NCBI RefSeq assembly: GCF_004297185.1 | Contig: NZ_PGCL01000002.1 | Coordinates: forward strand, 434,001 to 498,000 | Source: Methanofollis fontis | GTDB taxonomy: Archaea; Halobacteriota; Methanomicrobia; Methanomicrobiales; Methanofollaceae | Length of the DNA stretch: 64,000 nucleotides | Direction of reading: 5' to 3' | Part shown: positions 1-64,000 of the stretch, piece after piece | Numbering within the stretch: position 1 is the first letter of the stretch | How the letters are laid out: each line of letters begins with the position of its first letter | Notes under the pieces: generated by a model | Seen by the model: the letters and a program-made list of their open reading frames with translations, nothing else | Database searches by the model: none | What the model was told of the DNA's origin: nothing | Translations under genes and position numbers: made by a program

Positions 1-28
1 GGTTCAGGAGCATCATGACGGTGATCAG

Positions 29-370
29 TTAGTCACGCCGCAAAAAATCCCAGATATTTTTTGTCTGGTACGGGACGCAATGGGCCTCTTTCGTGTAATC
101 TGACTCGAGAGTATGATGAACCAGTCGGAGTTCATCCCGCATGTTTGCAATACTCTCCTTGAGTTCTGCCACGTCCTTTCTGATGGTTGCAAACTCCTCA
201 AACGACCGCTGTTTCTCGACCTCGACCACACCGCCCTCCTGAAAACGGGCAAATCCCGCCTCAATAAGTTCAAGAATCGCCTCGTTCCGCTCTATAGAGC
301 GTTTCCGTGCAAATGCATCAATCATATCGAGCATTTCCGGATCAAGCGTAAAAGAGCACCGCATCACCAT
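29..370 (-). CDS. Ribbon-helix-helix (CopG/MetJ-like) protein
   Basis: A 113-residue protein. The first ~45 residues read as a ribbon-helix-helix DNA-binding fold: a short strand (RCSFTLDPEML) followed by two helices, with an arginine-rich turn (ARKRSIERNEAI). The rest is charged and probably a coiled coil. Family knowledge says such dimers bind operators, often of their own gene or of metal or toxin genes. No partner is visible because the gene reads out of the window's left side. The ATG at 370 is used; an in-frame ATG at 364 is also possible. Target unknown. Confidence 0.7.
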   Translation of the reverse strand: MVMRCSFTLDPEMLDMIDAFARKRSIERNEAILELIEAGFARFQEGGVVEVEKQRSFEEFATIRKDVAELKESIANMRDELRLVHHTLESDYTKEAHCVPYQTKNIWDFLRRD

Positions 371-424
371 ATCATATCACACCGGAAGAGGGATGAACCG
401 AGAATAGGTAGGTTTCCCCCACTC

Positions 425-1879
425 TTAAGCATGATGCCCGGGGATACAGATGCGGGTGATCCGGTCCATGTCCAGGTGTTCTTCGAGGATGGAGGCGAGA
501 CGGTCATAGGGGTCACCTGCCGGCGTCACTCCGGTATATTCGAGACCTCTTCTCTCTGAAAGAAAGGAGAGGAGAGCGTCCACAACAGGAGGGAGCATGA
601 AGAGACCATGCAGATAGGTGCCGAAGACCAGACCGTCCCCGCTCACCGCTCCAGTCTCGTCGAACGCCGGCAGAGAGTCGCCGATATCCGTCTCCCCCAT
701 GTGGATCTCGTATCCCTCGACATCGCCGATCCGGGAGAGGATCGGACCCACGTCACCGGACCGACAGCGCACCTGTCGCGTGGTCTTCTGATAGGACGAA
801 AAGGTCGTGATCGTCCGGAGGAGACCCAGTCCCTCCACCTCGACCGGTTCCCCTGACTCAAATCCGGCATCGATCAGGTGGTCGCCCAGCATCTGAAAAC
901 CGCCGCAGATCCCGATCACCGGCACACCGTCCTTTCGCCTGCGGCAGATCTCGTCCGCCGCTCCCGATGAGCGGAGCACCGCAAGATCTTCAAGAGTGTT
1001 CTTTGTACCCGGAATGATGATGCAGTCATACCCGTCCAGGGACTCGCCGGGACGGACATAGACGACAGCGGCACAGCGCTCAAGCAGTTCGAAGTCAGTA
1101 AAATTGGCGATCCTGGGGAGACGGACGACGGCGATCCGTATGGGATTTCCTGACGTCATCTTGTCGGCGATGGAGAGCGAATCTTCAGACGGGATCCCGG
1201 TCTCCGCAAAGGGCAGAACTCCCAGAACCGGCACGGCGGTGAGCTCCTCAAGAATCCGGATACCCCCCGCAAAGAGCGCCGGATCACCCCTGAACTTATT
1301 CACGATGATTCCCGCGACGAGGGGGCGGATATCCTCGGGGAGGAGAGAGATGGTGCCGTAAACCTGAGCAAAGACACCACCTCGTTCGATATCGGCGACG
1401 AGCAGGATGGGGAGACGAAGAGCCCTGGCAAGCTGGATATTGGCGATATCACGATCATAGAGATTGACCTCGGCCGCCCCTCCGGCGCCCTCGACAATGA
1501 TTTCACCATATGCCCCCTCCAGCCGCCGGTACGCCGCCACCGCCTCCTGGAGGAGGGAATCGGTTTCGCAGTAGTAGTCCGGGATCTGCACATCCTGATA
1601 CGGACGGCCCAGCAACACGATCTGGCAGACCGATTCCCCCTTTGGTTTGAGAAGGACGGGGTTCATATCGGCCGATGGTTCCACACCCGCCGCATGCGCC
1701 TGCACCGCCTGGGCGATCCCGATCTCAGCTCCGTCGGCGGTCACCCAGGAGTTCAGACTCATATTCTGTGATTTGAAGGGAGCGTTCGTGATCCCACGGT
1801 TCTTCAGGACCCGGCAGATGCCTGCGACCAGCGTGCTCTTACCGACGTGGGAGGAGGTTCCGAGGACCATCAGCGACAT
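425..1879 (-). CDS. cobQ: Cobyric acid synthase
   Basis: Glutamine- and ATP-dependent amidation of four side chains of adenosylcobyrinic acid a,c-diamide, in cytoplasmic cobalamin (corrinoid) synthesis. The N-terminal dethiobiotin synthetase-like ATPase domain has a P-loop ([10 protein letters not shown], residues 7-16). The C-terminal class I glutaminase domain shows GTKNT, the nucleophile motif GICGGFQ near residue 325, GYEIHMGET, and the catalytic His in GTYLHGLF. The 484 residues match the family. The gene stands alone; a TATA-like element lies about 27 bases before the ATG, so the transcript may be leaderless. Confidence 0.96.
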
Positions 1880-1903
1880 CGGGATGAAATTGCACCTTCG
1901 TGA

Positions 1904-1913
1904 GCATAAAAAG
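1904..1913 (-). promoter_or_regulatory. TATA box for cobQ
   Basis: On the minus strand this reads CTTTTTATGC and lies about 25-34 bases before the cobQ ATG. This is the archaeal TATA position expected for a leaderless or very short-leader transcript. Confidence 0.5.
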
Positions 1914-2100
1914 GTGCGATCTGCACCGGCAGCAGGAGAGCAGAATCACCCTGCCGGGGATGCATGGTGAGGGGCAGGATATACCTGAGGGGTGTATGCA
2001 TGCACTGATCATCCCAATCTGTCCCGCTATCGGGGAGCGCGGCCGAATATCCACCCATGTCACCTGATAACAACAGATGGACGGGATATTCATGCCAAGA

Positions 2101-2109
2101 AATATATAA
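2101..2109 (+). promoter_or_regulatory. TATA box for the eIF1 gene
   Basis: AATATATAA, preceded by a purine-rich BRE-like GAA. Its centre is about 27 bases before the ATG at 2132, so transcription probably starts at or next to the start codon. Confidence 0.6.
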
Positions 2110-2131
2110 CGAGAACTTGAAGGTATAATCA

Positions 2132-2437
2132 ATGAATGGTGGGATATGCCCCAAATGTGGACTACCAAAAGAGCTGTGTATCTGTGAAGAGGTAGCCAAA
2201 GAACAGCAGAGAATACAGGTGAAGGTCAATAAACGCCGTTACGGCAAGGAAGTAACGGTTATCGATGGCCTTGACCCCTATGAGATCGATCTGGTTGACC
2301 TGACCAAATTCCTCAAGGCAAAACTGGCCTGCGGGGGAACGGTGAAGGATACCTCCATAGAACTGCAGGGCAACCACAAGGAACGTGTCAAAGAACTGCT
2401 CTCTCAGAAGGGGTATAAGTTGGAGCAGATCAATTAA
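2132..2437 (+). CDS. Translation initiation factor eIF1/SUI1 family
   Basis: A 101-residue homologue of eIF1 (SUI1/YciH), which acts at the small ribosomal subunit in start-codon selection. An N-terminal cysteine cluster ([13 protein letters not shown], residues 6-18) resembles a small zinc knuckle as in other archaeal homologues. The SUI1 core follows, with the signature GGTVKD and ELQGNH and the terminal GYKLEQIN. Transcribed alone from a clear TATA box, with a T-rich stretch about 20 bases after the stop. Confidence 0.95.
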
Positions 2438-2459
2438 ACTCCAGCCCTTATTCGGATCC

Positions 2460-2465
2460 TTTTTT
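2460..2465 (+). terminator. Oligo-T terminator after eIF1
   Basis: A run of six T about 22 bases after the stop codon. Oligo-T tracts without a strong hairpin are the usual archaeal terminator. Confidence 0.45.
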
Positions 2466-2692
2466 ACAGGCACCTGAATGTTGCCTTTCCCGTAGATGCA
2501 AACACCATCCATCAGATCGGTTTTTTCGCATGGACACCCCGGGTTGTGAGCGTGGGGCGGGCACCGCAGCGCACCATGGGGATTGAAAAACCACCACTGG
2601 CGATCAGTGATGGGACGGATATGGGCCCTGCATGCGGGCAATGAAAACCTCCAATCCTGAAGGCATCACGGAGGGTATAAAAAGAGATTTCT

Positions 2693-3730
2693 TCAGACCG
2701 CAAACCTGAAGAGAAGCCATGCGATGATGAGCATGATCGCTGAAAACTTCAGCCCTGCAGTCGCGCGGGCCTCTCCCATCTGACCGGCAACCAGGCCCGA
2801 GAAAAAGCCCATGATCATTGCAGCATGAGAGAACAGCCTCTTATAGAGGTCCATGTTCACATTACCCATGAACTGGCTCCCTGCACCCGAGGCGGAGGCA
2901 GCAATCCCGGCCTCAGACATCGTGGTCAGAAATGTGGTCTCGAGCACCAGGATCACGAAGAGGAAAACAAAGAATGCAACAAGGATGATCACCTCATAGA
3001 TGAGCATATTGCTTGCCCGCTCGTTCTTAAGGCTGACAAACTCGTAACTGTCATGCGCCGCTGCACGGAGCACCTCGGAAACGTCACCGCCGGCCTTGCT
3101 CGCCTTGGCAATAAGGTCCACCGAACGCTCTGCAAGCGGAGTGCCGAGATTCTGCCCGAATCGATAGATTGCATCGACAAACGGGACACTCCACGACATA
3201 TCGACATCAAGTTTGCGGACAAAGGGGGTCAGGGTGCCGTACTCCCCCTTTGCCACAATATGGATGGCATTCGGGAGCGTCATACCCGAATCATTCATGC
3301 CCGCCACGTCCCTGAAGAAGTTCGGAAGTGCCTCTTCCAGATTTTTTTCGCGTTTTCCTTCCATGAAATCGAGGACGGCGAGCGGAATCACCGGAATGAG
3401 CACGGCGATCACGATGACGTCGTCGATCATGGTGGTGTTGAAGAGGGCCCACCAGCCATAGTCAACGATGATCACGGAAAAACCGACGATGAGAAATAAA
3501 AATGCCAGCGGCACTGTGGCGATGAGACTGTTGGTCGGTGTTTCTGTCAGGACCTCAAAGGGATGCTTGAGAAATCGCCCCAGACCCACCCGGGTCCGGC
3601 GCTGGGTTTCGATCTTCGAGACGATCTCCAGTTCATGGCGCTCATGCTCATCGAGGTCCACCGTTCCCACCGGGGTGTTTCCACGATCTCCCCTGTTGAG
3701 GAGATCGTCAATAAGAGTACCAAATCTCAT
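2693..3730 (-). CDS. Type II secretion F-domain membrane protein (TadC/FlaJ-like), second copy
   Basis: A polytopic platform protein of the type IV filament superfamily. It has 345 residues: an N-terminal cytoplasmic segment (~60), hydrophobic pairs around 70-125, a cytoplasmic T2SSF domain (~135-245, with GMTLPNAI and a helical GGDVSEVL stretch), and C-terminal membrane helices from ~245 to the end (IILVAFFVFLFVILVLE). It follows the other F-domain protein by three bases, so the two probably form a hetero-oligomeric platform beneath the ATPase. Whether it drives a pilus, an archaellum or secretion cannot be told; no archaellin or pilin gene lies nearby. Confidence 0.88.
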   Translation of the reverse strand: MRFGTLIDDLLNRGDRGNTPVGTVDLDEHERHELEIVSKIETQRRTRVGLGRFLKHPFEVLTETPTNSLIATVPLAFLFLIVGFSVIIVDYGWWALFNTTMIDDVIVIAVLIPVIPLAVLDFMEGKREKNLEEALPNFFRDVAGMNDSGMTLPNAIHIVAKGEYGTLTPFVRKLDVDMSWSVPFVDAIYRFGQNLGTPLAERSVDLIAKASKAGGDVSEVLRAAAHDSYEFVSLKNERASNMLIYEVIILVAFFVFLFVILVLETTFLTTMSEAGIAASASGAGSQFMGNVNMDLYKRLFSHAAMIMGFFSGLVAGQMGEARATAGLKFSAIMLIIAWLLFRFAV

Positions 3731-3733
3731 CTC

Positions 3734-4657
3734 TCACACCTCCGGGGTCATCGAACTGATCAGTATGATGAACATGATGCTCCCGAATGGCACGATCAGA
3801 TAGATGATGATAATCAGAAAGATCGGGTTGGCATCTCCCCCGATGATCGACATGATCGACTGCAGGATGATCAGGAAGAGGGTTCCGGCCACCATCGCCG
3901 TCACATAACTCTCGGCAATCAGACCCAGGGTTTCGAGAAAGGTCTTCTGCTGCTGGTGGTTCTCATTGGTGTACTGGACCGCCTTGTTCCTGAAATACTC
4001 AGTGAGGTTTGCACCAGAGGAGATCGTCGCCATCGCACCCTGCAAGAACTCTTTCATCCTCGGACTCGGTGTAAAGGTAGAGGATATCCGCATCGCCTCA
4101 ATGAGATCCCTGCCAAAAAGGTCGATCTCACGGGAGATATACCGGGCTTCTACAGCGGTTTCGCCATATATCGGGCTTTCTCCAAGGAGACGGAAGACCT
4201 CGGCCGGAGTGATGCCTGCCGTTGACATTGCGGTCACATAATTGATCGCATAGGGAAGCGTGGCGTCGATATTCCGCCGCCTGTTGCCGGCCAGCACCTT
4301 GGGATACATCATGAAGGAGAAGTAGGTGATGCCGCCAAAGACCAGGAGGGAAAAAACGAAGACAAATGTCGTTCCAATCAGGAGCTTGAAGTCGGAGAGG
4401 GCAACAAGAAAACCGGGAACGGCACCATGATATGAGATCATCCCCGGGATATCCAGAAAGAATGTGAGCATCCCGAGCAATAAGGCCGTCACACATCCGA
4501 CAAGCAGTGACGAGAGATAGGCCGTGGAGAGGTAGGCCTCAAAGGGGGTCTTCATGCGGGCCTGCATCAGATCGCTCCTTAGTTCGACATATTCCTCCCG
4601 TTTGCCCTTTGCCCTCTGGCCAAGAAGGCCGAAACTAAAGCGTTCAAAACTATTCAT
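3734..4657 (-). CDS. Type II secretion F-domain membrane protein (TadB/FlaJ-like), first copy
   Basis: A 307-residue paralogue of the next gene, predicted to anchor the filament ATPase in the cytoplasmic membrane. Hydrophobic helices lie near residues 45-75 and 90-120. A T2SSF domain follows (RNIDATLPYAINYVTAMSTAG, then EAMRISSTFTPSP), then helices near the C-terminus (LIIIIYLIVPFGSIMFIIL). The ATG at 4657 overlaps the ATPase stop by 8 bases (ATGAATAG). A longer reading to 4690 is possible but would overlap the ATPase gene more. Confidence 0.87.
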   Translation of the reverse strand: MNSFERFSFGLLGQRAKGKREEYVELRSDLMQARMKTPFEAYLSTAYLSSLLVGCVTALLLGMLTFFLDIPGMISYHGAVPGFLVALSDFKLLIGTTFVFVFSLLVFGGITYFSFMMYPKVLAGNRRRNIDATLPYAINYVTAMSTAGITPAEVFRLLGESPIYGETAVEARYISREIDLFGRDLIEAMRISSTFTPSPRMKEFLQGAMATISSGANLTEYFRNKAVQYTNENHQQQKTFLETLGLIAESYVTAMVAGTLFLIILQSIMSIIGGDANPIFLIIIIYLIVPFGSIMFIILISSMTPEV

Positions 4658-7313
4658 AGAGATCACCCCGCACGACCTCCATGACCGCATCGGGGTCGCG
4701 GAAGTAGGAGATCAGCATCTTTGAGACATCACGGTAGTGACGGATCTTCTTGATTCGCATCCATTCAAGAATTTCCTGGCGCCTTTTTAGCTCCTCTCGC
4801 ATTCTTGTCTCACTCCAGCCACGGATTTCCATGATAGCCTCCAGAATGTACGACTTCCCGGAATACCTGATATCGTCGGATGCCTGATGCCAGGAGAAGA
4901 CCTCATTGGTGATCAGTTCGTTTGTCCGGGGATCAATATCCAGGATCTCAATGATCTGTTTGTTTCTCCGGATCCGCTGCCCCCCGACACGCGCCTGCTG
5001 CTGGACGCAGACCAGATTGAGGGCGTTGAGCATGTTTCGCGGGACGTTCAGGGGAGGGTTCTCGAGTCGGTGAACAACCGATGCCACCGAATCGGCGTGC
5101 ATTGTTGCATACGTGACGTGGCCGGTGGACATCGCCTGGAAGAGCGTCTGTGCCTCCTTGCCCCTGACCTCACCGACCAGTATGTACTCGGGGCGCTGAC
5201 GGAGGGCCGCCCTGAGCAGTTCGTACATGTCAATCTCGCCCTTTCCACCGGTGTCGAATGAATCACGCGTCACCGAGGGGATCCAGTTCGGATGGGGCAG
5301 TTTCAGTTCACGGGTGTCCTCAAGGGAGACGATCTTCGCCTGCGGCGGAATGAACAGGGAGATGGCATTGAGTGCAGTGGTCTTTCCAGAAGCTGTCCCT
5401 CCGGCAAATATGGCTGAGTTCCCGGCCTCCACCGCAAGCCACAGGAAGGCAATGGAGAGGGGCGAGAAGGTGCCCCACTCGATCATATCGGTCGGCGTGA
5501 TGGGTTCGTCCTTGAACTTCCGGATCGTGAAGGTCGAACCATGTGCGGTCACCTCGCGGCCAAGCGTCATCTGGATACGGGAACCGTCCGACATTGTGGC
5601 ATCGAGCATCGGTTCTGCGATTGAGATGTACTTGCCTGCACGCTGTGCGAGCTTGGTGACAAACGAATCGAGTTCGACGGCATCGGTGTACATCAGGTTG
5701 GTCTTGATCGACTCATATCCCGAGTGGAAGATGAAGATCGGGTTGTTCAGCCCATCACAGGAAATATCCTCGATATACTTGTCATGCATCACGGCATCGA
5801 TCAGGCCGTCACCGAGGAAGTCGCGCTCGATTGCATAGAGGATCTTCTCTCTGGTGAGTGGAGAGAGCGAGATACCATAATCAGCAATAATTTCGTCGGA
5901 AAATGAACGGAGAATACGTTTCGATTCTGAACGGGAGATATCCTTCGTGTTCACGTCCAGACGTTCGAACAGGCGCTCCTTGATCTCGTCGAGCAGTTCG
6001 GATTCGGCGTCGGTGATCTCCGGTTCGAGCACCTCGTAGGAGTATTCATGGGTGGCATTGTCATAGATGATTCGTACATATGCATAGGGTTCGTTGACAG
6101 GGTAGAGTTCTACCTCCTCAACACCGGGATCTGGAGTGAAGGCGAGGTCGACAAGGGGGCCATGGATCACCGGGTTGTATTCATCGACAGTGTGACGGAA
6201 CCGGGAGATAATGCCTAATTTTCCGAGAATTCCACCCTTTTCCGGACCCTCTCTCCCGAGTACCACTTCACGGGCGTCTTCGGCAATACTGGGGAATGAA
6301 TCCCTCCATATCCCATCAATCTCCTGAGGAAGACCATTCACTCCAGACGAGTGGGCCTGAGATCTGAACTCAAATGCAAGATCCTCAACATCAAAGGTTG
6401 CTGCCTTCGGGAGAATGAGATCTGAGAAGGAATTGAGGTCTTCGGCATCGGTAATGCCCGCATCCACATTCCCCTGAGGATTGTCCGACGTTTCGCCCTC
6501 AGACCATCGCGTCCGCCGGCTCATAGCATGTGTTGCTGGGGGCACAGTGGGCTGAACGGGCTCGCACCCATACCCGGGCATTGCATCGGCATCCTCCTGG
6601 ATGCTATCATCCGGGACTGTTCTACCCTGGATCGTCTCGATTTCTGGAATGGACTGGCTGAGCGCCGGAATTCCGTCCATTTCCCTGAAAGCATCACTCT
6701 TTCCCGAAAAAAGTTCATCAACAACTGACTGCAACTCAGCAAGATTTCTGGGGTCCAGGACCGGTTCATCATTTTCGTGGGCAGAGAGCGCCGTCTCACG
6801 AATAATGCCCCCGGCATCCGCCCCATCATCGGGAGATGCGTCATCCCCAAACAACAGTGTGGGGGACTGTTCCCCATCACCAGCATCCGCCCCATCATCG
6901 GGAGATGTGCCATCCCCAAACAACAGCGTGGGGGACTGTTCCCCATCACCAGCATCAGCCCCATCATCGGGAGATGCGTCATCCCCAAACAACAGTGTGG
7001 GAGGCTGTTCCCCATCACCAGCATCAGCCCCATCGTCGGGAGATGCGTCATCCAGGGACAATGGAGAGGGGATTTTTTCCTCGCTCCCGCCATCGTCCAG
7101 AACCGGGCTCTGCCTGACGTCCCGGATCAGATTGCTGAGATCGAGACCGCCCTTTTTTCCCACCATCGATCTGAGCGATTCAAATTCGTCAGCGTGGTCA
7201 GGTTGGACCGTAACTTCAGCACCGTTCTCGTCGTCCGGATCACTGCTGCCGCGCCCGTTCATCTGCTGAAGGATGTCATGCAGCCGATTTTTTTTTAGCG
7301 TGTCCTTATTCAT
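4650..7313 (-). CDS. Type II/IV secretion ATPase (TadA/FlaI-like) with a long repetitive N-terminal arm
   Basis: A hexameric motor ATPase of the type IV filament superfamily. The 887 residues exceed the ~500 usual for archaeal FlaI/TadA. Residues ~1-380 are an acidic, low-complexity arm with a 23-residue repeat (about 83-168). The rest is a standard N1/N2 plus ATPase module: Walker A GGTASGKTT (~638-646), the Asp box SLEDTREL, Walker B ILVGEVRG (~710-718) and the His box TMHADS. The ATG at 7313 overlaps the upstream stop by 8 bases. Downstream are two F-domain membrane proteins, its expected partners. The arm could tether regulators such as the MinD or roadblock proteins encoded nearby (inference). 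Confidence 0.93.
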   Translation of the reverse strand: MNKDTLKKNRLHDILQQMNGRGSSDPDDENGAEVTVQPDHADEFESLRSMVGKKGGLDLSNLIRDVRQSPVLDDGGSEEKIPSPLSLDDASPDDGADAGDGEQPPTLLFGDDASPDDGADAGDGEQSPTLLFGDGTSPDDGADAGDGEQSPTLLFGDDASPDDGADAGGIIRETALSAHENDEPVLDPRNLAELQSVVDELFSGKSDAFREMDGIPALSQSIPEIETIQGRTVPDDSIQEDADAMPGYGCEPVQPTVPPATHAMSRRTRWSEGETSDNPQGNVDAGITDAEDLNSFSDLILPKAATFDVEDLAFEFRSQAHSSGVNGLPQEIDGIWRDSFPSIAEDAREVVLGREGPEKGGILGKLGIISRFRHTVDEYNPVIHGPLVDLAFTPDPGVEEVELYPVNEPYAYVRIIYDNATHEYSYEVLEPEITDAESELLDEIKERLFERLDVNTKDISRSESKRILRSFSDEIIADYGISLSPLTREKILYAIERDFLGDGLIDAVMHDKYIEDISCDGLNNPIFIFHSGYESIKTNLMYTDAVELDSFVTKLAQRAGKYISIAEPMLDATMSDGSRIQMTLGREVTAHGSTFTIRKFKDEPITPTDMIEWGTFSPLSIAFLWLAVEAGNSAIFAGGTASGKTTALNAISLFIPPQAKIVSLEDTRELKLPHPNWIPSVTRDSFDTGGKGEIDMYELLRAALRQRPEYILVGEVRGKEAQTLFQAMSTGHVTYATMHADSVASVVHRLENPPLNVPRNMLNALNLVCVQQQARVGGQRIRRNKQIIEILDIDPRTNELITNEVFSWHQASDDIRYSGKSYILEAIMEIRGWSETRMREELKRRQEILEWMRIKKIRHYRDVSKMLISYFRDPDAVMEVVRGDLYE
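6808..7065 (-). repeat. In-frame 69-bp tandem repeat in the ATPase gene
   Basis: Three nearly identical 69-base units start at 6831, 6900 and 6969, with partial units on each side. They encode a 23-residue acidic unit of the form DDASPDDGADAGDGEQ-P-TLLFG. Near-identity at the DNA level points to recent expansion by slippage or recombination, so copy number probably varies between strains. Confidence 0.93.
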
Positions 7314-7932
7314 CTGCCAAACCACCCAGATCAATCACAAGTTCACTTTTTTTTCCATTGAAATCAACAAGGAACGTATAGACCTCACGTGCCCGATCAA
7401 TCATCAGCACATCATAATGCCCGTTCAGGAGACGGAATGAGACTTTTCCATCTCCCGTCGTCACATCGCTCGCGATCACATGACGCCCCTTCCGCATCGA
7501 TACCCGGACACCGGACTGCGGACGATCGTCCCGTACTATATCAATGGAGAGTACACCAGGAGATTTTCGTTTTTCTCCTATTTCCGGGATATCGGCGGGG
7601 AGTTGATGGGGAAAGTGCCCCTTGTTGAAAACCCTGCAATGAGAAACCACGATGTCGACGGCCCGCCGATCGACACCGTAGAGATCATATTCATCGTTGT
7701 CGGTTATTTTGAGGACAGCAGAATCACCGAAGAGCGCTCCTTTCTCGTCCCTGAAGATCGCACCGGTTGGCTCTCCGCCAGAAAAAAGGATGACCGAACT
7801 TTTTGAACTGTCGACAAACACGCCAACGGAACCGTCCCGTGAACCTGCCACCCTTGACATCTCAAAATAGGGGAATGATCCGAGATAGCGCGATCTGCTG
7901 AGAATCTCATTTATGATCTCCATTATCTCCAT
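7306..7932 (-). CDS. Uncharacterised two-domain protein (VLF-G-P domain plus beta-sandwich)
   Basis: 208 residues, no named family recognised. Around residues 20-75 it has the pattern G.VGVFV...SVILFSGGEPTGAIF, which recurs in two proteins of the upstream operon and resembles the small regulatory domain of DUF4388/PATAN proteins (weak analogy). Residues ~125-205 look like a carboxypeptidase-regulatory/Ig-like beta-sandwich (SGVRVSMRKG, GDGKVSFRLLNGHYDVLM). There is no signal peptide, so it is probably cytoplasmic. The ATG at 7932 follows a GGGGGA ribosome site; an upstream start at 7989 is less likely. It sits between MinD and the filament ATPase. Confidence 0.65.
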   Translation of the reverse strand: MEIMEIINEILSRSRYLGSFPYFEMSRVAGSRDGSVGVFVDSSKSSVILFSGGEPTGAIFRDEKGALFGDSAVLKITDNDEYDLYGVDRRAVDIVVSHCRVFNKGHFPHQLPADIPEIGEKRKSPGVLSIDIVRDDRPQSGVRVSMRKGRHVIASDVTTGDGKVSFRLLNGHYDVLMIDRAREVYTFLVDFNGKKSELVIDLGGLADE

Positions 7933-8021
7933 GATTCGTCCCCCGGAACCTCTCACCAACACAGACAGATCAGGTTGACCCACCCGCAAAAACCCGGAAA
8001 CGGGTTTTAACCGTTTCCAGA

Positions 8022-8813
8022 TCAGCGTGCTCCGCCAAAGAGCGTGTGAGCAAGCCTGTCAATGAAATTTTGTTTCCTCTCCTCGGTCTCCTCTTCATAC
8101 TGCATCCCGGCGATGTCCGCGGCGATTCGCCTGAAGGCGCGTGAGGACTCCGATGCCGGATACTTGATGACTACCGGCGTCTTGTAGGCGGTCGATCTCC
8201 GCACGTTGGGGTCTTCAGGGATCATGTCGATCACCCGCACGCCAAGCACGTCCTCGACAGAATGCCGTCTGATTTCGGTGTTTTCCATCCCCGATCGATT
8301 GATGATCGCACCATAGACCTTGCCCCCGACCATCTCCGTCAGGATTTTCGTCTTCAGAGCGTCGGCCATCGAAGAGAGTTCCGGGTTCACCACAAGGATC
8401 ACCTCATCCGAGATGGCAAGTGCCACCACACCATCTTTGCTGATCCCGGCAGCGGCGTCGACAAGGAGGTAGTCACACCGGTCAATCAGTTCCCGCATCA
8501 CATCCCGGAGACGATCGGGGTCCGAGTTCTGAAAGCCCTGGAGTGAGATGCCGCTTGGCACCACTTTGACGCCATTGGGCCCCTCATATATTGCATCCTC
8601 AACCTTCGCCTTGCCGGCAAGCACTTCATGAAGTGTGACCGGTGCGTCTTCAAGCCCGAGCACCAGACCCAGATTCGCCATCCCGATATCCGCATCGAGA
8701 ATATAGGTTTCTTTGCCGAGTTGGGCGAGAGATGTCCCGAGGTTAACGGTTACCGTCGTCTTGCCGGTACCCCCTTTCCCGGATGCGATTGTAAATGCCC
8801 TGATCAATCCCAC
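8022..8813 (-). CDS. minD: MinD/ParA-family ATPase
   Basis: A 263-residue deviant-Walker P-loop ATPase (GKGGTGKTT, residues 12-20; switch-like LLVDAAAGI). MinD/ParA/FlhG proteins dimerise on ATP and position division, chromosome or surface structures. The C-terminal ~25 residues (RKQNFIDRLAHTLFGGAR) could form an amphipathic membrane-targeting helix. It opens the filament-machine operon from its own promoter, so positioning of that machine is the most natural role, in analogy with FlhG (inference). It starts at GTG 8813. Confidence 0.92.
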   Translation of the reverse strand: MGLIRAFTIASGKGGTGKTTVTVNLGTSLAQLGKETYILDADIGMANLGLVLGLEDAPVTLHEVLAGKAKVEDAIYEGPNGVKVVPSGISLQGFQNSDPDRLRDVMRELIDRCDYLLVDAAAGISKDGVVALAISDEVILVVNPELSSMADALKTKILTEMVGGKVYGAIINRSGMENTEIRRHSVEDVLGVRVIDMIPEDPNVRRSTAYKTPVVIKYPASESSRAFRRIAADIAGMQYEEETEERKQNFIDRLAHTLFGGAR

Positions 8814-8842
8814 ACCTTCTACTCCATTGATTGTGAACTATG

Positions 8843-8851
8843 GTATTTAAA
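8843..8851 (-). promoter_or_regulatory. TATA box for the minD-filament ATPase operon
   Basis: It reads TTTAAATAC on the minus strand, about 30-38 bases before the minD start, in a 116-base AT-rich gap separating the two collinear operons. Confidence 0.6.
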
Positions 8852-8929
8852 CATTTTGAAATCATAGATGGCAATTAGAAGAGGTTAAACAGTCATTTAA
8901 GGCAAGAAATCGAGAAAAATGAATATGAA

Positions 8930-9526
8930 CTACTGTTCGTCCCGGGTCTCGTCAACGATCAGATGGTCCATCTGAAGTTCTTTCAAGAGTGCCGAGGCAT
9001 CTGCCTCGAAATTTTCCGAGAGTTTCTTGAGTGACTCAATGGAAACCTGATCGAGAACCTGTTTTCGAACCCGACCCTGAGCGGTTACCGACTTCCCTTC
9101 CCCAACCGGATCGTCGCCGGCTTCAACCGCCTGGACCACCCGTATCCGTGCGGCTCTGACACCCGCACCAACTTTCACCGGCTTTATTGTTGTCTTCCCC
9201 CCCTTTTCATCGCTCTCGCCCTCAACAACCCTCCACGCCTCATTGAAGAGGAGGAGGGCATCCACCTCTCTGGCAGAGAAGGGGTGAAAATCTGTACAGG
9301 CCTCCGCCGTATCCCCTTCTATCCGTTTCAGGGCCTCGCTTCCAGCGCTCTGCGTCGAGATTTCAGCACAGAGCGGCTTGCCTGAACGAAAAAGAACTGA
9401 TCCTTTTCGATCTCTGGTTTTCCAGAGGAGGGCGCCGGTGAATCCGGTCGTCCGGCAGGATTCGACTGCCTCTGAAAGAGGACAGGTGAGGGATTTCTCC
9501 GGGGTGCCGGTCTTTGGAAAGTGCAT
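8930..9526 (-). CDS. Uncharacterised protein with the shared VLF-G-P domain
   Basis: 198 residues, no named family recognised. Residues ~25-75 (GFTGALLWKTRDRKGSVLF then SGKPLCAEI, then GSEALKRI) follow the same layout as domains in the proteins at 9527-10216 and 7306-7932. The middle is charged and basic. The C-terminus (~150-198) is helical (SIESLKKLSENF, ASALLKELQMDHLI). It is the last gene of the hydrogenase operon, directly abutting the preceding stop. Presumably a cytoplasmic regulator or adaptor. Confidence 0.6.
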   Translation of the reverse strand: MHFPKTGTPEKSLTCPLSEAVESCRTTGFTGALLWKTRDRKGSVLFRSGKPLCAEISTQSAGSEALKRIEGDTAEACTDFHPFSAREVDALLLFNEAWRVVEGESDEKGGKTTIKPVKVGAGVRAARIRVVQAVEAGDDPVGEGKSVTAQGRVRKQVLDQVSIESLKKLSENFEADASALLKELQMDHLIVDETRDEQ

Positions 9527-10216
9527 CTATCCATCCCACCTGATGCTGCGCAGTGCAACCCGTATCAGACCGAGGTTTGCATTCGATTCGGCCAGAACAC
9601 AGAGGGAGAGATCACCGAAGGGGGCGATGATCAGTTTCCCGCCCGGCGTTTCGAGGATGATCTGATCGAGGTCGCCGGTCTCCATATCACAGGCAATCCG
9701 GGATCCCGCTCTGAGCAGATCTTCTGCAACTGCAGCAATCCGGTCAAAATCAGCAGCACCGGCAGATTGAACGGCAAAACCTTCATAAAATGCAGAAACA
9801 GCGATCACACCAGGCTGGGAGAGGATCAGATTGAGTGAGCCTTCATTGAGGGCGGGTACACCCACATCACCATCAACACCCTCGTCCACAGGCACCGGAG
9901 TAGCGTGTTCGGAGATCAAATAACCCATCGAACGGCACCGCCCGACCGCCTCCTCAAACTCATCAGGGTCGTACCGCCCGAGAATACAGGAGGGGGCCGG
10001 TTCTGCAAACATGAGCTCCAGTGCTTCCTGACCGACAATCTCTTCAGAACCTCCGTTATACCAGGCCGCTATAGGCCGACCCTCTTCAGAGAGGACAAAA
10101 CCCTCGACACCTTCAGACTGGATCCATACAACTGCACAAAAGGCATCAGTAAATGGAAGGACCTCCTCAAGAGGGGCCTTCATGCTCCCGAATTTTTTTC
10201 CCTCCGGCAATTTCAT
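9527..10216 (-). CDS. Protein with VLF-G-P domain and C-terminal roadblock/LC7 domain
   Basis: 229 residues. The N-terminal half has the shared small domain (EGFVLSEEGRPIAAWYN, then GQEALELMF). Residues ~125-229 fit roadblock/LC7: LILSQPGVIAVSAFYEGFAV, then a helix, then GGKLIIAPFGDLSLCVLAE and a final helix (LGLIRVALRSI). Roadblock proteins form dimers that bind small GTPases or act as scaffolds, as MglB does in bacterial polarity. The ATG at 10216 is one base after the preceding stop; a TTG at 10231 would overlap it. It is a second roadblock in the operon, suggesting a heterodimer with the protein at 10218-10571. Confidence 0.75.
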   Translation of the reverse strand: MKLPEGKKFGSMKAPLEEVLPFTDAFCAVVWIQSEGVEGFVLSEEGRPIAAWYNGGSEEIVGQEALELMFAEPAPSCILGRYDPDEFEEAVGRCRSMGYLISEHATPVPVDEGVDGDVGVPALNEGSLNLILSQPGVIAVSAFYEGFAVQSAGAADFDRIAAVAEDLLRAGSRIACDMETGDLDQIILETPGGKLIIAPFGDLSLCVLAESNANLGLIRVALRSIRWDG

Positions 10217-10217
10217 G

Positions 10218-10571
10218 TTATAGCGCCGCAATAATTCGATCCTTATTCTTTTTCAGTTCATACCGTATCCTGCCGATGTTGACGCCGTCGTTGGCAACAA
10301 TGGCAATCATCTCATCCTCTGAGAGTGGCGAGAGAAGGATAGGACCATTCTCCAGTTCAACCAGCATCTGATTGAGATAACCCTTGCCGAGTTCGGCGCC
10401 CATCGCCTCAGACGTACCCATGCCGGTGGATGCCATTGCACCCAGGGCATCGGTGTCGATATCGCCGGAAACGGCGTCCTCGATCACAAAACCGTCCCTT
10501 CCAACGACAACAGCCGCGGTGACGCCGTCGAGCCTGAGAAATTCCATTAATATCTGTTTGAGCATCTCCAT
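10218..10571 (-). CDS. Roadblock/LC7 domain protein
   Basis: A 117-residue single roadblock/LC7 domain: helix (LKQILMEFLRLDGV), strands (TAAVVVGRDGFVIED), central helix (ALGAMASTGMGTSEAMG), strands (MLVELENGPILLSPLSEDEMIAIVA) and terminal helix (NIGRIRYELKK). Such proteins regulate Ras-like GTPases or build dimeric scaffolds; no GTPase gene is visible here. Two bases separate it from the hydrogenase large subunit stop, so it is co-transcribed and probably co-expressed in fixed ratio with the hydrogenase. Confidence 0.88.
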   Translation of the reverse strand: MEMLKQILMEFLRLDGVTAAVVVGRDGFVIEDAVSGDIDTDALGAMASTGMGTSEAMGAELGKGYLNQMLVELENGPILLSPLSEDEMIAIVANDGVNIGRIRYELKKNKDRIIAAL

Positions 10572-10573
10572 TG

Positions 10574-11977
10574 TCAGTTCACCTCCCCTGACCCGAGCGG
10601 ATCATTGCCCTCCTGCTGTGGACGACGGAGATCGATCCGGATCGGCATCCGACCGAGGGCATGGGTTGCACAGGAGATGCATGGATCATAGGCACGGATG
10701 ACCGTTTCGATTCTGTTCGATGCGTCAGCCGTAAGTTCACCATTTTTCACTACTTTTTTTGCCACATCCTCTACGCCACGGTCCATTGCATAATTATTCT
10801 GGCAGGTGGCGACAATCAGGTTGCACCGTTCGATGATGCCGGCTTCATCCACCGAATAGTCATGGATGAGGGTGCCGCGAGGCGCCTCGATGATTCCCAC
10901 CCCCCGGCGGTTCACGACGCCATCGACCGGCGCTCTGATATCGTCACCCGTGATCATCGGGTCCTCCAGGAGGGCGACAGCGCGTTCACAGGCCGAGTAA
11001 AATTCGATATATCGGGCGACATTATAGGCAAGCGTTGCCTGCGTGAACCGACCGAAAACGGAACGATATTCTTCCAGCGCCGCATCGGCCTTCGGGGTGC
11101 CCATCCGATCGACGACATTCAAGCGGGCGAGCGGTCCGACACGGTATGCCTGACCCGAGGCGAGTCGGCAGAACTTCAGGTACGACCACTCTTCAGAGTA
11201 CTCCCTGATATGCCCGAGGTAATCCTCACCGGCAAACGACCCGATCTGCTGGCCTCCTTCATCGAGAAGCCTGACCTCGCCATCGCTGATCGCATGGGTG
11301 CCGCCGTCGGTCATGCCCATAAATGCCGTTTCAACGGCGCCAAACTCCATATCGACACCGTCCATCAGACTGCGTGCGATCTCCCATCCGTTTTCAGCGA
11401 TATCAAGCCCACTTCTTGCGGCATCGAGAAGTTCATCGCGCGCGGCAGGGGTGAGGGCCAGCGACATTCCGCCGGGTATGGCGTTGCTCGGATGTATCGG
11501 TTTTCCGCCGACCGCCTCGGTGATCCGCTGCCCGAGTTTTCTCACTTCGATCGCAGATTTTGCAATTTCCGGTGCCGTCCGGGCGATACCGATCACATTC
11601 CGCTCTTCCGCCGGCGCCTCCCCGAGCAGGAAGTCGGGTGCTGCGAGCATGAAGAAATGGAGGGCATGCGAGTGGATGAACTGTCCGGCCATCAGGAGCT
11701 GGCGCAATTTTTTTCCGGTTGCCGGGAGTTCGGCACCGAAGATCTGATCCGTCGCCTTTGCCGCTGCCACATGGTGCGATGTCGGACAGATCCCACAGAT
11801 TCTGGGGGTGATCCGCGGCGCCTCCTCAATGGCAGAACCGATCAGAAACTTTTCAAAACCACGGAGCTCGACGACGTTGAAGTGAGCGCGCTCCACGCCG
11901 CCGCTCTCATCGAGGTCGATCCTGACCTGTGCGTGCCCCTCGATCCGGGTCACCGGCGAGATGGTCAGGCGTGTCAT
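10574..11977 (-). CDS. [NiFe] hydrogenase large subunit, group 3 (MvhA/FrhA-like)
   Basis: 467 residues carrying the NiFe centre. The L1 motif is RICGICPTSHH with C61 and C64. The L2 motif is DPCISCATH with C433 and C436, followed by a 28-residue tail that may be removed on maturation. Length and motifs match F420-nonreducing hydrogenase MvhA. Unlike classical mvh operons there is no mvhD, and no maturation protease gene lies beside it. Neighbours are ferredoxin, V4R and roadblock genes, so its partners may differ from heterodisulfide reductase: it may feed a ferredoxin, or it may sense hydrogen. Confidence 0.93.
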   Translation of the reverse strand: MTRLTISPVTRIEGHAQVRIDLDESGGVERAHFNVVELRGFEKFLIGSAIEEAPRITPRICGICPTSHHVAAAKATDQIFGAELPATGKKLRQLLMAGQFIHSHALHFFMLAAPDFLLGEAPAEERNVIGIARTAPEIAKSAIEVRKLGQRITEAVGGKPIHPSNAIPGGMSLALTPAARDELLDAARSGLDIAENGWEIARSLMDGVDMEFGAVETAFMGMTDGGTHAISDGEVRLLDEGGQQIGSFAGEDYLGHIREYSEEWSYLKFCRLASGQAYRVGPLARLNVVDRMGTPKADAALEEYRSVFGRFTQATLAYNVARYIEFYSACERAVALLEDPMITGDDIRAPVDGVVNRRGVGIIEAPRGTLIHDYSVDEAGIIERCNLIVATCQNNYAMDRGVEDVAKKVVKNGELTADASNRIETVIRAYDPCISCATHALGRMPIRIDLRRPQQEGNDPLGSGEVN

Positions 11978-12891
11978 GCCTTCCCTCCCCGCACAAGGTC
12001 CCGGATCTTCGATATCTCTTTGTCCTCCATGATCAGGCTCCCGATTGTAAAGGGATACATGGTGTGTGCCACGTCGTAGAGCTGTTTTTCGACCTCTTTT
12101 TCAGGTGTGTCGGTGAGATCGGCGATCCGTCGGACCATCATGTTATGGATGTCCCTGCAGGGTTCCCTGAGTATGTCCAGCGAGGGACCGTTGCAGCCGT
12201 GACAGGGCACATTGTTCCGGGGGCAGGAGGCACCGCACCGCCCGAACGTCACCGGTCCAAGGCAGAGATATCCCTGACCAAGGAGACAGTGCTCACGGTC
12301 GGGGGTTCCCTCGTAACGGCGTTTCAGGTGCCAATTCTGCACGTCCCCCATCTTTCGGTCGCATTCAGAACATACCGATTTCTTCGAGAGTTCGATCGGA
12401 TCCCCCCGGACAAGAGCGGGGATGATGGTCCTGAGAAACTTCTCCTTGGGCGGACAACCGGTGACATAATAGTCCACCTTCACGAGATCTCCCACGGCAA
12501 ATGCCCGATAGAGGAAGGGCGGCACGTCGGTCGGGATGACATTGCCCTCATCAGCCGTTTCGACACCGCGGTAAACGCAGTTGAAGAGATCCTCCTGTTT
12601 TCCAAGCATCGAGAGGCCAGAAACCCCACCATAGCAGGCACAGGTGCCAAAGGCAACCAGTTTCTTCGCTCGCTTCCGGATCAGGTTCAAACGCTCTTCA
12701 TTCTCTTCATTCCTGACAGCACCAGTCACGAAGGCGATATCAATCCCCTCGGGAGGTTCTTTCACATCCATGATCACCGGCGAATACACGATATCGGCCT
12801 CGGCGATCACCTCAAGCAGCATCTCATGGAGATCAAGCACCGAGATCGTACAGCCGGAGCATCCTGCCAGTTCTTCAATTGCGATCTTCAT
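11974..12891 (-). CDS. [NiFe] hydrogenase small subunit (MvhG-like)
   Basis: 305 residues carrying the FeS relay from the NiFe site. Proximal cluster ligands lie in GCSGCTIS (C11, C14), FGTCACYGG and TGCPP. The C-terminal cluster-binding region runs CSECDRK, CLLGQGYLCLGP, CGASCP and PCHGCNGP. There is no Tat signal, as expected for cytoplasmic group 3 enzymes. The start at ATG 12891 is preferred over GTG 12900, which overlaps the preceding stop. It overlaps the large-subunit start by 4 bases. Confidence 0.93.
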   Translation of the reverse strand: MKIAIEELAGCSGCTISVLDLHEMLLEVIAEADIVYSPVIMDVKEPPEGIDIAFVTGAVRNEENEERLNLIRKRAKKLVAFGTCACYGGVSGLSMLGKQEDLFNCVYRGVETADEGNVIPTDVPPFLYRAFAVGDLVKVDYYVTGCPPKEKFLRTIIPALVRGDPIELSKKSVCSECDRKMGDVQNWHLKRRYEGTPDREHCLLGQGYLCLGPVTFGRCGASCPRNNVPCHGCNGPSLDILREPCRDIHNMMVRRIADLTDTPEKEVEKQLYDVAHTMYPFTIGSLIMEDKEISKIRDLVRGGKA

Positions 12892-12896
12892 GGCAA

Positions 12897-13460
12897 TCAC
12901 TTCAGGATCAGTTTCTTCAGGCAGGCATTGGGGCCCGTGTGCACGATCTCCAGCTTCGCCCTGCGCCCCGTGATCTCCTCGATGGCACCGACCACATACC
13001 CATAAAGGGTCTGACAGAGGGGACCGCCCTGATCCATGCCGTTTCTGCGGAGGGTTTGACGGACGATACAGTCGTGGAAGACAAGATAGATGAACGTCTC
13101 GTTATTCTCGGTGACGACATAATTCTCCTTGTCCTCCGGTTTCCAGAGTTCGAAGGTATACTGACCGTGGAGAATATACGAGAGTTCACGTAGCGCTTCC
13201 TCGATATCATCGATTTTCCGGAAATATTTCGCCACCTCATGACCGAATTTTTTTCCGGCCCGATAGGTTACGGCATTGGCTCCTCGCCCGGCGATCTCCT
13301 CAAGAGACTTGATGATCAGCCCGTTCATTTTCATGACTCCATGAAGGGTCTGTTCAAGGTCCTTGGGGCTGGGCGAACAGCTCATGGGGACATCCTCGGC
13401 GCGGAAGACAGTCCCTGTCTTGAACTGTTTGTTCATCTCTTCGACAGTCAATTCACCCAT
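12897..13460 (-). CDS. V4R-domain protein
   Basis: 187 residues. The C-terminal ~130 residues fit the V4R (4-vinyl reductase) domain, a small-molecule-binding fold also called hydrocarbon-binding. It keeps cysteines typical of V4R metal sites: DCIVRQ, GPLCQTLYG and NACLKK. The N-terminal ~50 residues are family-specific. The start codon overlaps the ferredoxin stop (TGATG). V4R domains usually act as sensor or adaptor modules, so within a hydrogenase operon it could sense a ligand or metal-redox state (inference). Alternative: an assembly factor. Confidence 0.78.
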   Translation of the reverse strand: MGELTVEEMNKQFKTGTVFRAEDVPMSCSPSPKDLEQTLHGVMKMNGLIIKSLEEIAGRGANAVTYRAGKKFGHEVAKYFRKIDDIEEALRELSYILHGQYTFELWKPEDKENYVVTENNETFIYLVFHDCIVRQTLRRNGMDQGGPLCQTLYGYVVGAIEEITGRRAKLEIVHTGPNACLKKLILK

Positions 13461-13705
13461 CAGATCACCCGGTTGATCATCTCGCAGACGCGAATGTCGA
13501 TATAATTCCTCTTCGACGGGTAGACGCCCCGGTGCTCGAGTGCCTGCGCCGGGCAGATCTCATGACACGAGAGGCAGCCCATGCAGTTCTCCGGGCGGAC
13601 CGGAACGCTGACCCCGTCCTTCATTTCATATACCCGCATCGGGCAGTCTTTGACACACAGACCACACCCATTGCAGGCAACAGGGTCTACAGAAATCTCT
13701 ATCAC
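13460..13705 (-). CDS. 2x[4Fe-4S] ferredoxin-type protein
   Basis: 81 residues with two cluster motifs: CNGCGLCVKDCPM (residues ~9-21) and CMGCLSCHEICPA (~41-53). A 30-residue C-terminal extension ends in CEMINRVI. It is the first gene of the hydrogenase operon, so it is the likely electron partner or tightly bound electron-transfer subunit of the hydrogenase. This takes the place where MvhD would be expected. Confidence 0.9.
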   Translation of the reverse strand: MIEISVDPVACNGCGLCVKDCPMRVYEMKDGVSVPVRPENCMGCLSCHEICPAQALEHRGVYPSKRNYIDIRVCEMINRVI

Positions 13706-13730
13706 TGAACATCACCAGACAGAATACAGG

Positions 13731-13741
13731 ATATACAATTT
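13731..13741 (-). promoter_or_regulatory. TATA box for the hydrogenase operon
   Basis: The plus strand reads GATATACAATT; the minus strand gives AATTGTATATC, about 26-36 bases before the ferredoxin ATG. The 109-base divergent region also holds AT-rich blocks suited to the plus-strand prepilin peptidase gene. Confidence 0.5.
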
Positions 13742-13814
13742 CTCCTATTTCACGATATTAAAATGTATTGAAAATCGTTAGAGTTAAAAACAACCTGAAA
13801 AATAGGAATTGTGG

Positions 13815-14612
13815 ATGAATATGCTTCCGCTCTGGATTGGAACGACGGCAGTCGCAATTACACTGCTCTATGCCTCATGGCTCGATCATCGGGACCGCCG
13901 GGTGCCGTTCAGGACATGGTACCCGATGCTTGCTGTTGCGGTGCCCTCGGTCTGCCTGTACTATGCAGGCATGCTGATGGAGGGAGAGACCCGGCTTGTA
14001 TTCTCCTATATTGCGCTCTCACTCATATTTTCAGGCATATTCTATCTCTTCGGCAGCCTCCACCTCTTCGGCGGGGCGGATGCATGGGCCCTCATCTTTC
14101 TCTCGGTCTGCATACCGGCATTCCCGATCACACCACTCTGGGGTGTGCCGACCTTCGGGTTCTTCCCGTTTTCGGTACTGGTCAATGCCCTTGTCCTGAA
14201 CCTTGCGGCACCGCCTGCCCTGTTCATATACAATCTCCTTCACGGCAACCGCGCCCCCTTCCCCTATATGTTCCTGGGCTATCCAGTAAAGGGGGCGGAG
14301 ATCCAGCGCCACTACGGTTTTGTCATGGAGGAGATCGAGGAGGAGGCAGATGGAAGCCTCTCCCGACACTTCCTCAGGATGAGGGACTCGTTGCGGCGGA
14401 CGGTGAGAGGCGGTGAACGGCGCATGTACACAAAGGATCTCAGGGAGCACCCGGAACGCTATACACAGGAACTGGCGCTCTACCGACGTTCAAAAACCGT
14501 CTGGATCTCATATGCGGTTCCATTCATCATCCCGATCACAGGCGGCCTCATTTCAGCACTGTTTATTGGCGATATATTCTATATGATCCTGCGGACAATC
14601 GCAGGAGTCTGA
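13815..14612 (+). CDS. Prepilin peptidase, A24 family (FlaK/PibD-like)
   Basis: A 265-residue aspartic membrane protease that trims class III signal peptides of pilins or archaellins. The first catalytic Asp lies in [11 protein letters not shown] (residues ~22-32) between hydrophobic segments. The second is in LFGGADAWA, where the usual GxGD reads GGAD. Hydrophobic helices fill residues ~1-160; a charged cytoplasmic loop (EEIEEEADG to about residue 220) precedes a C-terminal hydrophobic segment. The ATG at 13815 is chosen over TTG 13809. It diverges from the hydrogenase operon, so pilins are likely encoded elsewhere. Confidence 0.85.
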
Positions 14613-14617
14613 ACAGA

Positions 14618-14980
14618 GTGGACCTGAACTATACTCACGGACTGATCCCGGTCATCGTGCAGGAGGCGGAGACGGACGAGGTTCTGATGCTGGCATGGGC
14701 AAACGATGAGGCGTTACGGCTGACCCGGGAGAGCGGATTCGCCCATTACTGGTCGAGAAGCCGGCAGAAGATCTGGAAAAAGGGAGAGGAAAGCGGCAAT
14801 CTTCAGCGGGTGATCGAGATCAGGGTGGACTGCGATGCCGACACCCTCCTCTACCGGGTCGAGCAGAGGGGGGCGGCATGCCACACCGGCCATCACTCGT
14901 GTTTTTACCGGGACATCGAGGGGCGCGAGCTCACGGCCCGCCTCTTTGATCCGTCAGAAGTATATGCTAATAAGGGATAA
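14618..14980 (+). CDS. hisI: Phosphoribosyl-AMP cyclohydrolase
   Basis: A 120-residue enzyme opening the purine ring of phosphoribosyl-AMP, the third step of histidine synthesis. It shows [10 protein letters not shown], the SRSR(Q)[11 protein letters not shown] block, the Mg site [11 protein letters not shown], and zinc cysteines in [13 protein letters not shown]. Single-domain form without HisE. It starts at GTG 14618 with GGAG upstream, five bases after the peptidase stop. Confidence 0.96.
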
Positions 14981-14995
14981 AGACACGTAAAATAT

Positions 14996-15000
14996 GGTGA
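14996..15000 (+). promoter_or_regulatory. Ribosome binding site of the PIN-ATPase gene
   Basis: GGTGA, complementary to the 3' end of archaeal 16S rRNA, seven bases before the ATG at 15008; it fixes that start. Confidence 0.6.
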
Positions 15001-15007
15001 ATTTTTT

Positions 15008-16945
15008 ATGAAAATAGTACCGGATACAAGTGTCGTCATTGACGGACGCATCACCTCAATGATCAAGGACGGCGAATACACAGGATCAACAATAATTATA
15101 CCGGAAGCAGTCGTGGCCGAACTGGAATCCCAGGCGAACCAGGGTAGAGAGATCGGCTTTTCGGGACTGAATGAACTCCAGAACCTCTCCAAAATGGCGA
15201 CCGAGGGAACCATCGAACTTAAATATGTCGGGGAGCGCCCGAGCCTTGATCAGGTCAAACTTGCAAGCGGCGGGGAAATTGATGCCCTTATCAGACGGGT
15301 GGCCATCGAGCATGACGCCACGTTTATCACAAGCGATGTTGTCCAGTCCGAGGTTGCAAAGGCAAAGGGGATCAGCGTCATCTACCTCAAACCGCAGATC
15401 GGAGAGTCCACCCCCCTCATCATAGACGGTTTCTTTGACGAACATACCATAGCAGTCCATCTGAAAGAGAGGGTCCCCCCAATGGCAAAAAGGGGAACAA
15501 TGAGACAGAACTCGATTGAGCAACTCAGAGACACCCCGATGACCGAATACGAACTGCGGATGATCGCGCAGGAGGTGCTCGAGCGTGCAAAACGGGATCC
15601 CGATGGCTTCATCGAGATCGAAAGACAGGGGATTGCCGTTGTACAGATCGGATCGATCCGGATCTCTATCGCACGCAGGCCCTTCTCAGACGGCATGGAG
15701 ATCACCGCCGTCAGGCCGATCACCGATGTTGAGCTTGAGGACTATGCGATGGCCGATCTGATCCGCGACCGACTCACCACGACGCGCCGCGGCATGCTGA
15801 TCGCCGGACCTCCGGGTTCTGGAAAAAGCACCCTCGCACAGAGCATTGCCACATTCCTGTCTGATAAAGGGTGCATCGTGAAAACAATGGAGGCCCCGCG
15901 CGATCTCCAGGTACCCGACAACATCACCCAGTACACCGCCCTTGAGGGAAGCATGGAGAAGACCGCCGAGGTTCTCCTGCTTGTTCGTCCTGACTTCGTC
16001 ATATTTGACGAACTCCGGAAAAATGAGGATTTCAGGGTGTTTGCAGATATGCGCCTCGCAGGTGTCGGCATGGTGGGCGTCATTCATGCGATGCAGGTCC
16101 AGGACGCCGTGCAGCGGTTCTTCGGGAGGATTGAAGCAGGCGTCTTCCCACAGATCATCAGCACAATCATCTATGTCGAGGACGGCGAGATTACCCGTGT
16201 CTTCGATCTCGACTTCTCGATAAAGGTGCCCGAGGGCATGCATTCAGAACTGCATATCCGCCCGGTGACGACAGTGCGCGATGCGCTGTCCGGCAGGATT
16301 GCCTTTGAGGTCTTTAAATACGATGGTGAGACGATCGTCATGCCGGCGATTGGACCCGCAATAGAGGAGAAAACACCCATAAATATACCAGAACCTATCC
16401 CCGAGGCAGCAACTCCTGCCCCAGAGCACATCCTGGCTGAAGAAGGAGCAGAGGAGGAATCATCGTGGGAGACGACAAAATACGAGATTCAGCGCGAACT
16501 CTCCCGCTTTACCGACGGCCCGGTCGAGGTGTTCATGAAAAGCGACACGAAAGCGGTGGCATACATTGAGGACAAGGATGTTCCGGCCTCAATCGGACGC
16601 GGTGGCAAAAATATCGCCAGCATCGTGAACAAACTCAGGATTGGAATCGACATACGCCCCAGATCTGAGCTTCCTCCCCTTGAAGAAGAAATACCTGAGG
16701 CGGAGATGGGGGAAGAGATGCCTGAGACAGAGGAGTTGAAGATCAGGATTGAGAAGAAGCACCTCACCCTTGTTGCCCTCAGATACCGCGAAGCCATTGT
16801 GGACGTCTTTGCCGGGAAAGAATACCTTTTTACGGCGACAGTAAACGAAAAGGGCGAGATTGACCTTGCCCGAAGCAGCAGCATCGCACAGGAACTGATC
16901 CGCAGATACAATGAAAAAGAGACCATCAGACTGAGACCCGTATAA
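15008..16945 (+). CDS. PIN-domain / PilT-like ATPase / KH-domain protein (COG1855 type)
   Basis: 645 residues in a three-part architecture conserved in archaea. Residues 1-~130 form a PIN nuclease-like domain with acidic residues (VPDTSVVIDG, DALIRR, ITSDVVQSE). Residues ~245-480 form a secretion-type ATPase with Walker A GPPGSGKST (~267-275) and IFDELRKNEDF. Near 530-560 a KH-type RNA-binding segment has IGRGGKNI. It is predicted to be a cytoplasmic RNA-binding, ATP-driven ribonuclease or helicase-like factor rather than a pilus motor. Function in vivo is not established. Confidence 0.9.
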   Translation: MKIVPDTSVVIDGRITSMIKDGEYTGSTIIIPEAVVAELESQANQGREIGFSGLNELQNLSKMATEGTIELKYVGERPSLDQVKLASGGEIDALIRRVAIEHDATFITSDVVQSEVAKAKGISVIYLKPQIGESTPLIIDGFFDEHTIAVHLKERVPPMAKRGTMRQNSIEQLRDTPMTEYELRMIAQEVLERAKRDPDGFIEIERQGIAVVQIGSIRISIARRPFSDGMEITAVRPITDVELEDYAMADLIRDRLTTTRRGMLIAGPPGSGKSTLAQSIATFLSDKGCIVKTMEAPRDLQVPDNITQYTALEGSMEKTAEVLLLVRPDFVIFDELRKNEDFRVFADMRLAGVGMVGVIHAMQVQDAVQRFFGRIEAGVFPQIISTIIYVEDGEITRVFDLDFSIKVPEGMHSELHIRPVTTVRDALSGRIAFEVFKYDGETIVMPAIGPAIEEKTPINIPEPIPEAATPAPEHILAEEGAEEESSWETTKYEIQRELSRFTDGPVEVFMKSDTKAVAYIEDKDVPASIGRGGKNIASIVNKLRIGIDIRPRSELPPLEEEIPEAEMGEEMPETEELKIRIEKKHLTLVALRYREAIVDVFAGKEYLFTATVNEKGEIDLARSSSIAQELIRRYNEKETIRLRPV

Positions 16946-16975
16946 TTCTGATAACAACCATAGGAGTGACAGAGA

Positions 16976-19768
16976 GTGGCTGAATGGGATGCACAGAGGC
17001 TGGAGGAGTCGTACCGCGATCTCTGGCCGGCACATTTTGAGGCAAATCCGGACGATATCGAGAAGTTTTACCTGAATGTCGCTTTCCCCTACCCGAGCGG
17101 GGCGATGCACGTCGGACACGGGCGGACCTATATCGTCCCCGACGTTATCGCCAGATTCTGGAGGATGCAGGGAAAAAATGTCCTGTTCCCGATGGGATTC
17201 CATGTGACCGGCACACCGGTGATCGGTATTTCTAAGCGGATCGCAAAGGGCGATGAGGCGACCATCCGCCTCTACCGCGATCTCTACCGCGTTCCTCCAG
17301 ACGTCCTTGATCGTTTCGACGATCCGATGACGATTGTCAGTTATTTTGCGGGAGATTACGAACGCCTGATGCGGCGGGCCGGCCTGTCGATCGACTGGCG
17401 GCGGCGTTTTATCACCGTCGACCCACAGTTCAGTAAATTTGTCGAATGGCAGTACCTACACCTGCATGAAGGCGAACATGTTGTGAAGGGCGTACACCCG
17501 GTGAAGTACTGCCCCTCCTGCGACAGTCCGGTCGGAGACCATGACCTGCTGGAGGGCGACAAGGCGGAGATCATGCGGTTCACCCTTGTCGTCTTTGAGT
17601 GGGACGGCGCAAAGATACCCTGTGCAACACTCCGCCCGGAGACGATCTATGGCGTCACCAACCTCTGGGCGAACCCGGGCGTCACCTATGTGCGGGCGAA
17701 CGTGGACGGAGAGGACTGGGTGCTCTCCAGGGAGGCGGCATACAAACTCGAGATGCAGGACCACACGGTTGCGATCACCGGCGAGATCGACGGCAGTGCG
17801 ATCGTCGGCACCACCGCCACCCACTCCCTCTGTGGAGAGGTGCCGGTGCTGCCTGCAGATTTCGTCGATCCAGATATGGGTTCAGGTCTCGTGATGTCGG
17901 TGCCGGCACATGCACCGTTCGATTTCATCGCCCTGCGTGACCTGCAGGAAGAGGGGCGCTACACTGACATCGCTCCGGTAGCGATCATTAAAACCGATGG
18001 TTACGGCGAATTCCCGGCACAGGACGCAATCGAACGGGGCGGCATCAGGAACCAGAACGATCCGCGGATGGAGGAGGTCACGCGCGAGGTGTATGCGGCA
18101 GAACTCCTGCGGGGCACCCTCCTGCCGGGTTGTGGGGACCAGGCAGGAAAACCCGTGAAGGAGGCACGAGACGCCGTTGCTGCCCTCATGCTCGCCGACT
18201 ACGGATCAAAGGAGATGTTCGACTTCGACACCCGCACGGTGATCTGCCGGTGCGGTGGACGGGTGTATGTGAAGATCCTCCATGACCAGTGGTTCCTGAA
18301 CTACTCAGATGCGGCATGGAAGGAGGAGGTGCATGCCCAGATTGAGAGGATGGCGATCGTGCCGCACGAAACGCGGGCTGAATTCAATCGGACGGTGGAC
18401 TGGCTGAAGGACTGGGCCTGCACGCGCCGCCTGGGCCTGGGAACAAAACTCCCCTGGGACCCCGCCTGGATCGTGGAGCCTCTCTCCGACTCCACCCTCT
18501 ATATGGCATATTACACCATCGCCAACCATATCAGGACGATCGAGCCCGAACGTCTCACGCCCGAGGTCTTTGACTACATCATCTATGGCACCGGCGACCC
18601 GACGACAGTAGCGCGGGAGACGCTTGATATGATCAGGGCCGAGTTCCTGTACTGGTACCCCTACGAGTTCCGGTTCTCTGCAAAGGATCTCATCTCAAAC
18701 CACCTCACCTTCCAGCTCTTCCACCATCAGGCCGTCATGCCCGCGGACCGTCAGCCGCAGGGTATGGTCATCTTCGGGATGGGCCTCCTGAATGGGGCGA
18801 AGATGTCCTCCTCAAAGGGGAATGTGGTGCTGCTTGAGGATGCACTGAACGAGTTCGGGGCCGACACCGTCAGGATGTTTTTGATCGGGTCCGCAGAGCC
18901 CTGGCAGGATTTTGACTGGAGAAACGAGCTCGTTACCGGATCCAGAAAACAGATAGAACGGTTCTGGAATGAGATCACAGAGGGGATCGCCGTTGAGGAG
19001 AATGAGGGCAGACCGATCGACAGGTGGTTGACGTCACGGCTGCAGCACCGCATCAAAAATGCAACCGCGGCAATGGCATCCTTCCAGACCAGGCAGGCCC
19101 TTCAGGAGGCATTCTTCGGGATTGAGGCTGATCTGAAATGGTACCGGCGCCGTTTGCCGACGATTGCACCGGGATCGGCAGCGATCCGCGACCTCTGTTC
19201 AGTGTGGGTGCGGCTGCTCGCCCCGATCATTCCCTACACCGCCGAGGAACTCTGGCAGATGATGGGCAATGAAGGACCGGTGGCATTCGCCCCATGGCCC
19301 GAGGCCGACGAGGGGCAGATCGACACGGCAACAGAACTCGCCGAGGAGATCCTTTCACGGACCGTGGAGGACATCGAGTCGATCATCAGGCTGATCCAGA
19401 TGGAGCCTACAGCGATCAATCTCTATGTGGCACCTGAATGGAAGCGCCGGATCTTTGGTCTGATCGCCGGCGCTGAGGACCGCACCGATGCCGTCCGGTT
19501 CGTCATGGCGGAAGAGGGCCTGAAACGGCATGGAAAGGCGGCGGTGAACGCCACACGGCAGATCACCAAATTTATCCACCGCCTCCCGCCTCACCTCGTC
19601 ACCGACCTGAACGCTGGCCTCATCGAAGAAAAAGCGGTATTTGAGGCGGCACAGGAGTTTCTGGAACGCGAGTTCGGCGTGCAGGTGCAGATCCTCGATG
19701 CCGATGGGAGCGGTGAACCGAAGGCCGATGCCGCCCTTCCCTTCAAACCGGCAATTGTTATCGAATAA
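16976..19768 (+). CDS. leuS: Leucyl-tRNA synthetase, archaeal type
   Basis: A 930-residue class I synthetase charging tRNA-Leu. HIGH-type motif HVGH at residues 45-48, the CP1 editing domain in the middle (TLRPETIYG, WANPGV), and the KMSKS-type motif KMSSSKG near 608-614. An anticodon-binding helical domain (WVRLLAPIIPYTAEELW) and an archaeal C-terminal extension follow. It starts at GTG 16976 behind an AGGAGTGA ribosome site. Confidence 0.97.
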   Translation: MAEWDAQRLEESYRDLWPAHFEANPDDIEKFYLNVAFPYPSGAMHVGHGRTYIVPDVIARFWRMQGKNVLFPMGFHVTGTPVIGISKRIAKGDEATIRLYRDLYRVPPDVLDRFDDPMTIVSYFAGDYERLMRRAGLSIDWRRRFITVDPQFSKFVEWQYLHLHEGEHVVKGVHPVKYCPSCDSPVGDHDLLEGDKAEIMRFTLVVFEWDGAKIPCATLRPETIYGVTNLWANPGVTYVRANVDGEDWVLSREAAYKLEMQDHTVAITGEIDGSAIVGTTATHSLCGEVPVLPADFVDPDMGSGLVMSVPAHAPFDFIALRDLQEEGRYTDIAPVAIIKTDGYGEFPAQDAIERGGIRNQNDPRMEEVTREVYAAELLRGTLLPGCGDQAGKPVKEARDAVAALMLADYGSKEMFDFDTRTVICRCGGRVYVKILHDQWFLNYSDAAWKEEVHAQIERMAIVPHETRAEFNRTVDWLKDWACTRRLGLGTKLPWDPAWIVEPLSDSTLYMAYYTIANHIRTIEPERLTPEVFDYIIYGTGDPTTVARETLDMIRAEFLYWYPYEFRFSAKDLISNHLTFQLFHHQAVMPADRQPQGMVIFGMGLLNGAKMSSSKGNVVLLEDALNEFGADTVRMFLIGSAEPWQDFDWRNELVTGSRKQIERFWNEITEGIAVEENEGRPIDRWLTSRLQHRIKNATAAMASFQTRQALQEAFFGIEADLKWYRRRLPTIAPGSAAIRDLCSVWVRLLAPIIPYTAEELWQMMGNEGPVAFAPWPEADEGQIDTATELAEEILSRTVEDIESIIRLIQMEPTAINLYVAPEWKRRIFGLIAGAEDRTDAVRFVMAEEGLKRHGKAAVNATRQITKFIHRLPPHLVTDLNAGLIEEKAVFEAAQEFLEREFGVQVQILDADGSGEPKADAALPFKPAIVIE

Positions 19769-19770
19769 TC

Positions 19771-19779
19771 TTTTTTTTT
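19771..19779 (+). terminator. Oligo-T terminator after leuS
   Basis: A run of nine T two bases after the stop codon. Confidence 0.6.
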
Positions 19780-19891
19780 ATTTTCGACAGGCAGAACACC
19801 TGCATTTGACATCTACAACGTCATTCCCGGTTATCAGAGTGTTCCAGATTGGTGCATGCTGCGAAACCAGTATCTGTCCTCATCTCGGCCA

Positions 19892-20614
19892 TCATCCTCC
19901 CTGCCGCTCCTTTTGCATCGCCTCAGCCCTCAGGTCCTTCGGCATCAGCTCGATGGCATAGCGCAGCGCCGTCCGTGGCATCACCCTCCTGTGATGCATT
20001 ACATACGCGAAGACCTCGTCGGTGTGCTTCCTGCTCGCCTCCTTAAGGAGCCAGCCGTAGCCCTTCTGCACCAGATCGTCTGTATCGAGGAGGAGGAGAT
20101 CAGCGATCACAAAGACGTCATCAAGGAAACGTCCATGTTTTGCCGGGATGATCAGGGAGACAGCGGCGGCCCTCCGCATCCACCGGTTCTCCGACTGCGT
20201 CCAGCGTTTGAGCTCTTCGACACAGTCGGGGTAGCGGTCGAGGAGTGAACCCACAGCGTGATTGCAGAGGCCATCGCATTCCGCCCAGTTGGAGACATAG
20301 GTATCGATCCAGTGCCTGTAGACGATGATATCCCCGGGTTCGATGCGGTCTTCGAGGAGGCGGGCCCACGTGGCGGCGATGAATGCCTCCTCCATGTAGC
20401 CTGAGCGGCAGAGCTCCTCGCAGAGGGCGTGGATCTCGGTTTTGTCCCGATTTTTTATCTCCTTCCATCGCTTTCTGGCGATGGCGGTGACGGCTGCAGT
20501 CTTCAGTCCGTAACAGGAGATCTCTCCTTTAAAGAATCGTTGTGCCGTCTTTCGGACTTCAGAATCTCCCCGTTCCTGCAGCTCTTTGCGGATGGATGCA
20601 ATGACCGGGTCCAT
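19892..20614 (-). CDS. DNA alkylation repair protein (AlkD-like)
   Basis: 240 residues, all-helical HEAT-like repeats characteristic of the AlkD/DNA alkylation repair family (EAFIAATWARLL, HWIDTYVSNWAECDGLCNHAVG, SENRWMRRAAAVSLI, DDLVQKGYGWLLKEA). Bacterial AlkD excises N3/N7-alkylpurines without base flipping. The Trp/Asp-rich DNA-binding positions look conserved in W-containing motifs. Monocistronic, convergent with leuS. Confidence 0.9.
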   Translation of the reverse strand: MDPVIASIRKELQERGDSEVRKTAQRFFKGEISCYGLKTAAVTAIARKRWKEIKNRDKTEIHALCEELCRSGYMEEAFIAATWARLLEDRIEPGDIIVYRHWIDTYVSNWAECDGLCNHAVGSLLDRYPDCVEELKRWTQSENRWMRRAAAVSLIIPAKHGRFLDDVFVIADLLLLDTDDLVQKGYGWLLKEASRKHTDEVFAYVMHHRRVMPRTALRYAIELMPKDLRAEAMQKERQGG

Positions 20615-20747
20615 GGTGACAGAATGGTGGCGAGACCAATAAGGGTTGTGAAGGCACGTTCATACTATTTCTGGTTTTTTTGGCGCTAAAAATGGTAAAA
20701 ATATATAGCAGGCACCTTTTTGGATAAAAGGGGGAAATAATCCCCAC

Positions 20748-21059
20748 TCAATCCTCTTTCTGCATCTTTTTTGCGCGTTCTTTGGAATTATATCCGGTGA
20801 CGGCGTCGAGGTACTTTCTGAAGCGACGGTTCGTGTCCAGGATCGTCTCGTCTTCGGCGGAGAGGTCGGATTCGGTGTCGATGAGAACGGTGTTCCCCTT
20901 CGGTCCGAGCCAGACCTCAAGGCGCTTGAGGGCCCCGAACGAGATCACATGGTGACCGTCCCGCTCTTCAGGCTCCACCCCGAAAAATTCGGTAAAGGAT
21001 GCGATCATCCGCTCTTCCAGTCCGGTCTTATAACCCCGTTTAATTTTGTACTCCTGCAT
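20748..21059 (-). CDS. DUF5611-like methanogen protein
   Basis: 103 residues with no enzymatic motif seen. Segments such as YKIKRGYKTGLEERM, GVEPEERDGHHVISFGAL and FRKYLDAVTGYNSKERAKKMQKED resemble a short protein family restricted to methanogens. It is probably cytoplasmic, with a mixed alpha-beta fold and a basic C-terminus. Standing alone between divergent and convergent neighbours, context gives no function. Family assignment is from memory. Confidence 0.6.
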   Translation of the reverse strand: MQEYKIKRGYKTGLEERMIASFTEFFGVEPEERDGHHVISFGALKRLEVWLGPKGNTVLIDTESDLSAEDETILDTNRRFRKYLDAVTGYNSKERAKKMQKED

Positions 21060-21184
21060 GGTACCTCTTCATTGGAGCCCGGGGCATAAATGTGTGCATC
21101 CCGGCGATGGGAGGATGGGGGAGAGAGTGCCGGCCAGCATATAAAGGTCCGGGTGTCACCCGTTCCATGCCGCACGTGAACAAT

Positions 21185-21193
21185 CTTTTATAT
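21185..21193 (+). promoter_or_regulatory. TATA box setting the PAC2 start
   Basis: CTTTTATAT lies 23-31 bases before ATG 21216 and overlaps an earlier in-frame ATG at 21192. Transcription from this box would begin near 21215, so the earlier ATG is not transcribed and 21216 is the start. Confidence 0.6.
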
Positions 21194-21215
21194 GACCTTT
21201 GTCTATTGTTACCTG

Positions 21216-21938
21216 ATGACGGCCGAATCGGACATAAAAGTCACATCCTCGCCGCTTTCAGGAGAAAACCCGATAGTAATGATGGGTTTTCCGGGGAGCG
21301 GTCTTGTGGGAAGCATCGCTCTCCAGTATCTTGTTGAACAGATGGAGTTTACCCAGATCGGGAATATAACAAGTAAATATTTTCCTCCGGTCGCCATGAT
21401 GGCAAAAGGGGTGATCAATGTCCCGGTCAGAATATATGAAAAACAGAATACGGTTGCCATTGTTGCAGACATACCCATCCATCCGATGATCTGTTATGAA
21501 GTGGCAAACGGCATCATGGACTGGCTTTCCGCCTTTCCAGTCAGAGAGGTGATATCCATCGCCGGCATTGTCACCAATGAACCAGAAAAACGGGTGTTCG
21601 GAGTGGCAACCGAGGAGGCGATGCTGGAGCGGATCAGTGATCACACCGTGATCCTCCCGATGGGCAGCATCTCCGGAATTGCAGGAAGCCTGCTTACCGA
21701 ATGCAAGATCAGAGACATTCCCGGTTACGGTTTCCTCGGAGAAACGGTCAATACCCCGGATCCGAGATCCTCTGCAGCCGCACTGACGGTCCTGAAGGCC
21801 CTCTATGACCTTGATCTGGACATAGAACCCCTGCTTGAACAGGCAGAGGAGATCGAGGCGGCCATGCATAAACTGGCAGAAGAAGTCCAGAGCAACGAAC
21901 CGGTCCCGAAAAAAGAGAACCTACCGATGTACGGGTGA
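21216..21938 (+). CDS. Proteasome assembly chaperone (PAC2) family protein, copy 1
   Basis: 240 residues of the PAC2 fold found in archaeal proteins related to eukaryotic proteasome assembly chaperones. Seen: VMMGFPGSGLVGSIALQYLVEQ at the N-terminus, then IYEKQNTVAIVADIPI, MGSISGIAGSL, FLGETVNTPDPRSSAAAL, and a C-terminal charged helix. The archaeal role is not proven for every copy; protein quality control or thiol metabolism have been suggested for relatives. Six bases before a DUF473 gene. A second PAC2 gene lies at 59646. Confidence 0.88.
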   Translation: MTAESDIKVTSSPLSGENPIVMMGFPGSGLVGSIALQYLVEQMEFTQIGNITSKYFPPVAMMAKGVINVPVRIYEKQNTVAIVADIPIHPMICYEVANGIMDWLSAFPVREVISIAGIVTNEPEKRVFGVATEEAMLERISDHTVILPMGSISGIAGSLLTECKIRDIPGYGFLGETVNTPDPRSSAAALTVLKALYDLDLDIEPLLEQAEEIEAAMHKLAEEVQSNEPVPKKENLPMYG

Positions 21939-21944
21939 CTCACC

Positions 21945-22343
21945 ATGAAAATTACTGCATTAACAGGGATTGCTGGAGCGGTCATCAACGAGATCAAGAT
22001 GGGGAAACCCAGAACCATCGAACTCCAGAGCGCCAACAATGTCATATCGGTTGCTTCGCTTGAACCCGGCCCTGACACCCATCTCTTCCTGACCAGCGTC
22101 GATCTCGAGGACATCTCCCCGGGGGATGTCGGCATCATCGTCCGGGTACTCTCGGTCAACATCAACATGAAGCGGGTGATCGACTACATCCATCCGGTCT
22201 ATTATGAAGAGCGTGAACGTCTTTCGGCCAGAATTCAGGTGCGCTACTGCGGCACATCCATGGTGAAGGGCGTGGAAATCGGTTCGATCTGTCATCCTGT
22301 CGAGGTCGATGTGGTCAAGGCGTCCCATTACCGTGCTGTGTGA
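21945..22343 (+). CDS. DUF473 family protein
   Basis: 132 residues of a methanogen-associated family of unknown function. It begins MKITALTGI and contains PRTIELQSANNV, VDLEDISPGDVGIIV and a terminal EVDVVKASHYRAV. The predicted fold is mainly beta-strand. It forms a two-gene operon with the upstream PAC2 gene (6-base spacing). Confidence 0.82.
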   Translation: MKITALTGIAGAVINEIKMGKPRTIELQSANNVISVASLEPGPDTHLFLTSVDLEDISPGDVGIIVRVLSVNINMKRVIDYIHPVYYEERERLSARIQVRYCGTSMVKGVEIGSICHPVEVDVVKASHYRAV

Positions 22344-22395
22344 TCCCCACACTCACAACTTTCATTACCCCTGAGCACCAATTTTATTGGTCCAT

Positions 22396-22470
22396 GGGCC
22401 TGTGGCTTAGCCAGGACATAGCGCCGGGCTTCTAACCCGGACGCCGGGGGTTCGAATCCCTCCAGGCCCG
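22396..22470 (+). tRNA. tRNA-Arg (TCT)
   Basis: A 75-base cloverleaf. The 7-bp acceptor stem is GGGCCTG/CAGGCCC with discriminator G at 22470. The anticodon stem CCGGG/CCCGG (22424-22428/22436-22440) encloses loop CTTCTAA with anticodon TCT at 22431-22433. The T-arm has GGTTCGAATCC. CCA is not encoded. No intron. Confidence 0.96.
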
Positions 22471-22474
22471 TCCG

Positions 22475-22479
22475 TTTTT
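22475..22479 (+). terminator. Oligo-T terminator after tRNA-Arg
   Basis: Five T start five bases after the discriminator base. Confidence 0.4.
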
Positions 22480-22574
22480 CATGCATAATGCAAGGCATAT
22501 ATGCACCTTCGACAGAATCATCTTCCGGGACCCTCCGTGAAACCATTACCCGATCATCCAGATCATGAACGAGG

Positions 22575-23069
22575 GTGGTTCTCATAGAATCATCGTGGCG
22601 TTTTATCCTGCTCGTGGCATTCATCAGTGCCATCGTCCTGATGGTCTTCCCGCTCCTGACGGTGTTTGAAGGGCCGACGGCGTGTACAGGGTCGCCATGG
22701 AAGGTCGATACCGTCAATATAGATGGGACACAGGTGATCAGAGTTGCATACACCTGCGATGAGGGGGGCGGGTGCCCCACGCTCAGGGCGGTCCTGATCG
22801 ATCCTGAGGGGCACCCCCATGAGGTGGGAGAGGGGGTGGTGCAGGAGTGCGCCGGCAGGCAGAACACGACATGGTATATTTTCCAATATACTCGTCCAGA
22901 GGCCGGAACACCCCGGTTCTGGATCACAAACGAACCTGCAATGATCTTCTCTGATGACTACATCCCTGCCATAGAGGGTTTTGAACCGCCGGGCCTCTGG
23001 GTCGTCGACCTTTCATGGGAAGGTGAGGAGAGCGGACAGATGAGTTACGCGGTGAAGATCGGGGTATGA
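22575..23069 (+). CDS. Hypothetical membrane-anchored extracytoplasmic protein
   Basis: 164 residues, no family recognised. After a short start comes one hydrophobic helix (FILLVAFISAIVLMVFPLL, ~10-30), then a beta-rich domain with four or five cysteines (TACTGSP, YTCDEGGGCP, VVQECAG) that could pair outside the cell. This fits a single-pass membrane protein facing outward. It starts at GTG 22575; a shorter start inside the helix is unlikely. Confidence 0.6.
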   Translation: MVLIESSWRFILLVAFISAIVLMVFPLLTVFEGPTACTGSPWKVDTVNIDGTQVIRVAYTCDEGGGCPTLRAVLIDPEGHPHEVGEGVVQECAGRQNTTWYIFQYTRPEAGTPRFWITNEPAMIFSDDYIPAIEGFEPPGLWVVDLSWEGEESGQMSYAVKIGV

Positions 23070-23074
23070 TTTAG

Positions 23075-23106
23075 CATGCCGGAACAGGCATGATCTGAGC
23101 AGATCA
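23075..23106. repeat. Two adjacent inverted repeats
   Basis: CATGCC/GGCATG (23075-23080 with 23087-23092) is followed at once by TGATCTG/CAGATCA (23091-23097 with 23100-23106). They lie in the 142-base gap between two convergent genes, so they may form terminator-like hairpins, though no T-run follows. Confidence 0.45.
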
Positions 23107-23211
23107 GGCACCGGAATGAAACACGGCGGTTTTCGATCCATCTGTAGATGTTCTCCCGGTCGCAGAGAAGGCAGGTTCCTGGCACGCATCGGCCAGATAG
23201 AAAAAAAGGGG

Positions 23212-25212
23212 TTACCTGATACGGGTGCCGGGTGCGACGTCCCTGAGCGGCACGAGCAGGGAGGCCTCGTCACCGGCTGCAAGTATCATGCCCCGACTCT
23301 CGATCCCGAAGATCTTTGCCGGTTTGAGGTTTGCAATCATCACGACGCTCGTTCCGACGAGGTCTTCGGGGGCATAAAACAGGGAGATGCCCGAGACGAC
23401 CTGCCGTTGTTCATCGCCAAGGTCCACCTGCAGTTTGAGCAGTTTCTTCGATCCCTTGACCGCCTCGGCAGAGAGCACACGCCCGACCCTGAGTTCCATC
23501 GCCGCAAAATCGTCGATCGAAATCTCCGGGACGCTCTCTTCGACCTTCTGCTCCCGTTTTCTGGCCTCAGCGACGCGGCCCTTGAGGGTCTGCTCCAGCG
23601 TCTTCAGACGGTCGTCCTCGATCCGCTCAAACAAGGGGGACGGGCGGGGGAGTGGGCCCGCCGGCAGGGGAACGAGAGCGTCACCAAACCGGCAGCTGGA
23701 CATACCGTCGTCAAAGCCGAGCATCTCCCATGCTCGCACCGCCGATTCCGGCATCACCGGTTCGATAAGGAGTATCAGGGCCTTTGCAATCTGGAGGCAG
23801 TCGGCGATCACCTGCTGCGCCGCCGGTTCGTCGGTCTTGACCAGCTTCCAGGGAGCGGTGTTCTGGATGTAGGTGTTGCCATAGGCAGCAAGCGTCATTA
23901 CGGCATCGACGGCATTCTTGAACTCATATTCCCTGACGGCCTTCTCGACAGTCCCCAGGGTACGCTCGATCTCGTTGCGGACGTCCTCCCCCGCCGTCGC
24001 ATCCGGTACACCTCCGAAGAACTTATGGGCGAAGTGCAGGGTGCGATAGAGGAAGTTGCCCAGCGTATTGACGATCTCGGCATTGACACGCTCCTGGAAG
24101 ACCTGCCAGGAGAAGTTCAACTCCTTTGTATGGCTCGTATAGCAGAGGAGATAGTAGCGGAGGTAGTCGGCGGGGAGGCCCTGATCGAGATAATCCTCAT
24201 TTGTCCAGACGACATAGCCCCGGGATTTCGAAAACTTCTGGTCATCGATCTTCACCATGCCAGATGCGACCACAGCATATGGACTGCCATAGCCCGCACC
24301 ATGCAGCAGGGCAGGCCAGAAGATGCAGTGGTGATAAATGATGTCGCTCCCGATGAAATGGGTGATCTCGCCGTCTCCACTCCAGTAACGGCGCCAGTCG
24401 TTCCCGGTCTTTTCAGCCCATTCCTCTGTGAAGGAGATGTAGCCGATGGGGGCGTCGACCCAGACATACACCACAAGGTCGTCCCTCCCTGGAAACTGCA
24501 CCCCCCAGTCGAGCGTGCGGGTGATACACCAGTCATGGAGCTCGTCCCTCACCCAGCCGATGGCATAGTTGCGGGCATTCGATGTGCCCTGAAGGGTATC
24601 AAGATAGTCAAGCAGGTACTGGCGGAACTCGCTGAGCCTGAAGAAAAAGTGCTCCTGCTCCCGCATCTCGGCAGGTGAACCGCAGGTCTTGCAGACCGGG
24701 TTTTTAATCTCGCCGGGTTCAAGATGGCGGCCGCAGCCCCGGTCGCACTCGTCACCGCGCGCCTCGGCACCGCAATAGGGGCATATCCCTTCCACATAGC
24801 GGTCAGGCAGGAAACGGTTGCAATGGTTGCAGAAACTCTGCTGGATCCGTTCCGAGTAGACATATCCGTTCTCGATGAGGGCTCCCACCAGCGACTGTGT
24901 CCTGGCATGGTTTGTCTCGCCGTCGGTCATCCCGAAGTGATCAAAGACGACACCCATCCGCCGGAAGGTCGCATCGAAGTGGTCATGGTAGCGTTCTGCC
25001 AGTTCCCGCGGTGTCACGCCCTCGGCCTCGGCACTGATCACGATCGGCGTGCCATGGTTGTCTGAACCGCAGACAAACACCACATCTTCTCCACAGCGGC
25101 GGAGGTACCTGACATAAAAATCGGCAGGAACATAGGTCCGCAGATGCCCGATGTGACATGAGCCATTTGTATAGGGAAGCCCGCATGTCACCAGCAAGGG
25201 TTTGCCACTCAT
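23212..25212 (-). CDS. metG: Methionyl-tRNA synthetase with C-terminal EMAP-type tRNA-binding domain
   Basis: 666 residues. Class I motif HIGH at residues 20-23, zinc knuckles ([31 protein letters not shown]) and the KMSKS-type KFSKSRGY near 325. A C-terminal OB-fold of about 110 residues starts at [16 protein letters not shown] and contains the ANLKP tRNA-binding signature. The single-chain form with fused EMAP domain is one of two layouts found in archaea. A TATA box about 25 bases upstream suggests a short leader. Confidence 0.97.
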
Positions 25213-25234
25213 TCTTTACCTCTTGGTCGTGGTG

Positions 25235-25241
25235 ATATACA
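25235..25241 (-). promoter_or_regulatory. TATA box for metG
   Basis: The plus strand reads ATATACA; the minus-strand TGTATAT is centred about 26 bases before the ATG at 25212. Confidence 0.5.
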
Positions 25242-25259
25242 AAGATTCTTTGGACACCC

Positions 25260-26102
25260 TCAACCGAGTTCAAACGTCGTCACGCCAAACACCCGCTCCA
25301 GCGGCACACCAGGGACACCGCCCCGGTACATCCGCCCGGTCTCGAATACCGTCTCCATATGCCGTTCCCGTGCAAGTGCAACGGCGGCGGGGTTGGGTTC
25401 GGGGACATCGAAGAAATATTCCTCCCCGGGAACCGTTGCAGCAAGACCATCGAGGAGGGCGGAGGCAACTGCCGGCGAATCCGCAAACACCGGACCGATC
25501 TTATGCCCCTCAAAACACTTCCTGATCACTCCGTAACCCGCGATGCCGCCCTTTCCGGGAGCGACAAGACCGACCGAATCCTCCTGTTCGGTCCATGCCC
25601 TCAAAAACCGCGGTCGCGGCACAGAGAACACCGATGCATCATAGGCACAGATATCGTCGAAGGGCACCTCGTGCACCGGGATCAGGCCCTCGGGGGCATC
25701 GCCACCGCCGCTGCCGCGGTACCGGATATTGCGGTACCGGATCTCAAACCCGAGGCGGTCGCGGTATTTTGACTGCATGGCCAGGACGCCGTCGCCGCCG
25801 ATGATCCGGTCGCCCGCGTGCGCGAATGCGGCCTTCGTGATCGCGAGTCCAAAACCCCTTCCCCTGTACTCCGGTCTGACGATGAGAAGCCCCCAGAAGG
25901 CGAGTCTCTCACCGTACCGCACCATGGAGGAGCAGGCGACCGGTTCGCCGTCCGCCTCGGCAATAAAAAAACCATCTGGATCCTGTGCAAAGAAGGTGTC
26001 GGCGTCATGGATACCGGGGTTCCAGCCCTCATCCCGGGCACATTGAATCGCAAAATCAACGTCGGCACGCTCCATCCGACGGGTCAGGAGATGATCACTC
26101 AT
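25260..26102 (-). CDS. GNAT-family N-acetyltransferase, two-lobed
   Basis: 280 residues. The N-terminal GNAT domain (~1-130) shows the acetyl-CoA loop RPEYRGRGFGLAITKAAF and a typical first helix (ERADVDFAIQCARDEGWNPG). The C-terminal half (~150-280; IPVHEVPFDDICAYDASVF, GYGVIRKCFEGHKIGP) resembles the second acetyltransferase-like lobe of YitH-type proteins. Substrate unknown. Start ATG 26102 (MSDHLL) is preferred; 26129 would run into the divergent gene's upstream region. Confidence 0.85.
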   Translation of the reverse strand: MSDHLLTRRMERADVDFAIQCARDEGWNPGIHDADTFFAQDPDGFFIAEADGEPVACSSMVRYGERLAFWGLLIVRPEYRGRGFGLAITKAAFAHAGDRIIGGDGVLAMQSKYRDRLGFEIRYRNIRYRGSGGGDAPEGLIPVHEVPFDDICAYDASVFSVPRPRFLRAWTEQEDSVGLVAPGKGGIAGYGVIRKCFEGHKIGPVFADSPAVASALLDGLAATVPGEEYFFDVPEPNPAAVALARERHMETVFETGRMYRGGVPGVPLERVFGVTTFELG

Positions 26103-26173
26103 GCTGATGGGTGGTACGGGGATTTTCATCTCTTTTTCTATTCAGCATTTTGATATCTCCGGAGGGCGAAACG

Positions 26174-26962
26174 GTGGTGATGAAGAGGATACCTGTCAGG
26201 ACGCGTTCTTTCGGCGCCGAGATCGCTCCACCGGAGCGGGAGGCGCTCGCACCCTGGGTGCGAGAGCGGCGGGGACTGGGCGGGGACCTGATCCTCTACC
26301 AGATCATGCACTCTCTTGCCCTTCAGGAGGGGATCGATTCGCCCTGCGCCGGGGGGATGTTCTATGGGGACCGCGTGGCCGCATGTCTCGCCGGTGTGAC
26401 GGACAGGACGGTGACCGGAGAGATTGATCTGGAGGAAGAGGCGGCGATTGCGGATGTGATCGAATGTACCGGGGTCAGGAAGGGCGCCTGGTTCGCCCTG
26501 CCCGCCCCCTCCCTCCTGGGGCTTTCCGATGCCTATTTTCATGACCGGGAGGAGATGACCGACGAGGTTGTCCGGGCATACCGTCTTTTGATGCGGGAGA
26601 TGCGGGATGCGGGGGCAGGCGGTCATGTGCTTATCGCCGACACCGCAGAGGAGATCGAACTCGAGGGGATCGGTGGAAAAAGGATCTGCTTTTTCCCGCG
26701 GCAGCAGGATGAAGGGCTACTCGCCGCCTTTCTCGAACACCAGGCACTGCTGATCGTCGGTCCGGATCAGATCAGATCTGCGGCCCGCCTGGCAGAGGAG
26801 TATGAGGTGAGGGAGGTCTCGGTGCTCCACCCCACCCATGACGACCTGACGGCTATCGCCGCATATTTCGACAGCGACGCCATCAGCGCCGGGGGTTATA
26901 CCGGGGAGGGAGAGGAGGGACGATGGAAATCCCTCCGAGAAGAGGCCTATCTGATCAGATAG
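26174..26962 (+). CDS. Uncharacterised protein
   Basis: About 262 residues. I recognise no family. It opens MKRIPVRTRSFGAEIAPPER, has a mixed helix/strand pattern with glycine turns, and ends in GRWKSLREEAYLIR. No signal peptide or membrane segment. The start is at GTG 26174, GTG 26177 or ATG 26180, since GGAGG sits at 26161-26165; an upstream reading to 26111 lacks support. Divergent from the GNAT gene, and overlapping the DHH gene's 3' end by 8 bases (convergent). Confidence 0.6.
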   Translation: MVMKRIPVRTRSFGAEIAPPEREALAPWVRERRGLGGDLILYQIMHSLALQEGIDSPCAGGMFYGDRVAACLAGVTDRTVTGEIDLEEEAAIADVIECTGVRKGAWFALPAPSLLGLSDAYFHDREEMTDEVVRAYRLLMREMRDAGAGGHVLIADTAEEIELEGIGGKRICFFPRQQDEGLLAAFLEHQALLIVGPDQIRSAARLAEEYEVREVSVLHPTHDDLTAIAAYFDSDAISAGGYTGEGEEGRWKSLREEAYLIR

Positions 26963-27920
26963 TCTCGGCGACCTGAACAAGGCTGTCGAAGTGGCGGTTT
27001 CGTTTGATGAGCCAGAACAGGAAACGGTCGATGAGGTTGAAGGTGAAGGTGCCGCCGGCGGCATTGGGATGACCGCCGCCGCCGAACTCGCGTGCGATCA
27101 GGTGACTGACCGGGGGGACGGACCGGATCGAGAACCGACCGTTCTTTGAGACGATCACCTCGATGTCCGTCCCGAGTGCGTCACGGATGGCATGCGCCGT
27201 CTCCGACGGATAACCATGGAGGGGGGCGAAGGCGATTTTGTATTTTTTCCCGTAGATCTGCACCTGACGGATGCTTTCTCCGATATCGGCATCCATTTCC
27301 GCCTTGATGCCGGCATAGATCTCCTCAACCCTCCGATCAGTGATACGGCCCTGGACAAGCATATTTCTCACATAGGTCAGGTTCTGACGTCGCTGAGTGA
27401 CCTGACCGAGGACGTCTGAACGGGGGTCCTGTTTCTTCCAGAGATCGTAGTCGCAGACGACACGGGCGACCTCCGCGGCCGTACGGTCGCCAGGCATGAG
27501 ATCGGCGGCGGCAATGGCGGTGGCGCAGACCGAGGTATCGAGATGGAGGAGCGTGCAGTGGGGGCGGAGGCGATCGATCTCCCCGTCCTTCCAGCGGTGA
27601 TGATCGCGCCACTCGATCCGCCATCCATTGTGCACCGCCCTCTGCGCCGTCTCCTCAACACCGTTCTGGTAACCGAGATCCGAGATCGAAAGGATGTCGC
27701 CGTTGCCGGGCAGGTCGGCAATCAGCCCGAATATGGAGGGGAACCGACCGACAGAGGAAAATATTGTCGAAATCTTCCCGAACTTCATCCGGTGGACAGC
27801 GTCGGCACCGGCGGCATCGAGGTCATTATGGGTGAGATGGAGGATCCCCACCTTCCGCCCGGTCACGGCGGTGGAGAGGTCCTCGTCGGTGGTCTTCCTT
27901 CCGTCGATGACACTTGCCAT
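26955..27920 (-). CDS. DHH-family phosphoesterase (NrnA/RecJ-like)
   Basis: 321 residues. The DHH domain has the first metal motif THNDLDAAGADA (~30-41) and the signature RDHHRW near 100-106. A C-terminal DHHA1 domain has EFGGGGHPNAAGG near 280-292, the substrate-phosphate loop. Such enzymes hydrolyse short oligonucleotides or cyclic dinucleotide products. Distinguishing nanoRNase from other DHH-DHHA1 activities is not possible here. Monocistronic, read away from the tRNA-Phe gene. Confidence 0.9.
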   Translation of the reverse strand: MASVIDGRKTTDEDLSTAVTGRKVGILHLTHNDLDAAGADAVHRMKFGKISTIFSSVGRFPSIFGLIADLPGNGDILSISDLGYQNGVEETAQRAVHNGWRIEWRDHHRWKDGEIDRLRPHCTLLHLDTSVCATAIAAADLMPGDRTAAEVARVVCDYDLWKKQDPRSDVLGQVTQRRQNLTYVRNMLVQGRITDRRVEEIYAGIKAEMDADIGESIRQVQIYGKKYKIAFAPLHGYPSETAHAIRDALGTDIEVIVSKNGRFSIRSVPPVSHLIAREFGGGGHPNAAGGTFTFNLIDRFLFWLIKRNRHFDSLVQVAETI

Positions 27921-27975
27921 TGCCAGTAATCTGGGGGCGGAGGAGATAAAAAGGGCGGCGGTGGAGACCGCACGG

Positions 27976-27984
27976 TTTATTAAC
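27976..27984 (+). promoter_or_regulatory. TATA box for tRNA-Phe
   Basis: TTTATTAAC, about 25-33 bases before the mature 5' end. Confidence 0.5.
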
Positions 27985-28008
27985 CTGAAATACCAACATG
28001 TATAGGTC

Positions 28009-28082
28009 GCCCCTGTAGCTCAGACTGGGAGAGCGCCAGACTGAAGATCTGGTTGTCCCCGGTTCAAATCCGGGCGGGGGCA
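28009..28082 (+). tRNA. tRNA-Phe (GAA)
   Basis: A 74-base cloverleaf with acceptor stem GCCCCTG/CGGGGGC (one T-G pair) and discriminator A at 28082. Anticodon stem CCAGA/TCTGG (28036-28040/28048-28052) with loop CTGAAGA and anticodon GAA at 28043-28045. T-arm CCGGTTCAAATCCGG. CCA not encoded. Confidence 0.97.
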
Positions 28083-28408
28083 CTTCAGACAATTATTATT
28101 CTTTTTTTGAGATAGCATCTCTGGTCTTTTACTGAATATCTGGAGGTATCGGCATCGCCGCTCCCGATACATACGGTAAAGAGTTCGGTGCCATGTGCCT
28201 GTGTTTGCCGTTCCGGGGTCGAAGCGGGTTTGAACAGATAGGATGGAATTCCCATTTCTCCGGTCGTCATCCAGGCAGGTACTCAAAACCACATGAAGCG
28301 AGTTATTTTCAAAACACGCACTTTAAGCCAACCCATTAGATAATATTGGAAATAATATCGCCAACAATAATAGCAAAGTATATATTATATTGCATCAATC
28401 CCAAGCAC
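28083..28408. other. 326-base intergenic region between tRNA-Phe and the hybrid kinase
   Basis: It begins with a T-run (28102-28108) that probably ends the tRNA transcript. The middle has no convincing gene on either strand. The last 80 bases are very AT-rich and carry the kinase promoter (TATATTATAT at 28381-28390). Confidence 0.6.
28381..28390 (+). promoter_or_regulatory. TATA box for the hybrid sensor kinase
   Basis: TATATTATAT, 19-28 bases before ATG 28409. It supports that start and excludes an upstream TTG at 28346. Confidence 0.55.
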
Positions 28409-31192
28409 ATGCCCGACACTCCCCCGATCCATCCACTGAACGCTGTTCTCTGTGTCGATGACGATCCAGCGTTTACCGATCTCACCCGCCGATTCCTGGA
28501 GCAACTGGGGGACTGCAGGGTCGATACCGCCGCTTCAGCCGAAGAGGCACTGGATAAACTCCAGAACGGATCGTTTGCGGCAATCGTCTCAGATTATCAG
28601 ATGCCGGGCATGAACGGGATTGACCTCCTCAGGACAGTGCGGGGAAGCGGCAGTCAGATCCCTTTCATCCTGTTCACCGGCATGGATGGGACAGAGATTA
28701 TCGCTGAGGCAATGTATTGCGGGGCTGATTCCTTTCTCCAGAAAAATGGCGGTTCTTTAAAGGAGAAAATATCCAGTCTTTCAGACTCGATCAGGGAGGC
28801 GATCGAGAGGCGGGACAATGGGGAGGACAGCGAAGACCTCTACTGGCAGATCTTCAATAACAGCAGCGACTCGATTTTTGTCCACCGTTTCAGCCCAGAG
28901 GGCACGCACGGGGCACTGGTCGAGGTGAACAATACCGCATGCCAGCGCCTCGGGTATAGCAGGAATGAACTCAGGAGCATGGGCATCTCCCAGATCCTTC
29001 AGAGCCTCGACCATCTCCCTGCAGTCAGGAAAGACCTGCAGGAGAGTGGGTATTCGACATATGAATCCGTCCACATCACAAAAGATGGGCATGCCTTTCC
29101 TAACGATATCAATGCTCACCTCTGCACCCTGAACAACGAAACAGTGGTGATATCAACCGCACGTGATATCACAGAACAGAAAGAGGTAGAAGAGCGGTTG
29201 AAACGATACGAACAGAACCTGCAGACGATCATCGATTCCGCCAATTTCGGGATTGTGATCATTGGGAGCGATGGCTTCATCAAACGGATCAACCGGTCGG
29301 CATTGCGGATGGCGGGATATGAACGACCCGAAGAGGTAGTCGGGAGCATCTGCCATAAGACCCTCTGGCCTGACGAACTGGGACGGCACCCGCCCCTTGA
29401 TCCCGGGCAGGTCGTGGACCATTCAGAACACATATTATTCACGAAAAATGGAGAAGAGATCCCCATCACCCAGAGTGTCAGTCCAATTACCCTGAACGAT
29501 GAAACTGTATATCTGGTACAATTCATCGACAGATCTGATATGGTAGCTGCAGAAATGGCACTGCGCGAGATCGAACAGGCATATCGCAATGCCCTGGAGA
29601 ACGCCACTGACCTTATCCAGAGTGTCTCACCTGACGGGCGGTTCCTGTTCGTGAACCGTTCGTGGCTGGACACCCTCGGATATACAGAGGATGAGGTGGC
29701 AGATCTCACCCTCTCTGATATCATCGCGCCGGAAAGTCTCGACCATTGCATGAAGACATTCCAGAATATCATGCAGGGAGGGCCTATCAGCACTGTCGAA
29801 GCGGCGTTCTGTGCAAAGGATGGAAGGAAGATCCTCGTCGAAGGCAGCGTAAACTGCATACTGGAAAATGGTCATCCCGTTATCACAAGAGGATTCTTCC
29901 GTGACGTCACCGAACGAAAGCGCGCGGAGCAGAAGATCAGGCACCTCAACCATGTGTTGCATGCAATCCGGGACGTCACGGCCATAACTGCCCGCGAGAA
30001 AGATCCCTACAACCTGATCAGGGAAAGCTGCGAGACACTCGTCCAGAGGCGGGGCTATACCATGGCTGGAATCGCCCTGCTTGAGGGTGTGATCTCAGAT
30101 GGTCCAACCATCGTCACATCAGGGTGCAGTGGCGAATCAATTCACATGCTGGGGGGATTTTTAGAGGGCGAAATGACTCCCTGCATCAAAACAGCCATGG
30201 AAGAGGGAGGGGTTATTGTGATCGATGAGGGGGCTGAACCATGTGCGGGGTGCCCTCATCTGGGCCAGAGTCTGCCTTACGGCTCCCTTATTACCAAACT
30301 CACACACGAAGGCAACCTGTTCGGCATCATGATCGCCTCGATGCCCCCTGAGTTCGTCTCAGAACCTGAAGAGCAGGAACTCTTCTCAGAGGTGGCCAGA
30401 GATCTCGCCTTCGCCCTCTACAGCCTTGACCTCGAGGGACGCACGCAATATCACGACGCCCTGCTGGAAGCAAATAAAAAACTCAACATCCTCTCCGGCA
30501 TCACCCGTCACGACATCCTCAATCAGGTCACCGCACTCTCCGGATACCTCGAAATCCTCACCTTCAGACTCCCCGGTGACCCGGAGGTCCTGAAACTGAT
30601 AGACCGACTCAAAGTGCTCACATCTACCATACAGAGGCAGATATCCTTTACAAAGGACTACCAGGACATGGGCGTGAATGATCCTCTGTGGCAGGACGTC
30701 CGTTCCGTCGTGGAGAGGGCAGCATCAGGAACCCACCGACTGAACGGCATTGACATTGATGTTGATATAGGACCACTGGAAATCCTGGCCGACGCGATGC
30801 TCGAGAAAGTATTCTTCAATCTGATCGACAATGCGATCCGTCACGGAGGCGAGGTCACAGAGATAAGGGTCCGTTTCCATGAAAAAGGGGAGAGGGGCGT
30901 GCTGGTGATCGAGGACAACGGATCTGGCATCCATCCCGAGATGAAGGCACGACTGTTCCTGAGAGGCAGCGGGAAAAACACCGGTTACGGCCTCTTCCTC
31001 AGCCGCGAGATCCTCGGGATCACCGGGATGATCATCGAGGAAACCGGCGAAGAGGGGAATGGGGCCCGGTTTGAAATCGAAATTCCGCCAGGGGTGTACA
31101 GGAGACCATCAATCATCCCACCCCAGAATCATCAGACGTCCTGTTCCAGGGAATCGATGCGTTCCGGTTCCCTCCACAGATCAGAGGGCTGA
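28409..31192 (+). CDS. Hybrid sensor kinase: REC-PAS-PAS-PAS-GAF-histidine kinase
   Basis: 927 residues, cytoplasmic (no membrane helices). The receiver domain (~10-125) has CVDDDP and the phosphorylatable Asp in VSDYQMPG. PAS domains follow near 145-265, 275-390 and 400-520 (e.g. ALENATDLIQSVSPDGRFLF). A GAF-like segment covers ~530-690. The dimerisation helix has phospho-acceptor RHDILNQ, and the HATPase has VFFNLIDNAIRHGG, IEDNGSGI and GYGLFLS. This domain order is common in methanogens. No response-regulator output gene is adjacent on this strand, so output is unknown. Confidence 0.93.
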   Translation: MPDTPPIHPLNAVLCVDDDPAFTDLTRRFLEQLGDCRVDTAASAEEALDKLQNGSFAAIVSDYQMPGMNGIDLLRTVRGSGSQIPFILFTGMDGTEIIAEAMYCGADSFLQKNGGSLKEKISSLSDSIREAIERRDNGEDSEDLYWQIFNNSSDSIFVHRFSPEGTHGALVEVNNTACQRLGYSRNELRSMGISQILQSLDHLPAVRKDLQESGYSTYESVHITKDGHAFPNDINAHLCTLNNETVVISTARDITEQKEVEERLKRYEQNLQTIIDSANFGIVIIGSDGFIKRINRSALRMAGYERPEEVVGSICHKTLWPDELGRHPPLDPGQVVDHSEHILFTKNGEEIPITQSVSPITLNDETVYLVQFIDRSDMVAAEMALREIEQAYRNALENATDLIQSVSPDGRFLFVNRSWLDTLGYTEDEVADLTLSDIIAPESLDHCMKTFQNIMQGGPISTVEAAFCAKDGRKILVEGSVNCILENGHPVITRGFFRDVTERKRAEQKIRHLNHVLHAIRDVTAITAREKDPYNLIRESCETLVQRRGYTMAGIALLEGVISDGPTIVTSGCSGESIHMLGGFLEGEMTPCIKTAMEEGGVIVIDEGAEPCAGCPHLGQSLPYGSLITKLTHEGNLFGIMIASMPPEFVSEPEEQELFSEVARDLAFALYSLDLEGRTQYHDALLEANKKLNILSGITRHDILNQVTALSGYLEILTFRLPGDPEVLKLIDRLKVLTSTIQRQISFTKDYQDMGVNDPLWQDVRSVVERAASGTHRLNGIDIDVDIGPLEILADAMLEKVFFNLIDNAIRHGGEVTEIRVRFHEKGERGVLVIEDNGSGIHPEMKARLFLRGSGKNTGYGLFLSREILGITGMIIEETGEEGNGARFEIEIPPGVYRRPSIIPPQNHQTSCSRESMRSGSLHRSEG

Positions 31193-31289
31193 TGCACAGG
31201 CATCGAGGGCGTTCGAGCAGGGAGAGGCGGGGGGCACCATGAACAATCGCCGTCAAACGGGTTTACATTTATGGATTAAATGCCTGTTT

Positions 31290-31739
31290 TCAGCATAATC
31301 CTTCAAAAAAACGTTCCAGAACCGCCTCCAGTTCCATGGGTGAGACCGGTTTCACCAGTACGCCGGCAAGACGACCCACATACGGTGCATACCGTTCATC
31401 AATCAGGGGACGCGCCGTGAAGAGCATCACTGGAACGGCGGAGATGTCCGGGTCCTCTGTCAGCGCCTCAAGATACTCCCACCCGTCCAGCGGTGCCATC
31501 TGAAGGTCAAGCAGCACCAGGTCTGGCAGGGTGGTGCGAGTGAGGTGCAGACCATAAGAAACGGAATCAGCGAGCAGCGTTTCATACCCGATCCTCCGCA
31601 GGAGGAGGTCCATCACGTCGAGGGTGGCCCGATCGTCGTCCACGACAAGGATCTTATGCGGCGTCGTCCCGCCCCCTGTGCAGAACGACCGTGAAGGTGC
31701 TGCCCATTCCGGGTGTGCTCTCCACCTGGATCTTCCCAT
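31290..31739 (-). CDS. Single-domain response regulator
   Basis: A receiver domain with the acidic pair VVDDD, phospho-acceptor Asp in LVLLDLQM, Thr in LFTAR and Lys in LVKPVSP; no output domain. It is the likely partner of the kinase upstream. The start is odd: the only ATG in frame (31739) lies 86 bases inside the kinase gene, and the ~27 residues before the receiver do not look conserved. Two ACG codons just after an AGGGGG stretch may be the real start, giving about 122 residues. Confidence 0.88.
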   Translation of the reverse strand: MGRSRWRAHPEWAAPSRSFCTGGGTTPHKILVVDDDRATLDVMDLLLRRIGYETLLADSVSYGLHLTRTTLPDLVLLDLQMAPLDGWEYLEALTEDPDISAVPVMLFTARPLIDERYAPYVGRLAGVLVKPVSPMELEAVLERFFEGLC

Positions 31740-33087
31740 TGTTCAGGCGAGCATACCGTTCGGCAATCGGCAGTCCAAGCCCCATGCGGTTGTAGCTCCG
31801 GCTCAGTTTCTCTTCATCACCGAGATAAAAAGGCTCAAAAATCGCCCCGATTTTCACAGGATCGATGCCAATACCGTTGTCTGTCACCGAGACATACTGG
31901 CAGGCGGCATCCTCCCGGTACCCGACAGTGATCAGTCGGGGATCGTCATTGTACTGGACGGCATTGAGGATCAGGCTTTCCATGATCAGGTAAAACTGGT
32001 CCCGGTTCACTCGCAGGCAGACATCTTCCCCGACATCCATGGTGATCCGGGCAGAAGAGGCGAGATCATGGGCGGCGATCACCTCCCGCACAATATCACC
32101 GAGTCCAATCTCTGCAGACGTGCAGATCACCCTGCCGGCGTCCAAAAGCGAGAGTTCGAGCATCCGGTTCACAATTGAACGTTCCCTCTGGATATTGTCC
32201 AGACAGACCTTCAGCATCCGTCCGGTCTCTTCGGAGATGCCGTAGCGTTCCCTGTCCTCGGTGAGGAGATAGAGATACCCCAGTACCGGTTGCAGGGGGG
32301 TCCGGAGTTCGTGCGCCGCCGTCTTAAAAAAGTCCATCCGACGCATTTCCTCCTCTGAAAGCCGCTTTTTCACCTCGTCCGCAGAATTCTGGGCCTGGAC
32401 GAACGTCTCGAGGGACCCGAGATCGAGGGCAGAACACTGGAACTCAAGCATGCCGGGTTTGCCAGAGAGAAGAACGGGTACGCTCTTCCCGTCTCTCCCA
32501 TAGAGGCATGCCTCATAGTTCGAGACCTCGACGCCGCGGCCGAGCATGCCGCAAAATGCCGTTCGACCCGGTTCATCCAACCATATCGAGGAGAGGGGGA
32601 GACCGGCGACCTCATCACGCCGCCTCCCGAGGAGGTCGCAGAACTGCGTGTCGGCATGAGTGATCAGGAGAGAACCCGGATCAAGACCGAAGAGACCGGC
32701 CAGATCAGGTCTTTTCCCGCCGGATACTGCATCTGGAGGCGTGAACAGGGTAACCCCGGCCATTCCCCAGAGGTAGAGGAGCGTGAAGAGGAACACCAGC
32801 ACGGGGTCAAAGATATACCCGCCGATGGCAAGAAAGAGGGTGACGGCAGCATATCCAAGAGAGAGCGCGGCAGCCGTCCAGATGGATCGGTTGGAAAATA
32901 TGGTGGCAACGACAACGAGAGGAATATAATACAGGTAGGAGAAGGCCACCCCGGCAGCAGAAAGAAGCGAATAGGCCAGTATCAGACCGAGGATAGTTGC
33001 CAGCAGCCCATATACCCCGATTTTTCTCATCCGGTACGGGTTGACAGAAAACATCCCGTATTCTCCAGCACTTCCCCATAACGCCAT
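31654..33087 (-). CDS. Membrane sensor histidine kinase
   Basis: 477 residues. Four hydrophobic segments (~25-130; YGLLATILGLILAYSLLSAA and IFDPVLVFLFTLLYLWGMAG among them) form an integral sensor module. A PAS-like domain follows (~130-225). The HisKA domain has AAHELRTPLQPV (~265), and the HATPase has ESLILNAVQYND, VTDNGIGI and GLGLPIAERYARL. It heads an operon with the response regulator it overlaps, forming a complete two-component pair. The start is uncertain: MALWG (33087) or MFSVN ten residues later. Confidence 0.92.
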   Translation of the reverse strand: MALWGSAGEYGMFSVNPYRMRKIGVYGLLATILGLILAYSLLSAAGVAFSYLYYIPLVVVATIFSNRSIWTAAALSLGYAAVTLFLAIGGYIFDPVLVFLFTLLYLWGMAGVTLFTPPDAVSGGKRPDLAGLFGLDPGSLLITHADTQFCDLLGRRRDEVAGLPLSSIWLDEPGRTAFCGMLGRGVEVSNYEACLYGRDGKSVPVLLSGKPGMLEFQCSALDLGSLETFVQAQNSADEVKKRLSEEEMRRMDFFKTAAHELRTPLQPVLGYLYLLTEDRERYGISEETGRMLKVCLDNIQRERSIVNRMLELSLLDAGRVICTSAEIGLGDIVREVIAAHDLASSARITMDVGEDVCLRVNRDQFYLIMESLILNAVQYNDDPRLITVGYREDAACQYVSVTDNGIGIDPVKIGAIFEPFYLGDEEKLSRSYNRMGLGLPIAERYARLNNGKIQVESTPGMGSTFTVVLHRGRDDAA

Positions 33088-33180
33088 GAGAATGACGAGA
33101 TATTTGGCAGAAGGCTATAAAAACACTTTCATTTCAACCGGACGGAAGAGCGGCGCAGAGATATAGGATCGGGCGACAAC

Positions 33181-33867
33181 ATGAGGGATATGCGTCCATA
33201 TGTCTTTGTCAACTGTGCCATGAGCGCCGACGGAAAGATCTCAACAATTGAACGCAGACAGGTCAAAATTTCCGGAAAAGATGATTTTGACCGGGTTGAC
33301 AGGATTAAGGCCGGAACTGATGGGATTATGGTCGGTATCGGAACGGTTCTTGCCGACAACCCCTCGCTCACCGTAAAATCTGCGGATCGGAAGGCGGAAA
33401 GGAGCGCATCCGGCAGGGATGAGAACCCGGTCAGGATCGTCGTCGACTCCATGGCCAGAACACCGGCGGACGCCGACATTCTGGTGAAGGGATCAGGGCG
33501 GCGGATCATCGCTGTATCGGCCGCAGCCCCGGCAGACAGGGTGAACACCCTCCGAAATCGTGCCGAGGTGATCGTTCTGGGTGAGAGATCGGTGGACCTC
33601 ACCGCACTGATGGATGCACTCGGCGAGCGGGGGATCGGGCGCCTGATGGTGGAAGGGGGAGGTACCCTCATCTGGGGTCTCTTTGCCGCCGGTCTCGTTG
33701 ATGAATTCAGGACCTATATCGGATCGGTGGTGATCGGCGGATCGGCCGCCCCCACCCCCGTAGACGGCGAAGGGTTCTTCCGGGAGTCTGATTTTCCCCG
33801 CCTCAGCCTGAAGGGAATAGAGCGTATCGACGACGGTGTGCTGCTCACATGGAGCGTGGAAAAATAG
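33181..33867 (+). CDS. arfC: 2,5-diamino-6-ribosylamino-pyrimidinone 5'-phosphate reductase
   Basis: A 228-residue RibD C-terminal-type (dihydrofolate reductase fold) enzyme. It reduces the ribosyl side chain in archaeal riboflavin/FAD and coenzyme F420 precursor synthesis with NAD(P)H. Seen: PYVFVNCAMSADGKI, KAGTDGIMVGIGTVLADNPSLTV, RIVVDSMART, LMVEGGGTLIWGL and VDEFRTYIGSVVIGG. Length fits the stand-alone archaeal enzyme. Divergent from the membrane kinase. Confidence 0.93.
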   Translation: MRDMRPYVFVNCAMSADGKISTIERRQVKISGKDDFDRVDRIKAGTDGIMVGIGTVLADNPSLTVKSADRKAERSASGRDENPVRIVVDSMARTPADADILVKGSGRRIIAVSAAAPADRVNTLRNRAEVIVLGERSVDLTALMDALGERGIGRLMVEGGGTLIWGLFAAGLVDEFRTYIGSVVIGGSAAPTPVDGEGFFRESDFPRLSLKGIERIDDGVLLTWSVEK

Positions 33868-33877
33868 AGGTGTTGGT

Positions 33878-34387
33878 TTACTTTGGCGGCAGAAGCACGT
33901 CATAAACCTTGAATACGCGCTCGCCGTCCGGGCTCGGTCCGGTCGGACTGAGCGCACGGTCCATCGTGACCCATACTTCCACACGGTCCTGGGTGGCGGT
34001 GCCGGCAAACTCAAGGGTGTCTCCGGTACGGATGGTGCTGCCAGAGGGTTTCGTGATCGTCTTTTCCTCGGTCGTGCCGTCCGAACGGGTAACCTTCGCC
34101 GTCATCTGCAGCACATTCTCCTGTCCCTTGCCACCGTTGAAGGTGACGGTGATCTTCCTGTTGATGGGATCCTTCTGTGCAGTCACCGAAACTCGATAAT
34201 CATCCGGCATGGCATCAGTCGGCACCGGCACCAGGGATATGGGTTCGGTAGTCTCGGCCGGAGCGGTGGTTTCTCCAGGAGGGGTCGTTGGCGCAGGCGT
34301 GGCCTCAGGGGATGAACCGGTACAGCCTGCCGAGAGAATAAGTGCGGCAATCAGCAGTGCCGCAGGGAGTGCTGCTGTCAGTTTCAT
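33878..34387 (-). CDS. Predicted lipoprotein
   Basis: 169 residues. N-terminal signal with lipobox LSAGC (cleavage before C22). A Thr/Pro-rich linker (~25-50) is typical of archaeal surface lipoproteins. A ~115-residue beta-rich domain follows (DYRVSVTAQKDPINRKITVTF, GDTLEFAGTATQDRVEVWVTM). No enzyme motif. Comparable small lipoproteins are common in Methanomicrobiales. Its 3' end faces arfC with 10 bases between stops. Confidence 0.78.
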   Translation of the reverse strand: MKLTAALPAALLIAALILSAGCTGSSPEATPAPTTPPGETTAPAETTEPISLVPVPTDAMPDDYRVSVTAQKDPINRKITVTFNGGKGQENVLQMTAKVTRSDGTTEEKTITKPSGSTIRTGDTLEFAGTATQDRVEVWVTMDRALSPTGPSPDGERVFKVYDVLLPPK

Positions 34388-34483
34388 GGTGCGAGTGTGA
34401 GCGGTTTCGGTATTTGAGGTTTGCGGCGAGTTGCGGGGAAAGGTATATCGATCAACGGACGTATTGTGCAGCGAGGAGGGGAA

Positions 34484-36133
34484 ATGCAGGACTATTCTGT
34501 GCTTATCGGCGGCAGGGCAGGCGAAGGCATCAATATCGCCGGAAACGTGATCGCCCGGTTATTGTCGGCATGCGGTCTTTGCGTCCACATGTACTACGAT
34601 TACCCCTCCCTGATCAAGGGGGGGCACAACTTCGCCATCATCAGGGGGGCGGACACACAACCATACTGCGTCAGGGAGGGCGTGGATCTGCTCCTCGCCC
34701 TGAACAGGGAAACACTGGAGCGCCACCGGCATCGTACAGATGACCGCACAACCGTCATCTTCGATGCCGGCAGGGTACGCGGGGCGGCGGGGAACGGCAT
34801 TCCGGTCGACGAGATCGTCAGGGAGGAGGAGGCACCGCCGATCACCCGGAACTCAGCGATGATCGGTGCGTTCTGCAGGGCGTGCGCCATCCCGTGGGAG
34901 ACCGTCGAGACCGTTTTTCGCCGGGCAATGCCCGCTCAGATCGATTCGAACCTCAGAGTGGCACGGCGGGGCTATGACACTCTTCCCGAAGGCAAGGGGA
35001 TCCGGATGAACGGTGCCGCACCCCTGCCCGTGATCTCCGGCAATGAGGCGATCGCATTCGGTCTCGCTGCTGCAGGGCTGGAGGGTTATATCGCCTATCC
35101 GATGACGCCCTCATCCAGCATCCTCCACACCCTTGCCGCCCACGCGGAGGGGTTCGGGATCCCGGTCGTCCATCCGGAGAACGAGATCGCCGTGGCGATG
35201 ATGGCGCTCGGGGCGGCATACGCCGGGCGCCGGATGGCCGTCGGCACGTCGGGCGGGGGATTCTGCCTCATGACCGAGGCCTTCTCCCTGGCGGGCATGG
35301 CTGAAATACCCCTTTTGGTCGTCCTCGCACAGCGCCCGGGCCCGAGCACCGGTGTTCCGACCTATTCGGCACAGGGGGACCTCCTCTTCGCCCTCTCTGC
35401 CGGTCAGGGCGAATTTCCCCGCCCTGTCGCCGCCCCCGGAACACCGGAGGAGGCGTGGGACTGGGCAGGATGCCTGCTGGATGCCGCATGGCGTTTTCAG
35501 ACCCCTGCAATCCTGCTGACCGATAAAAACCTCGCTGAGGGACTCTACTCCTTCACACCTCCTGAAACCAATACCGGACTCGAGATCATAGAATGGGAGG
35601 GCAAGGGAGAATATGCACGATATGCGCCAGGAACCGACGGCATCTCGCCCCTCGCTTTCCCCGGCAGACAGGGGATATCGGTCAAGGCGAACAGTTATAC
35701 CCATGATGAGCGCGGGATCACCACCGAAGATCCGGCATCGATCACCCGGATGGCAGAAAAACTGCAAAAAAAGCGGTACGCCATCCAGGAGAGCCTTGAA
35801 TCCCGTCCTTGCGTGAAGGTGGGGGGGAGACGGGATGCCTCAGATGCGATCCTCTGCTGGGGCTCCACTGCCGGCGTCTGCGCCGAAGTGGCCAACGATC
35901 TCGGCCTCCGTCTCGTTCGCCCCGTCCTGATCTCCCCTTTTCCGGTCTCTGGATTTGCCCGCTGCCTCGAGGGAGTGGAGCACATCATCGCCGTGGAGGA
36001 GAACATCACTGGACAGCTTGCGCACCTCATCGGCTGCCATGGTTTCTCCGCCGACACCGTGATCGGGAAATATGACGGACGACCGTTTGCACCTGAAGAT
36101 CTGGAGCGGCGGATCGGGGAGGTGATCGGATGA
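34484..36133 (+). CDS. 2-oxoacid:acceptor oxidoreductase, fused gamma-alpha subunit
   Basis: 549 residues. The N-terminal gamma domain (~1-175; SVLIGGRAGEGINIAG, SLIKGGHNF) is joined to an alpha pyrimidine-binding domain (GNEAIAFGLAAAG, AYPMTPSSSILH, ENEIAVAMMALGAAYAG, GTSGGGF). This fused layout, with a separate beta gene, is that of the two-subunit 2-oxoacid:ferredoxin oxidoreductases. Which oxoacid is oxidised cannot be read from sequence. The ATG at 34484 follows GAGGAGGGG and is clearly better than 34421. Confidence 0.92.
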   Translation: MQDYSVLIGGRAGEGINIAGNVIARLLSACGLCVHMYYDYPSLIKGGHNFAIIRGADTQPYCVREGVDLLLALNRETLERHRHRTDDRTTVIFDAGRVRGAAGNGIPVDEIVREEEAPPITRNSAMIGAFCRACAIPWETVETVFRRAMPAQIDSNLRVARRGYDTLPEGKGIRMNGAAPLPVISGNEAIAFGLAAAGLEGYIAYPMTPSSSILHTLAAHAEGFGIPVVHPENEIAVAMMALGAAYAGRRMAVGTSGGGFCLMTEAFSLAGMAEIPLLVVLAQRPGPSTGVPTYSAQGDLLFALSAGQGEFPRPVAAPGTPEEAWDWAGCLLDAAWRFQTPAILLTDKNLAEGLYSFTPPETNTGLEIIEWEGKGEYARYAPGTDGISPLAFPGRQGISVKANSYTHDERGITTEDPASITRMAEKLQKKRYAIQESLESRPCVKVGGRRDASDAILCWGSTAGVCAEVANDLGLRLVRPVLISPFPVSGFARCLEGVEHIIAVEENITGQLAHLIGCHGFSADTVIGKYDGRPFAPEDLERRIGEVIG

Positions 36134-36972
36134 GGTCATGGATCACCGATGCACAGAACACCTGGTGTCCTGGATGCGGCAACTTCTCCATCCAGCATGC
36201 ACTGAAGGCGGTCCTCGACGATCTGGCAGACGAAGGGCACCCGCCGGAAACCTTTGTGCTGGTCTCAGGGATCGGTTGCCATGCCAAGATTGCCGACTAC
36301 ATGAACATGAATACCTTCTACTCGATCCACGGCAGGGGGACTGCCGCAGCCGCCGGCATTAAACTCGCCCGTCCCGACCTGACCGTGATATCCTGCGCCG
36401 GCGACGGCGATGCCTATGCCGAGGGGCTTGATCACCTCATCTTCGGGGCAAAACGAAACACCGACATCACGGTGATCGTCCATGACAATCGGGTCTACGG
36501 CCTCACAACCGGACAGTATACCCCCACCTCAAAAATGGGTTTTCCCGGCAGATCGACCCCTGCAGGTGTTCGTGAGAGTCCAATCAACCCGCTGGAGGTG
36601 ATGCTCGCCTCGGGCGCCACCTTTGTCGCCCGGGGGTACACCCGGCAGATGGATCACCTGAAATCGATTCTGAAGGCGGCGATCCTGCACCGGGGCTTCT
36701 CGTTCGTGGATGTCCTCCAGATATGCGCAACCTACAACAATCTCACCGACTACTACAACGAACGCATCTATCTTCTCGACGGCAATGATACCGGGGATTT
36801 CGATGCTGCATTCCGGACTGCACGGGAGTGGGACTACTCATCCGACGCCCCGATTGCCCTCGGCATCTTCTACCGGCAGGAAGCACCCTCCGATATCTGG
36901 GGTCCTCCGGGCACCGTCTCTGCAGAACAGCGCCGGGAGGAGATCGGACGCATCCTGCAGGAAAAAATCTGA
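36130..36972 (+). CDS. 2-oxoacid:acceptor oxidoreductase, beta subunit
   Basis: 280 residues, the thiamine-diphosphate subunit. Seen: TWCPGCGNFSIQHAL, GIGCHAKIADYMNMNTFYSIHGR, GDGDAYAEGLDHLIFGAKRN (ThDP/Mg motif GDGDA...N) and VYGLTTGQYTPTS. The start overlaps the alpha stop by 4 bases, so both chains are made together. No separate delta ferredoxin gene is beside it, unlike the four-subunit enzymes; cluster ligands may lie in this chain (CPGC, C in LQICATYNN). Alternative substrates: 2-oxoglutarate, pyruvate. Confidence 0.93.
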   Translation: MRSWITDAQNTWCPGCGNFSIQHALKAVLDDLADEGHPPETFVLVSGIGCHAKIADYMNMNTFYSIHGRGTAAAAGIKLARPDLTVISCAGDGDAYAEGLDHLIFGAKRNTDITVIVHDNRVYGLTTGQYTPTSKMGFPGRSTPAGVRESPINPLEVMLASGATFVARGYTRQMDHLKSILKAAILHRGFSFVDVLQICATYNNLTDYYNERIYLLDGNDTGDFDAAFRTAREWDYSSDAPIALGIFYRQEAPSDIWGPPGTVSAEQRREEIGRILQEKI

Positions 36973-37021
36973 AAAGACCTTTTTTCCCACTTTTTCCGGC
37001 AGCGCAGAGAGGCAGGAAAAT

Positions 37022-37030
37022 GTTTTATAG
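37022..37030 (+). promoter_or_regulatory. TATA box for ferritin
   Basis: GTTTTATAG, about 30-38 bases before the ATG at 37060, leaving a leader of roughly 5-10 bases. Confidence 0.5.
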
Positions 37031-37059
37031 CGAATGTTCTATAGGGGCAGTGTGATACC

Positions 37060-37578
37060 ATGATCCGCCAGACAATGCTTGAGGCCCTGAATCGCCAGAT
37101 AAACCGGGAGCTCTATTCGTCCTATCTCTACCTCTCGATGTCAGCCTGGTTTTCGACACGGAACCTTCCGGGTTTTGCGAACTGGATGCGGGTGCAGGTG
37201 CAGGAGGAGCAGTTCCATGCGATGAAGTTCTATGACTACTGCATCGCACGGGGCGGCCGCGTGACGATGCTCCCCATCGAAGCACCACCAACCGAATGGG
37301 AATCGCCGCTGGCAATTTTCGAGGCGACTTATGCCCACGAGCAGAAGGTGACGGCGATGATCAACAACCTTGTCGACCTTGCACAGAAGGAGAAGGACCA
37401 CGCCACATCAAATCTTCTCCAGTGGTTTGTTGATGAACAGGTCGAGGAAGAGGCGAACGACACCGAGATTATCGAAAAATTGAAACTCATCGGAAACGAA
37501 TCAAACGCCCTGTTCATGCTCGACAAGGAACTTGCAACCCGTGTCTTCACCCCTCCCGCCACCGGCGGGGGGGCGTGA
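37060..37578 (+). CDS. Ferritin (FtnA-like)
   Basis: 172 residues, four-helix bundle iron-storage protein. Di-iron ligands are visible as [16 protein letters not shown] (Glu ~18), [15 protein letters not shown] (Glu and His ~50), and YAHEQKV and [10 protein letters not shown] later. No heme methionine can be assigned. It oxidises Fe2+ and stores it as a mineral in a 24-mer, which limits iron-driven radical damage in an anaerobe exposed to oxygen. Monocistronic with its own TATA box. Confidence 0.95.
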
Positions 37579-37918
37579 ACACCCCGAACATCCCTCTTTT
37601 GCACACGTCCCTTTCAGTAAATTCTGGTGGTTGAACTGACGCTCGGACGTGCGTATCAGGCAGTTCAGAAACCTTTATCCGGGGCAATACCATATGGGCG
37701 GTATACGGGGAGGGATATCATCGGGCGGTTGCATGAAATGCAAACGTCAGCGGTGCGGTCTTGCATAGGAGGGCAAAAGAAACCGGGTATACCCATCATC
37801 GGAACACATGATGGTGATCGAATTTCCGCTCCACTATCCCACACCCGGAAACAGTCGCAGCCCATGCTCAGGGCTGGAAGAGAAAAACCATCAGGTTCCT
37901 GCAGAGGGGGGAGAGGAA
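37579..37918. other. 340-base intergenic region before DUF2193
   Basis: No gene on either strand is convincing. It holds a TATA-like ACCTTTATCC (37669-37678) and, downstream, a perfect TTGCAT-GAA-ATGCAA inverted repeat (37729-37743). Together these could be a promoter and operator for the DUF2193 gene with a long leader. Confidence 0.5.
37729..37743. promoter_or_regulatory. Palindromic candidate operator
   Basis: TTGCAT, three bases, ATGCAA: a perfect 6-bp inverted repeat about 50 bases downstream of a TATA-like element and 175 bases before the DUF2193 start. It could bind a dimeric regulator. Confidence 0.3.
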
Positions 37919-39418
37919 ATGAACCAATTGTACACCAAGATTGTTGATGAGGCGATGGCGGCACAGCACGCCGACGTGGAGACAGTGAAGAAGAACCGGG
38001 GGAAAAAATATGCCGTGAAGGACGGTCAGGCCTATGTCGACGCCGTCAAGGGGATGAAGGTCGCCGAGGGGCAGAGCAAGGCGGTCATCGACCTCCATGT
38101 GGAGTCGGTGAAGGCCCATTTCAAGCATATATCTGCACTCACCGATTACGTCAGGCCAGAGGACGATCCCTTCGTCGAGCACTACCAGACACCGGTGGTG
38201 CTGGAGGTGCTCTATGGCGAGGACCCGGCGTTCAGGAAGAGCATGGATGTCTTCATCGGCGCAATAGGGAAGGCGGAAGCGCTCATCGGGCTCGAATCGG
38301 CACGCCGTTACGCCGGATTTTATGGACCGACCTGTGTCGTCGACTTCGCCCTGATACCGGGAAGCACCAGCAACGTCGTCAACCGCATCCTTCAGACGGT
38401 GGACATCCCGGTCGACCATAAACAGGCGATTCTGGCAGCAAAATCGTGGGGTATGAACACATCCTACGGCATAGGCGAGACCTTCGCACAGGCGGTGGAG
38501 GCGGGAGACACCCTGGCGGACGCCACAAAGAAGGAGGTCCAGCAGTTCCAGGCGATCTACGATCACCCGGTGAAGGCGCAGGTCGACCTGATGGAGCATG
38601 CCGGCATGACCTCCTTTGACCCGATGAAGTACATGGAGGGCTATGGAGCGGACATGACGCCCTTCGTCAAGAAGGCAATCGAGGAGGGCGTCCACTACGG
38701 CAACATCGTCACAGTGCCGGCATATTGTGTCGGCGACGTCTCGCACCACATCGCCCAGTCCACCTACAATATGTGCAAGGACGATGTCGTGATGGGGGTG
38801 ATCGAGGCAGTCACCGCCGTGATGGAGCGTTCACTACGCGCCTCGCTGGATAAAGTGCGGAGCGAGTACCAGATCCTCTCACTGGCGACGGGGTCCACCG
38901 CCGCGGCAACCGAATACATCCTTGAACTCGACGGCTTCAACGCTCCCATGCTTGTGGACCTGCTCACAAAACGCTTCCACAACTTCGTGCAGCTCAAGCC
39001 GACCCGCGGTGCGGCCGCCGAACTGCACAACTGCGATTTCATGGACATGATCTGGCGCGGCTGGCGGATGCTCGACGCGGCCCGGCGGAAGCGGAATGGC
39101 TCCGGAGATCCACTTGTCCCGAGCGTTGCCGGCTTCCCGGTCGACCTCGAACCGGTCCATGAGAGCGAGGTGATCATGAACCCGCAGCGCTATGCCTATC
39201 CGGCATCGGCGATCACCGTCCGCTGTTCGGCCCTGATGAGGCTTGCCGATTACCCCTGCCTGCTGACCAGCGAACCGGTGACGGCAACGATGATGACCAA
39301 TATCATCGCCCTCCACCCGAAGGAGATCGCTGCACCCGCACGGGTCTGCAAGGATTGCGCCTCGGCCTCGATGGTCGACTTCAGGCATGAGTACTGCCAG
39401 TGGAGAGAGGCGGTCTAG
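37919..39418 (+). CDS. DUF2193 family protein
   Basis: 499 residues, a family of unknown function known mainly from methanogens. No transmembrane helices and no recognised nucleotide-binding loop. Conserved-looking blocks include GFYGPTCVVDFALIPGSTSNVVNRI, AAKSWGMNTSYGIGETFAQA, VPAYCVGDVSHHIAQ and VCKDCASASMVDF near the C-terminus; the His/Cys content would suit a metal site. The ATG at 37919 follows GAGAGGA; 37808 lacks a ribosome site. It starts a likely operon with DUF2180 and aquaporin. Confidence 0.82.
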   Translation: MNQLYTKIVDEAMAAQHADVETVKKNRGKKYAVKDGQAYVDAVKGMKVAEGQSKAVIDLHVESVKAHFKHISALTDYVRPEDDPFVEHYQTPVVLEVLYGEDPAFRKSMDVFIGAIGKAEALIGLESARRYAGFYGPTCVVDFALIPGSTSNVVNRILQTVDIPVDHKQAILAAKSWGMNTSYGIGETFAQAVEAGDTLADATKKEVQQFQAIYDHPVKAQVDLMEHAGMTSFDPMKYMEGYGADMTPFVKKAIEEGVHYGNIVTVPAYCVGDVSHHIAQSTYNMCKDDVVMGVIEAVTAVMERSLRASLDKVRSEYQILSLATGSTAAATEYILELDGFNAPMLVDLLTKRFHNFVQLKPTRGAAAELHNCDFMDMIWRGWRMLDAARRKRNGSGDPLVPSVAGFPVDLEPVHESEVIMNPQRYAYPASAITVRCSALMRLADYPCLLTSEPVTATMMTNIIALHPKEIAAPARVCKDCASASMVDFRHEYCQWREAV

Positions 39419-39447
39419 GAGAAGGGACCAGAATCGGGGTGAACGGA

Positions 39448-39654
39448 ATGAAATGCTATGTCTGCGCAATTAATGGGCAGAATACCGAAGCGGCGGGCAT
39501 CTGTATCGTCTGCGGCATGGGGCTCTGCACCGAGCATATGAAGCGCGAGGACGTCGATCTCTGGGAAGGGGGATATCCCTTCCCGTCACGAAAACTGAAG
39601 AAATCACTGCCGAGGATCCTCTGTCCCGAATGCTATACGGCCCTGCACGGGTGA
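39448..39654 (+). CDS. DUF2180 family zinc-binding protein
   Basis: 68 residues dominated by a zinc-binding pattern: CYVC, CIVC, C and H in GLCTEHMKRED, and CPEC near the end, like a B-box/RING-type double zinc site. Known mainly from methanogens; function not established. The ATG at 39448 follows GGGGTGA. It sits 29 bases after DUF2193 and 7 before the aquaporin gene, and so is part of that operon. Confidence 0.82.
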   Translation: MKCYVCAINGQNTEAAGICIVCGMGLCTEHMKREDVDLWEGGYPFPSRKLKKSLPRILCPECYTALHG

Positions 39655-39661
39655 AAAAGCC

Positions 39662-40411
39662 ATGGCGTCACTTGGACAGAGAAGCATCGCCGAACTGATC
39701 GGGACCTTCATCCTGGTCTTCTTCGGGCCGGGTGCGGCGGCGATCACCCTGATGATCGCCAGCGGTGCAGAACCACCCAACGAGTTCAACATCGGGATCG
39801 GCGCACTCGGCGGTCTTGGCGACTGGCTTGCGATCGGGCTTGCCTTCGGAATCGCCATCGCAGCGGTGATCTATGCCCTCGGGCGGATATCAGGCGCCCA
39901 TATCAATCCCGCCGTCACGATCGCCCTCTGGTCGATCGGAAAGTTTCCGGCTCGCGAGGTGGTGCCCTACATCGTGGCGCAGCTCGCCGGAGCGGCGATC
40001 GCAAGCCTCGCCTTTGCCTACTGCGCCGGGATGGATGCTGTGCTGGTTGGCGGTCTCGGCGCCACCGCTCCGTTTCCAGGGATCACCTTCGGGCAGGCGG
40101 TTCTGGCCGAGGCGATCGGCACCTTCCTGCTGATGCTCACGATCATGGGGATTGCCGTGGACCGACAGGCGCCCCCCGGCTTCGCCGGTCTGATCATCGG
40201 GCTGACGGTGGCGGGGATCATCGTCACGACCGGAAACATCGCCGGGTCCTCGCTCAACCCGGCCCGCACCTTCGGGCCGTACCTGGGGGACATGCTGCTT
40301 GGCGGGGCAAACCTCTGGGCGCATTTCCCGATCTATATCATCGGCCCGATCGCCGGTGCGGTGGCGGCGGCGTTCCTGTACCGGTGGGTTGCAGGAGAGG
40401 AGGGTGACTGA
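39662..40411 (+). CDS. aqpM: Aquaporin/aquaglyceroporin (MIP family)
   Basis: 249 residues with six membrane helices and two re-entrant NPA loops (GAHINPAVTIAL ~79-90 and GSSLNPARTFGP ~197-208). It conducts water and possibly small neutral solutes or dissolved gases across the cytoplasmic membrane. Family precedent is AqpM of Methanothermobacter. The spacing of 7 bases from DUF2180 implies co-expression with DUF2193/DUF2180, an unexplained partnership. Confidence 0.94.
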   Translation: MASLGQRSIAELIGTFILVFFGPGAAAITLMIASGAEPPNEFNIGIGALGGLGDWLAIGLAFGIAIAAVIYALGRISGAHINPAVTIALWSIGKFPAREVVPYIVAQLAGAAIASLAFAYCAGMDAVLVGGLGATAPFPGITFGQAVLAEAIGTFLLMLTIMGIAVDRQAPPGFAGLIIGLTVAGIIVTTGNIAGSSLNPARTFGPYLGDMLLGGANLWAHFPIYIIGPIAGAVAAAFLYRWVAGEEGD

Positions 40412-40546
40412 ACAGGGTCGGATCCAGCGGACCTCCACCCTCTCATTTTCAGGATACCGCCGGCGGGCATGGACCGACGGAGAGTGCCAGAAGGGCCCGT
40501 TCACCACCAGGTTTTTCTGCGGTCCTGCATGAGAGAGATCAGATCC

Positions 40547-41662
40547 ATGACAGCCAGAGTATACTTTGTGCGGGCCGCCATCGGGAGCGGGCGAAAAAAT
40601 ATGCTCCAGAAGATCGGCGATCTCTTCGACGCTGCAGACCTATCGGAATGTATCGGGGACGGCGACCTGACTGCAATTAAAATTCACTTCGGAGAATGGG
40701 GCAACGACACCTATATCAGTCCGGTCTGGGTTCGTGAAGTGACAGAACAGGTGCGTGCCGCCGGGGGCAGACCCTTCCTCACCGATACCAACACCCTCTA
40801 CTCCGGTATGCGGCACAACGGCGTGGACCACCTCACCGTCGCCGCACGCCACGGATTCGTCCCCGAGGTTGCGGGCGCCCCGGTGGTGATTGCAGACGGG
40901 ATCACATCGCAGAACTGGCGCACGGTCGGCATCGGGAAGAAGCACTTTGGAGAAGTGAAGATCGCCGGCGACATTCTGGACGCCGGGAGCATGATCGTGC
41001 TCTCCCATGTAAAGGGGCACGGCATGGCAGGATTCGGGGGTGCGATCAAGAACCTGGCGATGGGGTGCGCCCCGGCGGCAGGCAAAAAGGACCAGCACCA
41101 GGGGCTTCTCCCGGCGATCGACGGCGACATCTGCATCGGCTGCGCCGCATGCACGCGCGCCTGCCCGAACGGCGCCCTGGTCGAGGAGGAAGGCGAGGTC
41201 CACCTCACGCCATCCCGGTGCATCGGATGCGGGGAGTGCATGACTGTCTGCCCCACCGGTGCGATCGACTTTGACTGGGAGGGAGGGGTCGTCCCCTTCA
41301 TGGAGATGATGACCGAATACGCCCTGGGTGCCGTCAGGGGCAAGGAGGGACGGATCGGTTATATCAACGTGCTGATGAATATCACCCCGGACTGCGACTG
41401 CTGCCCCTGGAGCGACAGCGCAATCGTCCCCGACATCGGCATTCTCGCATCCACCGATCCGGTGGCGATCGATGCCGCAAGTGTTGATCTCGTCAATGCA
41501 CAGAGGGGGATCCGGGGCAGCCGCCTCCTCTGCGGGCATGAACCCGGAGAGGACAAGTTCAGGGGTGTCGCCCCCTGCACCGACGGCATGGTTCAGATCC
41601 GGTATGGCGAGGAGATCGGACTCGGGGAGGCCGCATACGAGTTGATCGAAATCGGTGAGTGA
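40547..41662 (+). CDS. DUF362 domain protein with 2x[4Fe-4S] ferredoxin insert
   Basis: 371 residues. The DUF362 fold flanks a bacterial-type ferredoxin segment with two clusters (CIGCAACTRACPNGAL and CIGCGECMTVCPTGAI, ~195-240). Conserved pieces: IKIHFGEWGN, LTDTNTLY, SHVKGHGMAGFGGAIKNLAMG, and CDCCPWSD near 285. This resembles Fe-S flavin-free redox proteins often beside aminotransferase or cofactor genes; activity unknown. The ATG at 40547 is chosen; 40529 and 40469 lack ribosome sites. It overlaps the next gene's start. Confidence 0.85.
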   Translation: MTARVYFVRAAIGSGRKNMLQKIGDLFDAADLSECIGDGDLTAIKIHFGEWGNDTYISPVWVREVTEQVRAAGGRPFLTDTNTLYSGMRHNGVDHLTVAARHGFVPEVAGAPVVIADGITSQNWRTVGIGKKHFGEVKIAGDILDAGSMIVLSHVKGHGMAGFGGAIKNLAMGCAPAAGKKDQHQGLLPAIDGDICIGCAACTRACPNGALVEEEGEVHLTPSRCIGCGECMTVCPTGAIDFDWEGGVVPFMEMMTEYALGAVRGKEGRIGYINVLMNITPDCDCCPWSDSAIVPDIGILASTDPVAIDAASVDLVNAQRGIRGSRLLCGHEPGEDKFRGVAPCTDGMVQIRYGEEIGLGEAAYELIEIGE

Positions 41663-42639
41663 TGGACGCAGATGAACTGAGACGACAGGACGAGGCCATC
41701 ATAAAACGGGCAGAAGGGATCTCCACTCCGATGAAGGTCGGACGACCGGGTGATTTCGTTATCCGGGTGGACGGGAGAGTGCGCGAACCCGTGGTCCGGG
41801 AACTCTGTCTTCTCACCGGCTACCGGCAGTCGGCATCCGATGGACCATCCGTGCTCTGCCGGGACGATTACCCCTCCATCCGCATCACCACCGGTGAGCG
41901 CCGGAAGACGGCACTTGAAGCCATCGCCTTCAGGGTCGATGATATCGATGATGCCGTCCGCCACTGCAGGGACTCACCAGTCCCGGCAATAATCACCCCG
42001 GACGGCACTGCCATCCTGACAGGACCATCCGACCTCACCGGTATCGCCGTCCACTTCACAGCGGCGGATGCTGGATCCTCAGCAGACGGACAGCGCCCCT
42101 CTCTCAGTCGCCCCTTCCACGCCCGCATCGGCCCGCCCGATCACATCACCATCAGGGTGCGGGCAGAGCAGCGCCCTGATGCGGTTCTCGAACTGATCCG
42201 GCTGACAGGAGCCGTTTTTACGGGATCCGAATATGTTGTGCCCTTCAGGTCGGTCAACAGCGTCCTCATGCTCCCGGGAACCGGATTCGCTATCAACGTC
42301 GTCTCTGGAACCAGACCTTTCATACCGGAAAAAGGGATAACTGAACCGTTTCTGTCACGTTTTGGAGCAGGGGTGCACCACATCGGGTTTCTGGCCGATG
42401 GCATCCGCGAACTGGTGGCGGAGATGGAGGAGGACGGCATCCCCTTCTCCCTCCCCCTCACCGGTTCGGAGGGGGAGGGGATCCTGCAGGCCATGACCAC
42501 ACGCTCAGAATATACCGGTCTGATCATCGAATATCTCCAGCGCTATGGCTCGTTCAGCGGATTTTTTGCCCCCTCAATGACTGTCAGGCCGTCGGGACCG
42601 TCGTCTCCCCCTCCATCCCCCGAACCGCAAGACCCCTGA
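41662..42639 (+). CDS. VOC-fold protein resembling 4-hydroxyphenylpyruvate dioxygenase
   Basis: About 325 residues in two glyoxalase/VOC halves. The C-terminal half retains a His-His-Glu metal triad in HPPD-like order: PPDHITIRV (~155), GVHHIGFLAD (~245) and GLIIEYLQRY (~293). The N-terminal half lacks obvious ligands, as in HPPD. A proline-rich tail ends the protein. A dioxygenase would be surprising in a strict anaerobe, so an epimerase or other oxygen-independent VOC reaction is possible. The last 56 bases overlap the convergent TPR gene. Confidence 0.72.
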   Translation: MDADELRRQDEAIIKRAEGISTPMKVGRPGDFVIRVDGRVREPVVRELCLLTGYRQSASDGPSVLCRDDYPSIRITTGERRKTALEAIAFRVDDIDDAVRHCRDSPVPAIITPDGTAILTGPSDLTGIAVHFTAADAGSSADGQRPSLSRPFHARIGPPDHITIRVRAEQRPDAVLELIRLTGAVFTGSEYVVPFRSVNSVLMLPGTGFAINVVSGTRPFIPEKGITEPFLSRFGAGVHHIGFLADGIRELVAEMEEDGIPFSLPLTGSEGEGILQAMTTRSEYTGLIIEYLQRYGSFSGFFAPSMTVRPSGPSSPPPSPEPQDP

Positions 42640-43285
42640 TGAACAGGATCCTGGTGTGCTCCGGGCAGATGGCAAGCGCCTCATCGCAGATCTCGACCGC
42701 CTCCCGGTAGCGCCCCATGGTGTAGAGCGTGTAGGCAAGACTTTTGCGGGCGTCGAGATCCTCCGGATCGAGATCGATCGTCCGCCGGAAGGCGGCGACC
42801 GCCTCCTCATGGCGTTCGAGGATATCATAGACCACGCCGAGCATATAGCAGACGGCAGGATTCTCCGGGTCCAGCACGATTGCACGTTCGTAGGCCTCCC
42901 GGGCATCCTCATAACGCTCCTCCGATTTCAGTGCACGCCCGAGCAGGTACCATGCCTGGGTATAGGCAGGGTCTAGCCTGATGGCCCGGCGGGCACTCTC
43001 CGCCGCCTCAGGATAACGCCTGTCGGTGAAGAAGGCGACAGCGCGCTGGAACCAGACCTCAGGATAGTCGGGTTCCTCTCCCAGAATGCTGTCAAAGCAC
43101 AGGACCGCCTCCTCATATCGGCCAGTTCCAGAAAGGATCAGTCCTTTCCGGTAGAGCGCATCCAGGGAACCGGGATCCAGCTCCAGCGCGTCATTGTATT
43201 TTTTCAGGGCACCACCGATGTTGCCCTCCCGCTGCAGGGCGTCCCCCTCGGCGATCAGTCGGGCACCAGCCCCCTCCTCTGGCAT
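42584..43285 (-). CDS. Tetratricopeptide repeat protein
   Basis: 233 residues made of about six 34-residue TPR units (e.g. GDALQREGNIGGALKKYNDAL, ALYRKGLILSGTGRYEEAV, CYMLGVVYDILERHEEAVAAF, each closing with LDP). No signal peptide, so a cytoplasmic protein-interaction scaffold. Partner unknown. Its 3' end overlaps the VOC gene on the opposite strand by 56 bases. Confidence 0.88.
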   Translation of the reverse strand: MPEEGAGARLIAEGDALQREGNIGGALKKYNDALELDPGSLDALYRKGLILSGTGRYEEAVLCFDSILGEEPDYPEVWFQRAVAFFTDRRYPEAAESARRAIRLDPAYTQAWYLLGRALKSEERYEDAREAYERAIVLDPENPAVCYMLGVVYDILERHEEAVAAFRRTIDLDPEDLDARKSLAYTLYTMGRYREAVEICDEALAICPEHTRILFIRGLAVRGMEGETTVPTA

Positions 43286-43371
43286 AGACCGGAATCACCA
43301 TGTTCCCAGATAAAAGATATGGTTGCCGACGGTCCGTTTCATCAGGATGCATATCCAACTATACAGGACAC

Positions 43372-43929
43372 ATGGACATCCCTACCCTGATCGTGATCTC
43401 GATCGCTCTCGCAATGGACGCCACGGCCGTCTCGGTCGCCGCCGGGGTGACGGTCAGGGAAGGACGCCGACGGACCGCCGCCACCCTTGCCGTCCTTTTC
43501 GGTCTTTTCCAGAGCGGCATGACAATCGCCGGCGGGTATGCAGGATCAGCCCTCTACGCCTATATATCCGCTGTTGACCACTGGATCGCCTTTCTGCTCC
43601 TCGCCTTTATCGGCGGGAGAATGTTCATCAACGGTCTGGCAGGCGAGGACGGTGAGGAGATCCGGTTCGGGAGTGCAACGGTGCTGCTGACCCTCGCCAT
43701 TGCCACCTCCATCGATGCCTTTGCCGTCGGACTCTCCTTTGCGGTGCTGGGATCGTCGATCCTCCTCCCGTCAATGGTCATCGGCATCGTCACCGCCATC
43801 TTTTCCCTGGGCGGATTCAGGTTCGGAACCGCCTTTGGCAGGAGATATGGCGAGCATGCCGAGGTAATCGGCGGCATCATACTCGTCCTGATCGGGCTCA
43901 GGGTGCTCACCGAACACCTCCTCACCTGA
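43372..43929 (+). CDS. mntP: Manganese efflux pump MntP
   Basis: 185 residues, six hydrophobic helices with the internal duplication typical of MntP ([17 protein letters not shown] near the N-terminus and [16 protein letters not shown] near the middle, each carrying the conserved Asp). Exports Mn2+ across the membrane. The ATG at 43372 gives the family's usual length; an upstream reading to 43300 is not needed. No metal-sensing riboswitch was recognised upstream. Confidence 0.93.
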
Positions 43930-44413
43930 TCATGCGGCCATATACCCACTGTTTTTCAAAATACCGTTGATGGTACTCTTCAGCCCGATAGAAAATCCCG
44001 GCAGGGACGATTTCGGTCACAATCTGGCGCCGCCATCGTCCTGAACGACCCGCCTCCTGTATCGACGCCCGTGCCGCCGCCTCCTGCTCAGGCGTCGTAT
44101 AAAAAATGACCGAACGGTACTGGCTGCCGATGTCAGGGCCCTGCCTGTCCGCTGTCGTGGGGTCATGGATCTCCCAGAAGAGATCAAGGAGAACACGGTA
44201 GGAGACCACGACCGGATCATAGATCACTTCCACCGTCTCCGCATGCCCGGTCCTGCCGGTGCACACCTCACCGTAGGTCGGATTCTCCGTCGTGCCTCCC
44301 ATATAGCCGACTGCCGTATCCACAACACCCTTCACCTTTCTGAACACCGCCTCCACGCCCCAGAAACATCCGGCGGCAAAATAGGCGCGTTCATACCCCT
44401 CCCGCTCTGCCAT
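43922..44413 (-). CDS. msrA: Peptide methionine sulfoxide reductase A
   Basis: 163 residues. The catalytic Cys is in [14 protein letters not shown] (~16). Other MsrA blocks are [52 protein letters not shown] and [10 protein letters not shown]. Repairs oxidised Met-S-sulfoxide in proteins. Convergent with mntP, with stops overlapping by 8 bases. Together with ferritin and MntP it suggests an oxidative-stress theme in this stretch. Confidence 0.95.
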
Positions 44414-44472
44414 ACCCCCGCTTATCTGGATGAAGGGATAGAGATTTCCCCATCAATCCCGGAAGGAGATGC

Positions 44473-45165
44473 ATGGAAGGGGCAGAGATCCTGCAGAACG
44501 CCGTCCGTCTGCAGCATGATATTGCCCGGCATGTCGTCACCAGAGGCAACCCGGACCCCTCCGTTCTTGCCGGACTCGACGCCGCCTACTCCCTGGATGG
44601 ATCTCAGGTCTTCGGTGCCGCCGTCCTCCTTGCTGTTCCGTCATTGCGGGTCATCGGGGCGGCAACCGTCGGCCGAAAGGCCTCATTCCCATACATTCCC
44701 GGCTATTTCGCCTTCAGGGAAGCACCGGCACTGCTGGCCGCACTCGGGAGACTGGAACGGGCCCCTGACCTCCTGATGATCGATGGCCACGGCATCGCCC
44801 ATCCCCGGCGATGCGGGATCGCCTCCCATGTCGGTGTCATCACCGGCATTCCGTCCATCGGCGTGGCCAGACACCTGCTCACCGGCAGATGTGATCCCCC
44901 CGGCATGGGATGGGGGGAGACGACCCCGGTGACCGCAGACGGATCGGTGATCGGGTGTGCCCTGCGGACGGTCGCCGGCGTCCGTCCGGTGTACGTCTCT
45001 ATCGGCCATCGCATCTCCCTCCAGAACGCCGTCAGCATCACCCTTCACACATCTACCGGCTTCAGGATCCCCGAGCCCCTCCGGGTTGCGCACCGCCTCG
45101 CCTCCCATGTTCGCGACAGAGATGTGCGAGCGTTCATATGGTTGGACGCCGATGCCCTCCCATGA
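44473..45165 (+). CDS. nfi: Endonuclease V
   Basis: 230 residues. Cuts the second phosphodiester 3' of deoxyinosine (deaminated adenine) in DNA. Family motifs: GLDAAYS with catalytic Asp (~36), SFPYIPGYFAFREAPAL, DGHGIAHPRRCGIASHVGV, and a Mg-binding set. A deoxyinosine repair partner, EndoQ, is also in this window at 60391. Its stop overlaps the start of the copper ATPase gene by 4 bases. Confidence 0.94.
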   Translation: MEGAEILQNAVRLQHDIARHVVTRGNPDPSVLAGLDAAYSLDGSQVFGAAVLLAVPSLRVIGAATVGRKASFPYIPGYFAFREAPALLAALGRLERAPDLLMIDGHGIAHPRRCGIASHVGVITGIPSIGVARHLLTGRCDPPGMGWGETTPVTADGSVIGCALRTVAGVRPVYVSIGHRISLQNAVSITLHTSTGFRIPEPLRVAHRLASHVRDRDVRAFIWLDADALP

Positions 45166-47762
45166 ACGGCGAGGGTAATGGAGGGAAGGCCAGAAAGGAG
45201 ACGCTCAAGATCTCGGGGATGCACTGTGCCACCTGCGCCGTGTCGATCGAAAAGGCGCTGAAAAATGTTGAAGGCGTTCATGAAGCGAATGTCAACCTCG
45301 GCGCCGAACAGGCGAGCGTGGAATATGATCCCTCGGTGGTCTCTGCTGCAGAGATCGAGCGTGTTGTCGCCGGTGCGGGTTACGGGGTGATCACCGCACG
45401 CGCCTCCCTGAAGGTGGGGGGGATGATGTGCGCCACCTGCGTGGCCACCGTCGAGGCGGCACTGAAGGCCCTCCCCGGTGTTGTCGCCGCCACCGTCAAT
45501 CTCGGCGCCGAACGCGCCTATGTCACCTACAATCCCGAAAGCGTCACCATTGCCGAGATGGCGGCGGCGATCGAGGGGGCCGGCTATCGCTACCTCGGCA
45601 TGGAGGGCGAGGATACCGGCGACCTCGAACGGCAGGTGAGGGAGGCAGATCTCCGGGACAAGATGCGGCGCATCATCATCGGCGCCGTCACATCGGCGGT
45701 GCTGATGGGACTGATGTGGACGGCCCCGCCGCTCCCGATTGACATGGCATATCTGATGCTCATCATCGCCGCCCCCGTCTTTGCCTACCTCTCATGGCCG
45801 ATCTTCCGTGCGGCCGTCATGGCCCTCAGAAACCGGACCCTGAACATGGACGTGATGTACTCGATGGGCATCGGCGTCGCCTTCGGGGCCTCGCTCCTCG
45901 GCACCTTCGGGGTTCTGCTCACTCGAGATTTTCTCTTCTACGAGACAGCGGTGATGCTGGCCACGTTCCTCACCCTCGGCCGATATCTGGAAGCACGGGC
46001 AAAAGGACGGACCGGAGAGGCGATCACGGCCCTCATCCGTCTCCGCCCCAAGACCGCAACCGTGATCGTCAACGGAACGGAGGAAGAGCGCTCTGTCGAC
46101 GACGTCCTGCCCGGCGACATCGTCCGTATCCGGGCGGGTGAGCAGGTGCCGGTCGACGGAACGGTGCGCAGGGGCGAGAGTTATGTCGATGAGTCGATGA
46201 TCACCGGCGAACCCGTGCCGGTCGGAAAGGAGCCCGGCGATGCTGTCGTCGGCGGGACGATTCTCGGCGATGGGGCACTGGAAGTGGAGGCGACGCGGGT
46301 CGGAAAGGATACGGTGCTCGCCCGGATCATCCGCCTCGTTGAGGATGCGCAGGCGACAAAACCGCCCGTCCAGCGGATCGCCGATACAGCAGTGACCTAT
46401 TTCATACCTGCCGTGCTCACCATCGCTGCCGCCGCCTTTCTCTTCTGGTACGGCATTGCCGGTGCACCGCTCCTCTTCGCCCTCTCCACCCTGATCTCGG
46501 TGCTGGTCGTCGCCTGCCCCTGCGCACTCGGCCTCGCCACCCCGACGGCGATTACTGTCGGCGTCGGGCGCGGAGCAGAACTCGGGATCCTGATTAAAAG
46601 CGGAGAGGCACTCGAGGCCGCTGAAAAAATCGATACCGTCGCATTCGACAAGACCGGCACCCTGACGGCGGGTGAACCCGCCGTCACCGATATCGTCGGC
46701 ATCACCCTCGACGACACCAGTGTGCTCGCTCTTGCTGCAGCGGCAGAACAGAACTCCTCCCATCCGGTCGCCCGCGCCATCGTGGCCCGGGCAGAGGAGA
46801 AAGGCGTGGAAATCCCGGAGACGACGGCGTTCGAGACGGTGCGGGGTAAAGGGGTGCTGGCAACGATCAGGGGCGACCTGATCGCTCTTGGCAACCGCGC
46901 CCTCCTGGCAGACAGTGGCATCGAACTCCCCACCAATGCCGAAACAGCGGTCACCCGGCTTGAAGGTGAGGGCAGGACTGTGGCAATTCTCTCTGTCGGC
47001 GGCACGGTCGGCGGCATCGTCGCCGTCGCCGACACCGTGAAACCCACGGCGATGGCGGCGGTGTCCGCCCTCAGGGAGATGGGGCTTTCGGTGATGATGG
47101 TCACCGGCGACAACGCCACCACCGCCGGGGCGATCGCCGGAATGATCGGGATCGAAACGGTGCACGCCGGCGTACTGCCGGACGCCAAGGCCGCAGAGGT
47201 GGCGGGTCTGCAGAACCGCGGTCAGAAAGTCGCTTTCGTCGGTGACGGCATCAACGATGCACCGGCGCTTGCACAGGCAGATCTCGGGATCGCCATCGGC
47301 GGCGGTACCGATGTCGCCATCGAGAGCGGAGGCGTTGTGCTGGTCAGAGACGACCTCACCGATGTCCCGGCGGCGATCCAGCTTGCCAGGAAGACCATTG
47401 GGCGGGTGAAACTCAATCTGTTCTGGGCATTTGCATACAACACCGCCCTCATACCGGTGGCGGCAGGAGTGCTCTATCCGGCATTCGGGATCACCTTCAG
47501 GCCGGAGCTTGCCGGTCTTGCCATGGCCGCGTCCTCGGTCACGGTGGTCTCCCTCTCCCTGCTCCTGAAGGGCTATATACCTGAAGCAAAAAAAGGGAGG
47601 GCGGAGGAGAGGAAGGAAATGGAGATCGATCCGGTCTGCAAAATGAAAGTGGATCCAGAAAAAGCACGTCACACCACCGAGTATAAGGGAAAAACCTATT
47701 ATTTCTGTGCCCCCGGGTGCAAGGCCGCCTTTGAAAAGGAGCCTGAAAAATATCTGGAGTGA
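45162..47762 (+). CDS. copA: Copper-translocating P-type ATPase with C-terminal YHS domain
   Basis: 866 residues. Two N-terminal heavy-metal-associated domains, GMHCATC (C22, C25) and GMMCATC (~90-93). P1B-ATPase core with CPC in ACPCALGL (~451), the phosphorylation site DKTGTLT (~496), the SHP/HP motif (SSHPVA) and hinge GDGINDAPAL. Unusually the C-terminus adds a ~45-residue YHS/TRASH-type domain (DPVCKMKVDP, YYFCAPGCKAAFEKEPEKYL) that could bind the exported metal. ATG 45162 is preferred to longer readings, which lie inside the endonuclease V gene. Confidence 0.96.
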   Translation: MNGEGNGGKARKETLKISGMHCATCAVSIEKALKNVEGVHEANVNLGAEQASVEYDPSVVSAAEIERVVAGAGYGVITARASLKVGGMMCATCVATVEAALKALPGVVAATVNLGAERAYVTYNPESVTIAEMAAAIEGAGYRYLGMEGEDTGDLERQVREADLRDKMRRIIIGAVTSAVLMGLMWTAPPLPIDMAYLMLIIAAPVFAYLSWPIFRAAVMALRNRTLNMDVMYSMGIGVAFGASLLGTFGVLLTRDFLFYETAVMLATFLTLGRYLEARAKGRTGEAITALIRLRPKTATVIVNGTEEERSVDDVLPGDIVRIRAGEQVPVDGTVRRGESYVDESMITGEPVPVGKEPGDAVVGGTILGDGALEVEATRVGKDTVLARIIRLVEDAQATKPPVQRIADTAVTYFIPAVLTIAAAAFLFWYGIAGAPLLFALSTLISVLVVACPCALGLATPTAITVGVGRGAELGILIKSGEALEAAEKIDTVAFDKTGTLTAGEPAVTDIVGITLDDTSVLALAAAAEQNSSHPVARAIVARAEEKGVEIPETTAFETVRGKGVLATIRGDLIALGNRALLADSGIELPTNAETAVTRLEGEGRTVAILSVGGTVGGIVAVADTVKPTAMAAVSALREMGLSVMMVTGDNATTAGAIAGMIGIETVHAGVLPDAKAAEVAGLQNRGQKVAFVGDGINDAPALAQADLGIAIGGGTDVAIESGGVVLVRDDLTDVPAAIQLARKTIGRVKLNLFWAFAYNTALIPVAAGVLYPAFGITFRPELAGLAMAASSVTVVSLSLLLKGYIPEAKKGRAEERKEMEIDPVCKMKVDPEKARHTTEYKGKTYYFCAPGCKAAFEKEPEKYLE

Positions 47763-48072
47763 AGGTGTAGAGCGGGGATAGACAGTATTCACACAATACC
47801 CGGCACGGCAGGGGGTCATGCAGGGGGTTCACCCCCTCCATTCCTGACGTGACGGCCCACATGCCACTGACCGCAGATGACACGCTCCACCCCCTATCGA
47901 CCGGTTCCCTGCCTCATTGCAACAGGGTATCTCTCTTCCCAGAGAAACACCATAAAAAAGCCACAATATTGCCTGTTTTTTTGAAATACCCCCGTATATC
48001 TGCAAGGATATATACTTTTAAGTAGGGGGGACACAAATAAAACAGCAATTCATTTCAAAGGTGAGAGAGGGG
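47763..48072. other. 310-base intergenic region before arginine decarboxylase
   Basis: The first ~200 bases show no gene or structure I can support. A T-run at 47976-47982 may end copA transcripts. An AT-rich promoter follows, with TATATACTTTTA at 48009-48020, in the right place to start a ~30-base leader for the decarboxylase gene. Confidence 0.55.
48009..48018 (+). promoter_or_regulatory. TATA box for arginine decarboxylase
   Basis: TATATACTTT with a GGA just upstream, about 55-64 bases before the TTG start at 48073. Confidence 0.55.
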
Positions 48073-48576
48073 TTGACCAGAGTATTTGTTCCAAAAAAGG
48101 TGTTTTTTACCTGCGGCGTCGGTCGGGATTCTGAATACCTCGGGTCCTTTGAAATGGCACTCCGGGCGGCAAAGATCGAGTGTTACAACCTGGTAACGGT
48201 CAGTTCAATCCTCCCCCCAAAGTGCCGGATCATCCAGAGGGACGAAGGAATCGCCGACCTCGATCCGGGCAGCATCGTGTTCACCGTAATGTCCCGAATA
48301 TCATCAAACGAACCGCACAGGAGGATATCCGCTTCGATAGGGGTGGCAATCCCCGAAAATATGGAGAAAGAATGGGGATATTTCGCCGAACATCACGCCT
48401 TCGGTGATGGAAAAGAGAAGGCGGGCAGGTACGCAGAAGAACTCGCCTACCGGATGTATCAGAGCATCACCGATAAAACACCCAGAAAAACCCTTAATAT
48501 CACTGACAGTGCCATCGTCGACGAAGATGGGCGCTGGACCACCGTCATCGCCGCATCCATCTTTATCATGGAGTAA
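48073..48576 (+). CDS. pdaD: Pyruvoyl-dependent arginine decarboxylase
   Basis: 167 residues, a self-processing proenzyme. The pyruvoyl group forms from the Ser in LVTVSSILPP (~40-49) after cleavage between the two serines. It makes agmatine from arginine for polyamine synthesis and agmatidine modification of tRNA-Ile2. TTG at 48073 is preferred: a GGTGA ribosome site lies eight bases upstream and the length matches family members (~165). GTG at 48061 would add four residues. Confidence 0.95.
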   Translation: MTRVFVPKKVFFTCGVGRDSEYLGSFEMALRAAKIECYNLVTVSSILPPKCRIIQRDEGIADLDPGSIVFTVMSRISSNEPHRRISASIGVAIPENMEKEWGYFAEHHAFGDGKEKAGRYAEELAYRMYQSITDKTPRKTLNITDSAIVDEDGRWTTVIAASIFIME

Positions 48577-48578
48577 CT

Positions 48579-49021
48579 ATGACATCACGCACACGTGCGC
48601 ATCACACCACCTGCCCCTACTGCAATGAAGAAGTCTACTATGAGGAGCTGATCGGAGGGCGCTGTCCGCTCTGCGGAAGCACACTCGAAGAGCCCGAAGA
48701 AGGCTGTATGGAGGTCGATGACGGCATCGAACGCACCGACCTCGCATGGTTGATCTGCCACTATTTCCTATTCAAAAAACTCGACGAACTCGGGGCGAAC
48801 CCGCTCCAGATCATGGATGTGATCTCACGATTCGATGACGGAGACGGCGGGGCGCAGAAGACCGCCTTTGAGATCGAAGTTCCGTTCGGGCGCCTTGAGC
48901 GCATACTGCCCAAGCAGTGCGGCTGCTGCAGGAAGGTGTTCTTCAGGGGCGGCAAAAAAGTATTTTCCGGGGATGCGGGCGGGACGGGTTACACCGTCTC
49001 ATTCCGCTGTCCGGCCTGTTC

Positions 49022-49028
<7 letters not shown>
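48579..49028 (+). CDS. Uncharacterised zinc-ribbon protein
   Basis: 149 residues. Two pairs of CxxC at the N-terminus (CPYC ~12-15 and CPLC ~29-32), one near CGCC (~114), and a final CPAC. The middle is helical ([17 protein letters not shown]). No enzyme motif. Located two bases after pdaD, so co-transcribed; possibly an RNA- or protein-binding factor. The 3' end overlaps proS (convergent) by 7 bases. Confidence 0.7.
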
Positions 49029-50461
<1,433 letters not shown>

Positions 50462-50470
50462 AGGCTACCT

Positions 50471-51037
50471 CTAAACTACTATCTGTAGGAGTGCGGGCGT
50501 AATAAAAGCCTCTATAACAGCCGCCAGCGCCAGAAGAGGGACGACAATACGGAGAAAGAGCCCTCCCATACGGGCGGCATCGGCGGCGGCATCCCCCATC
50601 CCTGATAGTTCTGCAAGCAGGGAACGAGCAAGGGAGAGGCCCAGAGCGGCAGATATGAAAAGGGCAGGGAGTTCAAATATCCCATGCGGAATCAGCCCGA
50701 GTGCAAGACCGGACAGACCCACCCGATCGAGAATCTCGCCGGCAAACACCCCGATGACCACCCCGTTTGATATGAGAATGAAGAGGGTCAGAATACCAAA
50801 GGTCGCCCCTCCGAGAAAGAGAACCAGGCAGGCCTGGAGGTTGTTCAGAAAGATCTTCAGGGCGATCATTGCCGGCGTATCGTCGAGGATACCGGCAAAC
50901 ACCCCCTCCTTCACCATCTCGATCAGTTGCTCGGCCGCAGGGTCGCCCGAGGCCATCACCGCATACCCCGCACCGATTCCGAGAAGAAATACAACAACAG
51001 CGACGGCGAGATAGATTGCGAACTCCTGCCTAGACAT
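50471..51037 (-). CDS. Stage II sporulation protein M family membrane protein (DUF95)
   Basis: 188 residues, five or so membrane helices. Hallmark segment GLIPHGIFELPALFISAALGL near 115-135. In archaea the SpoIIM family has no sporulation role; function unknown. It overlaps the DUF63 stop by 8 bases and lies 10 bases before the proS start, so all three may share an mRNA. Confidence 0.88.
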   Translation of the reverse strand: MSRQEFAIYLAVAVVVFLLGIGAGYAVMASGDPAAEQLIEMVKEGVFAGILDDTPAMIALKIFLNNLQACLVLFLGGATFGILTLFILISNGVVIGVFAGEILDRVGLSGLALGLIPHGIFELPALFISAALGLSLARSLLAELSGMGDAAADAARMGGLFLRIVVPLLALAAVIEAFITPALLQIVV

Positions 51038-51875
51038 AGATCACCATCCGCATCATGTCCCGCACGCCCGGGGCCATCCCGACAACAATCATTGCGAGCA
51101 CCACCAGATGCCAGAAGGCGGTGTTCCCTTCCCTCCGATAGATCTCAAGGATATATATCGCCGGGATGATCACCGCCAGTTTCAGGGGGAACATCGCAAA
51201 CGCCGTCCCTGTCCATTCTATCAGCGCCGAACCGACGACATGCTGCTCCACGTACTGCAGGGGGTGGAGGTCAATGCCAAATGAGGTTGCCGAGGCATCG
51301 AGCATATGACCGGCAATCAGGAGGATATAGAGGGGGTCGGCCACATACTCCCAGCGGAGGACGTACCTGAGAAAGGCCCAGACCGCCCCGGTGGTGATGG
51401 CGCCCATTGCCGGGATGGCGACGAGCACCACGGGATCGATACGGGTATTCGCCGCACCCCACACCATCAGAACGATGAATGCGGCGATCGAGAGGAGAAT
51501 GCCAATCCCACCATAGGGGCGTGCATAATCATCGACGAACCCCCCCATCTGGAGGAGGCGAGAGATAAAGAGGGCCGCAATAGTGATGAAAAACACCGCA
51601 AAGAAGATCAGGGGGGTGATAAGGAGGATGCGGAGGTCCGAGGTGATCATGCCGGTATCCTCGACCACACGGAGAAGGCCCCCGAGGACCACAAAGGGGA
51701 TCGTCGAGAGGACAAAACGGCGGTCCACGGTGATACCGAACCGAACCAGACCGCGATAGACGAGCCAGACCGAAAGGATCAGGATCAGGGCATAGGTGAG
51801 GGTGTCAACGATCGTGTACGGCTGACCATACAGGATCGGATCAATGTAATATTTGTAGAGGAAATCCCTAATCAT
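51030..51875 (-). CDS. DUF63 family membrane protein
   Basis: About 281 residues, eight or so hydrophobic segments (e.g. TIPFVVLGGLLRVVED, FIVLMVWGAANTRIDP, LLIAGHMLDASATSFGIDL). Function unknown, widely conserved in archaea. ATG 51875 chosen; a TTG at 51887 would coincide with the divergent egsA start. Co-directional with SpoIIM and proS. Confidence 0.88.
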   Translation of the reverse strand: MIRDFLYKYYIDPILYGQPYTIVDTLTYALILILSVWLVYRGLVRFGITVDRRFVLSTIPFVVLGGLLRVVEDTGMITSDLRILLITPLIFFAVFFITIAALFISRLLQMGGFVDDYARPYGGIGILLSIAAFIVLMVWGAANTRIDPVVLVAIPAMGAITTGAVWAFLRYVLRWEYVADPLYILLIAGHMLDASATSFGIDLHPLQYVEQHVVGSALIEWTGTAFAMFPLKLAVIIPAIYILEIYRREGNTAFWHLVVLAMIVVGMAPGVRDMMRMVIYV

Positions 51876-51886
51876 CTCTGATCTCA

Positions 51887-52966
51887 ATGGGCGGAGAGGG
51901 TATTAAAGTACTCAGAGAGAAGGTTTTCGACAAGTCGCGGTGGATGCAGTTCCCCCGGGATGTTCTTATCGGGCATGAGGTGATCGATGAGATCCCCTCG
52001 GTCTGCCGGGACCTCCACCTCGGCACCCGGGCCTTTCTGATCACCGGTGAGCACACCATGTCCATAGCCGGAGAACGTATCGCCGAACTCCTGAATGAGA
52101 CCTGTGATGTCAGGTGCCATATCGCCACCGCAATCTCCCCGGATGAGATTGCACGCACCGAAAACGCTGCGGAAGACGCGGATTTCATCCTCGGCATCGG
52201 AGGGGGGCGCGTGATCGATATCGCAAAGATCGTCTCATACAACCTGGACCGGCAGTTCATCTCGGTGCCGACAGCCGCAGCACATGACGGCGTTGCCTCG
52301 GCGAGGGCGACGGTGCCGACAGCGGGGGGGAGCACCTCCATGGAGGCCCACCCTCCCATCGCCGTCGTCGCCGATACCGGCATCATCGCCGCCGCACCCC
52401 GTCGCCTGCTCGCATCGGGCTGCGCCGACATCATCTCGAACTACACCGCCATCCTTGACTGGGAGCTTGCCCACCGCATGCGGGGCGAACCGATCTCGGA
52501 ATATGCGATCGCCCTCTCCCGGATGACCGCAGAGATCATTGTCAAGAATGCAGGGGACATCAGTGCACACACCGAGGAGAGCGCATGGATGGTGATGAAG
52601 GCGCTGGTGTCGTCCGGTGTGGCAATGAGCATCGCAGGATCGTCAAGACCGGCAAGCGGAGGCGAACACAAGTTCTCCCATGCCCTTGACCGGATCGCGC
52701 CAGGCCGCTCCCTCCACGGAGAGCAGTGCGGAGTCGGTTCGATTGTCACGATGTATCTGCATGGCGGCGACTGGCGAGGTCTCAGGGACTCGTTGCGAAG
52801 GATTGGCGCCCCGACGACCCCGGCAGGTCTTGGCATTGAGGACGAGCAGGCGGTGGAGGCGCTCCTCTCTGCACGCACCATCCGCCCGGAACGGTTTACG
52901 ATTCTGGACATGGGGCTCTCGCGGCAGAGTGCCGAAAAGATCATCAGGATGCTCTACGAGGAGTGA
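51887..52966 (+). CDS. egsA: Glycerol-1-phosphate dehydrogenase [NAD(P)+]
   Basis: 359 residues. Makes sn-glycerol-1-phosphate, the archaeal lipid backbone, from dihydroxyacetone phosphate. Seen: GIGGGRVIDIAKI nucleotide loop (~103-115), PTAAAHDGVASARATV, AHPPIAVVADTGIIAAAP, metal-binding SGCADIISN, and the His-rich GGEHKFSHAL and SLHGEQCG. Divergent starts 12 bases apart from DUF63 imply a shared promoter region. An in-frame start slightly downstream is possible. Confidence 0.96.
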   Translation: MGGEGIKVLREKVFDKSRWMQFPRDVLIGHEVIDEIPSVCRDLHLGTRAFLITGEHTMSIAGERIAELLNETCDVRCHIATAISPDEIARTENAAEDADFILGIGGGRVIDIAKIVSYNLDRQFISVPTAAAHDGVASARATVPTAGGSTSMEAHPPIAVVADTGIIAAAPRRLLASGCADIISNYTAILDWELAHRMRGEPISEYAIALSRMTAEIIVKNAGDISAHTEESAWMVMKALVSSGVAMSIAGSSRPASGGEHKFSHALDRIAPGRSLHGEQCGVGSIVTMYLHGGDWRGLRDSLRRIGAPTTPAGLGIEDEQAVEALLSARTIRPERFTILDMGLSRQSAEKIIRMLYEE

Positions 52967-52969
52967 TAC

Positions 52970-53419
52970 ATGGCAGATGCAAAACCGAGAGTGACCCTCA
53001 TCGGCAGGTGCCTCGCAGAGAAGGGGCTTGAGTTTGTATACGAAGGAGAGGTGGCGGCGTGCAGGAACTGCAAGCTCCTGAAGGTCTGCCACAACCTTCA
53101 GCCCGGCAGGAAATACAAGGTTGTCGGCATCAGAAAGAACACCGAACAGGAGTGCGCAGTCCACCGGGACGGCATCTGCGCCATCGAGGTGATCGAGGCA
53201 TCGGTCGTCACCCTGATTCCGGCCGATCGGGCGATACTGAACTCACGGATCCACTACGAGTCCCCCTGCACCCGTACCGACTGCCGGAGTTATGCCCTCT
53301 GCCACCCGGACGGCATCATTGACGGCGACAAATATTCGGTCGCCAAGATCCTGGGGAACGCGCCGGACATCTGTGAAAAGGGGAGAAACCTCAAACTCGT
53401 CGAACTCCGACCGGTCTGA
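52970..53419 (+). CDS. UPF0179 family protein
   Basis: 149 residues, a cysteine-rich archaeal family of unknown function. Cysteines in AACRNCKLLKVC, ECAVHRDGIC, CTRTDCRSYALC and ICEKG could hold iron-sulfur or zinc. Follows egsA by 3 bases, so co-expressed with the lipid enzyme. Confidence 0.88.
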   Translation: MADAKPRVTLIGRCLAEKGLEFVYEGEVAACRNCKLLKVCHNLQPGRKYKVVGIRKNTEQECAVHRDGICAIEVIEASVVTLIPADRAILNSRIHYESPCTRTDCRSYALCHPDGIIDGDKYSVAKILGNAPDICEKGRNLKLVELRPV

Positions 53420-54295
53420 TCAGGCGTGCTCTGCCACCGCCCAGAGACGCCGGGAGATCGAGAGGATCTCTCCGGTATGCCTGAAGTCAACCAGCCAGCG
53501 GTGGGGGATCGATGGAAAACCGTAGAGTGCCCCGGCAAGCGCTCCGGCGATCGCACCCACCGTGTCGGCATCCCCCCCCAGGTTTACTGCCCTCACAAGC
53601 GTCTTTTCAAGACTGTCTGAACCCATAAAGACGGCAAGAGCACAATGGGTGGAGAGAACGGCATCCAGCGAGGGTTCAAGAGGCCAGATATGGAAATTTC
53701 CGAGACGTTCGGCGACCTCGGCGTTCTGACAGCGGTCGAGTGCATCGCAGAAGGCCCCCATCTTTGAGGCGCCCCGGCAGAGTTCAGAGATCATCTGGTT
53801 GACAAAGGCCGAGCACTCACCGGCCACCGGATCGTGGTGGGTGAGGGCCGAACAGGCGAGACTCACCTCCCGCACCGTCGCTGGCGAATAGAACACTCCC
53901 ACCGGAGGGGCACGCATCACGCTGCCATTCGTTCGGCTTCCCCTGTTCTGGATATGAGCGATTTTTGCGGCATCTTCCGGCCGTATTCCCTCCCTGACAA
54001 GAGAAAACACCGTCCTGGAGGTGGGGCCATAGTAGCGGGGCTCCTGTTCATAGCTGGAAATCAGGCGTGAAATGAAGTCTTCCGGCGAAAAGCCCCTGCA
54101 TACAATGAGAGAACGTGCAAGCCCCAGTGCCTGCAGGGTGTCGTCGGTATATTCCCCCCTTCTGGTGGCGTGAATTCCTCCGCTCTGCATTCTGGTTACG
54201 GTTTTGTCAGGAGAGGGAAGGCCTTCGAGGGGCGCACCAAGCGCGTCTCCAACAGCAAGTCCAAGGAGAACGCCGGCAACGCGCGTGAAGTGCAA
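53420..54295 (-). CDS. ADP-ribosylglycohydrolase (DraG/ARH) family
   Basis: About 291 residues. N-terminal GVLLGLAVGDALGAPLEG, the metal site YTDDT (~55) and the C-terminal NLGGDADTVGAIAGALAGALYG are the family signature, which hydrolyses ADP-ribosyl bonds with two Mg2+. Substrate unknown (ADP-ribosyl-Arg, -Ser or other). Start TTG 54295 is preferred: GGTGA eight bases before it and a TATA-like box farther up; TTG 54328 is an alternative. Its stop abuts the UPF0179 stop (convergent). Confidence 0.9.
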   Translation of the reverse strand: MHFTRVAGVLLGLAVGDALGAPLEGLPSPDKTVTRMQSGGIHATRRGEYTDDTLQALGLARSLIVCRGFSPEDFISRLISSYEQEPRYYGPTSRTVFSLVREGIRPEDAAKIAHIQNRGSRTNGSVMRAPPVGVFYSPATVREVSLACSALTHHDPVAGECSAFVNQMISELCRGASKMGAFCDALDRCQNAEVAERLGNFHIWPLEPSLDAVLSTHCALAVFMGSDSLEKTLVRAVNLGGDADTVGAIAGALAGALYGFPSIPHRWLVDFRHTGEILSISRRLWAVAEHA

Positions 54296-54315
54296 TATAA
54301 AGATCACCAATAAGG

Positions 54316-54323
54316 TATATTTA
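54316..54323. promoter_or_regulatory. Shared TATA region between ADP-ribosylglycohydrolase and UPF0058
   Basis: TATATTTA on plus and TAAATATA on minus fit both directions, about 40 bases before GTG 54362 and 21 before TTG 54295. Confidence 0.4.
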
Positions 54324-54361
54324 CCCAAGAAAAAATGTATTTTTTGAAGTTAGGTGATTGC

Positions 54362-54634
54362 GTGCAGAAGGAAGAATTGCTCCACTTGCATATGCTTCTT
54401 ATGCATATTAAGAAGTATTATGAAACGTCGACAGGAGACGAAATTTTTACCCCCGATTATGATGGTCTTGGTGTTTCCCCCGCCCACATCCACAAAAACA
54501 AAATCTCACACAAAAAAGCGATTCTTGCGCTCGGCGAAGATCTGATCCACCAGATACGGACGGCGCCCCACGCCCGGCAGGTGGAATTTACGCACAAAGC
54601 CACCCATAATGAGGGTATAGTGCAAGAACATTAA
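54362..54634 (+). CDS. UPF0058 family protein
   Basis: 90 residues. Opening MQKEELLHLHMLLMHIKKYYE and central VSPAHIHKNKISHKKAI match this small archaeal family of unknown function. Its histidine-rich helices suggest a metal site or a helical bundle. The GTG at 54362 sits behind a GGTGA ribosome site; the upstream ATG at 54335 is in the leader. Eight bases before elp3. Confidence 0.86.
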   Translation: MQKEELLHLHMLLMHIKKYYETSTGDEIFTPDYDGLGVSPAHIHKNKISHKKAILALGEDLIHQIRTAPHARQVEFTHKATHNEGIVQEH

Positions 54635-54640
54635 CACGGT

Positions 54641-56215
54641 ATGGACGAAACTGATCTCTACAGGGAGATCATCTCCCGCATCTCTTCTCAATCGTGCAGC
54701 CCTGCGGATCTCCAGCGTATCAAGATCGACGTCTGCCGGAAATACGGGGCCTCCACCCTCCCGAAAAATTCGGCGATTCTTGCAGCGGCCACACCCGAAG
54801 AGGCGGAGGCACTCAGATCGGTTTTGCTCGTGAAACCGACACGCACTCTCTCCGGGGTGGCCCCGATTGCGGTCATGACCTCACCGGCACCATGCCCGCA
54901 CGGTATCTGTCTCCCCTGTCCCGGCGGCCCGGAACACCCGTTCGGGTCTCCGCAGAGTTACACCGGACAGGAACCCGCCGCACTGCGAGGCACCCAGAAC
55001 GAGTATGATCCCTGCCGCATGGTGCAGGCCCGCCTCACCCAGCTGGAGGCCCTCGGTCATCATGTGGACAAGGCGGAGCTGATCGTGATGGGCGGGACGA
55101 TCACCGCACGCACCCGGGAGTACAGGGAGTGGTTCGTCACCTCCTGCATCCATGCGATGAACGAATACGGAACAGGTGGATGCAGCCCTCTTCCAGAGAA
55201 AGACGAGGTGTTTCACCGGAACGAAACGGCGGCGGTCCGTTGCATCGCCACCACATTCGAGACGCGCCCGGACTGGTGCCGGCGTGAGCATGTCATGGAC
55301 ATGCTTGATCTCGGGGTGACAAAGGTCGAACTCGGCGTCCAGCATACGGACGACGGCATTCTTGCATTTAACCGACGCGGCTGCACGGTGGAGGATGCCG
55401 TCGAGGCCAACCGGATCCTGCGGGACACCGGGATCAAGGTGGGCTTCCATGTCATGCCGAACCTTCCCTCGAGCACCCTCGAGGCAGATCAGGAGATGTT
55501 TTCGACTATCTTTGCCGACGAGCGCTTCAGGCCGGACTTTTTGAAGATCTATCCAACGCTTGTCACTCCGGGTTCGGCGATCGAGGATCTCTGGCGGCGC
55601 GGTGACTATGCACCCTATAACGAGGACGACCTGATCGGGTTGATCGCATATGCAAAGTCCCTCCTGCCTGAATATGTCCGCCTTCAGCGGGTGCAGCGCG
55701 ACATTCCGGCCCGCCTCATCGTGGCCGGTTCCCGTCATTCGAATTTCCGCCAGCTGGCACAGGAACGCCTGCAGGCAGGGGGCGGGATGTGCCGGTGCAT
55801 CAGGTGCCGGGAGGCGGGACGGCGCACCGCCGGTGCCGCACCTGCACTGCAGGATCTGGTCTATCGGGCATGCAATGGTGAGGAGCACTTCATCCAGGCG
55901 GCCGCCGGCGATGCACTCATCGGTTTTGCACGCCTCCGTTTCCCTTCAGAGGTGATCAGGCCCGAACTGGAGGATGCTGCACTCCTCAGGGAACTCCATG
56001 TCTATGGGATGATGGTGCGTCTCGGGAAACAGGGAAGCGGCGGCGAATATCAGCACCGGCGTTATGGATCCCTTCTTCTCACCCGTGCCGAGGAGACGGC
56101 GGCCGCGGCGGGCTATACCCGGATGGCGGTCAATAGCGGTATCGGGGTCCGCCCCTATTACCGGGGGCAGGGCTATTGCCGTGAAGGCCCATACATGGTG
56201 AAGAGGATATCATGA
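54641..56215 (+). CDS. elp3: Elp3-type tRNA uridine(34) carboxymethyl-synthase
   Basis: 524 residues. Radical-SAM domain with Fe-S cysteines in CPHGICLPCPGG (~87-98) and the nearby GQEPAALRG. C-terminal acetyl-CoA-binding GNAT-like domain (YGSLLLTRAEETAAAAGYTRMAV, YYRGQGYCREGPYMVKRI). Adds the cm5 group at wobble uridine of tRNA using acetyl-CoA. Archaeal Elp3 works alone, without the other Elongator subunits. Its stop overlaps priS by 4 bases. Confidence 0.96.
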   Translation: MDETDLYREIISRISSQSCSPADLQRIKIDVCRKYGASTLPKNSAILAAATPEEAEALRSVLLVKPTRTLSGVAPIAVMTSPAPCPHGICLPCPGGPEHPFGSPQSYTGQEPAALRGTQNEYDPCRMVQARLTQLEALGHHVDKAELIVMGGTITARTREYREWFVTSCIHAMNEYGTGGCSPLPEKDEVFHRNETAAVRCIATTFETRPDWCRREHVMDMLDLGVTKVELGVQHTDDGILAFNRRGCTVEDAVEANRILRDTGIKVGFHVMPNLPSSTLEADQEMFSTIFADERFRPDFLKIYPTLVTPGSAIEDLWRRGDYAPYNEDDLIGLIAYAKSLLPEYVRLQRVQRDIPARLIVAGSRHSNFRQLAQERLQAGGGMCRCIRCREAGRRTAGAAPALQDLVYRACNGEEHFIQAAAGDALIGFARLRFPSEVIRPELEDAALLRELHVYGMMVRLGKQGSGGEYQHRRYGSLLLTRAEETAAAAGYTRMAVNSGIGVRPYYRGQGYCREGPYMVKRIS

Positions 56216-57357
56216 AACCCGCAACCCTCGAATTCGTCAGGCAGCGCTTCGGTTCCTATTATCATCAGGGACATCTTGCCGTCCCGCCGGCGCTGCAGCA
56301 GCGCGAATGGGGGTTCATCTTCTTTGATGCACATCCGGCGGTCAGGATGCGCAGGCACCTCGGGTTCACCGACAGGGAGGAATGCCTGAGTTATGTCAGA
56401 TCGATGGTGCCGGCGCATGCCTACTATTCCACGGCGCATTACACCAATCCAGGTGCCGCCACGATGGGCGAGAAGGGATGGAGCGGTGCCGATCTGATCT
56501 TTGATATCGACGCCGACCATCTCTTCACCGACCTGAAGGGGATCACCTACGACCTGATGCTGGCGCGGGCAAAGGATGAAACGGAGAAGCTCCTCTCGAT
56601 GCTGACTGAGGAACTCGGTTTTTCGCGGCGGACGATCACGCTGGTCTTCTCCGGGGGGCGGGGCTACCACGTCCATGTGAGGGACAACCGGGTGCTGGCA
56701 TGGGGGAGCGGTGAACGGCGAGAGGTCGTTGACTATGTCTGCGGAACCGGGATCGAACCCCAGTATCTGCTCTCGGCCGGACATGGTGGCGGATGGCAGA
56801 AACGGTTTGTTTCGGCGATGGAGGAGTACGCCGCATCCCTCATGGAGGGGGGCGAGGCAGCGGCGCGGAAAAAACTCTGCTCCCTGGAGGGTGTTGGAAA
56901 AACCTATGCCGACAGGTTCCTCTCCGCACTCATGGCTGCTGACACAGACTTCAGGAGGGGAGAGGTGCCACAGGCAGTCCTGGCCTCGCCGGCCATGCGT
57001 GCCCTTCTCTCCCATGACGGGGGGGAGGTTTTCACCCTCCTGAAGGCGAAGGGGGCGGCGGTTGACGAACCGGTATCCACCGACATAAAACGGTTGATCC
57101 GGATGCCAACCTCCCTCCACGGCGGCAGCGGCCTTCGGGTCGTTGAAATACCCCTGAAGGAATTTTCAGCCTTTGATCCCCTCATCGATGCGGTGGTCTT
57201 CGGCGACCGAACCATAAAGGTCGATGCCGCCTTCAATCTGACGGTGCCGATGCTCGGGAATACTTATGACCTGAAAAAAGGGGCGAACACCGTCCCCGAG
57301 GCGCTCGCGGTCTACCTCTGCTGCCGCGGGATCGGGGAGATCGGGGGTGGTGCCTGA
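56212..57357 (+). CDS. priS: DNA primase catalytic subunit
   Basis: 381 residues, archaeal/eukaryotic primase small subunit. Catalytic acids in DLIFDIDADHLF (~97-108), nucleotide-binding FSGGRGYHVHV near 145, and RLIRMPTSLHGGSGLRV in the C-terminal part. Synthesises primers for replication with the large subunit PriL, which is not encoded in this window. Lies between elp3 and a GINS gene in one tight operon. Confidence 0.96.
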   Translation: MKPATLEFVRQRFGSYYHQGHLAVPPALQQREWGFIFFDAHPAVRMRRHLGFTDREECLSYVRSMVPAHAYYSTAHYTNPGAATMGEKGWSGADLIFDIDADHLFTDLKGITYDLMLARAKDETEKLLSMLTEELGFSRRTITLVFSGGRGYHVHVRDNRVLAWGSGERREVVDYVCGTGIEPQYLLSAGHGGGWQKRFVSAMEEYAASLMEGGEAAARKKLCSLEGVGKTYADRFLSALMAADTDFRRGEVPQAVLASPAMRALLSHDGGEVFTLLKAKGAAVDEPVSTDIKRLIRMPTSLHGGSGLRVVEIPLKEFSAFDPLIDAVVFGDRTIKVDAAFNLTVPMLGNTYDLKKGANTVPEALAVYLCCRGIGEIGGGA

Positions 57358-58074
57358 ATGGACCTTGACGATCTCCGGATCATTGTCTGGAACGAACGGG
57401 AGAGCGGGAAACTCTCCGACATTCCACCGGACCTCTTCTCCAGCGCACGGAGAGCCCTCGAAGAGATCGAAGGTGAGATCCAGGGGATCGCCGATCCCTT
57501 CTCCGAGGAGGGCGCCGTCCTGCAGGACCGCTACCACAGCATCAGGGAGACGCTGGCCACCATCGTCAAACTCCGCCTGAAGAAGATCCTCCGTCTCGCC
57601 GAGGCGCAGATCGAAGGCGGATACATCGACCGGGAAGAGTTGAAACAGATGAACGCCCAGGAGCACGGGATGTTCGAGGCCGTCTGCCGGGAGATCGGGG
57701 ACTGCCGACAGGCGCTCGTCGACGGTGTCCTCCTGGAACGGGCGGTCCCCCCCCCGGCAGCGCACCCTGTTCCGGTCTGCGAAGAGGAACCATGCGAACC
57801 GGCGGAGGAGGACGGCGGAGAGGACGAGATTGCAGCACTCATCGACGAAGCATTCTCAAAAAGCATTCCTGACAGCGAGATCCCCTCCCGGGCGCCCCCT
57901 GCCGAAGGAGGCGCCATATCGATCGTTCTTGTGAACGAGGCGCTGCCAGCGTTCATGGGTCTGGACGGGCGCACCTATGCTCTGGAGGCCGGCGACCTCG
58001 TCACCCTCCCAAAGGAGAACGCCGGCGTGCTCTGTGAGCGCAACATAGCCTTAAATATAAGGCTTATCAAATAA
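57358..58074 (+). CDS. GINS complex subunit (Gins51 type)
   Basis: 238 residues. Helical A-domain at the N-terminus (~1-120), a variable acidic linker (~125-185), and a C-terminal B-domain (IVLVNEALPAFMGLDGRTYALEAGDLVTLPKENAGVL). The A-then-B order is that of archaeal Gins51 (Sld5/Psf1-like). Part of the CMG helicase in replication. Starts directly after the priS stop, a classic archaeal pairing. Confidence 0.92.
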   Translation: MDLDDLRIIVWNERESGKLSDIPPDLFSSARRALEEIEGEIQGIADPFSEEGAVLQDRYHSIRETLATIVKLRLKKILRLAEAQIEGGYIDREELKQMNAQEHGMFEAVCREIGDCRQALVDGVLLERAVPPPAAHPVPVCEEEPCEPAEEDGGEDEIAALIDEAFSKSIPDSEIPSRAPPAEGGAISIVLVNEALPAFMGLDGRTYALEAGDLVTLPKENAGVLCERNIALNIRLIK

Positions 58075-58199
58075 TACAGGTATTCGGGAGATAGGTGCCG
58101 GAGGGCTGGGCCGGGAAAAATACGGCAAATATGGCCGGATATTCCCGGTCCATGGATGATGATTCCTCTTCCGGCACTGCCGCTCAGGCCCGCACCGGG

Positions 58200-58208
58200 C
58201 ATAAAATT
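58200..58208 (+). promoter_or_regulatory. TATA box for the L44e operon
   Basis: CATAAAATT, 21-29 bases before the L44e ATG at 58229. Confidence 0.5.
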
Positions 58209-58228
58209 CATCGTGAGGGGCTTATTTC

Positions 58229-58507
58229 ATGAAGATGCCAGCAAAATTCAGGGCCTACTGCCCGTACTGCAGAACGCACGAAACGCACGAGGTTGAGAAG
58301 GTGAAAAAGGGGCGGGTCAACCACCTCCACTGGATCGACCGGCAGAAGGCACGGAGAGGCAAAGTGGGCAACATGGGCAAGTTCTCCAAGGTGCCCGGCG
58401 GTGACAAGCCGACCAAGCGGGTCAACATCAGGTACCGCTGCACCAAGTGCGGCAAGGCACACCTGCGCGCGGGCTGGAGAGCAGGCAAGTTTGAAATTGT
58501 GGAGTGA
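58229..58507 (+). CDS. rpl44e: 50S ribosomal protein L44e
   Basis: 92 residues, zinc-binding. CPYC near the N-terminus (~11-14) and CTKC near 71-74 give the four-cysteine site; the basic stretch between, with [12 protein letters not shown], contacts 23S rRNA. Heads a translation operon with S27e, aIF2-alpha, Nop10 and a PAC2 protein. Confidence 0.97.
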
Positions 58508-58513
58508 GAGAAG

Positions 58514-58702
58514 ATGGTACGTCAGCACCGTGAGAATAGGAGCAGTTTTTACAGGGTGAAGTGCCCGGACTGCGAGAACGAACAGGTGATCTTTGAGAAG
58601 GCGTGTACGGTCGTTGACTGTGCAGTCTGTGGACATGTGCTTGCCGAACCGACGGGTGGAAAGGCCCAGATCAAGGCCGAGATCAAGGCAGAACTCCAGT
58701 GA
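58514..58702 (+). CDS. rps27e: 30S ribosomal protein S27e
   Basis: 62 residues. Zinc ribbon with CPDC (~17-20) and CAVCG (~36-40), the typical FYRVKCPDCENEQVIFEKA start. Six bases after L44e; the two are almost always neighbours in archaea. Confidence 0.97.
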   Translation: MVRQHRENRSSFYRVKCPDCENEQVIFEKACTVVDCAVCGHVLAEPTGGKAQIKAEIKAELQ

Positions 58703-58711
58703 GATAGTCAG

Positions 58712-59500
58712 ATGCACGAAATAAATGAATGGCCGGAGGAAGGCGAACTCGTCGTCTGTACGGTGGAGGACGTCAAAGACTTCGTGGCATTTGTGCGTCT
58801 GGACGAATACGAGAACAAGAAAGGGCTCATCCACATCTCCGAGATCGCCACCGGCTGGATCAAATACATCCGAGATTTTGTCCGAGAAGGGCAGAAGATC
58901 GTCTGCAAGGTGCTCTCTGTCGATGAGAACCGCGGGCATATCGATCTCTCGCTGAAGGACGTCAACGACCACCAGCGCCGTGAAAAGATCCATGAGTGGA
59001 AGAGTGAACAGAAGGCCGAGAAGTGGATCGGATTTGTTGCCGAGGGCACGGGTGCCAGTTCACAAGAGATAAAAGAGGCCTTTTATTCCAATTTTGGGCT
59101 CCTTTATCCGGCATTTGAGGAGATCGTCACCAGCGGCGATGCAGCGCTGAAGCGGTTCAGTTTTTCAAAGAAGGTGAACGATGCCCTGAAGACCGTCGCA
59201 TCCGAGAATGTCAAGATCCCGAAGGTGACGATCACCGGCAGCCTTATTCTCACCTCAACACAGCCCGATGGGGTGAACATCATCCGCCGCGCTCTGAGGA
59301 GTGCACAGCCAAAGATCGACGATGTCGAGATTGAATTGACCTACCTTGGCGCCCCGAATTACCGGATCAAGGTAACGGCACCGGACTATAAGCGCGCTGA
59401 ACGGGCCATTGAGAAGGCGTCAAAGGCGGCGATCGGCGTTATGGAGCGGGCGGGCGATTCCGGCCGGTTTGTCCGGAAACAGAAGGCCAAAAACGCATGA
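58712..59500 (+). CDS. eif2a: Translation initiation factor aIF2 alpha subunit
   Basis: 262 residues. N-terminal S1 OB domain ([41 protein letters not shown]), helical middle domain and a C-terminal alpha-beta domain ([26 protein letters not shown]). With the beta and gamma chains it delivers initiator Met-tRNA to the small subunit. Part of the L44e operon; the stop overlaps nop10 by 4 bases. Confidence 0.96.
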
Positions 59501-59658
59501 GCGGCCGGATTCGCTACTGCAGCCGCGACAGACGCTACACCCTTTTTTCCCGCTGTCCGATCTGCGGTGCACCGACCCACAGTGCCCATCCGGCGCGGTT
59601 TTCCCCCGAGGATCGATATGGCAGGTACAGGAGAGAGGCGAAACGATGGATGACATAG
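59497..59658 (+). CDS. nop10: Nop10, box H/ACA RNP protein
   Basis: 53 residues: [18 protein letters not shown], then CPICG and [18 protein letters not shown]. The two CxxC-like cysteine groups (C8, C20, C23) partly conserve the zinc site. Supports Cbf5-guided pseudouridylation of rRNA. Short, but clearly placed: it overlaps the aIF2-alpha stop by 4 bases (ATGA) and the following PAC2 start by 13 bases. Confidence 0.94.
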
Positions 59659-60389
59659 AGATTGAATTTTTCACCGATGATGAGTTACATGCCGACATCC
59701 TGATCGAAGGTCTGCCTGGCATCGGTCAGGTCGGCAAACTTGTCGTCGAGCATATGATCCAGGAGCTGAAGGCAGAACAGGTGGTCGGGATCACCTCGAT
59801 ATTCTTCCCCCCACAGGTGCTCATCGAACCAGGAGGAGTTGTCCGCCTCCCGGACAACGGCATCTACCTCTGGAAGGGACCGGAACGCTCGATCGCCTTT
59901 CTGATCGGCGATTTCCAGAGCACCTCAAACGAAGGGCACTATCTCCTCTGCGACGCCTATCTCGATGTGGCCGAAGAGCTCGGTGTAAAACGGGTCTATA
60001 CACTCGGGGGCTATGGTGTCGGCCAGATTATCGAGGAACCCCGCGTGCTCGGGGCGGCGAATACTGATAACCTGATCGATGAGATTCGGGAGGCAGGAGG
60101 GGTAATGACCGGCGACGAACCGGGCGGAATCGTCGGTGCCTCGGGACTGCTCCTCGGGCTTGCGGCACAGCGCGGAATTGACGGCATCTGCCTGATGGGA
60201 GAGACACCCGGTTATGTCGTCGATCCGAAGAGTGCGGGGGTGGTGCTTGACGTTCTCTGCCGCCTACTGAACATTGAGATCGACGCCACCCGCCTAGAGG
60301 AGCACGCTGCCGAGATGGAACGGATCCTGGCAAAGTACCAGGAGGCCGAGAAAGGGAAGGAAGAGGATTCCCTTACCTATATCGGCTGA
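59646..60389 (+). CDS. Proteasome assembly chaperone (PAC2) family protein, copy 2
   Basis: 247 residues. [21 protein letters not shown] at the N-terminus, then [47 protein letters not shown] and a charged C-terminal helix. Same fold as the PAC2 at 21216 but in the conserved translation operon after Nop10, its usual archaeal place. Start ATG 59646 sits inside the nop10 3' end. Confidence 0.92.
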
Positions 60390-60390
60390 A

Positions 60391-61509
60391 ATGAACTTTT
60401 TTGCCGATCTCCATATCCATTCACCCTTTTCAATGGCGACCTCACCGTCGCTGGCCCCGGAAACAGTGTGCGATGCCGCAGAGATGAAGGGGCTCTCGGT
60501 CGTCGGCAGCGGGGACGCACTTCACCCCAAATGGCGGCATGCCTGGGAAAATTTTGAGAATCAGACATCGGTTGTCGTCCTCCCGACCGCCGAAGTAGAG
60601 GGGGCGGGACGGATCCACCACCTCATCCTGATGGAGGATTTCTCCTGCTTCGAAGAACTCGCCACCATCTTCAGCCCCCATTCCCGGGACCTGCTGAACG
60701 GAGGGAGACCGCATCTCCGTCTCGACGGGCAGGAGATCGCCGCTGCCGTCCATGATCTCGGCGGTCTGATCGGTCCGGCGCACGCCTTCACGCCGTGGAC
60801 GTCCCTGTATGCGTCCCACGACTCAGTCGCATCATGCTATGGCGATGAGGCGATCGACTTCCTCGAACTCGGTCTTTCGGCCGATTCCTCATATGGATCG
60901 GGCATTGCCGAACTCCAGGACGTGGTCTTTCTCTCAAACTCGGATGCCCATTCGGCGCACCCGGCAAAGATCGGTCGGGAGTTCAATCAGATCAGGCTAA
61001 AGAACCTCTCCCCAGGCGCCGCCTTCGATGCGGTGCGGCGCGGCAACGTCAGCATGAACGCCGGTTTCTTCCCGGAGGAGGGAAAGTACAACCGGACGGC
61101 CTGCACGCGATGCTACCGGCACTATCATCTCGATGAGGCGGAGAGAGCAGGGTGGAGGTGCCCGGAGGACGGCGGACAGATCAAGAAGGGTGTCGCCGAT
61201 CGTGCGGCAGAACTTGGCGGCATGGGCGATCCCGCGGAGCGACCCCCCTACTACCATATTATCCCGCTCTGTGAGATCATCAGGGTGGTGACTGGTGCGT
61301 CATCAACCCTGACCAGAAAGGTCGATCAGCGTTATCGACGGATACTAGAGTTTCTCGGCCCCGAGATCCCGGTCCTGGTCGAGACCGCCATCGACGAGAT
61401 TGCCACCGTCGATCCGGAAGTCGCTGCGGCGGTCGGCGCCTTCAGGGCAGGGACGGTTCACCTCGTTCCCGGCGGCGGGGGACGCTACGGCACGTTCACC
61501 CTTCCGTAA
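60391..61509 (+). CDS. Endonuclease Q (TIGR00375 family)
   Basis: 372 residues. PHP-type metal nuclease domain (NFFADLHIHSPFSMATS with DLHIHS; later GSGDALHP, NSDAHSAHPAKIG) followed by a zinc finger (CTRCYRHYH, CPEDGG) and a helix-hairpin-like C-terminus. Archaeal EndoQ cleaves 5' of uracil, hypoxanthine or abasic sites in DNA, starting repair of deaminated bases. One base after PAC2. Confidence 0.93.
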   Translation: MNFFADLHIHSPFSMATSPSLAPETVCDAAEMKGLSVVGSGDALHPKWRHAWENFENQTSVVVLPTAEVEGAGRIHHLILMEDFSCFEELATIFSPHSRDLLNGGRPHLRLDGQEIAAAVHDLGGLIGPAHAFTPWTSLYASHDSVASCYGDEAIDFLELGLSADSSYGSGIAELQDVVFLSNSDAHSAHPAKIGREFNQIRLKNLSPGAAFDAVRRGNVSMNAGFFPEEGKYNRTACTRCYRHYHLDEAERAGWRCPEDGGQIKKGVADRAAELGGMGDPAERPPYYHIIPLCEIIRVVTGASSTLTRKVDQRYRRILEFLGPEIPVLVETAIDEIATVDPEVAAAVGAFRAGTVHLVPGGGGRYGTFTLP

Positions 61510-61567
61510 TGCGCTCATATCCACCCCCGACACCAGGCTGAAACGTGAACGGTTATGATAACCCATC

Positions 61568-61574
61568 TTTTTTT
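61568..61574 (+). terminator. Oligo-T terminator after the translation/EndoQ operon
   Basis: Seven T about 58 bases after the EndoQ stop. Confidence 0.45.
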
Positions 61575-61743
61575 AGCCATTTAATGAAATACGCCCGGAA
61601 ATGCGATCTGCACCCGGGGAGTATCGCTCTCTCCCGTTCATAGAAATTCGGGAAGAGAATCAGAGGTTAATGACATAATCTAAACGACTGCGGCCCGGAG
61701 GAGAAGATAAGATTAATGGACGGGCGGTATAATAGTGAGTATA

Positions 61744-61923
61744 ATGCTCAATATTCACCGGGAGATATGTGGCTACTGCGGCGCCTGTGTATCGGTCTGC
61801 CCGGAGGGGGCCCTCGAACTGATCGATGCATGGCTGAGTGTCGATGAAAGCCTCTGCATCGCCTGTGGAATCTGCACAAAGGCCTGCCCCCTCGGAGCCC
61901 TGGAGGTGACGGATGAAGAGTGA
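61744..61923 (+). CDS. 2x[4Fe-4S] ferredoxin
   Basis: 59 residues with [16 protein letters not shown] (~10-25) and [16 protein letters not shown] (~38-53). Overlaps the geranylgeranyl reductase start by 11 bases, so it is the probable electron donor for double-bond reduction in lipid side chains. ATG 61744 is preferred; a GTG at 61735 would add three residues. Confidence 0.94.
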
Positions 61924-63109
61924 CTACGACATTCTGGTCATCGGCGGGGGCCCAGGCGGCGCCCTTGCCGCATGGACCGCCGCACGATCCGGATGCACCG
62001 TCTGTCTCATCGAAAAACGGCCCGCAATCGGCGTTCCGGTGCGCTGTGCCGAGGGTGTCGGAAAAGAGCTCCTCAGGGAGTATATGGATCCCGATCCACG
62101 CTGGATCTCCGCGGACATCAGGCGGGCCCGGATCGTCGCCCCGGACGGTACGGCTGTCGAACTCGATGAGAGAAAGGCCGGTGCCGAAGTGGGATATGTG
62201 CTTGACCGGAAGATCTTTGACCGCGAACTGGTCTGGAAGGCCTCCGAGGCGGGTGCCGACGTTTTTGTGAAAACCCGTGCAGTCGCACCGATCATCGAAG
62301 AAGGAGTTGTGAAGGGTGCAACCGTCGAGTTTTGCGGTGAGAGAAAGGATATCCGGGCGAAGGTAACGATCGCCGCCGACGGTGTTGAGTCGAAGTTTGC
62401 CCGCTGGTGCGGCATCGACACCACCGTACCGCTCAGGGAGATGATGAGCTGCATCCAGTACCTCGTGACCGACATCGACATCGACCCGCACTCCAACGAC
62501 TTCTATCTCGGTTCCGATGTCGCCCCAGAGGGCTACCTCTGGGTGTTTGCCAAGGGTGAACGGAGCGCCAACATCGGCATCGGGATCCCTGCGTCAAAGA
62601 ACCGTCCCGAAATGCGGGCTAAGCACTACCTCAACCGGTTTATGAAGGAACACTATCCGGACGGCAAGATCATCGAGTGTATATTTGGCGGGGATCCGGT
62701 CTGCAGGCCCCTCCCCTGCACGGTCTCCGACGGACTGATGATCATCGGCGATGCGGCCAGGGTCGTCGATCCCATCACCGGCGGCGGCATTGGCAATGCG
62801 ATGTACACCGGCAGACTCGCAGCAGAGATTGCGGCACGTGCGATCTCAGCGGGCGACACCTCAAAAGAGGCATTGATGCCGTATGATACGGAATGGCGCA
62901 CATCAAAGATGGGCAAAACACTCGAACGCAATTATAAGGTCAAGGAGTTTTTCATCACCCTCAACGACGAGAAACTGAATGATCTCGCACGCTCCATTGA
63001 GGGGATCAACTTCAGCGACATCACGGTCATGGGTCTGCTCACCGAGATCATCAAGAGAAACCCGAAGATGCTCATTGAACTGAAGGGACTGACGAACGCC
63101 CTCAAGTGA
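61913..63109 (+). CDS. Digeranylgeranylglycerophospholipid reductase
   Basis: 398 residues, FAD-dependent geranylgeranyl reductase family. Rossmann [17 protein letters not shown] (~10-26), [11 protein letters not shown] substrate/FAD region, [19 protein letters not shown] and [16 protein letters not shown]. Saturates archaeal ether-lipid isoprenoid chains. Paired with the preceding ferredoxin, which likely provides the electrons. Confidence 0.94.
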
Positions 63110-63484
63110 ACAGAGCAGGTTCGGATGAATCGCACAGGAATGTGAGATTCAGGTAAATAGGATAAACCCGGAAGTATAGACCCCTTCAATTCTTCATTTC
63201 TTTTTCATGCTCTCCGGTGGGTGGGGGTTACCCTGTTCACGATTCTATGACGTCCGGATGCTCATCTCATCATCGAACAATCCTCCTCCAGCAATAGTAT
63301 GTCAGGACACCCGTCCCGAAATTCGTTGCATTGACTTCACTTAGGCCAATAGATTGGAATTTAGAGGCATTATCCGAAATAAAAAGGGTAAGAGGGACGC
63401 TGAGGGGTGAAAATCAGGAGGGGGCTAATATTAATATTCAGTACGCACCCACGTGCTGATCTGACATGAGCAGGGGGGTACTAC
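63110..63484. other. 375-base intergenic region
   Basis: No gene supported on either strand. The last 60 bases hold a TATA-like AATATTAATATT palindrome (63427-63438) and a GGGGGG ribosome site near 63472, serving the following gene. Confidence 0.6.
63427..63438 (+). promoter_or_regulatory. TATA-like palindrome before the secreted protein gene
   Basis: AATATTAATATT, about 47-58 bases before GTG 63485. Confidence 0.4.
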
Positions 63485-64000
63485 GTGATCCGTAAACTAT
63501 CGACATTGGTGATCCTTCTCCTCCTTCTATCGACGCTGAGCATACCGGCAACCGCCGTCGGCGGAAGCGGAGGTTCGGATGGGTCGGATGGAGCAGGTTC
63601 AGAAGGGCCAGGGACACCTGGAAATAGCGGCGATTCAGCCGGAGACGGGACTGCGCCATCTGATCCCGAAGGTCCCCAGGACCAGAAAACGCAGGAAGAG
63701 CAGGAGCGCAATCAGCAGGAAACCATCGAACAACCCGGCGTCCAGATCAACCAGCAGGACCGGGACCAGACGCAGGGAAGGACCAATGTCAGCACCGATG
63801 ATGAAGCAATCATCCAGCAGAGAGACCGCGATCAATTCCTCGATCAGGTGAGCATGCGGGAGCAGAACCTTTCGGTTCAGAGAGAGGAAACATCGGTGGA
63901 AACCGCACTCTATGTGCTCTCCATCTCGGGCAATGTTACCGGGAGCAGCGGACCCGAACTGACCCGTCTTGGAACAGAACTGAACACCTCATTTGCCGCC
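63485..64000 (+). CDS. Secreted Gln/Gly-rich protein, cut by the window end
   Basis: The reading frame is open from GTG 63485 to the end (172 codons). Signal peptide: basic start (MIRKLSTL), leucine core, likely cut after ATA. Then a Gly/Ser/Asp-rich linker (GGSGGSDGSDGAGSEG) and a Gln/Asp/Glu-rich region (QKTQEEQERNQQET), followed by what begins as an ordered domain (ALYVLSISGNVTGSSGPELTRLG). Probably a surface or exported protein; family not recognised. The start is supported by GGGGGG seven bases upstream. Confidence 0.75.
   Translation, partial: MIRKLSTLVILLLLLSTLSIPATAVGGSGGSDGSDGAGSEGPGTPGNSGDSAGDGTAPSDPEGPQDQKTQEEQERNQQETIEQPGVQINQQDRDQTQGRTNVSTDDEAIIQQRDRDQFLDQVSMREQNLSVQREETSVETALYVLSISGNVTGSSGPELTRLGTELNTSFAA

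Follow-up and report, generated by a model that had tools for sequence, protein, structure and literature searches.

A [NiFe]-hydrogenase linked to a V4R-fold protein and a MinD/roadblock/type IV pilus gene cluster in methanogenic archaea

In Methanofollis fontis, genes for a [NiFe]-hydrogenase of a lineage distinct from that of the Mvh enzymes that partner heterodisulfide reductase (Hdr) lie beside genes for MinD, roadblock proteins and type IV pilus-type assembly. From this linkage, which is conserved, we regard as about evenly balanced the proposal that the hydrogenase would serve as a dedicated and swappable H2 or redox input to the MinD/roadblock/pilus regulatory cluster. The constant presence of a V4R-fold protein beside the hydrogenase, and the usual presence of pilus-positioning or pilus-building genes, suggest that these archaea may use the enzyme to sense H2. 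We know of no archaeal H2 sensor, and the module described here is a testable candidate for H2 sensing in H2-dependent archaea.

Organization of the operon and its hydrogenase subunits

In the 64,000-nucleotide stretch analyzed (the window), seven consecutive minus-strand genes encode a ferredoxin (fd), a V4R-fold protein, the hydrogenase small and large subunits (HydS and HydL), two roadblock proteins (rob1 and rob2) and a PATAN-like protein, with overlaps or gaps of a few bases at each junction (Table 1); a first-pass annotation made from the DNA letters had this order and its coordinates right. Orthologues of the small subunit begin with MKIAIEEL, which corresponds to position 12891 as against the ORF start at 12900, and the start of rob2 is probably an ATG at about 10216, favored by orthologue alignment. 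A TATA-like box lies upstream of minD, which perhaps forms its own transcription unit. An Rfam scan of positions 4000-15000 returned zero matches to RNA elements.

Table 1. Features of the hydrogenase operon and its flanks in the M. fontis window
Feature	Position	Strand	Basis and remarks
2[4Fe-4S] ferredoxin (fd)	13460..13705	-	Pfam Fer4; GTG start; operon gene 1
V4R-fold protein, 187 aa	12897..13460	-	AF2 fold matches; co-occurrence with hydL; conserved cores
[NiFe]-hydrogenase small subunit hydS, MvhG-like	11974..12900	-	Oxidored_q6; 5odc_E E=2.6e-69; alignment; tree
[NiFe]-hydrogenase large subunit hydL, MvhA-like	10574..11977	-	NiFeSe_Hases; 5odc_F E=1.1e-123; motifs; tree
Roadblock/LC7 protein rob1	10218..10571	-	Robl_LC7 E=3.7e-16; kept with and without hydrogenase
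rob2, N-terminal PATAN-like + roadblock domain	9527..10231	-	Robl_LC7 E=4e-8; AF2 fold
Unnamed protein, PATAN/DUF4388-like (weak assignment)	8930..9526	-	Profile matches of relatives; position
Archaeal MinD ATPase	8022..8813	-	TIGR01969 342 bits, cut-off 201.75
p9, conserved uncharacterized protein ahead of pilus ATPase	7306..7989	-	Synteny; no Pfam family
FlaI/PilB-type assembly ATPase, repetitive N-terminal region	4650..7334	-	T2SSE + FlaI-like
TadC/FlaJ-like platform protein 1	3734..4690	-	Position and sequence character
TadC/FlaJ-like platform protein 2	2693..3730	-	Position and sequence character
Divergent archaeal prepilin peptidase	13809..14612	+	Arc_PepC_II 2.5e-22; Peptidase_A24 7e-7; conserved flank

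The NiFe motifs of the large subunit were correctly described as intact, all four (RIEGH, RICGIC, EAPRG and DPCISCATH) being found, and the cluster cysteines of MvhG align without exception (12/12) in HydS, which has its own insert and C-terminal tail, common to the small subunits of the module. The best PDB relatives of the large subunit are 7t2r HydL and MvhA; its NCBIfam VhuA score of 402 bits falls below the curated cut-off of 800, as does that of the true Methanocella Mvh (507). Regulatory hydrogenases are not known to have a C-terminal extension, and three relatives from a distant family, f9, resemble HupUV/HoxBC in having 0 residues past the last ligand motif, whereas the methanogen module proteins keep 14-43. 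Judged by sequence, the catalytic motifs, the protease-requiring extension and a maturation protease gene near the Methanoculleus module locus also fit an ordinary catalytic hydrogenase.

A lineage distinct from Hdr-linked Mvh

In the large-subunit tree a single clade (100/99) holds the module enzymes of Methanomicrobiales and Methanocella; the second Methanocella enzyme joins the structurally known Mvh (93/91). The relatives from f9 and from another distant family, f10, sit on long branches in this tree and are united with the module only in the small-subunit tree, where a branch (100/99, recovered in 100% of bootstraps) sets the module proteins of four lineages apart, with Hdr-linked Mvh falling outside. 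Neither mvhD nor hdrA was found near any of the 38 module loci, as against matches at 41 and 39, respectively, of the 51 loci of bacterial relatives; M. paludicola and M. arvoryzae carry both hydrogenases, and only the non-module one adjoins hdrCBA-mvhD-fmd. The mvhD gene of M. fontis lies elsewhere in the genome (G000:C1:48033), inside hdrCBA-mvhD-fmdDBAC. These data show that the module hydrogenase is a distinct lineage and not that of the Hdr-partner Mvh. As the first-pass annotation had held, the operon is not Hdr-linked; mvhD/hdr linkage in relatives, which it had named as grounds for refutation, does occur in bacterial relatives and with the second Methanocella hydrogenase, and with no orthologue of the module type. 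Mvh/Vhu (MvhAGD, the partner of HdrABC) supplies the nearest structurally known subunits (5odc, 9sw2), with the same cluster set and active-site motifs, but the module differs from it in clade, in lacking mvhD/hdr linkage, in its small-subunit insert and tail, and in its partner genes, which encode V4R, roadblock and MinD proteins.

Memar_1007-1008 of M. marisnigri and MCP_2492-2493 of M. paludicola are orthologues of the module hydrogenase. They have been annotated as Mvh (Anderson 2009; PMC2686161, and PMC3146512 for M. paludicola), the latter pair being one of two M. paludicola "Mvh isozymes" (PMC3146512). The papers treat them as Hdr-partner Mvh, whereas here they form a separate type, and in neither paper did we find mention of their V4R/roadblock/MinD setting. 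This corrects an annotation of consequence for methanogenesis: the Methanoculleus "Mvh" and one Methanocella "Mvh isozyme" belong to a lineage other than that of the Hdr partner. We found no expression data for module genes in the literature; Memar_1007/1008 appear in one metagenome list. The correction fits the reported lack of Hdr-bound hydrogenase in Methanoculleus, and supports the view of formate or F420 feeding Hdr there; Hdr of Methanoculleus thermophilus was reportedly co-purified with Fdh, hydrogenase being absent. A formate route to Hdr is cited in PMC10579272.

The V4R-fold partner and the roadblock/MinD/pilus cluster

The name V4R, given to the 187-residue protein in the first-pass annotation, is upheld by predicted fold and not by the Pfam V4R profile (PF02830), which has zero matches among 20 members of the family. 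The only Pfam match of the protein is ATC_hydrolase (E 0.021), and an f9 homologue reaches 22.6 bits (1.1e-4) against the V4R cut-off of 31. The AF2 model (pLDDT only 66) matches the V4R sensor domains of MopR/PoxR/DmpR (Foldseek probability 1.00; VIA Z about 10), H-NOX, TRAPP Bet3 and MJ1460, which supports a V4R identity. Cys131, Cys149, His174 and Cys180 are invariant, and the family signature reads Cys-x-VRQT ... LC ... H-x-G-x-N-x-C-L-K. The protein shares its fold, a Cys cluster and weak ATC_hydrolase matches (described for MetOD1) with the MetOD1/V4R/H-NOX/TRAPP Bet3 superfamily, but it stands alone, is strictly hydrogenase-linked and has its own signature. It co-occurs with hydL and is absent from 30/30 hydL-negative genomes; the two are gained and lost jointly, and V4R is the partner that tracks the hydrogenase. 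Three remote V4R matches (L199, L201 and L202) were set aside, hydrogenase being absent nearby.

The block fd-V4R-hydS-hydL-rob1-rob2 is kept in four Methanomicrobiales families and in Methanocellales, with reduced forms in f9 and f10, and because it is syntenic in dozens of species the linkage is far beyond chance, although the lineages are not independent. Conservation of the seven-gene order, raised as a check in the first-pass annotation, extends to six genes, the unnamed protein having positional equivalents in other families. Syntenic orthologues of the ferredoxin were found at 26 named loci, and its C-terminal tail is common to the f9/f10 relatives. At each of the 22 Methanomicrobiales/Methanocella loci where a minD or pilB flank could be read, minD and/or pilB lies within about 10 kb. 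The f10 locus has the order fd-v4r-S-L-pilB with minD divergent, and no roadblock gene was seen near it in the short contigs available. A pilB orthologue adjoins hydL at locus L197, and pilB orthologues also occur in hydrogenase-free relatives. p9 is syntenic with pilB across Methanomicrobiales, and the prepilin peptidase is a conserved flank. The earlier suggestion of a report to a cell-surface or polarity apparatus gains from the adjoining minD, FlaI/PilB-type ATPase, TadC-like and prepilin peptidase genes; the H2 or redox signaling in it we still infer.

The same locus in Methanoregulaceae retains rob1, rob2, PATAN, minD and the pilus ATPase, and a double-V4R protein (V4R, 84-91 bits) replaces the hydrogenase genes; the M. 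boonei locus also has a REC-PAS regulator. The roadblock proteins show 76-79% identity in these Methanoregulaceae without such a hydrogenase. They are part of the MinD/pilus cluster and not, as had been proposed, substitutes for MvhD. That a hydrogenase-V4R input and a double-V4R input can replace each other at a single MinD/roadblock/pilus locus amounts to a modular signaling design. Since rob1, minD and pilB occur without it, linkage to the hydrogenase could also be historical.

Both roadblock proteins exceed the Pfam Robl_LC7 cut-off of 23 bits (rob1 59, rob2 33), and the AF2 model of rob2 (pLDDT 85) has Asgard roadblock, Ragulator and MglB as top fold matches. By profile comparison the N-terminus of rob2 resembles the unnamed protein, among whose aligned relatives one matches DUF4388 (5.8e-4) and one DUF2226 (4e-4). 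p9 was rejected as a third PATAN protein (profile-comparison probability 0.6%). Folds of the roadblock/V4R type form TRAPP and Ragulator in eukaryotes; because the two folds pair in TRAPP, we weighed a role in GTPase exchange like that of TRAPP and dropped it, the locus having no GTPase. Apart from MinD and the assembly ATPase, no NTPase adjoins the operon, and there is no small GTPase to make an MglA/MglB polarity pair.

Proposed function and its alternatives

We propose that HydSL would oxidize H2 or equilibrate with it, the electrons reaching the operon ferredoxin by way of three [4Fe-4S] clusters in HydS, and that the V4R protein, with its Cys/His site, would read the redox state, perhaps via a change in bound metal or ligand. 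V4R would then act on the roadblock/PATAN adaptors. By adjusting MinD, the FlaI/PilB-type ATPase or both, these may control whether a pilus-type surface structure is assembled and at which site. On this view the hydrogenase would work as a sensor or a local redox switch and would not supply the bulk of the electrons for heterodisulfide reduction. The specific form of this proposal, a group-3-type [NiFe]-hydrogenase acting as a new type of H2 sensor that reports H2 or redox state through ferredoxin and metal-binding V4R to roadblock/PATAN proteins, so that pili or related machinery are placed or assembled under MinD control, is tentative, and we give it somewhat less than an even chance. If true, methanogens that consume H2 would site or deploy their surface structures in response to it.

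The genome papers that annotate orthologues as Mvh (PMC2686161, PMC3146512) would be right if the enzyme donated electrons to HdrABC via an unlinked mvhD or a sister complex. MvhA is among the nearest solved large subunits, all MvhG cluster cysteines are kept, and the M. fontis genome has mvhD and hdrABC with no other Mvh-type enzyme. We nevertheless consider this unlikely, given the separate clade, the strict V4R pairing, the absence of mvhD/hdrA from module loci, the retention of both types in Methanocella with only the other beside hdr-mvhD, and the Methanoculleus thermophilus Hdr that reportedly co-purifies without hydrogenase. A soluble hydrogenase that reduces ferredoxin, or evolves H2 for redox balance, and serves anabolism or redox poise with V4R as an assembly or allosteric subunit is likewise improbable: its minD/pilus neighbors would be incidental, yet minD, pilB or both turn up there in several arrangements and in several lineages, and a V4R sensor-type protein occupies the same site in hydrogenase-free relatives. 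The dedicated 2[4Fe-4S] ferredoxin that heads the operon, or lies between the subunit genes in f9, would suit such an enzyme, as would the intact catalytic center and the Methanoculleus protease. We give very little credence to a hydrogenase working physically with a filament at the cell surface, such as for extracellular electron transfer coupled to H2 or for the energetics of surface attachment; hydL and pilB do run head-to-tail with a 4-base overlap in f10, but the module proteins all appear to be cytoplasmic, the gene lists showed no genes for multihaem proteins or conductive filaments, and pilB lies away from the hydrogenase locus in Methanoculleus and Methanocella.

The proposed input to the MinD/roadblock/pilus cluster resembles known systems in part. 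As in the regulatory hydrogenases HupUV/HoxBC (group 2b), the hydrogenase is genetically tied to signaling proteins, but its sequence is group-3-type, and the window genes include neither a PAS histidine kinase nor any other partner classically associated with regulatory hydrogenases. With PATAN-PilB1 control of cyanobacterial phototaxis, where the regulator PixE, a PATAN protein, has been proposed to target PilB1 (PMC7690835), the module has in common PATAN-like proteins next to an ATPase of the PilB type in a sensory setting; the PATAN assignment in the module is weak and without a CheY domain, and the input would be H2 or redox state, not light. Archaeal type IV pilus loci are known to carry roadblock (arCOG02603) and FleN/MinD (arCOG00589) genes next to those for the pilus ATPase and platform protein, as in a census that, unlike the module locus, nowhere features a hydrogenase (PMC4858521). 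In Haloferax, MinD4 positions both archaella and chemosensory arrays (PMC11588486).

Subunits and descent of the module hydrogenase

The seven-gene operon of the first-pass annotation was recovered at its exact positions, with all genes on the minus strand and spaced within a few bases. Pfam assigned the ferredoxin (fd), the hydrogenase small and large subunits (hydS, hydL) and two roadblock proteins (rob1, rob2), and gave no confident family for the second and seventh genes. The NiFe motifs, two of them likewise described as intact, are all present in the large subunit (RIEGH, RICGIC, EAPRG, DPCISCATH), alignment recovers 12 of 12 cluster cysteines of the Mvh small subunit MvhG, and the closest solved structures are 7t2r HydL and the Methanothermococcus MvhA/MvhG pair; judged from sequence, catalysis is probable. 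In f9, a more distant family with a reduced module, large subunits (L195, L196, L200) end exactly at the last ligand motif, DPCLSCxxH, so that C-terminal maturation cleavage would be unneeded. In Methanoculleus sediminis the PATAN-like/minD/ferredoxin run is closely preceded by a hydrogenase maturation protease gene.

Large subunits 65-80% identical occur in every genome of the genus and, for three other families of the order, in most genomes; Methanoregulaceae and family f6 lack them. A check on conservation of the seven-gene order found fd-v4r-hydS-hydL-rob1-rob2 maintained in 28 named contigs and in Methanocellales wherever the contig permits.

The module hydrogenase could conceivably make loose use of an unlinked MvhD, whose gene in this genome sits within hdrCBA-mvhD-fmdDBAC, or serve metabolically in ferredoxin reduction. 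Neither mvhD nor hdrA was matched near the module in any of 38 loci; among bacterial relatives (41-48% identity), mvhD was matched in 41 of 51 and hdrA in 39 of 51. Methanocella paludicola and M. arvoryzae each encode two VhuA-like enzymes, one divergently transcribed from hdrCBA-mvhD-fmd and the other of the fd-V4R-roadblock-MinD type; in an 81-sequence large-subunit tree the latter and the Methanomicrobiales proteins make up a single clade (100/99), and the Hdr-linked enzyme clusters with structurally known Mvh (93/91). The small-subunit tree places module proteins of Methanomicrobiales, Methanocellales, f9 and a second distant family, f10, on one side of a branch (100/99), and these share an insert past the last CxxC motif and a C-terminal tail, both absent from the Hdr-linked and bacterial small subunits examined. 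Comparative evidence shows a distinct, deeply conserved lineage that is not an Hdr partner, either by descent or by linkage. Abdul Halim (2021) reportedly purified Hdr from Methanoculleus thermophilus with formate dehydrogenase and no hydrogenase attached. Later papers, PMC10579272 among them, refer to that work for a formate-linked route. Memar_1007-1008 and MCP_2492-2493 were published as Mvh (PMC2686161 and PMC3146512, respectively).

The V4R protein

The Pfam V4R model does not match the second operon protein, which matches ATC_hydrolase weakly. For an AF2 model built from 20 relatives (pLDDT 66), the top PDB matches are the phenol-sensing V4R domains of MopR, PoxR and DmpR, followed by H-NOX, Bet3/TRAPP and MJ1460, an archaeal V4R protein; an f9 relative matches V4R at 1.1e-4. 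The methanogen output domain MetOD1 of Galperin and co-workers has the same three-way resemblance to H-NOX, V4R and ATC hydrolase (PMC5847659). Given the structure matches, the f9 match and this parallel, the name V4R is right at fold level. Cys131, Cys149, His174 and Cys180, held in the signature Cys-x-VRQT ... LC ... H-x-G-x-N-x-C-L-K, are invariant in methanogens and mostly retained in f9 and f10.

Few module members are as well conserved as V4R and rob1 (Methanofollis-Methanocella identity ~65% and 63-65%, versus 51-56% for the large subunit). V4R was recovered in 6 of 6 hydrogenase-positive control genomes and in none of 30 hydrogenase-negative genomes of the order, including one 99% complete from a positive genus (G031); among the genomes of the order compared, it is restricted to those bearing the hydrogenase.

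The MinD/pilus neighborhood

The module, paired with V4R, is embedded in MinD/roadblock/pilus loci. Downstream of the operon lie minD, the conserved p9, a FlaI/PilB-type ATPase and two TadC-like proteins, and upstream a divergent prepilin peptidase. The window minD has a TATA-like box of its own and may thus be transcribed separately. Of the Methanomicrobiales and Methanocella loci, 22 were long enough to judge, and each of these carries minD and/or the pilus ATPase within ~10 kb, with minD downstream of the module in Methanofollis, L062 and Methanocella and upstream in Methanoculleus and L240. The order is fd-v4r-hydS-hydL-pilB with divergent minD in f10, whose ATPase is nearer to the window ATPase (487 bits) than to its own paralogue in the same genome (432 bits), and v4r-hydS-fd-hydL in f9, where L196 also has minD and rob1 farther along.

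Several near-identical repeats of ~24 residues (SPDDGADAGDGEQSPTLLFGD...) occur in the N-terminal region of the window ATPase. Some Methanomicrobiaceae have a second, diverged rob1/rob2 pair, adjoined by small membrane proteins, upstream of the ferredoxin gene and in divergent orientation. In several families minD is preceded by a protein that has a single N-terminal membrane segment and a C-terminal domain that is roadblock-like by eye; the two members tested (L238, L043) gave no Pfam match.

Coordinates of the operon, its neighbors and features of compared loci
Feature	Locus	Positions	Strand
Seven-gene operon	window	8930-13705	-
minD	window	8022-8813	
p9	window	7306-7989	
FlaI/PilB-type ATPase	window	4650-7334	
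ATPase repeats	window	6600-7150	
Prepilin peptidase	window	13809-14612	+
REC-PAS response regulator	L233 (M. boonei-type)	9578-10378	
Maturation protease	L043 (M. sediminis)	5362-5841	
Second rob1/rob2 pair	L038	5891-7329	
Second rob1/rob2 pair	L044	3964-5165	
Pre-minD membrane-segment protein	L238	6888-7463	
Pre-minD membrane-segment protein	L240	6019-6543	
Pre-minD membrane-segment protein	L043	6591-7112	

A hydrogenase-free locus and a proposed sensing role

In Methanoregulaceae (M. boonei and two others), p9, rob1 (76-79% identity), rob2, a PATAN-like protein and minD lie between the same prepilin peptidase and ATPase. Ferredoxin, hydrogenase and module-family V4R are absent from this locus in all three genomes, and a ~370-residue protein with two true V4R domains (84-91 bits) stands there instead; in M. 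boonei this protein is separated from minD by a REC-PAS response regulator. Since the roadblock/MinD/pilus genes are kept while the double-V4R protein replaces the hydrogenase block, we read the former, from gene content, as a chassis common to both versions; the hydrogenase-ferredoxin-V4R block behaves as an exchangeable input, one of two or more. A sensory reading finds its strongest argument in this exchange, an argument that is comparative, not functional. We infer that the module hydrogenase may sense H2 or redox state and that the signal would act on MinD or the pilus motor.

Archaeal pilus loci are known to contain roadblock and MinD genes; the census that describes them makes no mention of hydrogenase (PMC4858521). 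MinD4 positions archaella and chemosensory arrays in Haloferax (PMC11588486), and in cyanobacteria pilus ATPases are the proposed targets of PATAN regulators (PMC7690835). Relatives of the seventh protein match DUF4388/PATAN and DUF2226 weakly, and profile comparison matches that protein to the N-terminal half of rob2 (95%), whose AF2 model (pLDDT 85) has Asgard roadblock proteins, Ragulator and MglB as top predicted matches.
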